Positions 1 to 64,000 of a stretch of DNA of 64,000 nt are shown here, piece after piece; the stretch's first letter is position 1; every line of letters begins with the position of its first letter. Under the pieces are notes generated by a model. The model worked only from the letters and a program-made list of their open reading frames with translations. It was not told the DNA's origin and did no database searches. The stretch spans positions 1,617,501-1,681,500 of the forward strand of contig NZ_SZWE01000001.1 of NCBI RefSeq assembly GCF_009669325.1, given 5' to 3'. Position numbers and translations under genes: made by a program. Origin of the DNA: Roseovarius bejariae (lineage in GTDB: Bacteria > Pseudomonadota > Alphaproteobacteria > Rhodobacterales > Rhodobacteraceae).

Positions 1-1196
1 CCCCGCGCGGACGTGACGAAATCGGCCCCTGCGCAAAGTGCCCATGCCACATCCGAGGGATTCACCAGCTTGCCGCTGGCGACGATGCGGATGCGATCCT
101 TGAGGTCATGGCGGTCGCGCAGGTCCACCATGCGCGGAAGGGCTTCGCGGATCGGCATCCCGACAAGGTCGATCAGGGGCATCGGTGCGGCCCCGGTGCC
201 CCCTTCTCCTCCATCGATCGTGATGAAATCGGGTGCGCAGTCCGGCCCGCGTTCATTGATAAGCTCGAAGAACGCGGCCCAAGCATCCGATGAGCCGATG
301 ACCGTCTTGAAGCCGCAGGGCTTGCCGGTGACCTCGCGGATATGGGCCACCACGTCCAGAAGGTCGGCATAACTGTCGATCTCGCGATGCCGGTTGGGCG
401 AGATGCTGTCCTGTCCTTCGGCGATACCCCGGATCGCGGCAATCTCGGCACTGACCTTTTCACCGGGCAGGATACCGCCCTTGCCGGGCTTGGCCCCTTG
501 GGCGAGCTTCAGTTCGAACATCTTGACGTGCGGGTTTGCGCCCACCTCACGCAGCTTAGAGTCATCAAGATTGCCATTCTCATCGCGCACCCCGTATTTC
601 GCGGTGCCGATCTGATAGACGATGTCGCAGCCGCCCTTGAGGTGGAAGGGCGACAGCCCCCCTTCCCCGGTATTCAGCCAGATGCCAGCCTTGGCAGCGC
701 CCCGGCTGAGCGCCTCGACGGCGGGGCGGGAAATGGCGCCGTAACTCATGCCGGAAATATTGTAGATCGACTTGGCCCGGTAAGGCACGGCCGCCGTCGG
801 CCCGATCTCCAGCGGTGCGGTTGCGGCGAATTGATCATCCAGCGGCGGAAAACAGGCATTGACGAAAATCGGGGTGCCGGCAATCGACAGGTTCCGGGTA
901 GACCCGAAGGCCACCGTGTTCCCCTTACCCTTGCCCGCGTGGTAGACCCAATCGCGCTGTGCGCGATTGAAGGGCATTTCCTCGCGGTCCATTGCGAAGA
1001 AATACTGCCGGAAAAATTCGCCCAGTTTTGTGAAAAGCCCACGAAAGCGCCCGATGACAGGATAGTTACGGCGGATGGCGTCGCCGGTTTGGGTTTTGTC
1101 GAGGATGAACAGGATCAAGACCGCCAAGGCAACGAGGCCGAGGGCGATCACGAAAATCAGGGCGAGCAGTTCAAGGGCATTCACGGCATAGGTCAT
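1..1196 (-). CDS. FMN-binding glutamate synthase-family protein, membrane anchored, C-terminus cut off by window edge
   Basis: The open frame begins at ATG 1196 and runs off the left edge without a stop, so about 398 N-terminal residues are visible. Residues 8-33 form one hydrophobic segment, then comes a GltB-like FMN barrel: motif ISGMSYGAIS near residue 150, NTGEGG near 180 and the GGEGGTGAAP glycine motif near 330. This matches stand-alone GltB-domain proteins of about 500 residues, not full glutamate synthase, because no amidotransferase domain precedes it. The physiological substrate of this family is not settled. The gene is divergent from the DUF302 gene, and an FNR box lies 16 bp upstream of its start codon. 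Confidence 0.85.
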   Translation of the reverse strand, partial: MTYAVNALELLALIFVIALGLVALAVLILFILDKTQTGDAIRRNYPVIGRFRGLFTKLGEFFRQYFFAMDREEMPFNRAQRDWVYHAGKGKGNTVAFGSTRNLSIAGTPIFVNACFPPLDDQFAATAPLEIGPTAAVPYRAKSIYNISGMSYGAISRPAVEALSRGAAKAGIWLNTGEGGLSPFHLKGGCDIVYQIGTAKYGVRDENGNLDDSKLREVGANPHVKMFELKLAQGAKPGKGGILPGEKVSAEIAAIRGIAEGQDSISPNRHREIDSYADLLDVVAHIREVTGKPCGFKTVIGSSDAWAAFFELINERGPDCAPDFITIDGGEGGTGAAPMPLIDLVGMPIREALPRMVDLRDRHDLKDRIRIVASGKLVNPSDVAWALCAGADFVTSAR

Positions 1197-1211
1197 AGGG
1201 GAACTCTGGTG

Positions 1212-1225
1212 TTGATGTGCATCAA
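1212..1225. promoter_or_regulatory. FNR/FnrL-type box TTGAT-N4-ATCAA
   Basis: The sequence TTGATGTGCATCAA has both perfect half-sites of the FNR consensus. Its centre (1218.5) is about 90 bp before the DUF302 start codon, which allows a class II activating position for a start site near 1260, and only about 22 bp before the start codon of the leftward FMN gene, where binding would more likely block transcription. The oxygen-responsive switch is inferred; the site itself is directly visible. Confidence 0.7.
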
Positions 1226-1308
1226 GGGCGGGTGCATCCTTGGGTCGTAGACTGCGCCTTTGAACAACCGGCGACAACCGAAAACCAGAGCTTAGGGAGA
1301 GGCTTTTG

Positions 1309-1752
1309 ATGAAACATTGGATACTGGCCACCGCATTGGGGCTGGCCGCCCAAAGCGTCACGGCACAGGAGATGGTGACCTATACCACCGACCAGAGCTT
1401 TGGCGATGTGGCCTTCGGGCTGGAAAGTGCCATTCTGGACAAGGGGTTGGTCATTGATCACGTGAGCCATGTGGGCGAGATGCTGGAGCGGACACGGGCC
1501 GATGTGGGATCGGACGTGGTGCTGTTCACGCAGGCCGATACCTACAGCTTTTGTTCGGCGTCCCTGTCGCGGGAGGTGATGGAGGCGGACCCGATGAACA
1601 TCGCCTTTTGCCCCTATGACATCTTCATCGCCGAGCGGGCGGATAATCCCGGCGAGGTGACTGTGGGATACCGGGCCTTCCCCGAGGGCGAGATGCAGAA
1701 GATCCAGGAACTTCTGGACGGCATCGCGCGGGCGGCCATCGGCATAGAGTGA
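1309..1752 (+). CDS. DUF302 domain secreted protein
   Basis: 147 residues with a cleavable-looking signal peptide (MKHWILATALGLAAQSVTAQ), followed by a DUF302-like domain that starts MVTYTTDQSFGDVAFGLE and carries the conserved hydrophobic strand pattern. It is expected in the periplasm; the biochemical function of DUF302 proteins is unknown to me. ATG 1309 is preferred over TTG 1306 because GGGAGAGG at 1294-1302 is suitably placed. The FNR box upstream suggests induction at low oxygen. The next 409 bp hold no gene, only two repeat elements. Confidence 0.8.
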   Translation: MKHWILATALGLAAQSVTAQEMVTYTTDQSFGDVAFGLESAILDKGLVIDHVSHVGEMLERTRADVGSDVVLFTQADTYSFCSASLSREVMEADPMNIAFCPYDIFIAERADNPGEVTVGYRAFPEGEMQKIQELLDGIARAAIGIE

Positions 1753-1775
1753 CGCCCCCCGTCTCACGCTGAGAG

Positions 1776-1860
1776 AAACGTACGACTTGTACGTTTTACC
1801 CCCGGTTTTCGTACGAAAATCGGGGGTTTCGTTTTGGCAATCGTACGAGTCGTACGAAAA
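1776..1860. repeat. Composite CGTACG repeat, copy 1 (A-B-A')
   Basis: Three palindromes lie in series: A at 1777-1795 (arms AACGTAC/GTACGTT), B at 1799-1826 (CCCCC arm, core TTTTCGTACGAAAA, GGGGG arm, then a T-rich run, so a terminator-like hairpin) and A' at 1841-1860 (TCGTACGAGTCGTACGA). It starts 24 bp after the DUF302 stop. The same order recurs at 38298-38382 and 61804-61885. No gene is visible in 1753-2161. Confidence 0.85.
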
Positions 1861-1908
1861 TCATTTCCCTGCGCCGGATCCACTCAGAACCCTGCGCGCG
1901 GCTGGCGA

Positions 1909-1953
1909 CGAAATCTTCAAAAGATTTCGGAGCGATTTCTTTTCAAGAAATCG
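1909..1953. repeat. Tandem double-hairpin element, copy 1
   Basis: Two 21-nt perfect hairpins separated by 3 nt: 1909-1929 (stem CGAAATCTT, loop CAA) and 1933-1953 (stem CGATTTCTT, loop TTC). The same architecture is found at 43226-43270, 59291-59336 and 61002-61046 with different but still complementary stems. Confidence 0.85.
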
Positions 1954-2161
1954 TCTTGGCACCCGGATCAGATCACGCGGCGGTGAGCGACAATCACAAG
2001 GGTTTGAGTGGAAATTCCAAAACCCGGTGGCTTAGGCCGCGCGCTGCATCGGTCAAGTGGCATCGGCGGAAAGCCCCGGTGAACCGGAACAGCACAAGCC
2101 GCGTAGATCGGACAATGCCAATGACGGCATTTACACGTCTGACAAAGAAGGAGACGATCTT

Positions 2162-2647
2162 ATGTTTCGCCGTACCTATCTTGCTATGACTGCCGCCGCC
2201 GCGTTGATGGCGGGCCCTGCCCTTGCCGACGGGCATGGGAAAATGGACATCGTGGATACCGCCGTGGATGCGGGTAGCTTCGAAACCCTGGTGGCCGCCG
2301 TGCAAGCCGCCGGGCTGGTGGAGACCTTGAAGGGTGAAGGGCCCTTCACCGTGTTCGCCCCCACCGATGAAGCCTTTGCCGCGCTGCCGGATGGCACGGT
2401 CGAAGACCTGCTCAAGCCCGAGAACAAGGACAAGCTGACCTCGATCCTGACGTACCATGTGGTGCCGGGCAAGGTGATGTCGGGTGACCTGTCGAACAAC
2501 ATGATGGCCGCGACCGTCGAAGGCAGCGAAGTGACCATCATGACCGAAGGTGGCGTGACCGTGGATGGCGCGAATGTCGTGAGTGCCGACATCGAGGCCA
2601 GCAATGGTGTCATTCACGTCATCGACGGTGTGATCATGCCCAAGTAA
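2162..2647 (+). CDS. Secreted fasciclin (FAS1) domain protein
   Basis: 161 residues: signal peptide ([22 protein letters not shown]) followed by one FAS1 domain. Family signatures visible are the first box [17 protein letters not shown] and the last box [13 protein letters not shown], with the internal LTYHVVPGK strand. FAS1 proteins are generally surface or periplasmic adhesion modules. AAGGAG at 2148-2153 sets the start at ATG 2162, and an open upstream extension is ignored. A strong hairpin terminator follows at 2682-2708, so it is probably monocistronic. Confidence 0.92.
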
Positions 2648-2681
2648 GGCCACGCGCCTACATCACTCATGGGCAAGGATT

Positions 2682-2708
2682 GGCCCCGGCGGTTTGCCGG
2701 GGCCTTTT
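2682..2708 (+). terminator. Intrinsic terminator of the fasciclin gene
   Basis: Stem GGCCCCGGC/GCCGGGGCC around a short loop at 2682-2704, followed directly by TTTT at 2705-2708. Confidence 0.8.
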
Positions 2709-2754
2709 CGTTTGGAACGGTGCGCAAGGTGAAGAGCCGCGCCGTTCGATTCCC

Positions 2755-5004
2755 CTAATGCTGTGTCTCGCCTTTCTCGACGGTAAAGAAGAAATCTTCT
2801 TCCGGGTCGCGGGCCAGCACGTCGTCGGGCACGCATTCCGGCCCCGACAGGAAGACGTTGGACCCGAAGTGCGCGTGCATATGCGCCAGCTTGCGCATCC
2901 GGTCGCCGTTCAACTCGGCAAAGAAGTTCGAGTAGTTCTCGGTCGCGCGCAACTCATCGATCTTGGCGCGGTGCATTTTCACGCAATGGGCGTGCATCGC
3001 GGCGATCTCGGGGTCGGCCATGAATTTCGCGAGTTCCGCTTCGACCCGTGGAATCATCCGCTGCACCGAGGTGTCTTGCTCGGCGTTGTTGTTCATGCGG
3101 AACCAGTAGGCGAGGCCCTGATCGCGGTCGACGTGGTTCACCCGGCCCCGGTCACGCTTCACGAGGAAGCTTTCGGCGGAGCGCACGGCGTAATGATTGA
3201 GCTGTACGAGGTCATAGCCATAGGTCGTGACCGTCGAGCGCCAGCCGTTGCGATACATCGATTCCGGCAGCGGCACGCCGGACCCGTTGACCCAACAGAT
3301 GTCATCCACCAGTTGCGGATTGAGGCCCTTGGGCCGGTGCACCCCCAGTTTCTTGAAGATGCCCGCGTTCTGGAACAGCGTCTTGAACCCCCATGCCTGA
3401 TGCGGCTTGCGGGCGAATTCGGGGGCGCATCGGGTGAATTGCCGGATGATCAGGTCATCGTGGAAATCGGCAATGTCGGCATTGCCGAACAACCGCCATG
3501 TCATGGCGATCATGTTGGCATCGGGCACGGCCTTGAACAGGTCATCCAACGTGCCATCACCCACCTTGATGTTGATGAATTCATCCACGTCGATGCAGGT
3601 GGCCCATTTGGCATCTTTGATGATCGGCTCCTCCCCCGCCGCGGCCAGCGCCGCGTGCTGGGGTTTGAGGTTCATCTCGCGGAAGGGATTATCGCGGTGC
3701 TGAAGGTATCCCTTGGCCTGTAGCAGGTCGAACATATCGTCGGTGCCATCGGCGCAATCATTGGTGTAGATCAGGAAATCATCGAACCCGATGGCGCGGT
3801 GATAGGCCAGCCATTCAAGGATAAAGGGGCCTTCGTTTTTCATGGTGGTGACGATGGCGCGGCGGCCCCGGCCCTTTTGCACCTTTTTGGGCGAGACATC
3901 CGGCACGCGCACGGGTTTGTGGCCGAAGGTCTTTTTCGACAGCTCCAGCAGGCGGTCGTCTTCGATCAGCGCGGTTTTCGGCACGATGAGCGAGACCGCC
4001 TCGGCCGGGTGGCGCAGGTTCATGAAGCGGTAGAAGCGGCCCGGTGTTTTCAGGTCCGGGTCGGCGTTGCCGATACGGGTAAGGCGCCAGATGGCCTTTT
4101 CGGGGGCCTTGGCGGGGGCAATGCACCAGCGCGATTTCGGCTTGGCGGCGTCGAACTGTACGCAGATGTGATCGGCAAAGCGGATCGGGTCGTTGTTGCG
4201 CACGCGCCATGGGTAACAGGTTTGCCCCAGAAGCTGGATCACCCCGCCATTGGCGGCAACGGCGCGGTCGAAGACGCTGTCCTCGCCGTCATCGACGATC
4301 AGGTCGTGAACCTCGACATTGGCCACCGCGCGGGCCTCGCCCAGGAACCGATCGCGCATGATCTCGTAACAATGCAGCGCGCCGATGGGCGAGGACCATG
4401 GCGCGGGGGGTGGAATCTCCATGCGGTCCTTGCCGGGGGCGGCGGGGGCGCAGAAGGGGTGGCCCTCGGCGGGCAGGTCCTGTTTGCCCAAGGGGTGGTG
4501 AGACCGCAGGACGGTGACCTGCATGGGGCGATCCATGGCGGCGACGCCTTGGGTCAGGGCCGCGTCGAACTCGGGGCGCTCACCGGGGCGGGTCCGGTCG
4601 AGGATGACGGCGGCGTTCATGCCCTGATGTTCGGCGTTGAACGCCAGCCATTGCAGGATGGTGTCGGCGCCCTCGCCATTGGACAGGGCGGCGGCGGCAT
4701 CGAGACCCTCGAAGGCGCGACATTCGGGGGCCGCGGGCGTCACCTCGACCCGGGCGCCGGCGAAGGAGAGGGCGAACGCCCCCTTGCGCGGCAATGACAG
4801 GCGCACCACCGGCGCCCCGCCGATGGTGAACAGCGAGAGGACCTCGGCCCGTTTCGGGAAACCCAGGTGCTTGGGATCGGTGCCGGGTTGGAAATAGAGG
4901 GTGGCCACCTGCCCGCCGTCGGCGTTATGCGCCACGGCCTCTAAAAGGGTGATGCCATTGGCCGTGGTCCCGGCCATTTCGCGAAAGTGTACCTGCCCTG
5001 CCAT
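2755..5004 (-). CDS. Large glycosyltransferase family 2 protein with tandem GT2-like halves
   Basis: 749 residues. The C-terminal half (about 380-640) is a recognisable GT2-type (Glyco_tranf_2_4-like) domain: AIVTTMKNEGPFILEWLAYH at its start, ND-x-x-DGTDD, and the acidic metal/sugar motif IDVDEFINI near residue 471. The N-terminal part contains a faint echo of the same fold (ILQWLAFNAEHQGMNAAVIL near 110-130) without a clear DxD, so it may be a degenerate duplicate. It follows the 5013-6062 GT gene by only 8 bp on the same strand, hence an operon. Acceptor and donor are unknown; cytosolic action on a surface glycan is inferred. Confidence 0.85.
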   Translation of the reverse strand: MAGQVHFREMAGTTANGITLLEAVAHNADGGQVATLYFQPGTDPKHLGFPKRAEVLSLFTIGGAPVVRLSLPRKGAFALSFAGARVEVTPAAPECRAFEGLDAAAALSNGEGADTILQWLAFNAEHQGMNAAVILDRTRPGERPEFDAALTQGVAAMDRPMQVTVLRSHHPLGKQDLPAEGHPFCAPAAPGKDRMEIPPPAPWSSPIGALHCYEIMRDRFLGEARAVANVEVHDLIVDDGEDSVFDRAVAANGGVIQLLGQTCYPWRVRNNDPIRFADHICVQFDAAKPKSRWCIAPAKAPEKAIWRLTRIGNADPDLKTPGRFYRFMNLRHPAEAVSLIVPKTALIEDDRLLELSKKTFGHKPVRVPDVSPKKVQKGRGRRAIVTTMKNEGPFILEWLAYHRAIGFDDFLIYTNDCADGTDDMFDLLQAKGYLQHRDNPFREMNLKPQHAALAAAGEEPIIKDAKWATCIDVDEFINIKVGDGTLDDLFKAVPDANMIAMTWRLFGNADIADFHDDLIIRQFTRCAPEFARKPHQAWGFKTLFQNAGIFKKLGVHRPKGLNPQLVDDICWVNGSGVPLPESMYRNGWRSTVTTYGYDLVQLNHYAVRSAESFLVKRDRGRVNHVDRDQGLAYWFRMNNNAEQDTSVQRMIPRVEAELAKFMADPEIAAMHAHCVKMHRAKIDELRATENYSNFFAELNGDRMRKLAHMHAHFGSNVFLSGPECVPDDVLARDPEEDFFFTVEKGETQH

Positions 5005-5012
5005 CTGCCCGG

Positions 5013-6062
5013 TCAGCCCTTGTTGCCCCGTGCCGCCGCCATGGTGCGCAGGTAACTGCGCAATGCCTCGGGGCTGGGTGGGGTGCTGTTTGTTGTCAGG
5101 CCCAATTGCCAGTGAAAGCGGGTTTCTTCAACATCCTGCATGATCTCGGCCAAGCGGCGTTGATGCGCGGCCACGGTGGCATCGTGGCAGGCGCGGACAT
5201 CCGGCAGGGTCATCAGGTCTTCCAGCAAGGCGCGGGTGGCGGGAAGCATGGAGTCGATGCGCGGCTCCTCGACGGTGTTCCAGTTGCGTTCGACCCAATA
5301 GCCCACGTCGATGGGTTTTTTCATGTGATTGGGCAACCCGCGGTGGCGTTTGAGCATGAATTCGTCGCGTGACCGCAGGGAATAGTGGTTCAACTCGGCC
5401 AAGGGGGCGTGGGCCTTGGCGTGGTTGTAAAGCGTGATCATCTCGTCGTTTTGCACGAAGCCATCTGGCAGGCGTTCGCCCCACGCGCTGAGCCAGACCG
5501 CATCGCGGCGCGGTTTGCGGCGGGGGCGGTGGACGCCGAGTTTCTGAAATGCCTTGGGGCGCACCAGCGATTTGAAAAGATGCGCCATGGGGAATTGCAG
5601 ATCGCGGGGGGCGGCGCGGCGGAAGCGATCGGGCGTGAGGGCGGGGTCATGGCCCGCCTGCCCATCCGAGCCGAACAACCGCCACGGGATGGCGACGGCA
5701 TCGGCCTTGCCGCCCTGCCCTTGTACATGATCCATGAACCCCGAGAGGTCGGCGCAGCCGGGATCGAGTGACAGGAATTCATCGCAGTCGAACACCAGAA
5801 CCCAATCAGCCCCGGTGACACGCGGATGTTCCCCCGCCAGCTTGAGGGCCTGCCATTGCACGGATTTGCGCCCCTGTGGCGCGAACGGCAGGTGCGTCAC
5901 CCGGCCTGAGGCCTGCAAGGCATCCAAGAGAGCATCGCTGCCATCGGTGCAATCGTGGCTGAGCACGAGGATATGATCCACCCCCGCCGCCAGATGATGC
6001 GCCACCCATTCCACCACATAGGGGCCGTCATCGCGTAAACATGTGACACCCAGAACCGTCAT
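5013..6062 (-). CDS. Glycosyltransferase family 2 protein
   Basis: 349 residues from ATG 6062. It opens with VLGVTCLRDDGPYVVEWVAH (strand and first helix of the GT2 fold), then SHDCTDGSD and the acidic motif FDCDEF at residues 91-96. Downstream, KLGVHRPRR is shared with the larger neighbour, so the two are paralogous. The frame is open further upstream, but those residues (MCLWSDQ...) look non-conserved and the ATG at 6062 has a purine-rich leader. The product probably acts with the 749-residue protein on the same glycan. Confidence 0.85.
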   Translation of the reverse strand: MTVLGVTCLRDDGPYVVEWVAHHLAAGVDHILVLSHDCTDGSDALLDALQASGRVTHLPFAPQGRKSVQWQALKLAGEHPRVTGADWVLVFDCDEFLSLDPGCADLSGFMDHVQGQGGKADAVAIPWRLFGSDGQAGHDPALTPDRFRRAAPRDLQFPMAHLFKSLVRPKAFQKLGVHRPRRKPRRDAVWLSAWGERLPDGFVQNDEMITLYNHAKAHAPLAELNHYSLRSRDEFMLKRHRGLPNHMKKPIDVGYWVERNWNTVEEPRIDSMLPATRALLEDLMTLPDVRACHDATVAAHQRRLAEIMQDVEETRFHWQLGLTTNSTPPSPEALRSYLRTMAAARGNKG

Positions 6063-6135
6063 ACCCTGCTCGTTTTCGCCCTTTTTATGTGTGCCTGAAT
6101 TATCACGACTTTCTTGATCTGACCATAAACACACA

Positions 6136-6153
6136 AGAACTGGTCAAAGTTCT
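6136..6153. promoter_or_regulatory. Inverted repeat in divergent promoter region
   Basis: AGAACT-N6-AGTTCT is a perfect 6-bp inverted repeat inside the AT-rich divergent interval 6063-6185 (23 G/C in the 60 bases 6121-6180). It could be an operator controlling the GT pair to the left and the PLP/AsnB-like pair to the right. The binding protein is unknown. Confidence 0.35.
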
Positions 6154-6185
6154 GCCATTCCTAAGGTTTACTAAGGAAAAAGACC

Positions 6186-7166
6186 ATGAAAGAGCAGGTT
6201 TATACGAGGAACAGGCCGATGAATGCCGCGACACAGGCACGTTTTGTACCGATACAACTGACTCAAGCCACAAAAACCCCACTTCGCAGATTGCGCCAAG
6301 TGGGTAAAAGCAGCCTATGGATCAAGGATGAAACCCAACAGATCAGTGGCGCGTTCAAATTTCGCGGATCAATGTCTTTTCTTTCGCGGCAGGCCGTGCC
6401 GACGGGTGTGGTAACCACCGCATCCACGGGCAACCACGCCACCGGGCTTTCGCTGGCAGCACGCGAGTTCGGCTATGAGGCGCGGATTTTTGTCCCCGAA
6501 GCCACACCTGAGGCCAAGCAATCACGCATCCGCGAGGCGGGCGGCAAGATCACCTTGGTCAAAGGCGATTATGAAATGGCCTTGGCGCAGGCCACTCAAC
6601 TGGCAGGATCAGGCGCCGCGACTTTGGTGCCAAGCTATGACCACCCTGATATTGTGGCGGGCAACCGTGGGATTTTCTCGGAAATCCAAAGCACACTTCG
6701 GCAAGCACCCACACGCATCTATGCCCCGATCGGTGGCGGCGGGGTTATCTCGGGTGCCATTCTTGAGATGGCCGGAACCAATGCGCAGATCATCGGCGTC
6801 GAATTTGACGAATTTGCACGCACCCATGCCATCGTGAGCAAAAAGATTGGTGAGATCGCACCGCCTGCGCGCCCTGCGCCCGCTTCGGTTGAAGGGATCG
6901 CCATCCGGTCTCTGGGGGGGCACACCTCCAGCATCATCGGTGCGGCACAAAACCTGAAACTGGCGGCAGTGTCGGCCGAGCAGATGGCCAAGGCATGCCG
7001 TCTGATTTGGCAACAAATGGGCATCAAAGCCGAGCTGGGAGCCTGCGCCACGGTTGCGGCAGCCTTGGCGGATGGCGATCAGCCGGGTACAACTGTTTGT
7101 GTAGTCACAGGCGGCAACATCGGGGGCGACGTGTTCAATGCCATCCAAAACAACGACAATATCTAA
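6186..7166 (+). CDS. PLP-dependent threonine/serine dehydratase-like enzyme (fold type II)
   Basis: 326 residues. The PLP lysine lies in SGAFKFRGS (K58), the substrate loop is STGNHATG, and the glycine-rich phosphate loop is PIGGGGVISG near 180-190, so all core residues of the threonine dehydratase/serine racemase group are present. There is no C-terminal ACT domain, so it is not the allosteric biosynthetic IlvA. AAGGA at 6173-6177 supports ATG 6186; ATG 6219 also has an AGGAA upstream. The start of the gene and its leader are poorer in GC than the neighbours (29 of 60 bases at 6241-6300), a possible sign of transfer. Its tail overlaps the next gene by 29 bp. In this locus it might make or remove an amino acid used to decorate a glycan (inference). 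Confidence 0.85.
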   Translation: MKEQVYTRNRPMNAATQARFVPIQLTQATKTPLRRLRQVGKSSLWIKDETQQISGAFKFRGSMSFLSRQAVPTGVVTTASTGNHATGLSLAAREFGYEARIFVPEATPEAKQSRIREAGGKITLVKGDYEMALAQATQLAGSGAATLVPSYDHPDIVAGNRGIFSEIQSTLRQAPTRIYAPIGGGGVISGAILEMAGTNAQIIGVEFDEFARTHAIVSKKIGEIAPPARPAPASVEGIAIRSLGGHTSSIIGAAQNLKLAAVSAEQMAKACRLIWQQMGIKAELGACATVAAALADGDQPGTTVCVVTGGNIGGDVFNAIQNNDNI

Positions 7167-8832
7167 GAGCAGTACAAGTAAACCCAAATCGACCCAAACA
7201 GCGGCCAAGACCACCATGGCCAAGGATGTGGTGACGACAACCGCCACGACGGTCACGGAGGAAGCATCGAACCCGGCGGGCTTCTATGCCTTTGACCGGG
7301 CCGAGGAACTGGGGCTGAATTTCTCAAAGACCTTTTCGCAGCAGTTCGTGATGCGCCGCGACCCGGATTTCGCACTGACCAACTTTCGCCGCGCGCGTCT
7401 GGGCGATTGGACCCTTCTGACAGGCAGCCGTATGCCCGTGGCGCAGGCGCATCTTGAGGATGCGGGCCTGCATGTGGCTTTCATGGGCAAGGGCGTGGAT
7501 GCCGAGGGGGCCTTGATCGACCATCGGGTTCTGCAATCCAAGCTGGAGCGGCTGCGCGACCCTCAGGCCCTTGCCGATGATCTGAACGAGTGTGGCGGGC
7601 GGTTTGTTTTCATCATCACCGGCCCTGATTTTGAGCGGCTTTATATTGATCCCTCGGGGATCATGGGCGCGGTTTACAATCAAAAGGCGGGGTTTGTCGC
7701 GGCCACGGTGCATCTGGCCATTGATCGCCCTGTTGAGCCGACAACCGAGTACCCGGCGGCGCAGATCGCCTTGGACGGGTCAGGCGGGCGCTTTGCCTTT
7801 GGCTTTACCCCGGACCGCGATGTAAAGCGGGTACTGGCCAATCATTATCTTGACCTCAATGACTTTAGCCTGACCCGGCATTGGCCCCGGCCCGAGGATG
7901 ATTTCACCTGCCCGATGCGCGAGGATGTGATCCGCGCACGGCTGTATGATGTGATCGCGCGGCACAAGGTGATCATGAATGCCCTGATCCGGGGGAACAG
8001 CCCAGCGATCCTGCCGATTACGGGGGGCGCGGATTCGAGGCTGCTTTTGGCCTTTGCCAAGGATGCCTTGGATGATGTGGACTTGTTTTTCACCCACAAG
8101 ACCAATTTCAACACCGGGCGCGACATGGAACTGGCCGGACTATTGGCCAAGCGGGTCGGTGTGAAGCTGACCAAGTTCGACTTGATGGAAAACCCCGATC
8201 TGGTGCGGCCCCAACGAATGTGCCAGCGGATGCACCGGCAAGAGAAACTGGCCGAGGGGCTGTTTGACGACGGCCCCACGCCAGACCGCAAGAAGATTTC
8301 CGAGCGAATGATCCTGCCACCGGGTGGTGTTTTGCTGCGCGGGCATGTCACCGATATCTCCAAGGCCGTGCTGTGGCAGAAGATCGGCGTGCGCGAATTT
8401 GAGCGGAAGAACGGGGCGCATCACGATCCAGACGTGGGCCTTCGGCTGTTAAAAACGGGCGAGGATGCCTTCGAGAATCCTTGGTATCATGAGAAATACA
8501 ACGCCTGGATGGACACTTTGCCCGACAACGCCCGCCGCCGGGCTGTGGATTTCATGGCGCTTGAGCAGTTCCGCTGTCATGGGTTGGGGGCGCAGTTTTA
8601 TGCTTTCACGCATAATTTCTACATGGCGCCGGGCAGCGACCGCCGGATCATTCAGGCCCTTGTCAGCATTCCGCCGCATCTGCGGTCGGAGTATCACATC
8701 AACGACATGCTTCTTGAGCAATGCGCGCCGGAACTTCTGGATGTGCCGTATACCCGGCACCAGGACAATGACCTGCGCCAGACCCGGCGCAAGTTCAATA
8801 AGTTGCTTGCGCAGGGGCCCGAGGTGATGTGA
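7138..8832 (+). CDS. Asparagine-synthase-like ATP pyrophosphatase domain protein lacking the glutaminase cysteine
   Basis: 564 residues from ATG 7138 (an alternative ATG at 7216 would remove a Ser/Thr/Lys-rich leader). Residues near 295-301 read ITGGADSR, a PP-loop of the AsnB C-terminal domain, followed by a helical Asn-synthase-type region. The N-terminal half has the layout of a class II amidotransferase (GGRFVFIITG, IDPSGIMGAVY) but no cysteine at residue 2, so glutamine hydrolysis is not expected. An adenylation/amide-forming step with ammonia or an amine is inferred. The start lies inside the PLP gene, so the two are translationally coupled. It ends 9 bp from the convergent sulfotransferase gene. 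Confidence 0.8.
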   Translation: MPSKTTTISKSSTSKPKSTQTAAKTTMAKDVVTTTATTVTEEASNPAGFYAFDRAEELGLNFSKTFSQQFVMRRDPDFALTNFRRARLGDWTLLTGSRMPVAQAHLEDAGLHVAFMGKGVDAEGALIDHRVLQSKLERLRDPQALADDLNECGGRFVFIITGPDFERLYIDPSGIMGAVYNQKAGFVAATVHLAIDRPVEPTTEYPAAQIALDGSGGRFAFGFTPDRDVKRVLANHYLDLNDFSLTRHWPRPEDDFTCPMREDVIRARLYDVIARHKVIMNALIRGNSPAILPITGGADSRLLLAFAKDALDDVDLFFTHKTNFNTGRDMELAGLLAKRVGVKLTKFDLMENPDLVRPQRMCQRMHRQEKLAEGLFDDGPTPDRKKISERMILPPGGVLLRGHVTDISKAVLWQKIGVREFERKNGAHHDPDVGLRLLKTGEDAFENPWYHEKYNAWMDTLPDNARRRAVDFMALEQFRCHGLGAQFYAFTHNFYMAPGSDRRIIQALVSIPPHLRSEYHINDMLLEQCAPELLDVPYTRHQDNDLRQTRRKFNKLLAQGPEVM

Positions 8833-8841
8833 ACCTTGGGC

Positions 8842-9792
8842 TCAGGCCTTTGAGATGGCACCGATCAGGCCCTTCAACAGGCTGATTTGTTCCGGGGTGA
8901 AGGTTGTCTCGGGCCGGGTATCGGGGGTCGGTCCGGTCATGTCAAAAAGGCTGTCTTCATCGGGGAAAAAGGCGGCGCGCAGGGCCTCGTTTCCCTTGGC
9001 ATAGTGGTTGAGCAAGGTCGTTCGCGTGGCATCCTCCACGAAGCTTTTGCGCGCGCCCGTGTCGGGAAGACCCTGCCGCTCCATCAAGCGATAGATCCGG
9101 GTGGTATTGAAGCGCCCCGTATCGGCAAGCATGTCCATCAGGGCAATGACATCGCGGTTGGGTGACGGATTAAGGCTTTGGGGTCGTTCACAGGTATCTT
9201 CGAGACCGGGATGCCCGATAGCTTGCATGAAATCGCTGACCAGATCACCGTTTGGAAAGCGCGGACGCTCGAACCGGCGCAGGTGAACGACGGCCTGCGG
9301 AAAAGCGGCGCGCCACATTTGCACGATCGCGGCATAATTCAGTTCACGGCTGGCAAGGCTTAGGATGAAGTCGCGCAGGCTTCCGCGGAAGCGCCCGGTT
9401 TTTCGGCGTTGCGAATAAAAGGAATCGACGAACAGATCCTGCCTTCGGAGGTACAGGACGATATGCACCTGCGCGTCATGCGCTGTGGCATGGGGCGCAA
9501 GGATTTCGGCGACCTTGACCGGGTCTTCAAGATAGAACTCTTCGCTCGACAGGATCAGATCAGTCAAAGCGGCCTGCCCTGCGCGCGCAAAGCAGGCGTC
9601 GGCAACCTTGACCGGGTCGTGTTTGTTGCGTCCACCGATGGCTGCGGCCAGACGGTTGGCCGAGGCCTGTTGCGGTCCGGGGGTGAGATAACCGAGGCCG
9701 GATTTCGACAGGGTTTTGCGATTGGCGAACAGCAAGTCCTGGATCGAGGATGACCCGGTTTTAGGCGATCCGATATGTAGCCAAAGGTTCAT
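8842..9792 (-). CDS. Sulfotransferase-like protein (PAPS-binding loop), second of a tandem pair
   Basis: 316 residues from ATG 9792; a GTG at 9798 overlapping the upstream stop is an alternative start. It opens MNLWLHIGSPKTGSSSIQ, in which SPKTGSSS is a typical 5'-phosphosulfate binding loop of PAPS-dependent sulfotransferases. YLRRQDLFVDSFYSQ near the middle fits the 3'-phosphate-binding segment (R and S). It is paralogous to the gene just upstream and joined to it by overlapping or nearly overlapping codons. The likely product is a sulfated glycan or small molecule; the acceptor is unknown. Confidence 0.8.
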   Translation of the reverse strand: MNLWLHIGSPKTGSSSIQDLLFANRKTLSKSGLGYLTPGPQQASANRLAAAIGGRNKHDPVKVADACFARAGQAALTDLILSSEEFYLEDPVKVAEILAPHATAHDAQVHIVLYLRRQDLFVDSFYSQRRKTGRFRGSLRDFILSLASRELNYAAIVQMWRAAFPQAVVHLRRFERPRFPNGDLVSDFMQAIGHPGLEDTCERPQSLNPSPNRDVIALMDMLADTGRFNTTRIYRLMERQGLPDTGARKSFVEDATRTTLLNHYAKGNEALRAAFFPDEDSLFDMTGPTPDTRPETTFTPEQISLLKGLIGAISKA

Positions 9793-9794
9793 GA

Positions 9795-10766
9795 TCACTC
9801 TGCCGCCAGAGCACAGGTTGCGGCGGCGGCCGCCACAAGGGTGTGGGCCTCATGTTCGGCTGTCGTTCGCTGCTCCGTGTCGCCGATATGATTGTCGTGA
9901 CGGGCCGGATCGAAGGCAGCGAAGCCCGACACATTTCCATCGCCATAGCGGCGGAACAGTTCACGGTTTTCCTTGGCGTAAAGGTCAATGATCTGCTCTC
10001 GCATGTCTGGCGGCATGACATCGCGCGAGCGGAAATAATCCCCCTTATCCTGTTTCATGATCTCACGCAGAGTTGCCCGGCGGTGGACGTTGCCATCAAA
10101 GGGATAGTTGCGCACCGCTTCGACCACTTGCAGCGATGGGGTGCGGTTGGCCTCGTTGTAGCGGTTTTCAGGGCGGTCCTCGGTGGCAAGCCCGGCGAAG
10201 GCGCAAAAATCCTGCACCACGTCGCCGTCTTCCAATTGACTGCGGTCAAAGGCGCGAAAGTGAATGCGCACCTCGGGAAACCGCTTGGCGATCTGGTTGG
10301 CAAAGGCCAAATAGGAGGCCTTTTTTTGCTGCTTTGGATGGGCGCAGAAGGCTTGAAGCGAGCCATCGAAAAGTGCGTTCTTGGCTTTTTGTTTGGCCAT
10401 GGCCTCAAGAAACAGATCCTGCCGCCGAGCATAACAGAGGATTTGCACGCGTTCGCGCATATCAGGCTTGAGCGCTGCGAGCACCTTGGACGTTCCGAAT
10501 ACGCCATAAGCGGTTTCGGTAGAGATAACGGCCGTCTCTCCACTTGATTGCTGCAACTCTTGGTTCAGCTTGCGCTGAATGAAGTCCTCTTTATCGGGCT
10601 GACGGAGGAGCCGCATCAGGTAATTGTGCGATGGGCCGCGCCGAAAGCTCTTGACGTAGTGGACCCCTTTTTCGGCCAATACGTCGCTCGTCTCGCTGAG
10701 GTATTGTTGCAGGCCGGTGGTTCCGGTTTTTGGTGTACCCAAGTGAAGAATGATACGATCAAACAT
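9795..10766 (-). CDS. Sulfotransferase-like protein (PAPS-binding loop), first of a tandem pair
   Basis: 323 residues. The 5'-phosphosulfate loop TPKTGTTGLQ sits at residues 11-20 right after the first strand (IILHLG), and CYARRQDLFLEAMAKQ matches the equivalent segment in its neighbour. It belongs to an operon read leftwards: three-part protein (stop 10784), 17-bp gap, this gene, then its paralogue. The C-terminal end is alanine-rich (VAAAAATCALAAE). The acceptor is unknown; a polysaccharide is likely from context. Confidence 0.8.
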   Translation of the reverse strand: MFDRIILHLGTPKTGTTGLQQYLSETSDVLAEKGVHYVKSFRRGPSHNYLMRLLRQPDKEDFIQRKLNQELQQSSGETAVISTETAYGVFGTSKVLAALKPDMRERVQILCYARRQDLFLEAMAKQKAKNALFDGSLQAFCAHPKQQKKASYLAFANQIAKRFPEVRIHFRAFDRSQLEDGDVVQDFCAFAGLATEDRPENRYNEANRTPSLQVVEAVRNYPFDGNVHRRATLREIMKQDKGDYFRSRDVMPPDMREQIIDLYAKENRELFRRYGDGNVSGFAAFDPARHDNHIGDTEQRTTAEHEAHTLVAAAAATCALAAE

Positions 10767-10783
10767 GGCGTTCTACTTTCGGA

Positions 10784-12988
10784 TCAGAGGTCTTTCAGCC
10801 CGAGGCGGACCTTGCGGTTATCATTACGGGCGAGGATGTATTCGCCCAGCCGTTTGGCGAGTTGGGTATGATCCTTGTCCACGGCGCGGGTGAACAGCTC
10901 GCGTTGGTAGCGCGGGAAGGTCTTGCGGGTGCGCAGCATCTGGTAATAGTCCTGCGAGGTGAGCGTGCCCGACAGCGCCCCGAGGATGATGGGCGAGAGA
11001 ATTCCCATCTGGTTGAGCGACGAGCCGAGGCGGTGCCCCAGAAGCGGGGCGCGAAGGCGTTCGACGTTATCGTTCTCGAAACGGGCGACATGGCCGGAAT
11101 CCAGCGGCTCGTAGGGATCGTAGAGGATATAGACCTTGTTGGCCGCGCCCGAGACCTGCGCCGCATCGCCGTAGGGGCCGGAAAAGTCGCGGTCCCATGC
11201 CACTTTGTAGCGGGTTTCCCAGGGCACGATGGATTTATCCAGCGTGCTTTGCGGGCTGATGGCCACCACGTCCGCACCGGGGGCGGCGGCGGAAAAGGCG
11301 CAGGCGGCATAACCGCCCATGGAGGCGCCGTAAAACACCACCCGTTTGAAGCGGTTGAAAAAGCCGCTGTCGCGCAACTCGTCGAATTGGTCGGAGACCC
11401 AGGGGTTGCGGTACCACGTCCAGCCCCCGGCCAGCACGCCCAGCATCGACCAGCCCTGTTCCTTGATGAAGGAATAGCCCCATGGCCGCCTGTCATCGCG
11501 TTTGTTCATGGTGATGTCGAGGTTGTCGAAGGTCACCACCAGCGTGTCATCGCTGCGCGGCATGAAAAGGAAGGAATGCCCCTCGGGACCGGGGCGGTAG
11601 AAGCCATCGTCACCGGCAAGGCGCGTGGCGATCTCATCCCATGCGGCATCGTCGCCGCCTTCGGGGGGCTTGGGCGTGACGACAACACGAATGACGGGTT
11701 TGCCGCCGTCCTCGCGCGTGGAAAGCTGTTCGTTGGTGCCGTAATCCTTGAGGAAGGGAAAGGCGCCCGAGCCTTTCTTGATGTCCATGAACACGCGGCT
11801 GTCGGAGTGCAGGCAGCGGTCGAAAATCCGGTTCAGGTGGCGGATGCGGTAGGCGCTGCCGAAGCCATCGAGATTGCACAGCACATCCACCGGGCGCAGG
11901 TCTTTTTCGCGACGGATGACGCGGATGCGGTTGGAGTCCACCCCGTTCTCTTGCAGGAAGGCGCAATAGTCGGCGATCCATGGCTGCGGGTCATTGCCGA
12001 ACTGGCCGGAGGGATCGACGTCGATCAACTGGATGTCGCAATCGTGCTGGTGATGCAGCGAGAGAACGAAACTGCGCGCGGCGCCGGTGAGGTCGGCGAC
12101 GGTGGCGACCTCCTCAAGGTCGAGGTGATCGACCAAGGCGCCATCGAAGGTGGCCACACCCCGGCCCTTGATCGGCGCGAGGGCGGGTTCGATACCGTGC
12201 TCTTTCACCAGTTTTTCGAGGTAGGAGCCTTTGGGCGCAAGACCGTGGTGCTGATTGCCAAGTTGCCTCTTGTTCGAGGCCCAGAGGTGCAGCGCGGTGG
12301 TGTCTTCGGTGATCAACCCCTCGGCAATCGCGGCACGGCGGAGGAATTTCGTCCGGTCGCGGAAGGTGATGGGATAGAAGGCATCCAGCGGCTGAACCTT
12401 ATCCTCAAGCCCCAGTTCATGGACATAATGGGTGACCATCATCGGCCCCCAGACACCCCATGGCTGTTGGGTGATATGCACGGGCTTGCCCGCCTTGGCC
12501 TTCTTCACGAAGTCCTTCTGTTTTCCTTTTGGCAGGAAGGGCGCAATGGAATAGCGATCCGAGGTGAAATCCAGCATCTGCGCCAGAATCTCGCTGTCAT
12601 GCGGCAGGCCGAGGATGGCGTTGTTGACCCGGTGTTCGCCGGGCAGTTCGTAGCCCATGACATAATCGCTGTCGTAGTCCATGGGCCGGTGGCAATAGAC
12701 ATCGGTATCAATCCAGATCATGCCGGGGCATTGGTGGATCATGTGCAGGCGGAACCAATCGGCGAACAGCGCGAAACTGTTCTTGTGCTCGTACTTGATG
12801 AAATCGTCGGTATCTATGATCTCGCGCCCGTCGCGGCGGATCACACCTTCGGGGACATTGGGGATGTCCTCATAGCTGAACAGGGTGATTTTCTGGCCCT
12901 TGTCGACAAAGGACTTCAGGCAAAGCTGTTCCAGCCAACTTAGCGGCCCACCGATCCAAAGGGTACCTACCTCACGCTCTCGCGCCAT
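10784..12988 (-). CDS. Three-part protein: GT32-like glycosyltransferase, Rossmann/methyltransferase-like middle, esterase-like C-terminus
   Basis: 734 residues. Residues 1-250 resemble GT32/capsular sugar transferases: LWIGGPLSWLEQLCLKSF, then MIWIDTDVYCHRPM with the DxD at 94-96, and TTALHLWASNK. About 285-440 looks like a Rossmann module (FVLSLHHQHDCDIQLIDVDP, later VFMDIKKGSGAF), possibly methyltransferase-like. From about 460 there is an alpha/beta-hydrolase-like part with the nucleophile elbow YGASMGGYAA near 553-562. A GAGG at suitable spacing supports ATG 12988. It heads the sulfotransferase operon. Sugar transfer combined with acyl or other ester chemistry is inferred; domain boundaries are approximate. 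Confidence 0.75.
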   Translation of the reverse strand: MAREREVGTLWIGGPLSWLEQLCLKSFVDKGQKITLFSYEDIPNVPEGVIRRDGREIIDTDDFIKYEHKNSFALFADWFRLHMIHQCPGMIWIDTDVYCHRPMDYDSDYVMGYELPGEHRVNNAILGLPHDSEILAQMLDFTSDRYSIAPFLPKGKQKDFVKKAKAGKPVHITQQPWGVWGPMMVTHYVHELGLEDKVQPLDAFYPITFRDRTKFLRRAAIAEGLITEDTTALHLWASNKRQLGNQHHGLAPKGSYLEKLVKEHGIEPALAPIKGRGVATFDGALVDHLDLEEVATVADLTGAARSFVLSLHHQHDCDIQLIDVDPSGQFGNDPQPWIADYCAFLQENGVDSNRIRVIRREKDLRPVDVLCNLDGFGSAYRIRHLNRIFDRCLHSDSRVFMDIKKGSGAFPFLKDYGTNEQLSTREDGGKPVIRVVVTPKPPEGGDDAAWDEIATRLAGDDGFYRPGPEGHSFLFMPRSDDTLVVTFDNLDITMNKRDDRRPWGYSFIKEQGWSMLGVLAGGWTWYRNPWVSDQFDELRDSGFFNRFKRVVFYGASMGGYAACAFSAAAPGADVVAISPQSTLDKSIVPWETRYKVAWDRDFSGPYGDAAQVSGAANKVYILYDPYEPLDSGHVARFENDNVERLRAPLLGHRLGSSLNQMGILSPIILGALSGTLTSQDYYQMLRTRKTFPRYQRELFTRAVDKDHTQLAKRLGEYILARNDNRKVRLGLKDL

Positions 12989-13158
12989 ACTCGATCCTCA
13001 AAGCTTGCCACCCGCACCCGAAAGGGAACGTGCAACAGGTACTGCAAAGGACGATGGCCCCCTGACCTGAATGTCTCATGGATGCCTGCCCACGTCTTGC
13101 CCGTCGGGTTTGGTGACCCGTTTTTCATTACCGGCATACTGGCAAAGTCTTACCGTGC

Positions 13159-13178
13159 CGTCACCCTATATTGTGACG
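13159..13178. promoter_or_regulatory. Inverted repeat upstream of the sulfotransferase operon
   Basis: CGTCAC-N8-GTGACG is a perfect inverted repeat with an AT-rich centre, in the 225-bp intergenic stretch 12989-13213 that separates the leftward operon from the coiled-coil gene. It lies about 170 bp before the start codon of the three-part gene. It may be an operator; no other gene is visible in the stretch, which also contains a short CGGGT/ACCCG hairpin with a T run at 13105-13125. Confidence 0.25.
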
Positions 13179-13213
13179 ACACCGGCAAAGCGTGGGTTTC
13201 AGGACACGCGCGG

Positions 13214-13540
13214 TTAGCCCGCGCGGCTGCGCTCCAACTCACCGCGCAGCATTTCGGCCTCGTGGCGGGCCTCGCGCAGGCCGTCCATGGTGGCCGAAAG
13301 CTCGGCCTCGGTCTGCGAAATCTGGTTGGTCAGCTCGGCCTCGCGCTGTTGCAGGTAGGTGATGGCCTGATCGCGGGTTTCCTCGGCCTCGTGCAATTCC
13401 TGCGCCATTTTCTCAAGCTCTTCCACGTCCGAGCCCGACACGCGGATAAAGCGATGCACAAGCCAATTGGCGAACCACCCCATGCAGAAGGCCACGAACA
13501 GAACGATGGCCGTGGCGATAATAAATTCAGTTCTGTTCAT
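13214..13540 (-). CDS. Small membrane-anchored coiled-coil protein
   Basis: 108 residues: one N-terminal transmembrane helix (FIIATAIVLFVAFCMGWFA), a short basic linker (VHRFIRV), then a continuous heptad-rich helix from about residue 38 to the end, rich in Glu, Gln, Ala and Leu. No family recognised. Its start lies inside the end of the OmpA gene (14-bp overlap), so translation is coupled and the two products may work together in the cell envelope. The topology, with the coil on one side of the inner membrane, is inferred. Confidence 0.8.
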   Translation of the reverse strand: MNRTEFIIATAIVLFVAFCMGWFANWLVHRFIRVSGSDVEELEKMAQELHEAEETRDQAITYLQQREAELTNQISQTEAELSATMDGLREARHEAEMLRGELERSRAG

Positions 13541-15443
13541 CTTCGGTGCCTTCCTGATCCCCGTCTGCGCCAGCCTCGTCTATATTTTCAATAGGTTTCT
13601 CAAGGCTTTCAAGGGTTGTTTCCTGTGGCTCGATCGGCTCGGGGCGGATCAGCTTGAATTCGATCCGGCGGTTGGCCTCGCGGCCTTCCTCGGTGCCGTT
13701 ATCGGCAATCGGGTCACTTTCGCCATAGCCCTTGGCGGTAAACGACGAGGTCAGGACCCGGCGCAGGCGCAATTCGTTAAGAACCGCACGTGCCCGCGAT
13801 TGGCTGAGTTGCTGGTTCATGACCTCGCGGCCCTGACTATCGGTGTGACCTTGAATTTCCATGCGAATCTCGCCGCATTCCTTCAGGATCTCGGCGATCT
13901 CATCCATGATCGCCGCGCCGTTGGGGTCGATGTTGGCCGAGCCCGGCTCAAAGTTGATCTTGTTGTCGGCCTGCACCTCGGCGATGCGGGCCTCGCATTC
14001 GTCGGGGGTGGGGATACTGGCCACCGGATCGAGTTCTTCCTTGTAGGTCACGTCGATGGAAAACTGGTTCCGCTCGCCCAGTTTGTCCGACAGGAACCCG
14101 GAAATCATGGCGCTGGCGTCTTCCTGCCCGGTCTGGCCCGACACGGACAGTTCCTCGGGTTTCACGATCACGGCACCGTTCGAGAGGTACGATAGGGTTT
14201 CCAGCCCGGTCAGCACGCGCAGCGACCAATCCTTCGGCAGGTCTTCGGCCACGCGGGCCGTGCTGTGAACCGCATCCGAGGCAAACCGCGCCTTGGCGAA
14301 ACTGTTGACGGTTTCGCGGGTCACGTCACTATCCACCCGGCCCCGGATCTGCACCAGGCCTTCGGGTGAGAGCGTCGCCACGAATTCCGGCGCTACCTGT
14401 GAATCGTCTTCGGGCTGGGGCAAAACGGCATGAAGGGCGAAAACCTCGGGCAGCGAGGTTTCAAGCTGCCCCACGACGTCGTCAAAGGCCGCCTGCGGTG
14501 TGCCTTCGGCAGCGACCAGCGAAATATCCGCATCCGAAAACGTCACGCTGCCCCCGCCCAGCTTGCCCAGTGCGGCGATGGATTGTTCGACCGCCCACGC
14601 CCATTTCGGCGAGGGCACGCCAAGGCCGATGGTGCAGGCCGCCTTGTCGGTCAGGCCGACCTCGCTTGCGGCGCGCAGGATACGGTCGCGTGCCTCTTCG
14701 GTATCGGCCGAACAGGCATCGAAGCGCGGCGTGCCGCCCTCAATCAGAAAGCGCAGGGTAAAGGGCGTGATGACAGGCCGGGGTGAGGAAATATCAAGCG
14801 CAAGGCGCACGTCATCCGGCACTTGGCGGGCCAGATCGGTTTCGATCCGGCGTTTGTCTTTTTCACTGTCGGCCATCGCGGTGATCATCACGCGCTCAGC
14901 ATCCACCGAGATTTTGGCGCGGGGCAGTTGCGACAGGGAGCCAACGGCATAGTCCACCGCGTCCTGCCAAGTGTCGGGCTGCGGGTAATCGGCCAATTCC
15001 AGAAGGTCGATCACCTCGTCCTCGTCGGTCTGCTCGGCGATCTCGTCCACAAGGTCGCCGCGGTCGGTACTGGCGGGCACGAGGCCGATGAGGGAAATAC
15101 CGCTGTCATTGCGAAGGATTTCGATCGAGAAACGGGGCGGCGCGATCTTGCTGCTGTCTTCGACGAGCATCTGGTCGATCACCCGCGCGGCATCCACGAT
15201 CTTGCCCGCCGCCGTCAGCGCCTTGAAGCGCATGGCCTCATTCGGGGCCGTTCCGGCAAGAAAAACCTGAAGTCCGTTGGCGTCCACCTCGGCCCAGGTC
15301 AGGCTTTCGCGGTCCAATTCCTCCAACACGGCCGTGCGCGAGCCGTCCTCGATCGCTGTCACGGCGAATCGTGCGGCCAGCAAAGACAGGACAGCCGCGA
15401 CGAAGAACACAGCAACAATGGAAAAAAGCGATGACAGGCGCAT
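13527..15443 (-). CDS. OmpA-family protein with long periplasmic repeat region
   Basis: 638 residues. Residues 1-24 are an uncleaved-looking signal/anchor helix. The middle (about 30-470) holds repeated alpha/beta units reminiscent of BON domains (for example LVQIRGRVDSDVTRETVNSF and ISLIGLVPASTDRGDLVDEI). The C-terminal OmpA peptidoglycan-binding domain (about 500-610) has the box INFEPGSANIDPNG and the signature IQGHTDSQG...NQQLSQSRARAV, ending NRRIEFKL. An acidic tail follows. It is probably anchored in the inner membrane and bound to peptidoglycan. It overlaps the downstream coiled-coil gene. Confidence 0.88.
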   Translation of the reverse strand: MRLSSLFSIVAVFFVAAVLSLLAARFAVTAIEDGSRTAVLEELDRESLTWAEVDANGLQVFLAGTAPNEAMRFKALTAAGKIVDAARVIDQMLVEDSSKIAPPRFSIEILRNDSGISLIGLVPASTDRGDLVDEIAEQTDEDEVIDLLELADYPQPDTWQDAVDYAVGSLSQLPRAKISVDAERVMITAMADSEKDKRRIETDLARQVPDDVRLALDISSPRPVITPFTLRFLIEGGTPRFDACSADTEEARDRILRAASEVGLTDKAACTIGLGVPSPKWAWAVEQSIAALGKLGGGSVTFSDADISLVAAEGTPQAAFDDVVGQLETSLPEVFALHAVLPQPEDDSQVAPEFVATLSPEGLVQIRGRVDSDVTRETVNSFAKARFASDAVHSTARVAEDLPKDWSLRVLTGLETLSYLSNGAVIVKPEELSVSGQTGQEDASAMISGFLSDKLGERNQFSIDVTYKEELDPVASIPTPDECEARIAEVQADNKINFEPGSANIDPNGAAIMDEIAEILKECGEIRMEIQGHTDSQGREVMNQQLSQSRARAVLNELRLRRVLTSSFTAKGYGESDPIADNGTEEGREANRRIEFKLIRPEPIEPQETTLESLEKPIENIDEAGADGDQEGTEDEQN

Positions 15444-15505
15444 GAGTTAAAGGCCATTCGGTAAGTGGTTGGCCAGTATCTATGCCCTGTGCGGGGCAAG
15501 TGCAA

Positions 15506-16471
15506 TCACAGCAAAAGCGCTACGGCGAAAAACGGCAAAGGCAACAAGCCTGCATCCCGGTTCGACCGGAAGAGGGCCAGCAGGCCATCGTTGTCGTCAA
15601 GATCGAGCCTGTGCATTTGCCAGAACATGTGCCAGCCCATGGCCCATGGCCCAAGAAGCCCCACCAGAAGCGCCGGGATGCTGCCCTTGATCGCGGCGAG
15701 GATCACCGCCATGGCCATCAGGGACACGGTGAGTATCAGGAACCCCGACAGCCATTTGGGTGTGGCATCGCCGAACAGGCGGGCGGTGGATTTCACGCCG
15801 ATCAGCGCGTCATCCTCTTTGTCCTGGTGGGCATAGATCGTGTCGTAAAACAGGGTCCAAGCCATACCGGCCATGTAAAGCACCACCGCCGGCCACTCCA
15901 GCCGCCCGGTATGTGCCGTCCAGGCCAGTAATGCGCCCCAGTTGAAGGCCAGCCCCAGAAAGACCTGTGGCCACCACGTAAAGCGCTTGGCGAAAGGGTA
16001 AATCGCGACCGGCAGAAGCGACAGAACCCCAAGGCCGATGGCCGCGATGTTGAAGGTCAGCAGGATGCAGAAGGCCACCAGCGCCTGCGCCACAAGCCAC
16101 GCCAGCGCGCCCTTGACCGTGACCCGCCCCGAAGGGATGGGCCGCGAGGCGGTGCGCGCGACGCTGCCGTCGATATGCCGGTCGGTGATGTCATTCCACG
16201 TGCAGCCCGCCCCGCGCATCAGGAAGGCCCCGATGCCGCAACCCGCGAAAATCCAAAGGTCGTGCCATGTGGCCCGGCCATCGTGCAGCATGGCCAGCAA
16301 CAGGCCCCACCAGCAGGGCAACAAGAGGAGCCACGTGCCAATCGGCCGGTCCGCCCGCGACAGCCGCAGGTAGGGGCGCGTGGCTTCGGGCGCCAGCCTG
16401 TCCACCCAATTGCCGCGATAAGCGTCGGCGACTTGGCCCTTGTCCTCTGGCGTCTCGTTTGTGCCGGTCAT
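15506..16471 (-). CDS. ubiA: 4-hydroxybenzoate octaprenyltransferase
   Basis: 321 residues, polytopic inner-membrane enzyme that prenylates 4-hydroxybenzoate in ubiquinone synthesis. Both aspartate-rich motifs are present: NDITDRHID near residue 93 and YDTIYAHQDKEDD near 209, separated by hydrophobic helices. The N-terminal RPYLRLSRADRPIGTWLLLLP is typical of UbiA. It is divergent from rsmE with only 11 bp between the two start codons. Confidence 0.95.
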   Translation of the reverse strand: MTGTNETPEDKGQVADAYRGNWVDRLAPEATRPYLRLSRADRPIGTWLLLLPCWWGLLLAMLHDGRATWHDLWIFAGCGIGAFLMRGAGCTWNDITDRHIDGSVARTASRPIPSGRVTVKGALAWLVAQALVAFCILLTFNIAAIGLGVLSLLPVAIYPFAKRFTWWPQVFLGLAFNWGALLAWTAHTGRLEWPAVVLYMAGMAWTLFYDTIYAHQDKEDDALIGVKSTARLFGDATPKWLSGFLILTVSLMAMAVILAAIKGSIPALLVGLLGPWAMGWHMFWQMHRLDLDDNDGLLALFRSNRDAGLLPLPFFAVALLL

Positions 16472-16482
16472 ATGGTGCCCCC

Positions 16483-17208
16483 ATGGCGGATACGAAGATC
16501 AGGCTTTATGTAGAGCAGCCCTTGGGGGAAGGGCAAACCATTCCTCTGACCCGTGAACAGGCGCATTACCTGTTTGGGGTGATGCGGCGCGGGGTGGGCG
16601 ATACCCTGGCGGTATTCAACGGGCGCGACGGCGAGTGGCGGGCCGAGGTGCGCGAGGCGGGCAAGCGCGGTGGCACACTGGACGCGGTGGAGCAGACCGC
16701 GCCACAGTGCGATCCGCCCGACCTGTGGCTGTTGTTCGCGCCGATCAAGAAAGCGCGCACCGATTTCATCGTCGAGAAAGCCACCGAGATGGGGGCCGCG
16801 CGGATCATGCCGGTGCAGACCGAGTTCACCAATTCCGAGCGCATCCGGCAGGACCGATTGCAGGCCCACGCCGTAGAGGCCGCCGAGCAATGCGGCGGAA
16901 CCTTCGTGCCCGACGTCAGCGATTTGCAGAAGCTGGACCGGCTTTTGGCCGATTGGCCCGAGGACCGGCAATTGATGTTCTGCGACGAGGCACTGGCCGG
17001 GCCGGGCGAAACACTGGGGCAGGCCGGAGGCGGCAAATGGGCCATTCTCATCGGTCCCGAAGGCGGGTTTTCCGAGGCCGAACGCGCGCGACTGCACGCC
17101 CTGCCCTTTGCCCATGCGGTCAGCCTCGGGCCGCGAATCCTGCGGGCCGATACGGCGGCGGTGGCGGCGCTGACCGTCTGGCAGCAGGCGTTGGGGGACT
17201 GGGCATGA
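16483..17208 (+). CDS. rsmE: 16S rRNA (uracil-1498-N3)-methyltransferase
   Basis: 241 residues. N-terminal PUA-like part (IPLTREQAHYLFGVMRRGVG) and the SPOUT methyltransferase core: EKATEMGAARIMPV, the SAM-loop motif IGPEGGFSEAE and the closing knot motif LGPRILRADTAAV. It methylates U1498 in the decoding region of 16S rRNA. The start at ATG 16483 has no Shine-Dalgarno sequence within the 11 bp to ubiA; a long open upstream extension lies inside ubiA and is not conserved. The stop overlaps the next gene (ATGA). Confidence 0.93.
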   Translation: MADTKIRLYVEQPLGEGQTIPLTREQAHYLFGVMRRGVGDTLAVFNGRDGEWRAEVREAGKRGGTLDAVEQTAPQCDPPDLWLLFAPIKKARTDFIVEKATEMGAARIMPVQTEFTNSERIRQDRLQAHAVEAAEQCGGTFVPDVSDLQKLDRLLADWPEDRQLMFCDEALAGPGETLGQAGGGKWAILIGPEGGFSEAERARLHALPFAHAVSLGPRILRADTAAVAALTVWQQALGDWA

Positions 17209-17717
17209 GCTTTGTCCGGCCCGAAGCGATGCAAAGCCTTGCCCGCTGGCGCGAGGCGCTGTTCGGGACCGGCGCCGTGGCCCTTGGCGCGTGGTGGATT
17301 CTTGGGATGGGGGGCCTGTTGTACTGGATCGGCTACGCGGTTGTCCTTGCGGGTCTGGCGCTGACCGCCGCGGGGATACAACGCGCAAGGTTTCGCGGGG
17401 CAAATGGTGGCGCAGGGGTGGTCCAAGTAGATGAAGGGCAGATTTCCTATTTCGGCCCCTTGACCGGTGGCGCCGTGGCGCGCAGCGAGATGAGCGCCCT
17501 GATGCTCGACCGGTCTGGCAAGCCCGCGCATTGGGTCTTGCGCCAACCCGGCCAGCCCGATCTGCATATCCCTATCAACGCCGAAGGGTCCGACGACCTC
17601 TTTGATGCCTTCGCCGCCCTGCCGGGCCTGCGCACCGAATACATGTTGTCGCAGATGTCCGCATCCGGTGATCAAGCCGTCGTTATCTGGCAAAAACGCA
17701 CAGTGATGTTGCATTGA
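17205..17717 (+). CDS. Small inner-membrane protein, function unknown
   Basis: 170 residues, coupled to rsmE by an ATGA overlap. Two adjacent transmembrane helices (about 20-60: ALGAWWILGMGGLLYWIGYA and VVLAGLALTAAGI) precede a soluble beta-rich domain (GAGVVQVDEGQISYFGPLTG, HWVLRQPGQPDLHIP) that resembles small PH-like or Tim44-like folds. Position between rsmE and gshA is a common arrangement in this bacterial group as I recall. No function can be assigned. Confidence 0.85.
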   Translation: MSFVRPEAMQSLARWREALFGTGAVALGAWWILGMGGLLYWIGYAVVLAGLALTAAGIQRARFRGANGGAGVVQVDEGQISYFGPLTGGAVARSEMSALMLDRSGKPAHWVLRQPGQPDLHIPINAEGSDDLFDAFAALPGLRTEYMLSQMSASGDQAVVIWQKRTVMLH

Positions 17718-17781
17718 CACCCCGGACGATTGGGGCCACTTCTGAACGTCATACCCGCGCGGCAAGGCAGGAGAGGTGCGC

Positions 17782-19152
17782 ATGTCCATACCCCAATCCG
17801 GTGGCGACCCGATCGAACGGCACGAACAACTGGCCGAGTACCTCGAAAGCGGGTGCAAACCGCGCGAAGACTGGCGCATCGGCACCGAGCACGAGAAATT
17901 CGGCTATTGCAAGGATACGCTCAAGCCCATCCCCTATGAGGGTGAGCGCAGCGTTCTGGCCGTGCTGGAAGGGTTGCGCGATGGCCATGGCTGGGCCCCG
18001 CTGGAAGAAGGCGGCAAGCTGATTGGCTTGGAAAAGGACGGCGCGAACGTCAGCCTTGAACCGGGTGGGCAGTTGGAGCTTTCGGGCGCGCCTTTGGAAA
18101 ACATCCACCAGACCTGTGACGAGGTGAACCAGCACCTTGCCGACGTCAAAGACATCGCCGACAAGGTCGGCGTGGGGTTCATCGGGCTGGGGGCCGCGCC
18201 GATCTGGACGCATGAGCAAATGCCGCAGATGCCCAAGGGGCGATACAAGCTGATGACCGATTACATGGATCGCGTCGGCACCATGGGCAAATCCATGATG
18301 TACCGGACCTGCACCGTGCAGGTGAACCTTGATTTCGGCTCCGAGGCGGACATGGTGCAAAAGCTGCGCGTGGCACTGGCCTTGCAACCCGTGGCCACGG
18401 CGCTGTTCGCCAATTCGCCGTTCTTCGAGGGCCAGCCCAACGGCCATAAGTCATGGCGGTCCCGCGTCTGGCGCGATCTGGATGCCGACCGCACGGGCAT
18501 GTTGCCTTTCGTTTTCGACGAGGGGTTCGGGTTCGAGGCATGGGTGCAATACGCCCTCGATGTGCCGATGTATTTCGTCTATCGCGACGGGGTTTATCAC
18601 GACGCCTTGGGGCAATCGTTCCGGGACTTCCTGAAGGGCGAATTGCCCGCCCTGCCCGGTGAGAAGCCGCTGATGTCGGATTGGGCCGATCACCTGACCA
18701 CCATCTTCCCCGAGGCGCGGATCAAGAAATTCATCGAGATGCGCGGCGCCGATGGCGGCCCCTGGCGCAGGCTGTGCGCGCTGCCCGCCTTCTGGGTGGG
18801 GCTGATGTATGACCAAAGCGCGCTGGATGCGGCCTGGGATCTGGTCAAGGATTGGGATGCCCCCACCCGCGAGGCCCTGCGTGTGGCAGCGAGCGAAGAC
18901 GCCTTGGACACGACGGTCAACGGCATGTCCATGCACGAGATCGCCCGCGAGGCCGTGGCGATTTCCGAGGCAGGCCTCAAGGCGCGAGCCCGGCCCGGGG
19001 CGGGCGGTTTGATCGGGGACGAGACCCATTTCCTGAATGCCCTGAAGGAAAGCATCGAGACCGGAAAGGTGCCTGCCGATGAATTGCTGGAGCATTACAA
19101 CGGCGATTGGAACGGCGACCTGACCCGGATTTATGCGGAGTATTCGTATTAA
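17782..19152 (+). CDS. gshA: Glutamate-cysteine ligase (plant/alphaproteobacterial type)
   Basis: 456 residues catalysing the first, ATP-dependent step of glutathione synthesis. The substrate motif GTEHEKFGY is near residue 36, followed by SLEPGGQLELSGAPL and MYRTCTVQVNLDFGSE, all characteristic of the plant-type ligase common in alphaproteobacteria and unlike the E. coli enzyme. AGGAG at 17769-17773 fixes the start at ATG 17782, not the GTG six bases earlier. A hairpin/repeat follows the stop. Confidence 0.94.
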   Translation: MSIPQSGGDPIERHEQLAEYLESGCKPREDWRIGTEHEKFGYCKDTLKPIPYEGERSVLAVLEGLRDGHGWAPLEEGGKLIGLEKDGANVSLEPGGQLELSGAPLENIHQTCDEVNQHLADVKDIADKVGVGFIGLGAAPIWTHEQMPQMPKGRYKLMTDYMDRVGTMGKSMMYRTCTVQVNLDFGSEADMVQKLRVALALQPVATALFANSPFFEGQPNGHKSWRSRVWRDLDADRTGMLPFVFDEGFGFEAWVQYALDVPMYFVYRDGVYHDALGQSFRDFLKGELPALPGEKPLMSDWADHLTTIFPEARIKKFIEMRGADGGPWRRLCALPAFWVGLMYDQSALDAAWDLVKDWDAPTREALRVAASEDALDTTVNGMSMHEIAREAVAISEAGLKARARPGAGGLIGDETHFLNALKESIETGKVPADELLEHYNGDWNGDLTRIYAEYSY

Positions 19153-19164
19153 GCGTGGCGCAAC

Positions 19165-19210
19165 CGGGGGCCAGCCCCCGGCCCCCCGGGATATTTTTTA
19201 AAAGAAGAAA
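19165..19210. repeat. Hairpin plus GATATTTTTT-AAAAGAAGAAA element
   Basis: CGGGGG-CCA-CCCCCG-type hairpin at 19165-19180, followed by a GGGATATTTTTTAAAAGAAG tract just after the gshA stop. It resembles one arm of the inverted repeat at 38741-38800 (GGAGTATTT...GAAAGATGAA) and the AAATACTG...GAAAAGATGA tract at 63138-63162. It probably ends gshA transcription. Confidence 0.55.
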
Positions 19211-19318
19211 GAGGGGATCGGGCCTGTGCGGTGCGAAGAAATCCCGGCCCAAAAGCCGTGGTTTTTAGGTATGAGCCTCTGGCGGGTGCCGGTTCAAGGC
19301 CCGTTAGACAGGCGTCAT

Positions 19319-19924
19319 TCACTTCTGACCGATCTTCGGTTCGGTTCCGTCGCGCAAACGGGCGATGTTTTCCCGGTGCCGCCAGAAGACCAGCAGGGTC
19401 AGGATGGCGCTTAGCAGGAAGATCGCTCCCGGCCCAATAAAGACCACCCAGAAGGTCGAAGTGGCCGCCGCGACGATGGCCGAGAGCGAGGAAATCCGCG
19501 TAATGACGGCTGTCACCAGCCATGCCAAACAGCACAGCGCCCCCACCGGAAAGGCCAGCGCCAGCATCAGGCCAAGGAAGGTGGCCACGCCCTTGCCGCC
19601 CTTGAAGCCCAGCCAGACAGGATAGCAATGCCCGACAAAGGCCATGAGCCCGGCCAGTTGCGCGGCATCCTCACCGGCCAGAAGCCGCGCCAGCAAGACC
19701 GCTACCGCCCCCTTGCCACCATCGAGGACCAGCGTCCCGAAGGCCGCCAGCTTATTGCCGGTGCGCAAGACGTTGGTCGCCCCGATGTTGCCCGAGCCGA
19801 TCTCGCGCAGGTTGCCGAGGTTCATCAGCCTGGCCAGCACCATGCCGAAGGGGATCGACCCCATCACATAGCCGATCACCGCCCAGAGGATCAGGATGGT
19901 GGAAGTGGACTCGATCACTGGCAT
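19319..19924 (-). CDS. plsY: Glycerol-3-phosphate 1-O-acyltransferase, acyl-phosphate type
   Basis: 201 residues, inner-membrane enzyme making lysophosphatidic acid from acyl phosphate. Conserved motifs: GSIPFGMVLAR, SGNIGATNVLRTGNK (glycerol-phosphate loop) and GFKGGKGVATFLG. About five hydrophobic helices. Its ATG directly abuts the stop of the pyrC-like gene (TAAATG), making it the last gene of the pyr operon. Confidence 0.95.
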   Translation of the reverse strand: MPVIESTSTILILWAVIGYVMGSIPFGMVLARLMNLGNLREIGSGNIGATNVLRTGNKLAAFGTLVLDGGKGAVAVLLARLLAGEDAAQLAGLMAFVGHCYPVWLGFKGGKGVATFLGLMLALAFPVGALCCLAWLVTAVITRISSLSAIVAAATSTFWVVFIGPGAIFLLSAILTLLVFWRHRENIARLRDGTEPKIGQK

Positions 19925-21202
19925 TTACGCGGCCTCGTAGACTTGGGCACCGGCAACATAGGTGGCCAGCACGCGGCCCTGCATCCGCTGGCCGTCAAAG
20001 GGGGTGTTCTTGGATTTTGACCGCAGGGTGCTGCGGTCCATGATAAAGGGCTTGTCCGGGTCGAAGAGCACCAGATCGGCGGGTGCGCCTTCGGCCAGTC
20101 GCCCGGAGGGCAGGCCAAGCCGTTTCGCCGGGTTCAATGCCATGGCACGGAACAGCGTCGGCAGGTCCAGGTCCCCCGCATGGTAAAGCCGCATCGCGGC
20201 GGGCAGCAGGGTTTCGAGGGCCACCGCACCGCTGGCCGCTTCCTCGAACGGCAGGCGTTTGCTTTCTTCGTCCTGCGGGGTGTGCATGGAGCTGAGCGTG
20301 TCGATCAACCCAGTGCGCAGGGCCTCGACCACGGCCTGCCGGTCGTCTTCCGAACGCAGGGGCGGCTTGACCTTGAAGAAGGTCCGGTAATCGGCCACGT
20401 CCAGTTCATTGAGCGTCAGGTGGTGAATGCTTGTGCCGGCGGTGATGTCCAGCCCGTTGCGCTTGGCGCGCTCCAAGGCGGGCAAGGCGCGGGCGGTGGT
20501 GATCTGATCGGCGTGATAGCGCGCGCCGGTCATTTCCAGCAGGGCGATGTCACGGTCGATGCCCATCCGCTCGGCCATGGGGGAAACCGCCGGTATCCCG
20601 CGCAGCGAGGCGAACTTGCCACTGGTCGCCGCCGCCCCCGCCGACAGGCCCGGCTCCTGCGGGTGGGCGATGACCAAGGCGCCCATGCCCCGCGCATAGG
20701 TCAGCGCCCGCTGGAACACCTTGGTGTTGGTGATCACGTTGTCGCAATCGGTGAAAGCCACGGCACCGGCATCCATGAGAAACCCGATTTCGGTCATCTC
20801 GCGGCCCTCGCGGCCCTTCGTCAGGGCCGCCATGGGGCGCACGTTCACCGGCCCGGCGGAGTTGGCGCGCCGCGCCACGAATTCCAGCGCTTCGGGATTG
20901 TCGATGGCGGGGGCGGTATCGGGGCGGGTGACCATGGTTGTGACACCCCCCGCCGCCGCCGCCAGCCCGGCGGAGCGATAGCTTTCCTTGTGCCGCTCGC
21001 CCGGTTCGCAGACCTTCACGCCGATATCGACGATGCCGGGGGCAAGGCACTTGCCGCCGCAATCCACTATTGCATCGGCATTGGGCGCCTCACCGGGGCC
21101 GGTCGCCGTGATTGCGCCGCCTTCGATCAAAAGCCAACCGGGCGCGTCGGTGCCTGCCTCGGGGTCGATCAACCGGGCATTGGTGAAAAGGGTCGTGGTC
21201 AT
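19925..21202 (-). CDS. pyrX: Dihydroorotase-like protein lacking catalytic residues (PyrC'/PyrX type)
   Basis: 425 residues, full-length amidohydrolase fold. The usual zinc motif D-x-H-x-H is here D59-I-G-V-K-V, so both first-metal histidines are replaced (G61, K63). The usual catalytic Asp in the D-H-A-P-H motif is M306 (SSMHTPQDEESK). SIHHLTLNE and the C-terminal fold are kept. This is what is known for the inactive PyrC' subunit that holds pseudomonad-type aspartate transcarbamoylase together. A structural partner for PyrB is therefore inferred, and an active dihydroorotase should exist elsewhere. It overlaps the DUF4268 gene by 4 nt and abuts plsY. Confidence 0.88.
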   Translation of the reverse strand: MTTTLFTNARLIDPEAGTDAPGWLLIEGGAITATGPGEAPNADAIVDCGGKCLAPGIVDIGVKVCEPGERHKESYRSAGLAAAAGGVTTMVTRPDTAPAIDNPEALEFVARRANSAGPVNVRPMAALTKGREGREMTEIGFLMDAGAVAFTDCDNVITNTKVFQRALTYARGMGALVIAHPQEPGLSAGAAATSGKFASLRGIPAVSPMAERMGIDRDIALLEMTGARYHADQITTARALPALERAKRNGLDITAGTSIHHLTLNELDVADYRTFFKVKPPLRSEDDRQAVVEALRTGLIDTLSSMHTPQDEESKRLPFEEAASGAVALETLLPAAMRLYHAGDLDLPTLFRAMALNPAKRLGLPSGRLAEGAPADLVLFDPDKPFIMDRSTLRSKSKNTPFDGQRMQGRVLATYVAGAQVYEAA

Positions 21203-22176
21203 GAGACGAGTCCTGCCATTTCGGGGTCAATTCCTCGAATACGGGGCGCAAATACTTTGTGAAAGGCAATCAAGTGTTCTGTCAGCCACTGATGCTCTTC
21301 TGCCCAGCTTTGCTTTTGATCAAGGGCAGCCGCGTTCCTTGTCACACAAATTCTCGCATCGCGCTTTTCATCCAATCTTTGCCAATCAAGGTCACGGCCC
21401 AATTCCTGTTCAATTTGGTCTTTCTGGTCGGCAAGCATATCGAAATTGCCTTTTGCCGCCGGTCCGGAAAGGTAAAGTTCGACTCGGATCCAATTCTCGC
21501 GTGTGTTCATGCTCATGTTCAAACTGAAATGAGTACGCCCAATGCTATGGCCCACCCAAGACGCAGCTTGTGGCTTCACCGGCCTTATTGGTCCTGACCC
21601 AGTTTCCAACAACCCTTCGACGGTTTCCCAATACTCGCGTTGCAACTGTCGTGTTGGAGAAAGTTCACCTTCAGCCACGGCCTTAGAAGCAGCAGTCGTA
21701 CTGCGCGACCAGTCATTGGGTTTGCTAACCACATTGAACTTCGGCGCAGCCGGACTTTCTCCGATCCGCCACAACTCCACCTCAAGCGCAAAGAACCTCA
21801 CCTCGGTATCGGTGATCTCGTTAAGCCAATCCATCGCTGCGCGGTGTTCGTCGGCAACGCGCGACGCAATCCAGACAATCGTCACGGCATCCAGACCCGC
21901 CGCGTAGGTCATCAACTGCCCTAGATGTGTGTGGTCGGTACGTTCAAGCTGGTTTTCCACCAGAACCCAGCGATCACTGAGCGTATCCTTGCAGAGAATA
22001 TCCGCGCGGAACGGGCCGACGTTCTGTTCAACCGCCTCCAGTTCCAGATCAATCCCGAGCGTATCACTAAGCAAGGCAAGATTGTCCTCTCCAGCAAGCC
22101 ATGGGGTGAAATCCTGCGCCTCGGTCTTCCAGATGTCGCGAAGTTCTACCTTCTCCAGTCGTCCAAGAACACTCAT
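21199..22176 (-). CDS. DUF4268 protein with PD-(D/E)XK nuclease-like N-terminus
   Basis: 325 residues. The N-terminal segment FRADILCKDTLSDRWVLVEN gives D59...E74-N-Q76, followed by LERTDHTHLGQLMTYAAG, a pattern of PD-(D/E)XK-like nucleases in the DUF4268 group. The C-terminal half (WVGHSIGRTHFSLNMSMNTR onward) is the DUF4268 part. GC is lower than in its neighbours by hand count (31/60 at 21301-21360 and 30/60 at 21421-21480, against 36/60 in pyrX at 20401-20460), suggesting transfer, yet both ends overlap neighbouring genes by exactly 4 nt. Its role is unknown; defence or repair is possible. Confidence 0.8.
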   Translation of the reverse strand: MSVLGRLEKVELRDIWKTEAQDFTPWLAGEDNLALLSDTLGIDLELEAVEQNVGPFRADILCKDTLSDRWVLVENQLERTDHTHLGQLMTYAAGLDAVTIVWIASRVADEHRAAMDWLNEITDTEVRFFALEVELWRIGESPAAPKFNVVSKPNDWSRSTTAASKAVAEGELSPTRQLQREYWETVEGLLETGSGPIRPVKPQAASWVGHSIGRTHFSLNMSMNTRENWIRVELYLSGPAAKGNFDMLADQKDQIEQELGRDLDWQRLDEKRDARICVTRNAAALDQKQSWAEEHQWLTEHLIAFHKVFAPRIRGIDPEMAGLVS

Positions 22177-22625
22177 CCCGTCGCTCTCCCCATCTGGGCC
22201 TCGATCCGGGCCTTGGTGGAGGCCGGGTCGGATTGGAATTTAAGAAGGTGCTTGTCGCCACCTGTGGTGATGATCTGCACCGCCGACCCCAGCGTGCGGA
22301 CCTTGTCGATCTCGCGCAGCATGGCCGCGCGGGTCTGCGGGCCAAGCACCCGTCGGTTGGTCAGGTCCCAGCGCACGTTCAGCTCGTCCGAGGCGACGTA
22401 CCACGCGCGCAGGCCCACGGCGGCCAGACCGCCCACACCGCCCGTCCAGACATACGGGTTGCCGATGCCCCAGAGGATCACCATCCCCGCCCCCATGGCC
22501 ACAACGGCCAGCCAGACATGCGCCCAGAGATAGGCCTGTTTGTCGGGGTGGAAGCTTTCGATCACGGTCTCCCCCTCCGCCAGCGGCGTCGTGGGCACCA
22601 GCGAATGGACCGTGCTTTCCATCAT
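22173..22625 (-). CDS. Small membrane protein with PH-like domain
   Basis: 150 residues (ATG at 22625 or 22622). GETVIESFHPDKQAYLWAHV, then two transmembrane helices (about 35-75), then the bacterial-PH-like sequence YVASDELNVRWDLTNRRVLG and LREIDKVRTLGSAVQIIT. It overlaps the 185-residue gene upstream and the DUF4268 gene downstream by 3-4 nt. It may act at the membrane with the neighbouring tail-anchored protein; no specific function is known to me. Confidence 0.8.
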   Translation of the reverse strand: MMESTVHSLVPTTPLAEGETVIESFHPDKQAYLWAHVWLAVVAMGAGMVILWGIGNPYVWTGGVGGLAAVGLRAWYVASDELNVRWDLTNRRVLGPQTRAAMLREIDKVRTLGSAVQIITTGGDKHLLKFQSDPASTKARIEAQMGRATG

Positions 22626-23179
22626 GACGCCACCCAGACCACCACGGCCACCAGCGCGAACAGCACCAGAAGCGCGATGCTGGCCACGCGGCCCGACATG
22701 GCCGCGTCACTGGGCGGAGCCTTGTCGCCCGTGGCGCCCTTGGCCCCTTCCGAGGGTAGCGGTTTGAAACTCACCGGCGCGCGGTCTTCGGTATAGGTGC
22801 CGATCCAGCGCAACGGCGATTTCGGCGTCAGGGTTCCGGCAAATCCACCAAAAGCACTGGAGACCACCACCAGAATCTTGCCACTGATCGCCTCAAGGCG
22901 GGCGCGGTCTTCCTCCACATCGGCCTCGGACACGCCCAGCCCGTCGATCATGTATTGCGGCAAGCCCACGCCTTCCAAATCGGCCACATCGAACAGCTCG
23001 ATGAAATCGGAATCGAGATATGTGACGCCCAGCGCATCACGCAGGGGCCAAGGCGGATCATCGGTATCGGCGCCCCAGTCCGGTTCGGTCGACATCGCCG
23101 GGCCGTCCGCATCGGTATCCAGGGTGAACAACCGTACGATGCCGTGCTCATGCGCCTTGATCTCGAAGCGCTCGCTCAT
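22622..23179 (-). CDS. Tail-anchored hypothetical protein in the pyr operon
   Basis: 185 residues: a soluble acidic N-terminal domain of about 150 residues ([37 protein letters not shown]) and one C-terminal transmembrane helix ([20 protein letters not shown]) at the very end. No family recognised. It starts inside the pyrB stop (ATGA) and its own stop overlaps the PH-like gene. Conserved coupling to pyrimidine genes suggests co-expression but not necessarily a pyrimidine role. Confidence 0.8.
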
Positions 23180-24126
23180 GCCAGAACCTCGCGCGGCTTG
23201 GCGCGCAGGTTACGCGCAAGAAGGTCCATCGCCGCCATGCGCACGGCCACGCCCATCTCCACCTGTTCCTGAATGACGCTGCGGTTGATGTCGTCGGCGA
23301 TCTCGCCGTCGATTTCGACGCCGCGGTTCATCGGGCCGGGGTGCATGACGATGGCGTCTTCCTTGGCGAACCCCAGCTTCTCGGCATCCAGACCATAGCG
23401 GAAGTAATATTCGCGTTCCGACGGGATAAACCCACCATCCATGCGCTCTTTCTGAAGGCGCAGCATCATCACCACGTCGACATCGCGCAGGCCCTCTTCC
23501 ATATCGTCATACACTTCGACGCCGAAATCGGCGATCCCCGAAGGCATCAGGGTGGGCGGCCCGATCAGGCGGATGCGGTTTTCCATCTTGCCCAGCAAAA
23601 GGATGTTCGACCGCGCCACGCGGCTGTGCGCGATGTCCCCACAGATCGCGATATTCAGGCGATGCAGCCGCCCCTTGGCTCGCCGAATGGTCAGCGCATC
23701 CAGAAGCGCCTGCGTGGGATGTTCGTGTCGCCCGTCGCCCGCGTTCAGAACCGCGCAATTCACCTTTTGCGACAGGAGGTCGACCGCGCCCGAATGCGGG
23801 TGCCGCACCACCAGCAGATCGGGGTGCATGGCATTGAGGGTCATGGCCGTGTCAATCAGGGTTTCGCCCTTCTTGATGCTGCTGGCCTGCATCGCCATGT
23901 TCATCACATCCGCGCCCAGACGCTTGCCCGCGATCTCGAAACTGGCCTGCGTGCGGGTGGAGTTTTCAAAGAACATGTTGATCTGTGTGAGACCCGCCAA
24001 GGCATCGGAATGCTTCACGTCGCGGCGGTTCAGATCGACGTATTGATCGGCCAAATCCAGAATGGTGGTGATCTCGGGGGGGCTGAGGGGTTCGATCCCC
24101 AGAAGATGGGACTGTGAAAAGGTCAT
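23176..24126 (-). CDS. pyrB: Aspartate carbamoyltransferase catalytic subunit
   Basis: 316 residues; condenses carbamoyl phosphate and aspartate in pyrimidine synthesis. Carbamoyl-phosphate motif [13 protein letters not shown] near residue 51, [10 protein letters not shown], the aspartate-side [19 protein letters not shown] and the closing [11 protein letters not shown] are all present, so it should be active. The start is ATG 24126; a longer open frame to 24510 reads into benE and is rejected. It is the first gene of the operon with the inactive dihydroorotase, which fits class A transcarbamoylase. Confidence 0.94.
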
Positions 24127-24191
24127 CCGCCGCTCCGTTCCGTGATCCTTCCCGCTTATAGGAAGGGTGGCGGCGCGGGGCAAGCAGCGCG

Positions 24192-25382
24192 TCAGCCTTG
24201 GCTGACCTCTGACTGATGGCGCAGGCCCTTCATCCCCCAAATCACCACCCCTGCGACCACGCCCCAGAAGGCGCCGCTTATGCCGAGCAACGTCATGCCA
24301 CTGGCGGTAATCAGGAAGGTCAGCGCCGGGGCCTCCATTTGCTTGGCATGGGTGAACGCCCCCGAAAGCGCGCCCACGAGCGCCGGAATCAGGGCAAGGC
24401 CGGCCACCCCGGTGATCAACTCCGCCGGAGCGACACTCGCCAAGGCGGTGACCGGGGCCGCGACGAAGGCCAGGATCACGTAAGCCACCCCGGAAACGAT
24501 GGCCGCCCAATAGCGATGCGCCGGATCGCGGCCCGCATCCTCACCCGCCATCATCGCGGCGGTGATCGCAGACATGTTGACCGGCACTGCCCCAAAGGGC
24601 GCAATCAACAGGCTGGCCAGCCCGGTGTTGCGGATCATCGGTTGCCGCTCCACCGTGTACCCGTTGAGTTCCAGCACCGCGAAACCGGGAATGTTCTGCC
24701 CCGCCATGGTCACAAGGTAAAGCGGCAGGGCGATCGAGACCGCGCCTTGCAGGCTGAAGATCGGGGCAAAGGGCACTACATCGGGGTGCCATTGCCCTTC
24801 CAGTGAAAGCCCCCCCGAGGGCAGGTCGACACCCGAGAACAAGACCGCGACGAAGGCCAGCATCGCCAGCGGCATCGCCGCCAGCTTGTGCCACATCAGC
24901 CCCGCCAGCCACGCCACCAACACCGGCAGGAACAAAAGCGGGATCGCGCCAAGTGCCTGCGCCGGGGCAAGGCAGAGGTTGAACAAGACCCCCGCCAAGA
25001 GCGCATTGGCCACAGGTTTGGGGATTGCCGCCACCAGACGACCCAGCGCGGGAACGAACCCGGTAAAGACGATCAAACCCGCACAGACAATCATCGCGCC
25101 CACGGCCTCGGCGAAGCCCCCCGGCAAGGCGGCAGTCGAGGCGAGAAAGGCCGCGCCGGGCGTGGACCACGCGACAGCCGCCGGGATACGGGTCACCGCC
25201 GGAAGCCAGATGCTGCACACCCCCATGCCAAGCGTGGCAAAGAACAACCCCGTTGCGGCCTGTGCCTCGCTTGCGCCCATGCTTCTCAGACCCGCCAAGA
25301 CGATGGCGAATGAGGCTGTGTAGCCGACGAAGGCGGCAAGCGCGCCCATGTAGACGGCCGAGGGTCTGATCTCTTTGAACAT
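24192..25382 (-). CDS. BenE-family benzoate/H+ symporter-like transporter
   Basis: 396 residues, about 11-12 hydrophobic helices. Family features: N-terminal [20 protein letters not shown], the glycine/proline-rich [14 protein letters not shown], and [16 protein letters not shown] in the second half. Uptake of aromatic acids is typical of the family; the real substrate is unproven, and no benzoate-degradation gene is nearby. The start is set at ATG 25382 because the 40 residues upstream in frame are charged and non-hydrophobic. A GTCAGCC/GGCTGAC hairpin covers its stop codon. Confidence 0.85.
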
Positions 25383-25563
25383 GCGCGCGCTGTCCTGTGT
25401 TGGTCCTGCGGGATCAAAACATCCGATTTCGCGGCAGGCTACAAGGCGAAAGGACCGGCATAGCTTCACCGACGCGATACCGACAAAATACCGACGTTTC
25501 ACAGACAGCTGTTTTCGGCAGGACGAGGTAGCTCTTTTCCCTCCCCGCTCCGGGGGCTACCTT

Positions 25564-26349
25564 ATGCGTGATATGGAATCGGCTTTGGACTTTCACACGG
25601 CAAAGGCGCTGCTGGATTGGCAGATCGAACTCGGCGCGACCGAGGCGATTTGTGATGCCCCGGTGAACCGCTACGAGGTGCCGGAAAAACAGGCCAAGCC
25701 CACCCCCGCAGCGCCCCCTGCCCCGGTGCCCGAGGAAAAAGTGGATGCCGTTTCCGAGGCCAAGGCGGCGGCAAAATCCTGCAATGATCTCAATGCCTTG
25801 AAATCAGCCATGGCGGCGTTTGAGCATTGCGATTTGAAACGCGGCGCACGCAATCTGGTGTTTGCGGATGGCAACCCGCAGGCCCGTGTCATGATCATCG
25901 GTGAGGCCCCGGGCCGCGACGAAGACCGCGAGGGGCGGCCCTTCGTGGGCCGTGCCGGGCACTTGCTGGACCGGATGTTGGCGGCCATTGATCTGGGGCG
26001 CGATGCGCAAGGCACTGAAAACGCTGCATATATCACCAACGTCCTGCCGTGGCGCCCACCCCAGAATCGCGACCCCAAACCCGAAGAAATCGCCATGCTG
26101 CTGCCCTTCCTGCAACGGCACGTGGAGTTGGTTGACCCGCAAGTGATTGTTTTGATGGGCAATATTAGTTGTCAGGCGGGGCTTGGCCGACGCGGCATCA
26201 CCCGGTTGCGCGGCAACTGGGCCGAGGCTTATGGCCGCCCGGCCCTGCCGATGTTCCACCCCGCCTACCTTCTGCGCAACCCGCATGCCAAGCGCGAGGC
26301 ATGGGCCGACCTGTTGGAACTGAAGGCGAGGCTTGGGGCAAACCAATGA
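25564..26349 (+). CDS. Uracil-DNA glycosylase, family 4-like, with altered Fe-S cysteines
   Basis: 261 residues from ATG 25564 (25573 also possible). Motif 1 GEAPGRDEDREGRPFVGRAG lies at 113-132, TNVLPWRPPQNRDPKPEE at 158-175 and the second catalytic motif MFHPAYLLRNP at 230-240, so it should excise uracil from DNA. In canonical family 4 enzymes as I recall them, one iron-sulfur Cys precedes R-P-P and another precedes the P-F-L segment; here these are W163 and L179/L180. Cysteines are only at 30, 73, 89 and 203. The stop overlaps the phosphoesterase start (ATGA). Confidence 0.9.
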   Translation: MRDMESALDFHTAKALLDWQIELGATEAICDAPVNRYEVPEKQAKPTPAAPPAPVPEEKVDAVSEAKAAAKSCNDLNALKSAMAAFEHCDLKRGARNLVFADGNPQARVMIIGEAPGRDEDREGRPFVGRAGHLLDRMLAAIDLGRDAQGTENAAYITNVLPWRPPQNRDPKPEEIAMLLPFLQRHVELVDPQVIVLMGNISCQAGLGRRGITRLRGNWAEAYGRPALPMFHPAYLLRNPHAKREAWADLLELKARLGANQ

Positions 26350-26945
26350 AAATACTGGCGTTTTCCGATCTGCATCATTCCGCGTCCCGCGCCGAAGCAC
26401 TGGTTGAGGCCGCGCAAGAGGCCGACCTTGTGATCGGCGCCGGGGATTTCTGCAATGCCCGCCGGGGCCTGCCGGATGCCATGGCCCTGCTGGAGGGGAT
26501 CACTACGCCGATGGTGGTGGTTCCGGGCAATGCCGAAAGTGCGGCGGAGCTGAAGGCCGCCGCGCGGGACGGCATGCATGTGCTGCACGGCGAAGGACTC
26601 GAGATTGCCGGTGTGCGCCTCTTTGGGCTGGGGTATGGCGTGCCGCTCACGCCCTTTGGCGCGTGGTCTTGCGACCTGACGGAGGATCAGGCCGAGGACC
26701 TTCTAAATCACTGTGAAAGCGCGGATATCCTGATCACCCATTCGCCGCCCAAGGGCGTTGCGGATGTAACCTCGCAGGGGATCTCGGTGGGCTCCACGGC
26801 CATCCGCGCCGCTATCAAGCGCCTGCAACCGCAACTGGCCCTGTGTGGCCATATCCATGACAGTTGGGGCCAGACCGGCCAGATCGGGGCGACCCATGTG
26901 GTCAACCTTGGCCCAACGCCCAACTGGTTCGACATCGACGTATAA
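26346..26945 (+). CDS. YfcE-like metallophosphoesterase
   Basis: 199 residues. Calcineurin-like motifs in order: FSDLHHS, GAGDFCN, VVPGNAES (the usual GNH/GNC box with Ala at the third place), THSPPKG and CGHIHDSWG. It is a small single-domain enzyme, substrate unknown (phosphodiester or phosphomonoester). It overlaps the glycosylase gene by 4 nt and is followed 15 bp later by moaB, so the three are one transcript. Confidence 0.88.
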   Translation: MKILAFSDLHHSASRAEALVEAAQEADLVIGAGDFCNARRGLPDAMALLEGITTPMVVVPGNAESAAELKAAARDGMHVLHGEGLEIAGVRLFGLGYGVPLTPFGAWSCDLTEDQAEDLLNHCESADILITHSPPKGVADVTSQGISVGSTAIRAAIKRLQPQLALCGHIHDSWGQTGQIGATHVVNLGPTPNWFDIDV

Positions 26946-26960
26946 AGGGACACAACAGGC

Positions 26961-27503
26961 ATGAGCCGAATCGACGAGAGCAAAGACTTCATCCCCGTGC
27001 GTATCGCCGTTCTGACGGTCAGCGACAGCCGCGATATTTCCGAGGATCGCTCGGGCGAGGTTCTGGTGAGCCGGATCGAAGAGGCGGGACACACCCTTGC
27101 CGACCGGATGATCGTGCGCGACGAACGCGACCAGATCGCCGACCAGCTGCGGGAATGGATCGCCTCGGATCAGGTGGATGTGGTGATCTCCACCGGCGGT
27201 ACGGGCCTGACCGGGCGGGATGTCACGGTCGAGGCGCATCGTGATGTTTATGAAAAGGAGATCGACGCCTTCGGGACGGTCTTTACCATGGTCTCGTTGC
27301 AGAAGATCGGCACGAGCGCGGTGCAATCGCGTGCCACGGGTGGCGTGGCCGGGGGCACGTACCTGTTCGCCCTGCCCGGAAGCCCGGGGGCCTGCAAGGA
27401 TGCATGGGACGAAATCCTCAAGTGGCAGCTGGATTACCGGCACCGCCCCTGCAACTTTGTTGAGATCATGCCCCGTCTGGACGAACACCAGCGACGGAAA
27501 TAG
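26961..27503 (+). CDS. moaB: Molybdenum cofactor biosynthesis protein B
   Basis: 180 residues, MoaB/MogA fold that adenylates molybdopterin. Key loop STGGTGLTGRDVTVEA near residue 75-90 and the closing ALPGSPGACKDAWDEIL are intact. The GGGA at 26947-26950 could serve as ribosome-binding site. It lies in the glycosylase-phosphoesterase operon and precedes the RND efflux pair by about 95 bp. Confidence 0.93.
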   Translation: MSRIDESKDFIPVRIAVLTVSDSRDISEDRSGEVLVSRIEEAGHTLADRMIVRDERDQIADQLREWIASDQVDVVISTGGTGLTGRDVTVEAHRDVYEKEIDAFGTVFTMVSLQKIGTSAVQSRATGGVAGGTYLFALPGSPGACKDAWDEILKWQLDYRHRPCNFVEIMPRLDEHQRRK

Positions 27504-27599
27504 CGCGCTGCGGCGTATTACCTGCTGCGCTTGGCTTTTCATGCCGGGCCCTTACATTGAACGGGTGGCCGAATTGGCCCTGTAAAGGACACGTTGCGC

Positions 27600-29051
27600 A
27601 TGCGGTTTCTGCGTCACAGCCTGACCGGCTTGTTTCTGCTTTCGCTTACGGTGGCCCTGCTGATTTATGCGGGCCAATTGATTTTCAGTGCCGTGCAGGA
27701 ACGCATGGGAAGCGAACCGACGGTTCCCGAACGGCGCGAACGTGTCTTTGCCGTCAATCTCGTGCGCGCCGAGGCCCGCACGATCACGCCGGTTCTGACC
27801 GCCTATGGCGAGGTGCAAAGCCTGCGCACGCTGGAAATCCGCGCCAAGACCAGCGGCACGTTGACCCAACTCTCGGAGGATTTCGAGGAAGGTGGCGTTG
27901 TTGAGAAAGGCCAGCTTCTTGTACAGGTCGATCCTTCGGATGCGCAATCGGCCCTGAACCTTGCGGAAAGCGACCTGATGGATGCACAGGCCGAGGTGCG
28001 CGATGCCGAGCGGGCGCTCGGGATTGCCCGGGATGAGCTTGAGGCCGCGCGCGAACAGGCCGCGTTGCGTGAGCGCGCCTATCAACGGCAGCTTGATTTG
28101 GAAGACCGCGGGGTTGGCACAGCCGCAGCCGTAGAGACAGCCGAATTATCGGCATCGCAGGCCCGGCAGGCCGAACTGGCCAGCCGCCAGGCCCTTGCCA
28201 ATGCCGAGGCGCGGGTCGATCAGGCCCGCACCCGTTTGTCCCGGTCAAAAATCGCCCGGGACGATGCGAAACGGCGATTGGATGATACGACCATCCGGGC
28301 GGAGTTTGGCGGGACGCTGGATACCGTCAATGCGGTGGCCGGTGGCGTCGTATCACAGAACGAGCGTTTGGCGAACCTGATCGACACCGGCGCGCTTGAG
28401 GTCGCCTTTCGGGTTTCGACCGCGCAATATGTGCGGCTTCTGGATGACGCGGGAAAATTGCTGACGGCGCCGGTGTCGGTCAGCCTTGCGACGCAGGGTC
28501 TGGATTTACAGGCCACGGGCCGCATCACCCGCGACAGTGGCGCCGTGGAAGAGGGACAGACCGGGCGCATGATCTTTGCCACGCTGGATAAGCCCGGCGG
28601 TTTGAAGCCCGGAGATTTCGTCACCGTCAAGGTCGAGGAGCCGCCGCTTGCCGATGCCATACGTTTGCCTGCCACGGCCCTTGGACCAGAGGGTGACGTT
28701 CTGGTCCTGGGCAACGAGGAGCGGCTTGAGGCACTACCTGTCACGCTATTGCGGCGGCAAGGCGATGACGTGCTTGTCCGGTCTGATGCCCTGACGGGGC
28801 GCGAAGTGGTGGCGCAGCGGTCCCCCCTTCTTGGGGCGGGAATCAAGGTGCGGCCGCTGCGTGAGCAGTCCGAGGCGGATACAAGCGAGTTGATGGACCT
28901 CAGCGATGACCGCCGTGCCCGGCTCATCGAGTTCGTGCGCGGCGACAGCGAATTGCCCGCCGAGGAAAAGTCCCGCCTTCTGGCACAGCTGGAGCAGGCA
29001 CAAGTACCAGCGGGAACGGTTGTGCGGCTTGAAACCCGCATGGGGGGCTAG
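27600..29051 (+). CDS. RND efflux periplasmic adaptor (membrane fusion) protein
   Basis: About 483 residues. N-terminal helix (LTGLFLLSLTVALLIYAGQL) followed by a barrel-sandwich segment (GEVQSLRTLEIRAKTSGTL, QLLVQVDPSDAQSAL), a long alpha hairpin (about 115-220, heptad-rich) and beta-barrel segments to RMIFATLDKPGG. The start is ATG 27600 (TTG 27594 also possible) with AAGGA at 27585-27589. It is followed 3 bp later by the permease. No outer-membrane channel gene is nearby, so a general TolC is presumably used. Confidence 0.9.
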   Translation: MRFLRHSLTGLFLLSLTVALLIYAGQLIFSAVQERMGSEPTVPERRERVFAVNLVRAEARTITPVLTAYGEVQSLRTLEIRAKTSGTLTQLSEDFEEGGVVEKGQLLVQVDPSDAQSALNLAESDLMDAQAEVRDAERALGIARDELEAAREQAALRERAYQRQLDLEDRGVGTAAAVETAELSASQARQAELASRQALANAEARVDQARTRLSRSKIARDDAKRRLDDTTIRAEFGGTLDTVNAVAGGVVSQNERLANLIDTGALEVAFRVSTAQYVRLLDDAGKLLTAPVSVSLATQGLDLQATGRITRDSGAVEEGQTGRMIFATLDKPGGLKPGDFVTVKVEEPPLADAIRLPATALGPEGDVLVLGNEERLEALPVTLLRRQGDDVLVRSDALTGREVVAQRSPLLGAGIKVRPLREQSEADTSELMDLSDDRRARLIEFVRGDSELPAEEKSRLLAQLEQAQVPAGTVVRLETRMGG

Positions 29052-29054
29052 GCC

Positions 29055-32000
29055 ATGGCGCGTCAGATTCCGGCCCGTGCCGGTGGGATATTATCCTATT
29101 TCGCGCGCCACCGGACGGTGGCCAACCTTTTACTGGTGGTTCTGGTGGTTCTGGGGCTTGCCGCCGCGCCCAAGATGCGAGCGCAGTTCTTTCCAGATGT
29201 GATCATCGATAGCGTCAGTGTTTCGGTCGTCTGGGACGGGGCGAGCGCGGAGGACGTGGACGCCGCCATCGTGCAGGTGCTGGAACCCGTGCTTCTGGCC
29301 GTGGAGGGCGTGGAAAGCAGCAGCGCCACAAGCCGCGAGGACCGTGCCAGCATCCAACTTGAGTTCGAGCCGGGCTGGGACATGGGCCGCGCCGCCGACG
29401 AGGTTCAGGCGGCTATCGATACAATAACCACCCTGCCCGAAGAGGCCGAAGAACCACAGGTGCGCCGGGGCGCATGGCGCGACCGGGTGACCGATATCGT
29501 GATCACCGGCCCCGTGGCGACCGACCAATTAGGCCTTTATGCCGATGAATTGGTCACCCGCCTGTTCGACGCGGGTGTGACGCGTACAACGGTACGCGGC
29601 GTCGCCGCCCCGCAGACCATCGTCGAGGTGCCTTCGGTCAACCTGATGTCCTATGACATCACCATGGCCGAGATCGCCGATGTGATCGCGGGCGAGGTGG
29701 ACGCCGACCCGGCGGGCGATGTGACGGGGGCCAATACCCGCGTGCGTACCGGGGTCGAGAAACGCAGCCCCGAACAGATCAACGCGATTGTCTTGCGCTC
29801 GAACCCGGATGGATCGGCCTTGACCATCGGGGATGTGGCCACGGTCCGGGTCGAGGGGATCACGCGCAACCTGAGCTATTTCGTGGGTGACAATCCGGCG
29901 ATGTCAGTCCGGGTGGATCGCTCGGCGCGCGGCGATGCCATCGCTATTCAGGCGCAGGTGGCCGAGGTCGCCGAGAGCATGGAACGCAGCCTACCCGAGG
30001 GGGTGAGCATCGAATTGATCCGCACCCGATCCGAGGCGATCTCGGGGCGGCTGGATACGCTTTTGGACAATGGGATCACCGGGCTGGCGCTTGTGGTGGC
30101 GCTTTTGTTCATGTTCCTCAATGCGCGCACGGCCTTCTGGGTGGCGGCCGGTATTCCCGTGGCGATGCTGGCGGCGATTGCCCTGATGTATATCGGCGGG
30201 CTGACGATCAACATGGTCTCGCTTTTTGCGCTGATCATCACGTTAGGCATCGTGGTGGATGACGCCATCGTTGTGGGTGAACATGCCGACGCGCGGTATC
30301 GCAAATATGGCGAGGCGCCCGTGGTGGCCTCGGAACGCGCGGCACATCGCATGGCGCTGCCCGTCTTTTCCGCCACACTGACCACACTCATCGCCTTCTT
30401 CGGGCTGACGGCCATTGGCGGGCGGTTTGGCGATATGATCATCGACATTCCCTTTACCGTGATCGCGGTGCTGACGGCCTCGTTGGTCGAATGTTTCCTG
30501 ATCCTGCCCAAGCATATGGCGCATTCGCTGTCCCATGCGCATAAACGCCATTGGTACGATGCGCCAAGCCGCGTGGTGAACCGCGGTTTTGTCTGGTTGC
30601 GCGAAAGCCTGTTCCGGCCTGTCATGGGCTGGGTGATCCGGCTGCGTTACCCTGTGATGGCGGCGGTGATCGCGGTTTTGGCCTCGCAAGTGGCGCTTCT
30701 GGTTCAGGGAGAGGTGCAATGGCGGTTCTTCAACGCGCCCGAACGCGGCAGCGTGACCGGGAATTTCGCCATGGCGCCCGGGGCGACGCGCGACGATTCA
30801 CTTGCCATGATGCGCGAATTGCAGCGCGCGACCGAAGGCTTGGGCGCCGAGTACGAGGAACGGTACGGGCGCAATCCGCTGGATTACGTCATGGCGCAGG
30901 TCGGTGGAAACACCGGCTATGGCCTTGCCGGGGCGGACACGAAAGAGCCCGACCAACTGGGCGGGATCGCGATCGAACTGATCGATGCCGATCTGCGCCC
31001 CTATTCCAGCTTTGCCTTCGTCGGTGAATTGCAGGACCGGGTGCGACAGCATCCGCTGGCTGAAACTGTCAGCTTTCGAGGCTGGCGTTCCGGCCCCGGG
31101 GGCGATTCGCTTGATGTGGAATTCTATGGTGCGACCGCCGAGACCCTGAAGGCCGCATCGGAGGCCCTCAAAGAGGCACTGTTGCGCTATCCCGAGGTCT
31201 CGGCGGTGCAGGACAACCTTGCCTACGACAAGCAGGAACTGATCCTTGAACTGACCCCGCAGGGGCAGGCGCTTGGCTTTACCATTGACGGGCTGGGGCA
31301 GGTGATGCGCCATCGCCTGAACGGGATCGAGGCCGCGACCTATCCGTCGGGGCCGCGCAGTGCCGAAATCCGGGTGGAACTGCCCGAGGATGAACTGACC
31401 GCCGATTTCCTTGAGCGCACCCAGCTTCGCACACCGCAGGGGACCTATGTTCCGCTGGCCGATCTGGTAAGCGTCGAGGACCGCACCGGGTTTTCCACCG
31501 TGCGGCGCGAAAACGGCATCCGCCTGATCAATGTCACGGGCGATATTTCCGAGGATGACCCCGCCCGCGCCGCAGAAATAAGCGAGGCGCTCGAAACCGA
31601 GATCCTGCCACGTATCGCGGGCGAGCATCAGGTGGAGTGGCGGCTTGCGGGCCTGAGCGAGCAGGAAAGTGAATTCCTTGCCGATGCGCGGCTTGGCCTG
31701 ATCCTGACGCTGACGGGGATTTACCTTGTGCTGGCCTGGGTTTTCTCAAGCTGGACGAGGCCCGTGGTGGTGATGGCGATCATTCCCTTCGGTCTGGTCG
31801 GTACGATCTATGGGCATAACGCGTGGGACGTGCCGCTAAGCATGTTCACGGTGGTGGGGCTACTGGGGATGACTGGGATCATCATCAATGATTCCATCGT
31901 TCTGGTCACCACGATTGACGAACACGCCCGCGAACGCGGCTTGGTTCCGGCGATCATCGAAGGAGCGGTTGACCGTCTGCGCCCCGTGTTCCTGACCACG

Positions 32001-32444
32001 GCAACGACGGTTCTGGGCCTGACGCCGCTGCTGTTCGAGCGCTCGCAACAGGCGCAGTTCCTCAAACCCACGGTGATCACGCTGGTCTATGGGCTCGGAT
32101 TCGGGGTGGTGCTGGTGCTGTTGGTGGTTCCCGCCCTGATCGCCATGCAGCAGGACATCGCCCGCCAGACACAGGCCCTTCGGCGAATGCTACACGCGCC
32201 GGTGCCAGCGGTGCGAAACACGATTGCAGTCGGGGCTGTCGGGCTGATCACGTGGTTGGGCGCGACGATGGGGATGACGGTTTTTACCGGCAATTTGCCC
32301 GCCGTTCTGGTTGAGGCCCTGCCGATGCTGAACACCCTGCCTGCAATGCCCGCAGCCTTGGGCTTGTTCACGATCGGCGCGGTTTTGATGGTTCTGGCGC
32401 TATATGCGGGCCTTGCCCTGACGGGACGCCGCCGGTCACACTAG
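29055..32444 (+). CDS. RND-family efflux permease
   Basis: 1129 residues with two blocks of transmembrane helices and two large periplasmic loops. The proton-relay pair DD is present in GIVVDDAIVVGEH near residue 402, and the second half has TGIIINDSIVLV at the matching place. The early box FFPDVIIDSVSVSVVWDGAS is typical for HAE-type pumps. The substrate is unknown. It ends convergently with the DsbD-like gene, sharing the palindromic CTAG for both stop codons. Confidence 0.92.
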   Translation: MARQIPARAGGILSYFARHRTVANLLLVVLVVLGLAAAPKMRAQFFPDVIIDSVSVSVVWDGASAEDVDAAIVQVLEPVLLAVEGVESSSATSREDRASIQLEFEPGWDMGRAADEVQAAIDTITTLPEEAEEPQVRRGAWRDRVTDIVITGPVATDQLGLYADELVTRLFDAGVTRTTVRGVAAPQTIVEVPSVNLMSYDITMAEIADVIAGEVDADPAGDVTGANTRVRTGVEKRSPEQINAIVLRSNPDGSALTIGDVATVRVEGITRNLSYFVGDNPAMSVRVDRSARGDAIAIQAQVAEVAESMERSLPEGVSIELIRTRSEAISGRLDTLLDNGITGLALVVALLFMFLNARTAFWVAAGIPVAMLAAIALMYIGGLTINMVSLFALIITLGIVVDDAIVVGEHADARYRKYGEAPVVASERAAHRMALPVFSATLTTLIAFFGLTAIGGRFGDMIIDIPFTVIAVLTASLVECFLILPKHMAHSLSHAHKRHWYDAPSRVVNRGFVWLRESLFRPVMGWVIRLRYPVMAAVIAVLASQVALLVQGEVQWRFFNAPERGSVTGNFAMAPGATRDDSLAMMRELQRATEGLGAEYEERYGRNPLDYVMAQVGGNTGYGLAGADTKEPDQLGGIAIELIDADLRPYSSFAFVGELQDRVRQHPLAETVSFRGWRSGPGGDSLDVEFYGATAETLKAASEALKEALLRYPEVSAVQDNLAYDKQELILELTPQGQALGFTIDGLGQVMRHRLNGIEAATYPSGPRSAEIRVELPEDELTADFLERTQLRTPQGTYVPLADLVSVEDRTGFSTVRRENGIRLINVTGDISEDDPARAAEISEALETEILPRIAGEHQVEWRLAGLSEQESEFLADARLGLILTLTGIYLVLAWVFSSWTRPVVVMAIIPFGLVGTIYGHNAWDVPLSMFTVVGLLGMTGIIINDSIVLVTTIDEHARERGLVPAIIEGAVDRLRPVFLTTATTVLGLTPLLFERSQQAQFLKPTVITLVYGLGFGVVLVLLVVPALIAMQQDIARQTQALRRMLHAPVPAVRNTIAVGAVGLITWLGATMGMTVFTGNLPAVLVEALPMLNTLPAMPAALGLFTIGAVLMVLALYAGLALTGRRRSH

Positions 32445-33250
32445 CGCGCCGGGCAGCCCTTGATATCAACGGCCTGCCCCCCGCCAATCACGGTGATGCG
32501 AATGCCGTCGCGATTGAGGGCAAAGCTGTTTCCGTTGACATGGTACAGTTCGGTCTCGGCCACGAGGCGCACCCCCTGTCGTTCGGTTCTGGCCTGCGCC
32601 ACCCAGATTTGCGGATTGTCGGTTTCGATCACGGCGACCTCGTCCGAACCACGGCGGTCAATGGCAATCTCTGCGCGCAACTGTAGGCCATCCTTGATGG
32701 GCGACACCGCACAGGTCACGCGCCCGACGCCGGCCTCCTGGGCCGTGTAGGGCCGCGCGGCAAGGGCCGCCACGATACTCGGGTCACGCTTGCGTATGTC
32801 CTGCGTCAATTCCTGCGAGATGCGCAGGGTCACCGGCAGGCAGACATCCTTGCACAGGCCAAGCTCCACCGTGCCATCCAGCGTGATCGCCTGCCCCTTG
32901 CGCTTTGGCATCACGTGCAGAGGCAGGACCAGCCTATCGGCATAGCCAATGGTCCGCACCCCGTTCTGCGAGATCGTACGCGGGGTTGGCCATGTGATCG
33001 AGACACCGGAGAGGTTCTGCGAGCCGCGCCAATCAAAGCGCGGCGGTATGCCCGCATCCCCCGGCGCCCGCCAATATGTTTTCCAGCCCTGTTTCATATC
33101 AAGCTGCAAGGCCGCAACGTGCCGTCCATCCGCGCCGCGCCATCCGCTCAGGATGCGCGCATCGACCAACTCGGTGGCAGGGTTGGCATTGACCGGCAGC
33201 GCGAAGGCACCGGCAAAGGCAAGGCACAGGGCGAAAAGCTGTCTCATCAT
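32441..33250 (-). CDS. Secreted DsbD alpha-domain-like protein with CxxxC
   Basis: 269 residues from ATG 33250: signal peptide (LFALCLAFAGAFALPVNA) then an immunoglobulin-like domain as in the N-terminal part of DsbD/ScsB-type disulfide reductases: GWKTYWRAPGDAGIPPRFDW, and the redox pair in ELGLCKDVCLP. The transmembrane and thioredoxin domains of DsbD are absent, so it is a stand-alone periplasmic module. A thiol-transfer role is inferred. It is convergent with the RND permease. Confidence 0.8.
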   Translation of the reverse strand: MMRQLFALCLAFAGAFALPVNANPATELVDARILSGWRGADGRHVAALQLDMKQGWKTYWRAPGDAGIPPRFDWRGSQNLSGVSITWPTPRTISQNGVRTIGYADRLVLPLHVMPKRKGQAITLDGTVELGLCKDVCLPVTLRISQELTQDIRKRDPSIVAALAARPYTAQEAGVGRVTCAVSPIKDGLQLRAEIAIDRRGSDEVAVIETDNPQIWVAQARTERQGVRLVAETELYHVNGNSFALNRDGIRITVIGGGQAVDIKGCPAR

Positions 33251-33388
33251 GCCTTTCAAATGGGGGATTTGCATTGAAATGCCAACTCACTTTCCAGCGA
33301 GAAGTCGCGAGCGCATGGCACAGGATGCTTGCACTGTGTCCATGCTGCCCCCATTCTTTATTCATGGACCAAGCAAACAGGGCTTCGC

Positions 33389-33955
33389 GTGACTGACCAG
33401 ATCGACCTGACCGGCAAACTTTTGATCGCCATGCCCGGCATGGGGGATCCGCGATTCGCCCATGCGGTGATTTACATATGCGCCCATTCGGACGACGGCG
33501 CCATGGGACTGATGATCAACAAGCCCACGGATGACCTTCGCCTGCGCGACCTGCTTGAACAGCTTTCGATCAAGGCCACGCCCGACACCCGGGATATCCG
33601 GGTGCATTTCGGCGGGCCGGTTGAGCATGGGCGCGGGTTCGTCCTGCATGACTATGGGTATCACTCGTCGATCTCCACGCTGGACGTGAACGAGGATTTC
33701 GCCATGACGGCGACGCTGGATATTCTTGAGGACCTGGCCGAAGGGCGCGGGCCGGGCAAGGCGCTGATGGCGCTTGGCTATGCTGGTTGGGGACCGGGGC
33801 AGGTCGAAGCCGAGATCGCCGAAAACGGCTGGCTGATCTGCGAGGCCGATCACGGGTTGGTCTTTCAGACGACAGATGCCGAGAAATGGGAAGCCTCGCT
33901 CAAGAAACTTGGAATCAGCGCGCTTGCCCTGTCGGCGGATGCCGGGCACGCCTGA
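33389..33955 (+). CDS. YqgE/AlgH family protein (UPF0301)
   Basis: 188 residues from GTG 33389 ([20 protein letters not shown]). Conserved boxes: [16 protein letters not shown] and [20 protein letters not shown]. The family is widespread and of uncertain function. GTG is chosen because the conserved sequence begins right after it and CAGGG precedes it; the frame is open to 33329. A tRNA gene follows on the other strand. Confidence 0.9.
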
Positions 33956-33992
33956 TTGGCGTTGGCGCCGAAAACTTGCATTTCAAGGATTG

Positions 33993-34069
33993 TGGTAGCG
34001 GAGGAGGGACTTGAACCCCCGACACGCGGATTATGATTCCGCTGCTCTAACCACCTGAGCTACTCCGCC
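33993..34069 (-). tRNA. tRNA with CAT anticodon, probably elongator tRNA-Met
   Basis: 77 nt including an encoded CCA. Acceptor GGCGGAG pairs with CTCCGCT (one G-U), the D-stem region is AGCTCAGGTGGTTAGAGC, the anticodon arm GCGGA-ATCATAA-TCCGC shows CAT at 34-36, and the T arm is GGGGGTTCAAGTCCCTC. CAT can also be lysidine-modified tRNA-Ile2, which cannot be excluded by eye. Confidence 0.93.
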
Positions 34070-34139
34070 AGACCGTGGCGGTAGGTATGACAGGGGGCGC
34101 GTCAGGTCAAGGCCCAAAATTGCGGTTTTCCCAAGCTTC

Positions 34140-34685
34140 TCAGCTGCGGGGTAAAAGCGGCTCGATGGCACCGGTAATCGATTTCGAGAGTGGACGGGTG
34201 ACCGAGCCCCATAGCCCCGCCACACCGCCATCCGGACCAATCAGCACCTTGTTGAAGTTCCAACCGGGGGTGAAGCCTTCTGCCTCGGCCAACCATTGGT
34301 AGAAAGGATGCGCCTTTGCCCCGCGGACATGGGTGATTGTCGTCATCGGTAACGTCAGATCGAAATTCACCTCGCAGAAATCGGCGACCTCCTCATCGCT
34401 GGCAAGCTCTTGCTTGAAGTCCTGCGACGGCACCGCCAGCACCACAAGGCCCCGGTCGCGATACTGATCGTAAAGCGCCTGCAAGCCATCGTATTGCTTG
34501 GTAAAGCCACAGCGCGATGCGGTATTGACGACAAGAACGGGTTGGCCCGCCCAATCCGAGAATGACAGCGTTCCCCCGTCAATGGAGTCGAACTGCCAAT
34601 CCTTGTTGGCCGCGAAGGCAGGCATCGTCGAAAGACCCGCCCAAAGGCTGGCCTGACCAAGAAAAAGACGGCGGGAAAAGTTCAT
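34140..34685 (-). CDS. Glutathione peroxidase-family protein with Tat-like signal
   Basis: 181 residues. Start MNFSRRLFLGQASL has the twin-arginine SRRxFL pattern and a hydrophobic stretch, so export of the folded protein is likely. The peroxidase core has NTASRCGFTKQY with the active cysteine C59 (cysteine, not selenocysteine), AVPSQDF where the family usually has FPxNQF, and WNFNKVLIGPDG. It reduces peroxides with thiols, here probably in the periplasm. GGAG upstream supports ATG 34685; a longer frame to 35234 is rejected because it covers the opposite gene. Confidence 0.88.
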   Translation of the reverse strand: MNFSRRLFLGQASLWAGLSTMPAFAANKDWQFDSIDGGTLSFSDWAGQPVLVVNTASRCGFTKQYDGLQALYDQYRDRGLVVLAVPSQDFKQELASDEEVADFCEVNFDLTLPMTTITHVRGAKAHPFYQWLAEAEGFTPGWNFNKVLIGPDGGVAGLWGSVTRPLSKSITGAIEPLLPRS

Positions 34686-34791
34686 CAATTCATGCTCCGG
34701 TGGGTCGTCGTTCAGGTTTATATCTAGGTCGCCTTTTCCGGGGGTCCAATGCCACTTGTGTCTTGCTGCACGCTCAAGCATCCTTTGCCCC

Positions 34792-36222
34792 ATGACAGCG
34801 ACAGATACCGACACCCAACTCAACGATTTACGCGGCATTCTCGGGCCGGAGTACGTGAAGACAGGGGCCGATGCCGCCCCATGGTCACACGATTGGCCGG
34901 GGCACGCCCATTGGACGCCGCTTGCCGTGGTGCGCCCTGCCAACACCCGGGAGGTGGCAAAGGTGGTGCAATGGGCCAACCGGACGGGCACCGCAATCGT
35001 GCCGGTTTCGGGCAACACCGGACTTGTCGAAGGCAGCACCGCCGAGGGCGCGGTGATGGTCTCGCTTGATCGGATGTCGGCCATTCGCGAGGTGCGCCCC
35101 GAGGCCCGCGTGGCGATTGTCGAGGCCGGGGCGATCCTGTCGAACATCCATGCGGCGGCGGATGCCCATGACCTGATTTTCCCGCTGACCTTCGGCGCGC
35201 GGGGCTCGGCCATGATCGGCGGGGCGCTGTCCACGAACGCCGGCGGCTCGAACGTGGTGCGCTATGGCAATACCCGCCATCTGTGCCTTGGGGTCGAGGC
35301 TGTTCTGCCTACGGGCGAAATCATTGATTTGATGAGCGAATTGCACAAGGACAACTCGGGCTACGACCTGCGGGATCTGCTGATCGGGGCGGAAGGGACC
35401 CTTGGGATCATCACCGCCGCCGTGCTGAAGCTGCATCCCAAGCCAATGGCCTATGCCACGGCCATGGTCGCGGCCCCCTCGCTGAACGATGCGCTGACTC
35501 TGCTGAACACCCTGCAACGGGAAACCGGCGGCGCGGTCGAAGCCTTCGAGTTCATGCCGCGCATCTTCATGGAGGCCTATCTGGAGCGTTATCCCGAGGC
35601 CCGCGCGCCCTTTGACCAGATGCACGAGGTCAACATCCTCGTCGAGGTGGGCGCGCTGTCGCCGCGCGACGCCACGCCCGGTGACGACGGGCGCGTGCCG
35701 GTCACGGGGCACCTTGAAGACGTGCTTGGGCGCCTGTTCGAAGAGGGGGCGATTCTGGATGCCGCCGTGGCCCAGTCGGACACCCAGAGACAGGAAATGT
35801 GGGCCCGGCGCGAGACCTCGGCCGAGGTGGCACGCCTGCGCCAGCCCCTGATCGACAATGACATCGCCGTACCGCTTGACCAGATCCAGACCCTGCTTGA
35901 GCAGATCGTCCGGAAATCACAGGCGATCGACCCGGACTTGATCCCGATGTGCGTGGCCCACCTGGGGGATGGAAACCTGCATTTCGCGGGCTGGCCCAGC
36001 ACGGATGACCCGGACACCCTCAAGCAGATCAAGGAAATGGTCGATGACACGGCGATTGCCCTTGGCGGCAGCTTCTCGGCCGAACATGGCGTGGGCCTGA
36101 CAAAGAAACCCGCCATGGCCCGGCACAAGAACCCCGTCGCCCTTCAGGCCATGCGCGCCATCAAACAGGCGCTTGACCCAAAGGGCATCATGAACCCCGG
36201 GAAGGTCCTGCCGGAGGGTTAA
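34792..36222 (+). CDS. FAD-binding oxidoreductase, GlcD/D-2-hydroxyacid dehydrogenase type
   Basis: 476 residues. The FAD PCMH domain shows VVRPANTREVAKVVQWA, VPVSGNTGLVEGS and GGALSTNAGGSNVVRYGN. The C-terminal oxidase domain carries CVAHLGDGNLHF and the end motif FSAEHGVGLTKK, which fits D-lactate/glycolate/D-2-hydroxyglutarate dehydrogenases. The substrate is not decidable by eye. The start is at ATG 34792 since the 12 codons before it are not conserved. It is convergent with hemC, sharing TTAA for both stops. Confidence 0.9.
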   Translation: MTATDTDTQLNDLRGILGPEYVKTGADAAPWSHDWPGHAHWTPLAVVRPANTREVAKVVQWANRTGTAIVPVSGNTGLVEGSTAEGAVMVSLDRMSAIREVRPEARVAIVEAGAILSNIHAAADAHDLIFPLTFGARGSAMIGGALSTNAGGSNVVRYGNTRHLCLGVEAVLPTGEIIDLMSELHKDNSGYDLRDLLIGAEGTLGIITAAVLKLHPKPMAYATAMVAAPSLNDALTLLNTLQRETGGAVEAFEFMPRIFMEAYLERYPEARAPFDQMHEVNILVEVGALSPRDATPGDDGRVPVTGHLEDVLGRLFEEGAILDAAVAQSDTQRQEMWARRETSAEVARLRQPLIDNDIAVPLDQIQTLLEQIVRKSQAIDPDLIPMCVAHLGDGNLHFAGWPSTDDPDTLKQIKEMVDDTAIALGGSFSAEHGVGLTKKPAMARHKNPVALQAMRAIKQALDPKGIMNPGKVLPEG

Positions 36223-37166
36223 TCGCGCCAGTCGAAGAAACCGGGGCCGGCCTGTTCCAGAAGCTTCATCGCCATCTCGCGGCCAAGATCGGCCCCATCC
36301 TCGATGGGCGCGGTCTGATCGTCGCTGAGCGCCTCTGACCCATCCGGGCGCAGCACCTCGCCACGCAGGCGCAGGGTGCCGCCATCCAGCTCCGCCAACC
36401 CGGCAATCGGGGTTTCACAGGACCCGTCAAGCGCGGCCAGAAAGGCGCGCTCGGCGGCAAGGCGTTGGCCCGTGACCTCGTCATGAATGGCGGTGAGCAT
36501 GTCGGCGGTGCGGGTATCGTCACTCCGCCGCTCGATCCCGATGGCGCCCTGCGCCACGGCGGGCAGCATGACCTCGGGGGCGATCGCAGCGGTGGCCACG
36601 TCGGCCCGGTCCAGACGGTTGAGGCCAGCCATGGCAAGGAAGGTACAAGCGGCGACGCCATCGTCCAGTTTCTTCAACCTTGTCTGGACGTTACCGCGAA
36701 ACTCCACCACTTCCAGATGCGGGTATTTCACCAGAACCTGCGCCTTGCGCCGCAAGGACGAGGTGCCCACCTTCGCCCCCTCGTCCAACTCGGCCAGCGA
36801 GGTCACATGCGGCGAGACAAAGGCATCGCGCACATCCTCGCGCGGCAGGTAGGTATCCAGAACCAGCCCCTCGGGCTGCAAGACCGGCATGTCTTTCATC
36901 GAGTGAATCGCGATGTCGATCTCACCGCCGAGCATCGCCTCCTCGATCTCGCGGGTGAAAAGACCCTTGCCTCCGATCTCTTTCAAGGGGCGGTCGATCA
37001 CCCGGTCGCCCGTCGTTTTTATAACAACGATTTCAAAGGCGTCCTGTGGAAGGTCAAAGGCGGCGGACAGCCGGTCACGGGTCTCATGGGCCTGCGCAAG
37101 CGCCAGCGGAGAACCACGGGTGCCCAGCTTCATCGGGGTGTCGGGGGTTGGCAAATCGCGTGTCAT
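36219..37166 (-). CDS. hemC: Hydroxymethylbilane synthase (porphobilinogen deaminase)
   Basis: 315 residues, polymerises four porphobilinogens in heme and chlorophyll synthesis. [14 protein letters not shown] at the start, [22 protein letters not shown] in the middle and the dipyrromethane-cofactor cysteine in [11 protein letters not shown] are all present. It is divergent from hemE with 96 bp between starts, so heme genes are coordinated here. Confidence 0.96.
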
Positions 37167-37262
37167 GCCACGGGTCTAGCCCTGTCCCTTGCCCCTGACA
37201 AGCGGCGGGTGCTTGACATTGTGTCGCCATGGGGTGACCACCCTCGCAAACGGAGGAAAGAC

Positions 37263-38297
37263 ATGGCCGCGCAAAAGACGATCCTGAGGGCCCTTGCGGG
37301 CGAAACACTGGAGACACCGCCGATCTGGATGATGCGGCAGGCAGGCCGCTACCTGCCGGAATACCGCGCCACCCGCGCCGAGGCGGGCGATTTCCTTTCC
37401 TTGTGCTATAACAGTGACTTGGCCACCGAAGTCACCCTGCAACCGATCCGCCGCTACGGCTTTGACGCGGCGATCCTTTTTGCCGACATCTTGCTGGTGC
37501 CACAGGCGCTTGGCGCGGATTTGTGGTTTGTCACCGGCGAAGGCCCGCGTCTTTCGACCATCACCAACGAGGCCGGGTTCAAGGCCCTGAAACCGGCCGC
37601 CGATATCCACGAAACCCTAAACCCCATCTACCAGACCGTGCGTAACCTTGCCGCAGCGCTGCCAAAGGAAACCACCCTCATCGGATTCGCCGGCGCGCCC
37701 TGGACCGTGGCGACCTATATGATCGCCGGACAAGGCACGCCCGACCAAGGCCCGGCCCATGCGCTGAAGGCTGAAAACAAAGAGCTTTTCGAGGCACTGC
37801 TGAACCGCCTGACCGAGGCCACCATCGAATACCTCTCGGCCCAGATCGAGGCAGGCGCGGAATGCGTCAAACTCTTCGATAGCTGGGCCGGATCGCTGAA
37901 AGGTGAAGATTTCGACAACTACGCGACCGCCCCGGCGAAACGCATCATTTCCGAACTCAAGGCCCGCCACGGCGACATCCCGGTCATCGCCTTCCCACGG
38001 CAAGCCGGGGATAAGTACATAGGATTCCACGAAAAAACCGGGGCGGACTGTGTCGCACTGGACGATTCGGTCAGCCCCGAATGGGGGGCCGCCAATGTGC
38101 AAACCGCGGGCTGCGTTCAAGGGAATCTGGCGTCAAAACATATGGTTACAGGCGGCGACGATCTTGTACGCGAAACCAGGCACATCGTGGACGCCTTCAA
38201 GAACGGGCCGCATATCTTCAATCTCGGCCACGGCATCACCCCCGACGCCGACCCCGATAACGTGCAACTGATGATCGATACGGTGCGCGGCGGGTAA
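37263..38297 (+). CDS. hemE: Uroporphyrinogen decarboxylase
   Basis: 344 residues, removes four carboxyl groups from uroporphyrinogen III. The hallmark [17 protein letters not shown] (residues 20-36), [13 protein letters not shown] and [14 protein letters not shown] are intact. GGAGG at 37252-37256 fixes the start at 37263. A TTGACA at 37213-37218 could be the -35 box. The composite CGTACG repeat begins right after the TAA, and its middle hairpin ends in a T run, serving as terminator. Confidence 0.96.
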
Positions 38298-38382
38298 TTT
38301 CGTACGAGTCGTACGCTGAAGGGGCCATTTTCGTACGAAAATCGGCCCCTTTTTCAGAATAAATCGTACGAGTCGTACGAAA
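38298..38382. repeat. Composite CGTACG repeat, copy 2 (A-B-A')
   Basis: A at 38298-38315 (TTTCGTACGAGTCGTACG), B at 38320-38350 (AGGGGCC arm, TTTCGTACGAAA core, GGCCCCT arm) followed by T's at 38351-38354, and A' at 38362-38382 (AATCGTACGAGTCGTACGA then AA). It begins at the first base after the hemE stop. Confidence 0.88.
38320..38354 (+). terminator. hemE terminator within repeat copy 2
   Basis: Seven-base GC arms AGGGGCC/GGCCCCT enclose a palindromic CGTACG core and are followed by TTTT, an intrinsic terminator by shape. Confidence 0.75.
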
Positions 38383-38460
38383 CTGGCCAATCGAACGGTG
38401 CGGATGGCCAATGTTAACCTTTTCGCGCAACCCTGCCTCGACACGACAAAAGGCAGAGTC

Positions 38461-38700
38461 ATGTTCATCGAAGTTCTCAGCAATGAATTCCGCACCAGGT
38501 TCCGGGCCTACCTCGACCACCACCTCACCACCGGGGATCGTATCCTCGTCACCCGCCACGGCGAACCCGTGGGCGCATGGGTGAGCCATCGGGATTTCGA
38601 ACGCCTGGAAGACGCCGACAACAGCCGCGAGGAATTCCTTGAACAACAGCACCAACAACGGATGCGCGATTACCGCATGTTGCGCGACGATCAGATGTAG
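38461..38700 (+). CDS. Phd/YefM-like antitoxin domain protein without adjacent toxin
   Basis: 79 residues from ATG 38461. EVLSNEFRTRFRAYLDHHLT followed by GDRILVTRHGEPVGAWVSHRDFERLED matches the prevent-host-death fold (the R-H-G-x-P-V box). The C-terminal helix (EFLEQQHQQRMRDYRML) is where toxin would bind. The 210 bp downstream contain only repeats and no toxin frame, so it is an orphan or a stand-alone DNA-binding protein. The open frame continues upstream to 38404. Confidence 0.7.
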   Translation: MFIEVLSNEFRTRFRAYLDHHLTTGDRILVTRHGEPVGAWVSHRDFERLEDADNSREEFLEQQHQQRMRDYRMLRDDQM

Positions 38701-38740
38701 CCGGGGGCGCTGCCCCCGCCGCCCTGCGGGCGACTCCCCC

Positions 38741-38800
38741 GGAGTATTTATGGAAAGATGAAATGCGCAGGACCAGTTTTCATCTTTCCCCAAATACTCC
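38741..38800. repeat. Imperfect inverted repeat GGAGTATTT...AAAGATGAA
   Basis: Left arm 38741-38763 and right arm 38777-38800 pair with two or three mismatches around a 13-nt loop. A GGGGGC/GCCCCC hairpin at 38703-38717 precedes it. From memory, similar GAGTATTT-AAAGATGAA tracts are common between genes in Rhodobacteraceae; one-armed relatives are at 19181-19210 and 63138-63162. Confidence 0.8.
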
Positions 38801-38875
38801 CGCCGGAGGCCCCCGAGGAAGAGGCCGGAGGCCGATGACGAGATATCAAGCGCGCGCGAAGCGCGCTCAATAAGG

Positions 38876-38905
38876 AAACCCCCGCGCGGGGTGGCGCGGG
38901 GGTTT
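38876..38905 (-). terminator. clpB terminator
   Basis: AAACCCCCGCGC pairs with GCGCGGGGGTTT, and on the minus strand it lies directly after the clpB stop, followed by CCTTATT. A GC-rich intrinsic-type stem with weak T-tail. Confidence 0.7.
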
Positions 38906-38910
38906 GAGGG

Positions 38911-41529
<2,619 letters not shown>

Positions 41530-41610
41530 GGCAATTCTCCTTTTCACAAGCGTTCCCCCGGATTGCCCACCCAATATTAGGCATGGGACGGTCGGGGACC
41601 TCGGGTAATG

Positions 41611-41639
41611 ACATGGGTAACAGGCGCGTGATCTTCAAG
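41611..41639 (-). promoter_or_regulatory. RpoH (sigma-32) type heat-shock promoter of clpB
   Basis: On the minus strand CTTGAAG (41639-41633), 15 nt, then CCCATGT (41617-41611), close to the sigma-32 consensus CTTGAAA-N11..15-CCCCATnT. It is about 80 bp before the clpB start codon, as expected for heat-shock control. The rest of the 235-bp interval 41530-41764 shows no other gene. Confidence 0.65.
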
Positions 41640-41764
41640 ACGCCTCCGGCCAAATCCCGCCATCCGCAGGGTTTTGCAAAAACATTTTCGTGATTCCCCC
41701 TAAAAGCCACCCTGCGCACCCCCATCTGTCCACATAGTTATCCACAGGCCTGCGAGGACAGACC

Positions 41765-42046
41765 ATGACCGATGTATCAGTGACCCTGAGCCGTGTGCGC
41801 TATGCCCCCGAGGTACCTGGCTTTTCGGCGCTTGCTCATGTGACCGAGGCGGGGGTGGCATACCGGTATCCGGTGCAGATGGCCGCGCCTTTGACGGCAG
41901 AGTTCGATACCATCGCCCGCGCCCTGACGCGGCGGGGGCTTTCGGCGCATCGGAACGTATCTGGCGCGGGCCTGCGCATGGTCGAGCGTGAACAGGGCGC
42001 CGGTGCATCCGGCCCGGCCATGCCATCGCCCGGACTTGCGGCCTGA
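41765..42046 (+). CDS. Small hypothetical protein
   Basis: 93 residues: MTDVSVTLSRVRYAPEVPGF then AYRYPVQMAAPLTAEFDTIA and a less ordered Gly/Ser/Pro-rich tail. No signal peptide, helix or known motif. Codon use is ordinary for the window, and GGACAG precedes the ATG. No function can be named. Confidence 0.6.
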   Translation: MTDVSVTLSRVRYAPEVPGFSALAHVTEAGVAYRYPVQMAAPLTAEFDTIARALTRRGLSAHRNVSGAGLRMVEREQGAGASGPAMPSPGLAA

Positions 42047-42154
42047 GTGCTGAAGGTGGGGAAAGCGGGGTGATAATTCACCTCGATTTAACCATTGTGG
42101 GGCATCTATACCCGGTCCAGTTTTTCTTGGTTTTGTGTTTCTGGGCGAGGTGCC

Positions 42155-42424
42155 ATGCATATTGTTGATGTCAAATTCGCGGCGATGACGGACTGCCCTG
42201 AGACCGGACGGCGGACGGCAAAGGTCATGCTGTTGACCAATGAAGGCGGGCTGAGCCTTGCCGCCTCGACCGAGCAGGCGGAAAATTCCGACAGGCACGC
42301 GATCATTGAGGGCCTGATGCAGGACGCCATGCGCCAGATCAGGGCCTTTCCGGAGGTGAGAACCGGCCAGACGACCGTAACCGTCGCCGAAGATGCGCTT
42401 GACCGCGCGGCGCAAGAGGGTTGA
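42155..42424 (+). CDS. Small hypothetical protein upstream of pyrF
   Basis: 89 residues from ATG 42155 (MHIVDVKFAAMTDCPETGRR), a compact alpha/beta pattern with VMLLTNEGGLSLAAS and a C-terminal TVTVAEDALDRAA. No family recognised. It lies 63 bp before pyrF on the same strand. The frame is open from 42095, but those codons look non-coding. Confidence 0.65.
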   Translation: MHIVDVKFAAMTDCPETGRRTAKVMLLTNEGGLSLAASTEQAENSDRHAIIEGLMQDAMRQIRAFPEVRTGQTTVTVAEDALDRAAQEG

Positions 42425-42487
42425 CGCAGGGCGGGCCGCCCGCGACAAGGGCCGCGAGTGACCCGCATTTGAAAAGGCCCGCAGCCC

Positions 42488-43180
42488 ATGTCCGATGACC
42501 GTTTGATCGTTGCCCTCGATGTGCCCAACGCCCTAGAGGGCCTGCAACTGGCCGAGCAATTGGGCGACTCTGTCGGGTTTTACAAGATCGGGCTGGGGAT
42601 GCTGACCGGCGGGGGCCTGGCCCTGGCCAATGAGCTGAAGCAGGACCATGGCAAGCGCATTTTCCTTGATATGAAGCTGTTCGATATCGGCGCAACGATC
42701 GAGGCGGCGGTGCGCGGCTTGGCGCAGTTCGATCTGGATTTCCTGACGGTGCATGGCGATCCGCATGTGGTGCGCGCGGCGCGCGAAGGGGCGGCGGGCA
42801 GCCAGACCAAGATCTTGGCGGTGACGATCCTGACCTCTTTGGACCGGGCAGATCTGGATGCGGGTCTTATCAAGCCGGGCGATATTCCCGATCTGGTGAC
42901 GGAACGCGCGGGCCGGGCCTTTGAGGCCGGGGCCGATGGGGTAATCGCCAGCCCGCAGGAGGCGGCGATGATCCGCGCCCTGCCCGAGGCGGCGGGCCGG
43001 CTGATCGTGACCCCGGGCGTACGCCCCGCGGGCGCCGCTTTAGGCGACCAGAAACGGGTGGCCACCCCGGCGCAGGCCTTGGCCGACGGGGCCGACCATA
43101 TCGTGGTGGGCCGCCCCGTCTGGGCCGCACCCGACCCGGCCAAGGCGGCGCGGGATATTCTGGGCGAGATCGCAGGGTAA
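42488..43180 (+). CDS. pyrF: Orotidine-5'-phosphate decarboxylase
   Basis: 230 residues, last step of UMP synthesis. LIVALDVPNALEGL at the start, the catalytic segment FLDMKLFDIGATIEAAV (Asp-x-Lys-x-x-Asp), VTPGVRPAGAALGDQKRVAT and the phosphate-loop end DHIVVGRPVWAAPDP are complete. A double-hairpin repeat follows the stop. Confidence 0.96.
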   Translation: MSDDRLIVALDVPNALEGLQLAEQLGDSVGFYKIGLGMLTGGGLALANELKQDHGKRIFLDMKLFDIGATIEAAVRGLAQFDLDFLTVHGDPHVVRAAREGAAGSQTKILAVTILTSLDRADLDAGLIKPGDIPDLVTERAGRAFEAGADGVIASPQEAAMIRALPEAAGRLIVTPGVRPAGAALGDQKRVATPAQALADGADHIVVGRPVWAAPDPAKAARDILGEIAG

Positions 43181-43225
43181 GCTGCTTCGGCAGGGTTTTG
43201 ACGCCACGGTTGCCGGGGGCGGTTA

Positions 43226-43270
43226 CGAAATCTTGAAAAGATTTCGATCCGTTTTCTTTTCAAGAAAACG
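43226..43270. repeat. Tandem double-hairpin element, copy 2
   Basis: Hairpin 43226-43246 (stem CGAAATCTT, loop GAA), spacer ATC, hairpin 43250-43270 (stem CGTTTTCTT, loop TTC). It lies between the convergent ends of pyrF and the OsmC-hydrolase gene, so it may end transcription in both directions. Confidence 0.85.
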
Positions 43271-43276
43271 GCCCTC

Positions 43277-44488
43277 TCAACCTTCCTCGGTCACCACGGT
43301 CGAACTGCGCTCCAGGGTCCGGTGTACCGGGCATTTATCCGCAATCTCCATCAACCTTGCGCGTTGATCGTCACTCAGGTCGCCTTCCAGTCGCACAACG
43401 CGGGTGAAAGTGTCGGCCTTGGCGTCCGAGCGGCTGTCGGCGTCTTGCGCGTGGACCTTGTCGTGGTTCACATCGACGCTGACGTGGTGCAGGGGCCAGC
43501 CCTTGCGCCGGGCGTACATGCGGATGGTCATCGAGGTGCAGGCCCCCAGCCCCGCCGACAAGAATCCATAGGGCGACATGCCGCGATCGGTGCCGCCGTA
43601 GGCCTCGGGCTCATCGGCCAGAACGTGGTGGTCGGGCCCCGCGTTGACGTCTTGGAGGAAGCCCTTGGGGTCGGCCTCGGAGACCCGCACGATACCTTCG
43701 GGCGCGCCGGGGGGCGGCGCGGGCGGTGTAAGGTCGAGGTAGCGGGACGCCCAAGCGGCGATCACCCCGGCGGTGTATTCGGCGTCGGAGGCGTTCGAGA
43801 TCAGGTGGTCGGTCTCGTCCAGCGTGACGAAGCTTTTGGGATGCTTTGCGGCGGTGAAAATCTCGGCCGCGTTCTCGATCCCGACGATCTCATCCCGTGG
43901 GGCGTGCAGGATCAGCAATGCACGGTGCAGATGCGCGATATCGTCTTTCAGGGTCTCGGCCCGCACGCTTTCGACGAAATCCTGACCGATGGTGACGGGT
44001 CGCCCGCCAAGGCAAACTTCGGCCCGGCCTTCGGCTTCGATCCGGTCGAGGGCCGCATCGAAGTTGTGGGTGACATGCTCCGGGTCCGACGGCGCACCGA
44101 TGGTGACGATGGCCTTGGCGCTGTCGATCTGTTTGGCGGCGGCCAAAACGGCGGCCCCGCCCAGAGAGTGCCCGATCAGCAGGCTGGGGGCCATATCGCG
44201 GTTGGCGAGGGCCTTGGCGGCAAGGTGCAGGTCCTCGATATTCGAGGTGAAGGAGGTATTGGCGAACTCTCCTTCGCTGTGGCCCAGCCCGGTGAAATCG
44301 AAGCGCAACACCGCGATCCCCGCACCCGCAAGCCGCGCCGCGATGCGGCGCACGGCGGGGATGTCCTTGGAGCAGGTGAAGCAATGCGCGAAAAGCGCCG
44401 TGGCAAGGTGCGGCCCCTCGGGCAGATCCAGCCGCGCGGCAAGGGTATGGCCGGAATGGCCGGTGAAGGTGAAGCGTTCGGTTGGCAT
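43277..44488 (-). CDS. Alpha/beta-hydrolase-OsmC fusion protein
   Basis: 403 residues. N-terminal hydrolase (about 1-250): nucleophile elbow GHSLGG at 106-111 (Ser108), RFDFTGLGHSEGEF, and DETDHLIS near the catalytic His. C-terminal OsmC/Ohr-like domain (about 265-403) with the two redox cysteines in GLGACTSMTIRM and DKCPVHRTLE. This bifunctional architecture is known in databases; peroxide or thioester detoxification is inferred. AGGAA eight bases before ATG 44488 supports the start, and a frame extending to 44857 is not used. Confidence 0.9.
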   Translation of the reverse strand: MPTERFTFTGHSGHTLAARLDLPEGPHLATALFAHCFTCSKDIPAVRRIAARLAGAGIAVLRFDFTGLGHSEGEFANTSFTSNIEDLHLAAKALANRDMAPSLLIGHSLGGAAVLAAAKQIDSAKAIVTIGAPSDPEHVTHNFDAALDRIEAEGRAEVCLGGRPVTIGQDFVESVRAETLKDDIAHLHRALLILHAPRDEIVGIENAAEIFTAAKHPKSFVTLDETDHLISNASDAEYTAGVIAAWASRYLDLTPPAPPPGAPEGIVRVSEADPKGFLQDVNAGPDHHVLADEPEAYGGTDRGMSPYGFLSAGLGACTSMTIRMYARRKGWPLHHVSVDVNHDKVHAQDADSRSDAKADTFTRVVRLEGDLSDDQRARLMEIADKCPVHRTLERSSTVVTEEG

Positions 44489-44702
44489 GGGCCTGTTCCT
44501 GTGTCGGTGGTTGGCCCAAGGGTATGGGCTTGGCCCGGTTGGCGCCAGTGATGTGACGATGGCGTCACGGCATGGTGATCTTCCGGGATCGCGTTGAAAC
44601 CACCGAAAACTTGAGGGGAATTGGCGATAGTTTCCGCGCCGGGGTGCAGGGTTTGTTAACGGTACAAGCCGCATCCTGCGGGATGTGGAGATTGGAGGGG
44701 CC

Positions 44703-45437
44703 ATGCATATACGCCTCAGAACGAAAAGGGACGTGACGCTGTTCGCACTGGTCATCACGGCCTTGGCGGTGCTGGGAAGTCTGGGGTTGCGCGCCTTGCT
44801 GCAACCCGGCGATGTGTTTGAGCGTACAGTCCTGTCCGGCTCGGCGGTGGCGGCCATGCTGGCGGCTCCGATCGCCTATTATATCGGGTTGCAGATGCTG
44901 GATGCCCATCGCCTGACGCAGGCCTTGGAACATGCGGTCAATCACGACAGCCTGACCGGGGCCTCGACCCGGGCCAGTTTCAAGGCACAGGTGGCGCAGC
45001 TTCCGCCCGGACCAAAGGCGGTGTTGCTGGTGGATATCGACCACTTCAAGGCGGTAAATGACAGGTTCGGCCATCAGGCGGGCGATACGGCGCTGTGCCA
45101 GTTTGCCATGCGCCTCAGGCGGAACTGCCGCGAGGATGACCTGATTGCCCGCTTTGGCGGAGAGGAATTCGTCGTGCTTTTGCACGATGTCGAACTGGAT
45201 GCGGCGCGGGCGGCGGCAGAACGCCTTTGTGCCAAGTTGCGCGAGGCACCGATCAACTTGAACGGGCAGGCGCACCGTTTGACGGCCAGTTTCGGCGTGG
45301 CGGTTCTGACCGATACGGCACGTTTGGACGAGGCCCTTGTGCGGGCGGATACGGCGCTGTACCGGGCCAAGAACGACGGGCGTGACAGGGTCTGCGTGGC
45401 CGAAAGCGAGACATCGCCCTATCGCGCGGTGTCTTGA
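44703..45437 (+). CDS. Membrane diguanylate cyclase (GGDEF)
   Basis: 244 residues. Two transmembrane helices (about 12-32 and 45-65) without a visible sensor domain, then a complete GGDEF domain: HDSLTGASTRASF, LLVDIDHFKAVND (metal), active site GGEEF at 152-156. The inhibitory site RxxD is R143-E-D-D146, five residues before it, so product inhibition is expected. It should make cyclic di-GMP. GGAGGGG upstream supports ATG 44703. Confidence 0.92.
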   Translation: MHIRLRTKRDVTLFALVITALAVLGSLGLRALLQPGDVFERTVLSGSAVAAMLAAPIAYYIGLQMLDAHRLTQALEHAVNHDSLTGASTRASFKAQVAQLPPGPKAVLLVDIDHFKAVNDRFGHQAGDTALCQFAMRLRRNCREDDLIARFGGEEFVVLLHDVELDAARAAAERLCAKLREAPINLNGQAHRLTASFGVAVLTDTARLDEALVRADTALYRAKNDGRDRVCVAESETSPYRAVS

Positions 45438-45464
45438 TGTGTCAGACTGCGCCCGGACCGCCGC

Positions 45465-46802
45465 TCACCCCATAAGCTCCGGGTCAAACGGGTATTTCGT
45501 CAGGTTCTCGAAACCGTCCTCGGTGATCAGAACCTGATCTTCCAGCTTGATCGAGAAATCGCCGCCCTCTTCGCCCACCAAAGCCTCGACACAGAGGGTC
45601 ATGCCCGGTTCAAGCTCATAGTCAAACGCCCCTTCGACCATATGGTCGGGGTAGGCCACGAGGGGCCATTCATCGCAGAGCCCCACGCCGTGCATAAGAC
45701 AGCCGTATTTGAGGCGTTGGTACTTGGTGTCGAGAACGTGGGTGTTGCGGCTGAGGTCCTGGAGGTTCACGCCAGGCTTGAGCATTTGCATGTTGGTCTG
45801 GATGTGTTCGACCGCGTGCTGCATGGCATAGATCATGTCGGGGCGCGGTTTGCGGTCACCGATCCACCATGTGCGCGAGATGTCCACGCAGATGCCGTAA
45901 CTGCCGACGAGGTCGGTATCGAAGGCGATGATCTCGTTGTTCCGGGTGATGCGCCCGCCGCATTCCTGAAACCAAGGGTTGGTGCGCGGCCCGGAGGTGA
46001 GCAGGCGGGTTTCGATCCATTCGCCACCCCGGCGGATGTTCTCGGCATGCAGCACGGCCCAGATGTCATCCTCGGAAGTCTGGCCAAGCGGCACGTTTTC
46101 GCGGGCGAATACCTCCATCTCGTGTACGGCCACTTCGCAGGCATGCGAGGCACAGCGCATGGCGAGGATTTCATCGGGGCCTTTGACGGAGCGGGATTTT
46201 TCGGTGACTTCCTCACCTTCCATGATCTCCAACCCCTGCGCCTCAAGCGCGCGCAGCCCGTGCAGCATGATCTTGTCCACCGCGAGGCGCTTGTTGCCCG
46301 GCGCGTGCTCTTCCAGAAGCACGCGAATTTCATTCGAGAGCGCATCGGCGGCCACGTCCACCTTGTCGCCGCGGTCGAAATAAAAGAGGTCCGCGCCCGA
46401 GCGCGCCTCGCGCACCAGCGGGTTGAATTCGGACAGGAAGGGCGAGTTTTTGTAATCCCAGATCACCATGTAGCCATCGGCGCAGAGCAGGACCGCGCGG
46501 AACGGGTTATGAGTGTTCCAAAGCTGCATGTTGGTGCTGTCGGTGGCGTAACGGATGTTCAATGGGTCGAACATCAGCAGCCCCGCATAATCGCGATCCA
46601 CGATATGCCGGGTCAGACGGTCCCAGCGATACCGACGCATTGCCTGCAAATCGGGCAGTTGCAGGCCCGCCGCCGCCCATTCCGCATAGGCCAGTTGCGT
46701 TGGCCCGATTTCCACGCGGTCGGCATCGTTGGGGGTGTTGTCGCCCAGCGTCGCCCCCCGTGTCGGATCGATCTTTCGCCGGTCACGATGATGGGTGTTC
46801 AT
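45465..46802 (-). CDS. dddP: Dimethylsulfoniopropionate lyase DddP (M24 fold)
   Basis: 445 residues, cleaves DMSP to DMS and acrylate. The M24 metallopeptidase-like fold carries, by direct counting, D295, D297, D307, H371, E406 and E421, and D377, which are exactly the metal ligands and catalytic aspartate reported for Roseobacter DddP as I recall. The N-terminal [12 protein letters not shown] and [19 protein letters not shown] are typical of DddP, not of prolidases. AAGGAGG at good spacing precedes ATG 46802. It is divergent from the secreted phosphodiesterase gene. Confidence 0.93.
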
Positions 46803-46973
46803 CGGCTTTCCTCCTTTTGGAAAGGCTGCACCGGGTCTTTTGGCATGGCTTGCCGGAATGCGACCCTTTCGAACGCCGCTTTTCGACTGTCACCGAAGTT
46901 TCGACAAACCGTCACATCGTTTTTGGGAAGCGCCTGTTTGGTGCGCCAACACACCAACAAGAGGGATGATTCC

Positions 46974-48176
46974 ATGCGTTTCGTAACGACAAGTGTTCTG
47001 GCGCTTTCGGTTTTCGCCGGGGCGGCCACAGCCGAACAACTTACCTATGGGCCGCGGCCTGCCTACCTGATTGACCGGATGGCAGATGGCGCGTTGAAAG
47101 AGACCCTTTCGGCCTGCCTGGGCCAGACGCCCAAACGGTCAACGTTTTCCATCGGCCACCGGGGCGCGCCGCTGATGTTCCCGGAACACACCGAGGAATC
47201 GAACCGTGCGGCGGCACGGATGGGGGCGGGCATTCTGGAATGCGACGTGACCTTCACCAAGGATCACGAGCTGGTCTGCCGCCATGCACAGAACGACCTG
47301 CACACCACCACCGACATTCTGGCCAGCGATCTGGCCGACACCTGTGTTACGCCGTTCACCCCCGCCTCGGGCGATGCGGCGGCCAAGGCCGAGTGCCGCA
47401 CATCGGAAGTCACGCTGGCCGAGTTCAAGACCCTGACCGGCAAAATGGACGCCGCCGACAAAAGCGCCACGACGGTCGAAGGCTACATGGACGGCACCCC
47501 CAAGTATCGGACCGATCTTTACTCGGTGCAGGACGGCACCCTGATGACCCACGCCGAGTCGATCGAACTGTTCCGCGATCTGGGCGCGAAGTTCACCCCG
47601 GAACTGAAAAGCCCCTCGGTCGAGATGCCGCATGAAGGCTTCAGCCAGGAAGATTATGCCCAGAAGATGATCGATGAATACAAGGCGGCAGGCGTGCCCG
47701 CCTCGGATGTCTGGGCGCAGTCGTTCAACCTTGAGGATGTGCTGTACTGGATCGAGAACGAACCGGAGTTCGGTAAACAGGCGGTTTACCTTGTCGAATG
47801 GCATGACGGTTTTGACGAGCAGGACCCCGAAACATGGCAAGAGGATTTTGCCGCGCTCAAGGCGCAAGGCGTGAATTTCCTTGCCCCATCGCTCAATATG
47901 CTGGTGACGCCAAAGGGTGGCGATTACGCCGCATCGGCCTATGCCAAGGCCGCGCGCGAGGCCGGTCTGACCCTGATCGCATGGACGCTGGAACGGTCGG
48001 GGCCGCTAACCAATGGCGGGGGCTGGTATTTCCAGTCCGTGACGGATGTGACCGACAGCGACGCCGATTACTTCAACGTCCTGCACGCCCTGCATGACGA
48101 GGCAGGCGTTGCCGGCGTGTTCAGCGACTGGCCCGCGACGGTGACCTACTACGCCAACTGCATGGGGATCGAGTGA
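46974..48176 (+). CDS. Secreted glycerophosphodiester phosphodiesterase
   Basis: 400 residues: signal peptide ([20 protein letters not shown]), then the GDPD barrel: [18 protein letters not shown] (catalytic His-Arg and Glu), [20 protein letters not shown] with the second His, [13 protein letters not shown] and a tail [20 protein letters not shown]. It should release glycerol-3-phosphate from phospholipid head groups in the periplasm. GAGGG before ATG 46974 sets the start; a very long upstream frame is only the shadow of dddP. Confidence 0.9.
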
Positions 48177-48190
48177 CCCCACGGCCCAAG

Positions 48191-48219
48191 GCTGGCCCCC
48201 GGTGTCTCCGGGGGTCAGC
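48191..48219. terminator. Convergent hairpin between GDPD and GntR genes
   Basis: GCTGGCCCCCGG pairs with CCGGGGGTCAGC around TGTCT, with one mismatch. It overlaps the stop codon of the leftward GntR gene (48215-48217) and lies 15 bp after the GDPD stop. No long T-run on either side. Confidence 0.5.
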
Positions 48220-48982
48220 GTGATTGTTCGTGCTGGAACCGTTGCAGCGCGATAGCTTCGTTGCGGTCTGCCTTTTGCTGATCGGCAAGGGATTTTTCCA
48301 CGTAATCCAGATGCGCGATCACGGCGGCGCGGGCGGCCTCGCCATCGCGGGCCTGAAGCGCGGCATTGATCGCCCGGTGCTGATCCAGAAGCGCGCCGCG
48401 CGTGGTGCGTTGCTTGAACATGACCTGACGGTTGTAGAACACGCCCTCCTGCAATAGCTGGAACATGGAGCGCATCATGTGCAGCATGACAACGTTATGG
48501 CTGGCCTCAATGATCGACATGTGAAACTCGGCATCGAGTTGTGCCTCGGCTTTGGCGCTGCGCTTGGTATGGGCGTTTTCCATCTTGTCGAACACCGCCT
48601 GCACCACTTGCAGGTCAGTATCCGAGGCAAGGCGCGCGGCCCGTTCGGCGGCCAGCCCTTCAAGGTCGCGGCGAAAGGCGATGTAATCGAATACCGCCTC
48701 GTCGTGGTCGGCGAAAAGCCGGATCAGGGCGGGGGAAAAGGCACTACCCAGAACATCGGCCACGAAGATACCCGCGCCTGCGCGGCTGGTCAGCAGGCCC
48801 TTGTCCTGCAATTCCGCCACCGCCTCGCGCAGGGAGGGGCGCGACACGCCCAGTTTCTCGGCCAGTTCCCGTTCGGAGGGCAGACGCTCACCCGGGCGCA
48901 GGATGCCCCGGAGGATCAGCTTTTCGATCTGGCGGGTGACGGCCGTCGAGAGTTTCTCGGGCGTGACTTTTTGAAATGGCAT
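48215..48982 (-). CDS. GntR/FadR-subfamily transcriptional regulator (FCD domain)
   Basis: 255 residues. Winged helix at 1-75: GERLPSERELAEKLGVSRPSLREAVAELQDKGLL. C-terminal FCD domain with DYIAFRRDLEGLAAERAA, AEFHMSIIEASHNVVML and a final HLDYVEKSL helix carrying the usual metal/ligand histidines. It probably senses an organic acid. Its position between dddP/GDPD and the Lin0512-mtoX group suggests one of them as target; a GTC-T-GAC palindrome is present before the mtoX-like gene. Confidence 0.9.
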   Translation of the reverse strand: MPFQKVTPEKLSTAVTRQIEKLILRGILRPGERLPSERELAEKLGVSRPSLREAVAELQDKGLLTSRAGAGIFVADVLGSAFSPALIRLFADHDEAVFDYIAFRRDLEGLAAERAARLASDTDLQVVQAVFDKMENAHTKRSAKAEAQLDAEFHMSIIEASHNVVMLHMMRSMFQLLQEGVFYNRQVMFKQRTTRGALLDQHRAINAALQARDGEAARAAVIAHLDYVEKSLADQQKADRNEAIALQRFQHEQSR

Positions 48983-49039
48983 GTGCGCGGTCCTGAAAAC
49001 AGTGGCCGGATGATAGGGGCAAGGGCGTGTTCGGGCAAG

Positions 49040-49405
49040 TTACCCGGTTTGACGCCATTTTCCTGTCTGCTCGGGCAGGAAGGCCTCGACCGCCGCGGTG
49101 GCGATGACAAGGGTTTCGCCGGTGTCGGGGTTGGTCACGTCTTGCCCGCCCGTGACCGCCGTCACCTTGGCCTGCCCGCGTGGCAGGGTTTTGGCCAGCG
49201 CCGCGCAATCCAGCGCCTCGGGCTCTTGGACGCCGATGGTGACCTGCACCTCCATCTGGGCGTGGTTCATGCCGATGGCCGAAAAGATCGGCAGGGTGGA
49301 GTGGCGGATCGCATCCTGAATCGCGCGGGTGGCGGCCTTTTGGTAATCCATCCCGTGCAGGTCGTTGCCCATGCCCATTTCGATGATCACGCGGCGACGG
49401 GTCAT
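49040..49405 (-). CDS. Lin0512-family protein, second copy
   Basis: 121 residues, beginning RRVIIEMGMGNDLHGMDYQK and containing VQVTIGVQEPEALDCAALAK, which is the conserved core of small Lin0512-type proteins of unknown function. It is about as long as its upstream paralogue and overlaps it by 4 nt. Probably forms a homo- or hetero-oligomer with it. Confidence 0.75.
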   Translation of the reverse strand: MTRRRVIIEMGMGNDLHGMDYQKAATRAIQDAIRHSTLPIFSAIGMNHAQMEVQVTIGVQEPEALDCAALAKTLPRGQAKVTAVTGGQDVTNPDTGETLVIATAAVEAFLPEQTGKWRQTG

Positions 49406-49755
49406 TGCAGGCGCTCCATGTCGAAGGCCACCGAGATCGCGGCATTGGCGATGACGGTGGGGTTGCCCTCACCCTCGGGGCGGGGGATGTCGAGGCCGCC
49501 GTGGGTGGCGGTGACGGTCACTTGTCCATAGGGGAAAACCTCGGCCACGGCGTTACAATCCACGGCCTCGGGGTTTTGTACGGCCACTTCGACGTCGATC
49601 TGCATGGCGGATTTATCGAAGCCGAACAGTTCGGCCATGTTGATGGAATTGTGCCAAAGGGCATCTTGAACGGCGCGCTTTGCCGCTTGGGTGTAATCGC
49701 GGCGGCGCAGCGATGTCCCCATGCCGAATTCGGTCAGGACGCGGTGTTTGGACAT
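49402..49755 (-). CDS. Lin0512-family protein, first copy
   Basis: 117 residues: HRVLTEFGMGTSLRRRDYTQ and IDVEVAVQNPEAVDCNAVAE align with the second copy (E-x-G-M-G, D-Y-x-x-A, V-Q-x-P-E-A-x-D-C). AGGAAG at good spacing precedes ATG 49755. The pair is transcribed after the membrane protein and the mtoX-like gene, hence possibly one operon for thiol or organosulfur metabolism (inference). Confidence 0.75.
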   Translation of the reverse strand: MSKHRVLTEFGMGTSLRRRDYTQAAKRAVQDALWHNSINMAELFGFDKSAMQIDVEVAVQNPEAVDCNAVAEVFPYGQVTVTATHGGLDIPRPEGEGNPTVIANAAISVAFDMERLQ

Positions 49756-49808
49756 GTTTGATCTTCCTGCTCTGGGTGGGCGCAGTTTGCCGGGTTACGC
49801 GCCGGGGT

Positions 49809-50471
49809 TCAATGCGGGATGAGCAGGGCGATCCCACCCACGATAATCAGGCTGAGCGCCCAGACCACATCGAGGTTGAACCAGCTTTTCTTGAGGAAGG
49901 TGAGGCCCAGCCAATAGTAGACACCCATCGCCAGCGCCCCGCCCGCGACCGCCATGGCAAGGGTGTGCAGCAGGGCCACCATCAAGGCACGGGTTGTATC
50001 CGTCGCCATGAGGGCGGCGGCGGCGCTGTGGCCTGCGCTTTGGTCAATGGTGGCGCAGATCCCAAGATAGATCGGCACCAGCATCAGCCCCGCGCCATGG
50101 GCCATGGCGGCAAGGAAGGACCAAAGCGCCAGCCGTGAGGGCGGCACCCGGGCCAGAAACCTTGGGTGGCGGCGGTTGATCAGCAGGTAGAGGCCCAGCC
50201 CGATCACCAGACAGGCCGCACCGATGCGCAATTCGCGTTGCCATTCGACCAGCGTCACCATTAGAGAGAAGGGCAAAAGCACAACCACCATGGCCAGCAT
50301 ATGCCCCGCCGCCAGCGCCAGAAGCGCGCGATAAAGCGCCCCTGCCCGGCTTTCCATCAACGCGGCCGACACCGCCATGGGCCAGCCCATGCCGGGGTTG
50401 ATCCCGTGGTAAATGCCCGATGCGGCCACGGCCCACCAAAGGGCCGCCGTGCTGGAAATCTCACCTGTCAT
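49809..50471 (-). CDS. Polytopic membrane protein of unknown function
   Basis: 220 residues with about six transmembrane helices. It carries a conspicuous first-helix motif GIYHGINPGMGWPMAVS and a second GHMLAMVVVLLPF; the histidines followed by Gly/Asn/Asp-type residues recall metal transporters of the NicO/UreH type, but the match is loose. Location downstream of the SBP56-like gene hints at copper or nickel supply or sulfur export; unproven. Confidence 0.75.
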   Translation of the reverse strand: MTGEISSTAALWWAVAASGIYHGINPGMGWPMAVSAALMESRAGALYRALLALAAGHMLAMVVVLLPFSLMVTLVEWQRELRIGAACLVIGLGLYLLINRRHPRFLARVPPSRLALWSFLAAMAHGAGLMLVPIYLGICATIDQSAGHSAAAALMATDTTRALMVALLHTLAMAVAGGALAMGVYYWLGLTFLKKSWFNLDVVWALSLIIVGGIALLIPH

Positions 50472-50488
50472 TCGTGATGTGCCTGCCC

Positions 50489-50546
50489 GCCCCGGGAAAA
50501 CCCGGGGCCTCATGGTTGGCCGCGAGGTCCCGGGACACGCCCGGGA
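50489..50546. repeat. Two GC-rich hairpins between mtoX-like and membrane-protein genes
   Basis: GCCCCGGG-AAAA-CCCGGGGC at 50489-50508 and TCCCGGG-N5-CCCGGGA at 50528-50546, filling the 91-bp gap between the SBP56-like stop and the next start. No T-run, so partial termination or RNA stabilisation is more likely than a full stop. Confidence 0.6.
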
Positions 50547-50562
50547 CGCCGTTCAGCATGGT

Positions 50563-51963
50563 TCAGACCGAGGGGTAGCAGAAGCTATCGGTGGAACAAT
50601 CGCCCCCCTCAAGCCGGATCTGGTGCGCGCGGTAGCCCTTGGGGAAATTCACGTAGAAATCCTTGTCCAATGTCAGGCCGCCGTTTTCACCGACATGCGC
50701 CATGACCATCTGCCCGCCTTCGTCGTCGGGATAGAATTGATCGTCCCACGTGGAATAGAGCGAGTTGGTCCAGTAAACCCGTTTGCCATCGCGGCTGATC
50801 TCCACCATCTGCGGGCCAAAGGCGAAATCCTGACCGTTGGGGTGTTTGGTGTCGGCCACGATGCCGCCCAGTTCGACCTTGCCGGCCAGTGTCGGGTTCA
50901 TCGGGTCGGTGACATCGTATTGATGCATCTCGCCGGTGCCCCAGCAGGCGACATAGAGGTATTTGTCATCGAGGCTAAGGTCGATATCGGTGACCAGCGG
51001 CGGCACCGCCTCGAACCCCTTGAGAAGCTCGGGCAGATCATCGGCAGCGGCCGGTTGCGGCGGGATGGTGACGGTTTTCTTGGCCTCGAATGTGCCGTCA
51101 TCCTTGCGCCACCATGTCCAGATCGAACCTTCGAGGTTGGTGGTATCCACCACCACGCCGCAAAAGCCGTAATCCTTGGCCGGATCGTGGGCGGGCCGGA
51201 TTTCCAACGCCATCTGGTGGTTTTCACCAAGGTCGATGGTTTGCACGTTCTTGCGCGCGCGCAGGTCCCAGAAGTGTATCGAGTGGCCGTATTTGTTGGC
51301 AAGCAGATCCTCGGGGACGATGCCGTTTTCGAACTGAGGCGGCAGGCCCCATTCGGAACTGACCATGTAATTGCGCGGCAGGTTCCACCAGAAATCATAG
51401 TGCTTGTCCTGTGCGCCACGGTCCATTTCGTAGCGGCCAAGGATTTCGAAGGTTTCGCAATCCATGATGAAGATGCCCGGCGGGCCATCCATGCCATCCT
51501 CACCACCGCCGCCAAGGGTGGAGACATAGATGCCTTCAGGGCCGCAATGGATTGTATGCGGGCGGGAATAGCCGGTTTTCTCGAACAGTTCTTCGGGTTC
51601 GATGACCTTGTGAATCTTCGCCTTGAGCGGCTCTTTGACGTCGATGATATATATCCGGCTGGAACGTATGCCGGGGATGATCAGGTAGCGGCGCTCCAGA
51701 AAGGCATGGCCCGTCAGCGGGCTAAGGGCCGAGGAACAGGCGTTCCAACCGAAATGGTGAAATTCGTCGCCCTTGTTGGGCATGATCACCTGATGAAGGA
51801 TGTCGCCATAGGTTTTCGACTTGGGGTCGACATCGACCACGGCCACCCCATCGGGTTGGCTTCCATCGGGGCTGAGCATCAATGTGAAGGCCAGGGTTTC
51901 GGCGGGGGCCTCCATGGCCATTTTCGGGGTCGCGTGAAAGGTGGGGTCCGGTCTTAGATTCAT
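50563..51963 (-). CDS. mtoX: Selenium-binding protein 56 family / methanethiol oxidase-like
   Basis: 466 residues, beta-propeller-like SBP56 family whose bacterial members oxidise methanethiol to formaldehyde, H2S and H2O2. Visible boxes: GDEFHHFGWNACSSAL (HH at 69-70, likely metal region), SRPHTIHCGPEGIYVSTLGG, FDLRA-type WDLRARKNVQTIDLG, and the C-terminal HQIRLEGGDCSTDSF. GGAGG nine bases before ATG 51963 fixes the start. No SCO1 or MauG gene is adjacent, unlike the classic mtoX locus. Function is inferred from family and from dddP nearby. Confidence 0.82.
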   Translation of the reverse strand: MNLRPDPTFHATPKMAMEAPAETLAFTLMLSPDGSQPDGVAVVDVDPKSKTYGDILHQVIMPNKGDEFHHFGWNACSSALSPLTGHAFLERRYLIIPGIRSSRIYIIDVKEPLKAKIHKVIEPEELFEKTGYSRPHTIHCGPEGIYVSTLGGGGEDGMDGPPGIFIMDCETFEILGRYEMDRGAQDKHYDFWWNLPRNYMVSSEWGLPPQFENGIVPEDLLANKYGHSIHFWDLRARKNVQTIDLGENHQMALEIRPAHDPAKDYGFCGVVVDTTNLEGSIWTWWRKDDGTFEAKKTVTIPPQPAAADDLPELLKGFEAVPPLVTDIDLSLDDKYLYVACWGTGEMHQYDVTDPMNPTLAGKVELGGIVADTKHPNGQDFAFGPQMVEISRDGKRVYWTNSLYSTWDDQFYPDDEGGQMVMAHVGENGGLTLDKDFYVNFPKGYRAHQIRLEGGDCSTDSFCYPSV

Positions 51964-52038
51964 GTGAAAGTCCTCCCTGAGCGGGTGCCCTTTTTTGAAA
52001 TACGGGCGGCACCCTGCGGCAAAGCGTCTCACAGAATC

Positions 52039-52053
52039 AAATGTCTGACAAAT
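52039..52053. promoter_or_regulatory. Possible FadR-type operator before mtoX-like gene
   Basis: AAATGTCTGACAAAT is a near-palindrome with core GTC-T-GAC, resembling FCD/FadR operators (T-x-GT-x-AC-x-A). It lies about 75-90 bp upstream of the mtoX-like start. The GntR regulator at 48215-48982 is a candidate ligand-binding partner; speculative. Confidence 0.3.
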
Positions 52054-52074
52054 AAAATTTCATCCATAGGATGT

Positions 52075-52105
52075 GTCCCGCAAGAAACGTGCGTTCCTGC
52101 GGGAC
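52075..52105 (-). terminator. lrgAB-cobO terminator
   Basis: GTCCCGCA-AGAAAC pairs with GTT-CCTGCGGGAC (one bulge) just downstream of the cobO stop on the minus strand, followed by ATCC and then GAAATTTTATTTG. Confidence 0.65.
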
Positions 52106-52126
52106 GGCGCAGTCCGGGAAATTCTT

Positions 52127-52735
52127 TTAGAATTCCACTCCGATCTGAGCCTTAATTCCGGAGCGGAACGGGTGCTTCACCAGTTCCATCTCGGTCACCA
52201 GGTCGGCAATTTCGATCAGGTCGTCCTTGGCGTTGCGGCCAGTCAGGACAACATGGGTCATGTGCGGTTTTTCCTCGGCGAGGAATTGCACCACCTCGTC
52301 GATATCAAGGTAATCATAACGCAGGGCGATGTTGATCTCGTCCAGCAGGACCATCTTGTTGGACTCGTCGCGGATCAACGCCTTGGCTTTCTCCCATGCG
52401 GCTTGGGCCATTTCGGTATCCCGTTCACGATCCTGCGTTTCCCAGGTAAAGCCCTCGCCCATGGTGTGGAACGCGCAGGTGTCGGAAAACTTCGACAGGA
52501 TCATGTCGCGTTCGCCCGTGCTCATCCCGCCTTTGATGAACTGCACCACGGCGCATTGCATGTCGTGCGCGATGCAGCGGAAGATCATCCCGAAGGCGGC
52601 ACTGGATTTCCCCTTGCCCTTGCCGGTGTGGACGATGATCAGGCCCTTTTCATCGGTCTTGGTGGCCATGATCTTGTCTCGGGCGGCCTTTTTCTTGGCC
52701 ATTTTCATCGCGTGGCGGTCGGGATCGTCAGTCAT
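52127..52735 (-). CDS. cobO: Cob(I)yrinic acid a,c-diamide adenosyltransferase
   Basis: 202 residues, CobA/CobO/BtuR type, adds the adenosyl ligand in B12 synthesis and salvage. The P-loop HTGKGKGKSSAAFGM follows a basic N-terminus, and RCIAHDMQCAVVQFIKGG and NIALRYDYLDIDEV are conserved. AAAGGA precedes ATG 52735. It is 15 bp after lrgB on the same strand. Confidence 0.95.
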   Translation of the reverse strand: MTDDPDRHAMKMAKKKAARDKIMATKTDEKGLIIVHTGKGKGKSSAAFGMIFRCIAHDMQCAVVQFIKGGMSTGERDMILSKFSDTCAFHTMGEGFTWETQDRERDTEMAQAAWEKAKALIRDESNKMVLLDEINIALRYDYLDIDEVVQFLAEEKPHMTHVVLTGRNAKDDLIEIADLVTEMELVKHPFRSGIKAQIGVEF

Positions 52736-52750
52736 GCGCGCGCTTTCCTT

Positions 52751-53467
52751 TCACTGGAACAGGCCCAAGACATAAGGCGCAATCAGGGCGGTTAGCAAGG
52801 CATTGAGGCCCATGCCGATGCCCGCGAATGCGCCTGCGGTTTCATTGACCTGAAAGGCACGGGCGGTGCCGATGCCATGGGCGGCCACGCCCACGGAAAA
52901 TCCGCGCGCGCGCCAATCGGTGATGCGCAGGGTATTCATCAGCGGCGTGACGACCACCGCACCTATAATGCCGGTGATAATCACCAGCGCGGCAGTCAGC
53001 GTGGGCAGGCCGCCCAGTTGCTCGGCGATACCAATGGCCACGGGGGCGGTGGTGGATTTGGGCGCAAGCGAGGCCAGCGTCGCGCCCTCGACGCCCAGCG
53101 CCTGCGCGATCCAGAGCGCCGAGGCAACGGCGGTGACCGACCCCACGACCAAGGCCCCCGCCATGGGCAGGAGGGTGCGGCGGACGTGGTGCAGGTTGGT
53201 ATACAGCGGCCCGGCAAGGGCCACGGTGGCCGGGCCCAGCATGAAATGCACGAACTGTGCGCCCTCGAAATAGGTGGCATATGGCGTCGCCGTGGCCCAG
53301 AGCACGGTCCCGAGAATGGCCATGGCGACCAGCACCGGGTTGACCAGCGGGTTACGCCCGGACACCCGGAACAGGGCATCACCGATCAGGTAAGCGATCA
53401 GCGTGGCGGTCAGCCACAAAAGCGGCCCTTCGCGCAGGTAAGACCAGATGTCGGGCAACTCGGTCAT
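52751..53467 (-). CDS. lrgB: LrgB/CidB-family membrane protein
   Basis: 238 residues, about seven or eight transmembrane helices. VMAILGTVLWATATPYATYF, PATVALAGPLYTN, GSVTAVASALWIAQALG, LAPKSTTAPVAI and GVAAHGIGTARAFQ are typical of LrgB, which works with LrgA in murein-hydrolase or plastid/bacterial metabolite export. It overlaps lrgA by 4 nt. Confidence 0.93.
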   Translation of the reverse strand: MTELPDIWSYLREGPLLWLTATLIAYLIGDALFRVSGRNPLVNPVLVAMAILGTVLWATATPYATYFEGAQFVHFMLGPATVALAGPLYTNLHHVRRTLLPMAGALVVGSVTAVASALWIAQALGVEGATLASLAPKSTTAPVAIGIAEQLGGLPTLTAALVIITGIIGAVVVTPLMNTLRITDWRARGFSVGVAAHGIGTARAFQVNETAGAFAGIGMGLNALLTALIAPYVLGLFQ

Positions 53468-53823
53468 TTTTCCGCCTCCTGACTGCCGGTCAGACGGCCA
53501 AGCACCACGAAGGTCAGCGCGCCCGCGATGAGGGCCAGCAGGGTACTCCCGACAAGCGCGGCCATGAGGGCAAGGCCCGTGTCGCCCAAAACCTCGGCAT
53601 GACTAATGACGCCGACACCGGCAGGCACGAATAGCAGCGACAGATGTGCAAGAATGCCCTGCGACGTGGGCAGGATGCGCTCGGCCAGCGGTTTGCTGGC
53701 CATGAACCCCGCCAGCAAAAGGGACATGCCGATCACCGGTCCGGGGATCGGCAGCGCCAACAGGCGGGCCAGAACTTCGCCCAGAAGCTGGGCGGCGAGA
53801 ATCAAAGCGATGTTGAGGATCAT
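53464..53823 (-). CDS. lrgA: LrgA/CidA-family holin-like protein
   Basis: 119 residues from ATG 53823 (others at 53841 and 53859). Four transmembrane helices with LLGEVLARLLALPIPGPVIG and LSLLFVPAGVGVISH, the family signature. AAAGG precedes the chosen ATG. It forms a two-gene unit with lrgB, followed by cobO. Confidence 0.92.
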   Translation of the reverse strand: MILNIALILAAQLLGEVLARLLALPIPGPVIGMSLLLAGFMASKPLAERILPTSQGILAHLSLLFVPAGVGVISHAEVLGDTGLALMAALVGSTLLALIAGALTFVVLGRLTGSQEAEK

Positions 53824-53913
53824 GGGCTTGGCCTTTCGCATCATGCTTGGGGCCAGCATATGCCGTAGGCCGCGAATGAAAAGGCCGCGCCGGTGTGGCG
53901 CGGCCTACCCGCG

Positions 53914-55125
53914 TCAGGCGCGAGCCGTCGCTTGCGGTGCCGCGGGCCGTCCGAAGTGGCGCCGATTGAGGTGCAGCATCAGCCAGATCATTGTGACCTG
54001 CGAGGCGATGGCGATGCCGGTCAGCCCCCAGTAGGCAACACCGAACTTGTCGATCACACCGGCCCCCACCAGCCCCTTGTTGATGAAGAAATGCATCATC
54101 ACGGCAAAGGCCACGCCGGGGCAGATCAGGGCATAGGACCCGGGCGAAGTTTTCTCACCCATCACGAACTCGGCCATGTACCCTTGGCGTTTCAGCACCA
54201 GCAGGCCAAGCAGCAGGAACAACACCTCGATGGTCAGCAGGCGGGCAAGGAACACCAGCGTTTCACCGGGCGTGCCGTGCGCGTCAAAGGCCACGTGCAG
54301 CCCGTGGTTCTGCCGCATGAAAAGGATGCCCAGCACGGTAACGATGGGGACGACGACCATCAGGGTCGGCGCGGCCTCTTTCGCGGTGCCGTGGTGGAGC
54401 ATCGAATTGAACCCGGTGATCGCGGCAACCAGCGTGTAGATGATCGCGGTGATCCCGAAGAAGGTGGACAGCACAAGGCTGATGCCCACGGTGACGGTAT
54501 TGGTGCTCATGGCCGCGGGCGCGGCAAGGCCCACGCCCACCATGGAAATCGCGAAGGCGGGCAGCAGTTGCGCGAAAGAGTTATGCGCGGTGACATCGAA
54601 AACGCCCCCCGCGGTCAGAACCCGGCCAAGGAAATGCCCGATCAGGCGGAAGGCCCAGATGCCAAGCGCGAAAAAGGCCAGAAGGGCCATGGGAAAGAGA
54701 TACTCAACGATCCCCCAAAGTCCCGGCACGAAGATCAGCCCGACGATGAAACCCACGTTGATCGTCATGGCCCCGGCCAGAGGCGCGGCCAGCAGGGTGG
54801 TTTCACCATTGGTTTGGCGCAAATCGCTATAGCCTTGGGTCTTCATGAAGCGGCGCAGCGCGGTGATGTTCCAGATCAGGGACTTGATGTTGAGGAACGC
54901 CATCACGGCAATGCCCGCCCATGCCACGACGATGGCCGCCTGCAACGCGGGGCTTCCGCCGCTGAAGGCGGCAAGAACGTCCTCGAACACCGGGACGGGG
55001 CGGCCCGGGTGCGGCACCCAGAACAGCAGGTACATGAAAAAGGTCACGACCAACCCCCCGGCCCCGAGCGAGGCAAGGAAGTAAAGCGGTGAATAACTGT
55101 CGGCGGGGCGTTGACCTGTAGCCAT
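53914..55125 (-). CDS. Polytopic membrane protein (about 10 helices), sulfide-type operators upstream
   Basis: 403 residues with about ten transmembrane helices, e.g. GAGGLVVTFFMYLLFWVP, MTINVGFIVGLIFVPGLWGI and GISLVLSTFFGITAIIYTLV. It resembles TehA/SLAC-like or TsoY-type membrane proteins only loosely; I cannot place it with certainty. AAAGGAG six bases before ATG 55125. Two tandem ATTC-N8-GAAT sites lie directly upstream, which in Rhodobacter and Agrobacterium bind SqrR/BigR persulfide repressors. Transport or sensing of a reduced sulfur compound is therefore inferred. Confidence 0.75.
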   Translation of the reverse strand: MATGQRPADSYSPLYFLASLGAGGLVVTFFMYLLFWVPHPGRPVPVFEDVLAAFSGGSPALQAAIVVAWAGIAVMAFLNIKSLIWNITALRRFMKTQGYSDLRQTNGETTLLAAPLAGAMTINVGFIVGLIFVPGLWGIVEYLFPMALLAFFALGIWAFRLIGHFLGRVLTAGGVFDVTAHNSFAQLLPAFAISMVGVGLAAPAAMSTNTVTVGISLVLSTFFGITAIIYTLVAAITGFNSMLHHGTAKEAAPTLMVVVPIVTVLGILFMRQNHGLHVAFDAHGTPGETLVFLARLLTIEVLFLLLGLLVLKRQGYMAEFVMGEKTSPGSYALICPGVAFAVMMHFFINKGLVGAGVIDKFGVAYWGLTGIAIASQVTMIWLMLHLNRRHFGRPAAPQATARA

Positions 55126-55141
55126 GGCAGGCTCCTTTCAC

Positions 55142-55180
55142 ATTCCGATTTGAGAATATATTACATTCTGAATTCGGAAT
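55142..55180. promoter_or_regulatory. Two tandem ATTC-N8-GAAT sites (SqrR/BigR-type operators)
   Basis: Site 1 is 55142-55157 and site 2 is 55165-55180; both match ATTC-N8-GAAT exactly, and the second is nearly fully palindromic (ACATTCTGAATTCGGAATGT). They lie 17-55 bp upstream of the 403-residue membrane protein's start codon. The link to sulfide/persulfide repressors rests on the known motif of that family. Confidence 0.65.
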
Positions 55181-55243
55181 GTGTATGAGGCGGAGTGTCG
55201 CTGTTCGGCCTGTGCGCCGGAGCTTGCCCTGCGCCCCGGCCGC

Positions 55244-56116
55244 TCACTCCGTCACGAACTCCTCGCGCCGGTAGCCTTGTACGTATAGCAGCGCCGTCAG
55301 ATCCCCGTGGTTCACCCGGACATCGCATTGCGCGGCGACACTGGGCTTGGCATGCAGCGCCACGCCCGTTCCCGCCCGGCCCAACATGCCAAGGTCATTG
55401 GCCCCATCGCCCACGGCGATGACATCGGACTCGGAAATACCAAGCCGCGCCGTGACCTCCTCCAGCGCGGCCACCTTGGCCTCGCGGCCAAGGATCGGGC
55501 GCGCAACATCGCCGGTCAGAGCGCCATCCTGAACCAACAGCGTATTGGCGCGGTTCTCGTGGAAGCCCAGATCGGCGGCCACCTTGGCGGTGAAGGCGGT
55601 GAACCCGCCCGAGACCAGAACGCAATGCCCCGACTGCGCGCGCATGGTGGCCAGAAGGGTCTTGCCACCGGGTATGTACGTGATCCGCTCGGCCAGAACC
55701 TGATCGATCACGCCCGCATCCAACCCTTTGAGCAGCGCGACACGTTCCAAAAGCGCGCCTTCGAAATCCAACTCGCCGTTCATCGCCCGTGCCGTGATCT
55801 CTTTCACATGCGCGCCGACGCCCGCCATATCGGCCAGTTCATCAATGCATTCCTGCTGGATCATGGTGCTGTCCATGTCGGCCAACAACATTCGCTTGCG
55901 TCGCCCTTCCTCGGGCTGGACCACCAGATCGACGCCCTGCCCCTGCAACTCGTCCCAAACCTTCCACAGGTTGCCGGGCGTTTCCTCTACGGCGAATTCA
56001 GCCGCCTCACCACGGGACAGCCAAAGCGCCTCGGCCCCACCCCATGCGTTACGCAGGTTTTCGACAAGAACGGTTTCAAGCCCGCCCGGCGGCGCGATCA
56101 AGGTGACAATATGCAT
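55244..56116 (-). CDS. serB: Phosphoserine phosphatase
   Basis: 290 residues, HAD enzyme for the last step of serine synthesis. DMDST nucleophile motif in LLADMDSTMIQQE, VSGGFTAF (second motif), AVGDGANDLGML (third) and the ACT-less N-terminal region MHIVTLIAPPGGLE. The start is at ATG 56116, just after which conservation begins. The serC-serA pair lies 2 kb away on the other strand. Confidence 0.95.
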   Translation of the reverse strand: MHIVTLIAPPGGLETVLVENLRNAWGGAEALWLSRGEAAEFAVEETPGNLWKVWDELQGQGVDLVVQPEEGRRKRMLLADMDSTMIQQECIDELADMAGVGAHVKEITARAMNGELDFEGALLERVALLKGLDAGVIDQVLAERITYIPGGKTLLATMRAQSGHCVLVSGGFTAFTAKVAADLGFHENRANTLLVQDGALTGDVARPILGREAKVAALEEVTARLGISESDVIAVGDGANDLGMLGRAGTGVALHAKPSVAAQCDVRVNHGDLTALLYVQGYRREEFVTE

Positions 56117-56200
56117 GAAGACCTCAGTGTTGCGATGCACTGGCGGCATAGCGCAGGTGTCACAAAGGTTCCAGTGGGCGGCACAAGCGCCGCGCTGGCA

Positions 56201-56980
56201 TCAAACGGTGGTGATCCTGAACTCCGTGCCCCAAGGGTCGACAAGGGTACCCGAGCCGAGCGCGCCCGATTCGGCCAAAAGCTCGACACTGGCCAACCCT
56301 GCGGCCCCGTCCGAGCGTGGGCCAGCCCCTTTTGACTGCCATTCGTTGGCGGCAAGATGGTGGTGATACCCGCCCGACCCGAACCAGCGCGCGGCAGGCA
56401 CCTCGAAGGTTTGGGTCATACCGATCTGGCCGCGAATGAACTCGGCCGCCTGTGCCACGTCACCGACACGCAAGTGGACATGCCCGATGACCGTATCCTC
56501 GGGCGCGCCATTCCAGCGGTCTGCATCGCGCCGAAGGGCCTGCAAATCCAAGGGCTTTGTGACCATTTCAATCCGGTCGCCATCACGGACCCACGTGTCA
56601 CGCGGCAGGTCGCGGTACACTTCGATCCCGTTGCCTTCAGGGTCATTGAGATAAAGCGCCTCGCTAACGCCGTGGTGCGATGCACCATCTAGCCGCCCTC
56701 CAAGATCGGAGAGGTTGCCAAGCCATGCGCCCAGCGCACCACGCGACGGCAAAAGAAAGGCGGTATGAAACAGCCCCGCTTCCGCCGGGGCCGGTTTCGC
56801 TGCGCGGTCCTGGCGCAGCTCGATCAAAACCCGGCCATTCGCCCCCAACAGGGCGGTTTCGCCATCGCGTTCGATCAGGCCAAGCCCGATCACTTTCTCA
56901 TAGTATTCGGTCATCTTGGCCAAGTCCCGAACGGTCAAAACGACCCGGCCGATTGAAATCGGTGCATCTGAAGTTGCCAT
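56201..56980 (-). CDS. Two-domain VOC/glyoxalase-family protein (CatE-like)
   Basis: 259 residues with two vicinal-oxygen-chelate modules: first SIGRVVLTVRDLAKMTEYYEK, ALYLNDPEGNGIEVYRD; second VIGHVHLRVGDVAQAAEFIR with GYHHHLAANEW. Metal ligands (His, Glu) are visible in both. It may be a ring-cleavage dioxygenase or glyoxalase; the substrate is unknown. AGGAGG seven bases before ATG 56980. Divergent from a LysR regulator, which likely controls it. Confidence 0.88.
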   Translation of the reverse strand: MATSDAPISIGRVVLTVRDLAKMTEYYEKVIGLGLIERDGETALLGANGRVLIELRQDRAAKPAPAEAGLFHTAFLLPSRGALGAWLGNLSDLGGRLDGASHHGVSEALYLNDPEGNGIEVYRDLPRDTWVRDGDRIEMVTKPLDLQALRRDADRWNGAPEDTVIGHVHLRVGDVAQAAEFIRGQIGMTQTFEVPAARWFGSGGYHHHLAANEWQSKGAGPRSDGAAGLASVELLAESGALGSGTLVDPWGTEFRITTV

Positions 56981-57042
56981 CTTGCGGCCTCCTGTCTGTG
57001 TGCTTGCAGGGTATTTAGCCATGGCCATTACACCATAAAATA

Positions 57043-57066
57043 GCGATATTCGTGAATGTATATCGC
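57043..57066. promoter_or_regulatory. Inverted repeat between VOC and LysR genes
   Basis: GCGATAT-N10-ATATCGC is a perfect 7-bp inverted repeat in the divergent interval, 18 bp before the LysR GTG. It fits an LysR-type operator, probably for auto-repression and activation of the VOC gene. Confidence 0.55.
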
Positions 57067-57084
57067 AATTTTGGAGATAATGAA

Positions 57085-57966
57085 GTGGACCGATTGGCAG
57101 GCATGCAAAGCTTCGTCGCTGTTGTCGAGACCGGCTCTTTCGTGTCGGCGGGGCGGCGGTTGGGTATATCGAACAAACTGGTCAGCAAACGGGTGGCGCA
57201 GCTGGAACAAGACATCGGTATGGCCCTGTTGCACCGTACGACGCGCTCACTGTCGTTGACCCATGAGGGCGTGCGATACCTTGAAGGCGCGCGCCGGGTT
57301 CTGGCCGAGTTGGAGCAACTGGAGAACGAATTCGACGCCGCCGACGGCCTGAAAGGCGTGATCCGGATCGCGGCACCGACCACCTACGGCGAAACCACGG
57401 TGGCCCGCGCCGCCCGCCGCTTTGCTGAGCAACACCCGAATGTCACGGTCGAACTGGCCTTGTCCGACCGCTACGAGGATTTGGCAAAAGGGGGCTTTGA
57501 CGTGGCCATCCGCATTGGCCACCTGAACGATTCCAGCCTGATCGTGCGAAAGCTGGGCGAAACCAGAATGAAGGTGGTCGCCGCCCCGGCCTATCTCAAG
57601 GCGCATGGAACGCCGAACCACCCTGCGGACCTTAGCGAGCATATCTGCATCCGTGACACCAACAGCCCCGATCCCAATCGATGGTCTTTCAGGATGGAGG
57701 GCCAGACCTTTCAGGTGCCGGTCTCTGGCCCGTTTCTTGCCAATAGCCCCTCTGCCTGCCTTGAGCCGACCCGGGCAGGCATGGGGATTTTCACCTGCCC
57801 CGACATTTTTCTGGCAGACGACCTAGGCACCGGCCGCTTGGTTGAACTTTTCCCAAACACCCACGTACATTCGCTTCCCATACAAAGCATCCACTTGCCA
57901 TCGGCCTTCAGGAAAACGCGGGTCAAAGCCTTCGTAGACGTCATGCAACGGGAAATGCGGGGTTAG
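57085..57966 (+). CDS. LysR-family transcriptional regulator
   Basis: 293 residues from GTG 57085. Winged helix: [25 protein letters not shown] and [20 protein letters not shown]; then the ligand-binding domain with [17 protein letters not shown] at 57073-57076 supports the GTG. It is divergent from the two-domain VOC gene and separated by a palindromic operator candidate. Confidence 0.92.
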
Positions 57967-58065
57967 CCGGCAACGCCGCAGGTTTCCGATCGTAGTCGCG
58001 CCGCGTCGCATTTGTCACTCAAACGCCGCGGACCGATCATTTTCCGGCTTGCGCAGAATCGAAAC

Positions 58066-58130
58066 CCCACCTATCCCCATCGGTGGGACACCCCTCCCCA
58101 ACGAGGGGCGCTTATCTGGAAGGGTAGCAG
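58066..58130 (+). ncRNA. serC leader RNA motif (candidate)
   Basis: Upstream of serC two stems lie close together: CCCACC/GGTGGG at 58066-58087 and CCCCT/AGGGG at 58091-58108, followed by GCGCTTATC and the ribosome site GGAAGGG. A serC RNA motif in this position is described for alphaproteobacteria as I recall; the match here is by position and shape only. Confidence 0.6.
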
Positions 58131-58132
58131 AA

Positions 58133-59287
58133 ATGGCTATTGAACAACCGGCAACGCGGCCGGGTAATCCGCGTTTTTCCTCTGGCCCCTGTGCCAAACC
58201 CCCCGCATTTTCGCTGGATAAACTAAGTGACGCGCCCTTGGGCCGCAGTCACCGTGCCGCCGTGGGCAAGGCCAAGCTGAAGGCCGCCATCGAAGGCACC
58301 CGCGAGGTGCTGGGCATCCCCGCCGATTACAAGGTGGGCATCGTTCCCGCCTCGGATACCGGCGCCATGGAAATGGCGATGTGGAACCTCCTGGGCGAGC
58401 GCAAGGTCGAGATGCTGGCTTGGGAAAGCTTTGGCGCGGGCTGGGTCACCGATGTCGTGAAACAGCTCAAGCTGGACGCCGAGGTCAAGGAAGCCCCCTA
58501 TGGCGAGATCGTGGACCTGAACGGCGTCGATACCGACAATGACGTGGTGTTTACATGGAACGGCACCACCAGCGGTGCCCGCGTCCCCAACGGTGACTGG
58601 ATCAAATCCGACCGCACGGGCCTGACCATTTGCGATGCCACCTCCGCCGCCTTTGCCCAACGCCTGCCGTGGGACAAGCTGGATGTGACCACCTTCAGCT
58701 GGCAGAAGGTTCTGGGCGGTGAGGCCGCGCATGGCATGATCATCCTCAGCCCCCGCGCCGTGAAACGCCTTGAAAATTACACCCCCGCATGGCCCCTGCC
58801 CAAGATCTTCCGCCTGACCAAGGGCGGTAAGCTCATCGACGGGATTTTCGAGGGTGCCACCATCAACACGCCCTCGATGCTGGCCGTGGAAGATTACCTT
58901 CTGGCGCTTGACTGGGCCCGCTCGGTCGGGGGGCTCGAAGGACTGCGCGAACGCGCCTATGCCAACCTTGCCGCCGTGCAAAGCTTCGTGGCCGAAAACG
59001 ATTGGCTGGCCTTCTTGGTCGACGATCCGGCGATCCGCTCGAACACCTCGGTGTGCCTGAAGTTCACCGATGACCGCATCACCGATGGCGCAGCCTTCGC
59101 CAAGGCCATCGTCAAGCGGCTGGATACCGAAGGCGTGGCCTATGACATCGGCGCTTATCGCGACGCCCCGGCGGGCCTGCGCATCTGGTGTGGTGGCACG
59201 GTCGAAGCCGCCGATGTCGCGGCCCTCATGCCTTGGATCAAGTGGGCCTTCGAGGCCGAGATCGAGGCGCTGACCGAAGCCGCCTGA
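58133..59287 (+). CDS. serC: Phosphoserine aminotransferase
   Basis: 384 residues, PLP enzyme converting 3-phosphohydroxypyruvate to phosphoserine. PLP lysine K192 in [27 protein letters not shown] and [13 protein letters not shown] at the N-terminus are typical of the long alphaproteobacterial form. GGAAGGG at about 58118-58124 sets ATG 58133. A double hairpin separates it from serA. Confidence 0.96.
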
Positions 59288-59290
59288 TCC

Positions 59291-59336
59291 CGATTTCTTG
59301 AAAAGAAATCGGTCCGGACTTTTTTAAAAAGTCCGG
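59291..59336. repeat. Tandem double-hairpin element, copy 3 (serC-serA gap)
   Basis: Hairpin 59291-59311 (stem CGATTTCTT, loop GAA), 2-nt spacer, hairpin 59314-59336 (CCGGACTTTTTTAAAAAGTCCGG). It lies three bases after the serC stop and 35 bp before serA, so it could partly terminate or attenuate serA expression. Confidence 0.85.
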
Positions 59337-59370
59337 GCCATCCCCCAAAATTCTCAAAAGGACCAGAAAC

Positions 59371-60966
59371 ATGGCTCCCAAAGTACTCGTCTCCGACAAA
59401 CTCTCGGAAACCGCCGTTCAAATCTTCCGCGACCGTGGCATTGATGTGGATTTCATGCCCGACGTGGGCAAGGACAAGGAAAAGCTGGCCGAAATCATCG
59501 GCGATTATGACGGCCTTGCCATCCGTTCCGCCACCAAGGTCACGCCCAAGATTCTTGAGGCGGCCACCAACCTCAAGGTCGTGGGCCGCGCCGGCATCGG
59601 CACCGACAACGTCGATAAAGAGGCCGCGTCGAAAAAGGGTGTGATCGTCATGAACACCCCCTTCGGCAACATGATCACCACCGCCGAACATGCCATCGCC
59701 ATGATGTTCGCCGTCGCCCGCCAAATCCCCGAGGCCTCGGCCTCAACCCATGCGGGCAAATGGGAAAAATCCAAGTTCATGGGCACCGAACTGACCGGCA
59801 AGACCCTTGGCGTCATCGGCGCAGGCAATATCGGCGGCATCGTCTGTGATCGCGCCCGTGGCCTGAAGATGAAGGTTATCGCCTACGATCCCTTCCTGGG
59901 TCAGGAAAAGGCCGACAAGATGGGCGTGGAAAAGGTGGAGCTGGACGAGCTTTTGACACGTGCCGATTTCATCACCCTGCACGTGCCGCTGACCGACCAG
60001 ACGCGCAACATCCTGTCCAAGGAAAACCTTGAGAAAACCAAGAAGGGCGTGCGCGTCATCAACTGCGCGCGTGGCGGTCTGGTGGATGAGGCAGCGCTTG
60101 CCGAGTTGCTGAAATCCGGCCACGTCGCGGGCGCGGGTTTCGACGTCTTCGCCGAAGAACCGGCCACCGAAAACCCGCTGTTCAACCTGCCCAACGTGGT
60201 CTGCACCCCGCACCTTGGGGCCGCCACCACCGAGGCGCAGGAAAACGTGGCCCTGCAAGTGGCCGAACAGATGTCGGATTACCTGCTGACCGGGGCCGTG
60301 ACCAACGCGCTCAACATGCCGTCCGTGACCGCCGAAGAGGCCAAGGTCATGGGCCCGTGGATCGAGCTTTCGGATCACCTGGGCAATTTCATTGGCCAGA
60401 TGACCGATGAGCCGATCAAGGCCATCAACATCCTGTACGATGGTGTCGTCTCGGACATGAACCTTGAGGCGCTGACATGCTCGGCCGTGGCGGGCATCAT
60501 GAAATCGGTGAACCCCGAGGTGAACATGGTTTCCGCCCCCGTGGTCGCCAAGGAACGCGGCATCAAGATCTCGACCACCAAGCAGGATAAATCGGGTGCC
60601 TTCGAGGGCTATATCAAGCTGACCGTCGTGACGGATAAACGCGAACGCTCCATCGGGGGCACCGTGTTCTCGGATGGCAAGCCGCGCTTCATCCAGATCA
60701 AGGGCATCAACATCGACGCCGAGATCGGCGCGCATATGCTCTATACCACCAACAACGACGAACCGGGCATCATCGGCACCCTTGGTCAGACCATGGGCGA
60801 AAACGGTGTCAACATCGCCAACTTTACCCTTGGCCGTTCAGCCGCGGGCGGCGAGGCGATCGCGCTTCTTTATGTCGATGCACAGGTCTCGCCCGAGGTT
60901 CTCAAGAACCTCGAAGCCACCGGCAAGTTCCAACAGGTTCGCGCCTTGGAATTCGACGTGGCCTAA
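59371..60966 (+). CDS. serA: D-3-phosphoglycerate dehydrogenase
   Basis: 531 residues, first step of serine synthesis. Long-form SerA: catalytic fold start VLVSDKLSETAVQIF, VGRAGIGTDNVD, NAD loop GVIGAGNIGGIV, VINCARGGLVDEAAL, then an intervening domain and a C-terminal ACT domain (YTTNNDEPGIIGTLGQTMGE). Serine feedback through ACT is likely. A terminator follows the stop. Confidence 0.97.
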   Translation: MAPKVLVSDKLSETAVQIFRDRGIDVDFMPDVGKDKEKLAEIIGDYDGLAIRSATKVTPKILEAATNLKVVGRAGIGTDNVDKEAASKKGVIVMNTPFGNMITTAEHAIAMMFAVARQIPEASASTHAGKWEKSKFMGTELTGKTLGVIGAGNIGGIVCDRARGLKMKVIAYDPFLGQEKADKMGVEKVELDELLTRADFITLHVPLTDQTRNILSKENLEKTKKGVRVINCARGGLVDEAALAELLKSGHVAGAGFDVFAEEPATENPLFNLPNVVCTPHLGAATTEAQENVALQVAEQMSDYLLTGAVTNALNMPSVTAEEAKVMGPWIELSDHLGNFIGQMTDEPIKAINILYDGVVSDMNLEALTCSAVAGIMKSVNPEVNMVSAPVVAKERGIKISTTKQDKSGAFEGYIKLTVVTDKRERSIGGTVFSDGKPRFIQIKGINIDAEIGAHMLYTTNNDEPGIIGTLGQTMGENGVNIANFTLGRSAAGGEAIALLYVDAQVSPEVLKNLEATGKFQQVRALEFDVA

Positions 60967-60980
60967 GGCCTGCCTCTATC

Positions 60981-61012
60981 GGGGCGCTCACCGCAGCGCC
61001 CCGATTTCTTTT
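60981..61012 (+). terminator. serA terminator
   Basis: GGGGCGCT-N6-AGCGCCCC at 60981-61002 followed by GATTTCTTTT, overlapping the first hairpin of the next repeat by one base. Confidence 0.7.
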
Positions 61013-61046
61013 GAAGAAATCGATCCGAAGTCTTTTCAAGACTTCG
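61002..61046. repeat. Tandem double-hairpin element, copy 4
   Basis: Hairpin 61002-61022 (stem CGATTTCTT, loop TTG), spacer ATC, hairpin 61026-61046 (stem CGAAGTCTT, loop TTC). It immediately follows the serA terminator and ends 21 bp before the phosphatase start. Confidence 0.85.
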
Positions 61047-61067
61047 ATGCAGCGTCACACTTCCGCC

Positions 61068-61796
61068 ATGCAACCGATGTACGCGATCCCTGATATCCAC
61101 GGCCAAAAGGCCCTGCTTGATCATGCCCTTGCCTTGATCGACGCCGATGGCGGGCGTGATGCGCGGGTCGTCTTTCTTGGGGACTTCATCGACCGTGGCC
61201 CCGACAGCCGCGGTGTGATCGAAACGCTGCTTCAGGGCCAAGAAAACGGGCGCGACTGGATTTGCCTGCGCGGCAATCACGATACCTACCTGCCGCGCTT
61301 CTTCGATGCGGGCGAAGCCTATACCAGCAAGGGGCACCCGGACCTGCCGTGGTGGGCCGCACGGCTTGGGGGCGATTCCACGCTGGCCAGCTATGGCATT
61401 TTGATCGAGGGCAAGACCGATGCGCAGATCCTCGAAGAGACCCGCGCCAAGGTGCCACGCGCACACCGGGATTTTCTGGCGGCCTGCCCCCTCTGGCACC
61501 GCGAGCCGGGTCTGATCTTTGTCCATGCGGGCCTGCGCCCCGGCATCGCGCTCGAAGATCAGACCGACGAAGACCTGATGTGGATTCGCGAACCCTTCCT
61601 GTCGGACCCGCGCGATCATGGCGCCCTCGTGGTGCATGGCCACACCGCGCTTGACGCCCCCTGCCATCATGGCAATCGCGTGAACCTTGATGGCGGCGCG
61701 GGGTGGGGGCGTCCGCTGTCTCCGGCGGTGATCGAGGATGGCAAGGTTTGGCTGCTGGCCGAGACTGGCCGACAACGACTGAAGCCGGTCGATTGA
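61068..61796 (+). CDS. Calcineurin-like metallophosphatase, PrpA/ApaH type
   Basis: 242 residues. Motifs: YAIPDIHGQ (the usual Gly before D-I-H-G is Pro), FLGDFIDRGPDS, LRGNHDTYL, FVHAGLRPG and VVHGHTALD, as in serine/threonine protein phosphatases and diadenosine tetraphosphatases. ATG 61068 or 61077 is the likely start; upstream ATGs lie inside the repeat. Substrate undetermined. The third CGTACG repeat follows seven bases after the stop. Confidence 0.88.
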   Translation: MQPMYAIPDIHGQKALLDHALALIDADGGRDARVVFLGDFIDRGPDSRGVIETLLQGQENGRDWICLRGNHDTYLPRFFDAGEAYTSKGHPDLPWWAARLGGDSTLASYGILIEGKTDAQILEETRAKVPRAHRDFLAACPLWHREPGLIFVHAGLRPGIALEDQTDEDLMWIREPFLSDPRDHGALVVHGHTALDAPCHHGNRVNLDGGAGWGRPLSPAVIEDGKVWLLAETGRQRLKPVD

Positions 61797-61803
61797 CCCC
61801 GAC

Positions 61804-61885
61804 TTTCGTACGACTCGTACGACACGCGCGTCGCAGCCCCTGATTTTCGTACGAAACTCGCACCCTTTTCGTACGAGTCGTACGA
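61804..61885. repeat. Composite CGTACG repeat, copy 3 (A-B-A')
   Basis: A at 61804-61822 (TTTCGTACGACTCGTACGA), B core at 61844-61856 (TTTTCGTACGAAA, without the GC arms of the other copies), A' at 61866-61885 (TTTTCGTACGAGTCGTACGA). Confidence 0.85.
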
Positions 61886-61963
61886 CTGACGGGGCGTTTC
61901 GATTGCCATACCTCGGGGCTTGAGGATAGGCTTTCTCCAAACCTCAAAAACAGGGAATGATCC

Positions 61964-63139
61964 ATGACAGACATCGTCATCTTGGACGGCGCACGTACCG
62001 CCATCGGCACCTTTGGCGGAAGCCTCGCCAACACCCCGCCCAGCCAGTTGGGCGCCCATGTCACCAAGGCCGCAATGGAACGCTCGGGGATTGCGCCGGA
62101 CCAAGTCGGGACCGTGGTTTTCGGCCATGTCATCAATACCGAACCGCGAGATATGTATCTCTCGCGGATTTCCGCCATGGATGCCGGCATCCCGGATGTG
62201 GTGCCCGCGATGAACGTCAATCGTCTTTGCGGGTCTGGTGCGCAAGCCATTGTTTCCGCGACACAATCCCTGATGCTGGGGGATGCGGACTTCGCCGTTG
62301 CCGGCGGCGCCGAGTCGATGAGCCGCGCGCCCTTCATCATCCCCGATCAACGCTGGGGCGCGAAGATGGGCGATGTGAAAACCCTCGATATGATGCTCGG
62401 CGCCCTGAACTGCCCCTTTGGCACCGGCCATATGGGGGTCACTGCCGAGAACGTGGCAGGCGAACATGAGATCACCCGCGAAGACCAAGACGCCTTTGCC
62501 GCCGAAAGCCAGGCCCGCGCGGCCAAGGCCATAGAGGCGGGGTATTTCAAGGATCAGATCGCGCCCATCGACGTCCGCGTCAAACGCGACATGGTGCCCT
62601 TCGACACCGATGAACACCCCAAGCCGACAACCGTCGAAACCCTTGCCGGGTTGCGCCCCGCCTTCCAGAAGGACGGCAGCGTAACCGCCGGAAATGCAAG
62701 CGGAATCAACGATGGCGCGGCGGCCATGGTGCTGGCGCGGGCCGAGGCGGCCGAGGCGGCGGGCCTCAAACCCAAGGCGCGGATTCTGGGCTATGCCCAT
62801 GCCGGGGTTCGCCCCGAGGTCATGGGGATCGGCCCCATCCCCGCCGTGCGAAACCTACTTTCCAAAACCGGGCTTTCGGCAAGCGATTTCGACGTGATCG
62901 AATCCAACGAGGCCTTCGCCGCCCAAGCCCTCGCCGTAAACAAGGAGCTTGGCCTTGATCCCGCCCGGGTGAACCCCAACGGCGGCGCCATCGCCCTTGG
63001 TCATCCCGTGGGCGCCACGGGGGCGATCATCACACTCAAGGCACTCTATGAATTGGAACGCACGGGCGGCAAACGTGCCCTTGTGACCATGTGCATCGGC
63101 GGCGGTCAGGGCATCGCCCTTGCGATTGAGCGCATCTAA
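61964..63139 (+). CDS. Acetyl-CoA acetyltransferase (thiolase)
   Basis: 391 residues. Nucleophile C89 in NRLCGSGAQ, the His in GGAIALGHPVGATG and the second Cys in CIGGGQGIAL, plus NVNRL and NEAFAAQAL. It is a biosynthetic- or degradative-type thiolase; acetoacetyl-CoA or 3-ketoacyl-CoA is the substrate. No phaB or other partner is adjacent, so it stands alone. Confidence 0.93.
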   Translation: MTDIVILDGARTAIGTFGGSLANTPPSQLGAHVTKAAMERSGIAPDQVGTVVFGHVINTEPRDMYLSRISAMDAGIPDVVPAMNVNRLCGSGAQAIVSATQSLMLGDADFAVAGGAESMSRAPFIIPDQRWGAKMGDVKTLDMMLGALNCPFGTGHMGVTAENVAGEHEITREDQDAFAAESQARAAKAIEAGYFKDQIAPIDVRVKRDMVPFDTDEHPKPTTVETLAGLRPAFQKDGSVTAGNASGINDGAAAMVLARAEAAEAAGLKPKARILGYAHAGVRPEVMGIGPIPAVRNLLSKTGLSASDFDVIESNEAFAAQALAVNKELGLDPARVNPNGGAIALGHPVGATGAIITLKALYELERTGGKRALVTMCIGGGQGIALAIERI

Positions 63140-63164
63140 ATACTGAAAAAATTGAAAAGATGAG

Positions 63165-63190
63165 GCGGCCCCGGTGAATTCCGGGGCCGC
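63165..63190 (+). terminator. Thiolase terminator hairpin
   Basis: GCGGCCCCGG-TGAATT-CCGGGGCCGC, perfect 10-bp stem about 25 bp after the stop, followed by GTTATGTCTG (weak T-tail). Confidence 0.65.
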
Positions 63191-63293
63191 GTTATGTCTG
63201 GGCCGCAAACATGCATCGGATTTAAGCGGTTCTTCACCATAATGGCGGAAAGTCCATCCCGACGACCCAAGGCGGCACGGCGGAGGACAGGGC

Positions 63294-64000
63294 ATGAGCC
63301 TTGCCAACAAGTTATCCCAGGAACGGCGCGCACGCCTTGCCGCCGAACGCCTGCTGGAACAAAAACAGGCGGAATTGCAGGCCGCCAACCGAAAGCTGGG
63401 CCACCATGCCCGCAAGCTTTCGGACGAGATCGTCGAAACCCGTGCCGAAGTGGAAACCGTCCGCGATGAAAACCGCCGGGTGAAATCCGATCTGACGGCG
63501 GCCAATCAAAAGATCGAAGTGGCAGAACGCCGGTTGTGGCATTCGATCGAGGCGATTCACGACGGGTTCGCCTTTTTCGATGCCGACAGCCGGATGATCG
63601 CCGCCAACCATGCGTGGCTCTCGGTTTTCGATGGGTTGGAGGCGATTCAACCGGGCATTTCCTATGTCGAAATCCTTCAATTCGCCACCGAGGAAGGGAT
63701 CATCGACATCGGAGACATGACACCGGCGGCTTGGCGTGAGGACATGCTGGATCGCTGGCAAAGCCCCACCCCGGACCCCCGCGTGATCCGCCTGTGGAAC
63801 GGCGAGTACATCAAGCTGATAGATCAGCGCGGCCATGGAGGCGATGTTGTCAACCTTGCGCTCAATATCACCGATACCATCCGCTATGAAAAACGACTGA
63901 AAGAGGCGCGCCGCACCGCCGAGGCGGCAAGCCGTGCCAAATCCACCTTCCTTGCCAACATGAGCCATGAAATCCGCACACCAATGAACGGCGTTGTCGG
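63294..64000 (+). CDS. PAS-domain sensor histidine kinase, right end cut off
   Basis: 235 residues visible. N-terminal coiled coil ([20 protein letters not shown] and [16 protein letters not shown]), a PAS-like domain ([20 protein letters not shown]), and the start of the kinase: [15 protein letters not shown] with the phosphorylated His. GGAGG at 63282-63286 fixes ATG 63294. The catalytic and any receiver domain lie outside the window. Confidence 0.9.

Follow-up and report, generated by a model that had tools for sequence, protein, structure and literature searches.

The three intergenic elements of the window (the whole analysed stretch of 64,000 nucleotides, C1:1617501-1681500 of the 3.50-Mb genome of Roseovarius bejariae) are probably phased arrays of DNA-recognition boxes, each array serving a candidate sequence-specific DNA-binding protein or oligomer. 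This reading is drawn from sequence comparison. The geometry of the elements and the boxes themselves are conserved. The words in the boxes differ between species, yet they are common to unlinked loci. In a clade of three species, the elements are located at gene ends.

The features of the window were the following (window positions):
1309..1752, + strand: ORF upstream of element 1, without a Pfam match
1778..1857, + strand: element 1 (A-B-A'), with GTAC boxes at 1780, 1789, 1811, 1843 and 1852; it starts 25 bp past the stop of ORF 1309-1752
1798..1827, + strand: GC-armed, terminator-like hairpin around B in element 1, with 13 pairs (7 G-C) and a T-rich tail after it
37263..38297, + strand: hemE (uroporphyrinogen decarboxylase; PF01208, E 4.7e-113), upstream of element 2
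38300..38380, + strand: element 2 (A-B-A'), with boxes at 0/9/31/64/73 and one added base in spacer 2; it starts 2 bp past the hemE stop
61068..61796, + strand: calcineurin-like phosphoesterase gene (PF00149), upstream of element 3
61806..61885, - strand: element 3, with the architecture of elements 1 and 2, inverted; it starts 9 bp past the stop of 61068-61796

Each element contained five GTAC-centred boxes at offsets of 0, 9, 31, 63 and 72 bp (64 and 73 for the last two in element 2). They form two 17-bp palindromes, A and A' (TCGTACGA-S-TCGTACGA, ≤3 mismatches), with a TTTCGTACGAAA core (B) between them. All 12 occurrences of TCGTACGA in the window were within the three elements (0.22 expected), and so were all six matches to the 17-bp A site with ≤3 mismatches (0.05 expected). 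The original prediction of three elements was confirmed by direct reading of the sequence, and its coordinates were right within 3 bp. Its A-B-A' order was found at all three places, but element 3 is inverted relative to elements 1 and 2. Its direction can be told from the asymmetry of the element (A-to-B 26.5 bp, B-to-A' 36.5 bp), in which B is nearer to one A. Other details had to be corrected. B is present once per element and not in two copies, and the distances to the upstream stop codon (25, 2 and 9 bp for elements 1, 2 and 3) replace a predicted range of 0-24 bp.

In the own genome, 57 exact A sites, 52 A-A' pairs and 70 matches to a five-box layout independent of the words were found, with no match in any of the controls. 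The motif could have occurred at chance frequency or without enrichment between genes, and neither was the case: the 57 A sites and 52 pairs stand beside controls of 0, and the gene contexts of the copies (below) show the enrichment. The copies are dispersed extragenic palindromes, as in REP and REPIN families. They are also spread over the chromosome, as are sites of the Noc, SlmA and MatP type: 66 places were listed on C1, with 4-9 per 241-kb bin (the list is incomplete for the - strand). The dispersion from bin to bin was low (p 0.017), which comes from the incomplete list and is not relied on, and the skew of the gene-end stretches was ambiguous for origin or terminus.

The exact composite was present in three of 84 congeners, with 52, 38 and 37 copies (control 0). 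A scan of 84,980 species genomes, which may omit the own genome, returned 75 stretches, all in two Roseovarius assemblies (MMSF_3281 and an uncultured MAG). The word-free five-box layout was found in six of the 84 congeners (70, 70, 62, 19, 17 and 3 matches; the control was 0 except for one match in one other genome). In a family sample of 394 genomes, nearly all one per genus, only the own genome had this layout, with control matches in three genomes.

A core of four boxes at 0/9/18/31 with ≤1 mismatch reached further. It was found in 21 of the 84 congeners: 15 had 6-70 matches, G020 had 4 and five had 1-3, a few matches overlapping on a single element. These last five are at noise level, because the controls gave 0-3 matches per genome. 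The core occurred in seven of the 394 genomes of the family sample, and more than two matches were found only in the own genome (33) and in G426 (5, at four places; its own control was 2, and the largest control in the family sample was 4). G426 belongs to another genus of the family, and its GTAC arrays (loci L320, L324, L328 and L330) read as 0/9/18/39, not as 0/9/18/31. The core was present in three of 385 genomes of the class sample, the two others having one match each, and the backward control gave 24 matches in one unrelated genome. In a 23-genome tree, carriers and non-carriers were interspersed, and the four species with GTAAG-type boxes clustered. No composite match was found in viral contigs, where seven stretches had a lone A site, and the plasmid collection gave no match.

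Conservation was measured in 127 copies from three species (51, 38 and 38, with 51 in the own genome). The A-A' spacing was 63 bp in 121 copies, 62 bp in four and 64 bp in two. In the 121 copies, the B core was near-invariant, although the selection needed only ≤5 mismatches to a 14-mer, and the centre of A was G or C in 118 copies. Conservation of the A site is inflated in G029 and G099, since exact A-A' words were used to retrieve their copies. Both flanks were homologous in 55 interspecies pairs of copies, which share members and are not independent; they involved 94 of the 127 copies and 38 of the 51 in the own genome. In the 52 ortholog pairs with both copies of 80 bp, the 40 box positions showed seven substitutions in all (0.0034 per site), and the B core three over 624 cells. 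The rate was 0.378 per site at the 31 spacer positions and 0.272 per site at the four-fold sites of the flanking genes (5226 sites). The net length was unequal in 2 of the 55 pairs. Hence, the spacers evolve freely, while the boxes and the total length are nearly fixed. The fixed spacing and the conservation of the boxes relative to the spacer and four-fold rates strongly support the earlier proposal of a selected module rather than decayed sequence. Seven of eight long unalignable flank stretches had changed length, which are too few for a firm contrast with the elements. Free alignment gaps (49 in 4332 element columns, 131 in 6226 flank columns) are not relied on, because saturated spacers induce the aligner to open gaps.

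The words were compared at the hemE 3' slot in the best 30 of the 81 congeners with a match. GTAC-type boxes at 0/9/18/31/63/72 (exact or one letter off, the offsets not all filled) were found in 10 congeners, and GTAAG-type boxes in four (by reading of the listed offsets). The remaining 16 had neither, one of them being borderline. The boxes began 2-5 nt past the stop. At this slot, G099 had the layout 0/9/31/63/72 with other words, mostly TGTACA, and its genome mixes TCGTACGA and TGTACA words. Neighbouring elements with unlike words (TGTACA-like beside TCGTACGA-type) were seen at G099:C5:99275/99358, G099:C15:57174/57267 and G029:C18:50634/50723. GTAAG-type matches numbered 13 in G023, 10 in G071, 11 in G018 and 11 in G093 (control 0), with 1-3 in eight other genomes. 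They include the ispD copies of three species and the hemE copies of three.

In G069, all 40 four-box matches, the ispD copy included, had the allowed mismatch in box 9 (38 GTCC, 2 GGAC); as matches were selected by pattern and copies with more changes go unseen, the agreement in its other boxes is by construction. In 400 kb of G020, seven copies were found with a pattern made from its hemE copy and relatives. Five of them carried CTAC at 18, six carried GGAC at 31 and all seven carried GTGTCC at the 63 position, a word absent from the search pattern. Because the offsets of G020 carry different words, the idea of a single protein that reads the same word everywhere is an oversimplification. 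The dialects had exceptions, which weigh against the array reading: the hemE copy of G069 reads GCAC at boxes 9 and 31, ispD of G020 keeps GTAC at box 31, and G093 and G012 deviate at ispD (below). That unlinked loci have words in common, and that these words are unlike between species, points to a trans-acting reader. A role of CcrM (GANTC) at the centre of the A site was considered and rejected, since neither the TGTACA copy at the hemE slot of G099 nor the listed GTAAG words retain GANTC.

One copy, at C1:20285-20360 (L228:1501-1576), lies within the coding sequence of ispDF and is present in three species. We compared ispD in the best 30 of the 80 congeners with a match. In this alignment, the four core boxes occupy identical codon positions, directly after the IHD motif. 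The residues at the boxes are tyrosine-rich in carriers and ordinary in non-carriers. No sign of a MITE insertion was found at the core boxes, the stretch from the IHD motif to the last box being free of gaps in the 30 species, and the IspD domain of the own genome aligns at full length (profile 2-220 of 221 to residues 4-220). The 63 and 72 boxes occur in the three-species clade only, in a stretch of species-variable length, so an origin in place applies to the core boxes only. Intact boxes were those with a gene-strand reading of GTAC or TTAC. With cut-offs of at least two intact boxes and at least four genome-wide matches, which were set after the counts had been seen, 15 species had both the ispD boxes and the genome-wide system, one had boxes only (G087, an 85% complete genome), one had matches only and 13 had neither (Fisher p 2.4e-6, without phylogenetic correction). 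The species with matches only was G012, with 31 genome matches yet no box at ispD. TTAC, the gene-strand form of the GTAA dialect of G023, G071 and G018, stands in three of the four ispD boxes of these genomes. Box 9 of ispD is GGAC in G069 and G076, and ispD of G093 has GTCC in two boxes. Because the core boxes arose without insertion and track the carriers of the system, a simple mobile element or a structure in the transcript is disfavoured, and selection by a DNA reader that acts in trans is favoured. Boxes were also seen in other genes: an A site and B are in frame in tsaD of G033, and G093 has a GTAAG-type copy in frame inside a gene with molybdopterin-binding domains (L345:1501-1535). 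A string nearly identical to this last copy was listed in G023, G071, G018 and G035, in this gene or in others.

These data bear directly on a mobile repeat family (REP/REPIN or MITE), whose copies would have been spread by a transposase and have landed at gene ends. Such a family would explain why copies are intergenic and in both orientations, why a spacer consensus is visible across copies and why unlike elements sit side by side in three neighbouring pairs. It is unlikely given the in-frame boxes in ispD, in tsaD of G033 and in the molybdopterin-domain gene, and given the copy pairs with both flanks homologous. Moreover, the Y1 transposase (RAYT, PF01797) was absent from all 12 Roseovarius genomes searched and was found in 5 of 14 control genomes. 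In its simple form, the mobile miniature element of the original prediction is therefore not supported: the ispD core boxes show no insertion, most copies are in orthologous pairs and no transposase was found in the 12 genomes. Like the present elements, REP, BIME and REPIN sequences with RAYT are palindromes of which a genome keeps tens of intergenic copies near gene ends over a long time. The present elements differ from them in being composite, with a fixed 63-bp spacing and GTAC words.

Gene contexts came from a crude ORF caller, whose first version miscalled hemE. This version placed 55 of the 127 copies between convergent genes, 54 in tandem contexts and 15 between divergent genes (partly miscalls), with three undetermined and none inside a called gene. 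In the second version, the numbers were 54, 53, 13 and 7, respectively. As 13 copies were between divergent genes in the second version, gene ends are not the sole location. In the window, 9 of 58 adjacent gene pairs were convergent (gene list hand-corrected at hemE). The edge of the element was ≤30 nt past a stop codon in 90 of the 109 tandem or convergent copies (90 of 127 overall; three species). Outside the three-species clade, placement at gene ends was less strict: among 42 loci mostly from other species, some of which are chance matches, 12 were ≤30 nt past a stop and seven were inside an ORF.

The closeness to stop codons would suit a transcription terminator or a 3' UTR RNA element, with hairpins (A, B and A') acting in the transcript, and some copies are good terminators, having GC arms and a T tail around B like intrinsic terminators. 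A scan of 1500-2200 for terminator-like hairpins found one site, that of element 1 (the mean of region shuffles was 0.7). In element 2, a terminator-like hairpin around B was seen by eye, while the scan listed only a different hairpin on the - strand. Element 3 had no terminator-like hairpin in the scan and lacks the GC stem. The terminator of the original prediction thus stands for element 1 and fails for element 3. Across 121 copies, the mean pairing of the arms was 12.78, compared with 12.07 for shuffled partners (z 2.2), and 40 of the 121 had strong stems where 32.9 were expected. Terminators are found in some copies only, because the arms around B pair barely above chance. What is invariant is the box sequence itself, not merely the pairing, and the spacing is fixed. 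Relative to the gene in tandem contexts, 21 copies had the same and 33 the opposite orientation, and this mixture favours DNA over RNA. Together with the copies inside ORFs, these results make an element acting in the transcript improbable. An Rfam search of the window gave no match at the elements; it found only a tRNA and a serC leader RNA (RF00517) at 58081-58132.

A phased array read by a putative DNA-binding factor fits the data best. Fixed length with free spacers, three- and six-turn spacing, mixed orientation and copies in genes all point to DNA, not RNA. In the proposed mechanism, GTAC-core boxes would stand 9 bp apart in a module, and the modules would be separated by 31 or 32 bp (three helical turns) and by 63 bp (six turns). 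A cooperative complex could thus occupy one face of the helix. The spacers would then be free in their letters and fixed in their length. If the specificity of the reader drifts and its many genomic sites follow, species dialects with a conserved geometry would result. We infer the protein as reader, its cooperative binding and its role. The protein-binding sites of the original prediction are the best reading of the data, for a putative protein of which the analysis found no candidate. As for the role, nucleoid organisation or occlusion along the whole chromosome is a first guess, and a rather doubtful one, made because the sites are spread over the chromosome. The sites would lie for the most part in intergenic DNA, where their occupancy does no harm.

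DNA uptake sequences are often located at gene ends, as are the present elements. Their species dialects of short words, which are also seen here, are described for Neisseriaceae (PMC3630211). A signal of uptake or molecular drive, with DNA of the local dialect being preferentially taken up and recombined, would account for the dialects, the origin in place at ispD, the coding and non-coding copies and the gene ends. It is nevertheless very unlikely. Copies are far fewer, about one listed copy per 43 kb (the list being incomplete), and in the window TCGTACGA occurs only in composite elements and not as a single short word in high copy number. Moreover, a rigid multi-box geometry over 76 bp far exceeds known uptake words. 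Concerted evolution, in which gene conversion between copies rather than selection by a reader spreads the words, would explain words common to the matches of a genome, but it has even less to recommend it, since conversion tracts should homogenise spacers too, which vary freely while the boxes do not, and some 5-nt spacers within ispD are unlike those of intergenic copies.

The DNA-binding reading was also compared with known proteins. Noc, SlmA and MatP bind tens of single palindromes with stable words over the chromosome. The present elements resemble them as tens of palindromic, putative protein sites on a chromosome, whereas they are multi-box arrays with drifting words. BldC and Xis-like proteins bind cooperatively and head-to-tail on repeats about 9 bp apart. 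Here, the repeats are also about 9 bp apart and cooperative binding is proposed only; the three-turn-spaced modules come in addition, and no such protein is linked to the elements. A literature search on this comparison gave no relevant match.

It is possible, though we put it forward tentatively, that the arrays form a hitherto undescribed system of addresses along the whole Roseovarius chromosome. The reader, with several domains or subunits, would recognise a lock of six positions (0, 9, 18, 31, 63 and 72) at tens of sites. Every box would have a co-evolving word to itself, and the dialects would shift jointly and even reshape coding genes such as ispD. In the titles and starts of abstracts, which cover the literature in part, no description of these elements was found. 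If true, the elements would document, in nature, how a DNA-reading factor and tens of its sites changed their specificity jointly within one genus, even inside a gene of isoprenoid synthesis. The co-evolution of a reader with a large set of sites would become directly testable, and a new factor organising alphaproteobacterial chromosomes or gene ends may be revealed.

A dedicated regulon was considered and rejected. The neighbours that were recognised have housekeeping functions unrelated to one another (hemE, ispDF, leuA, thrS and rpmB, the last three recognised by eye; the annotation was not systematic). In the window, hemE is followed by a gene for a Phd/YefM-like antitoxin at 38398-38700.
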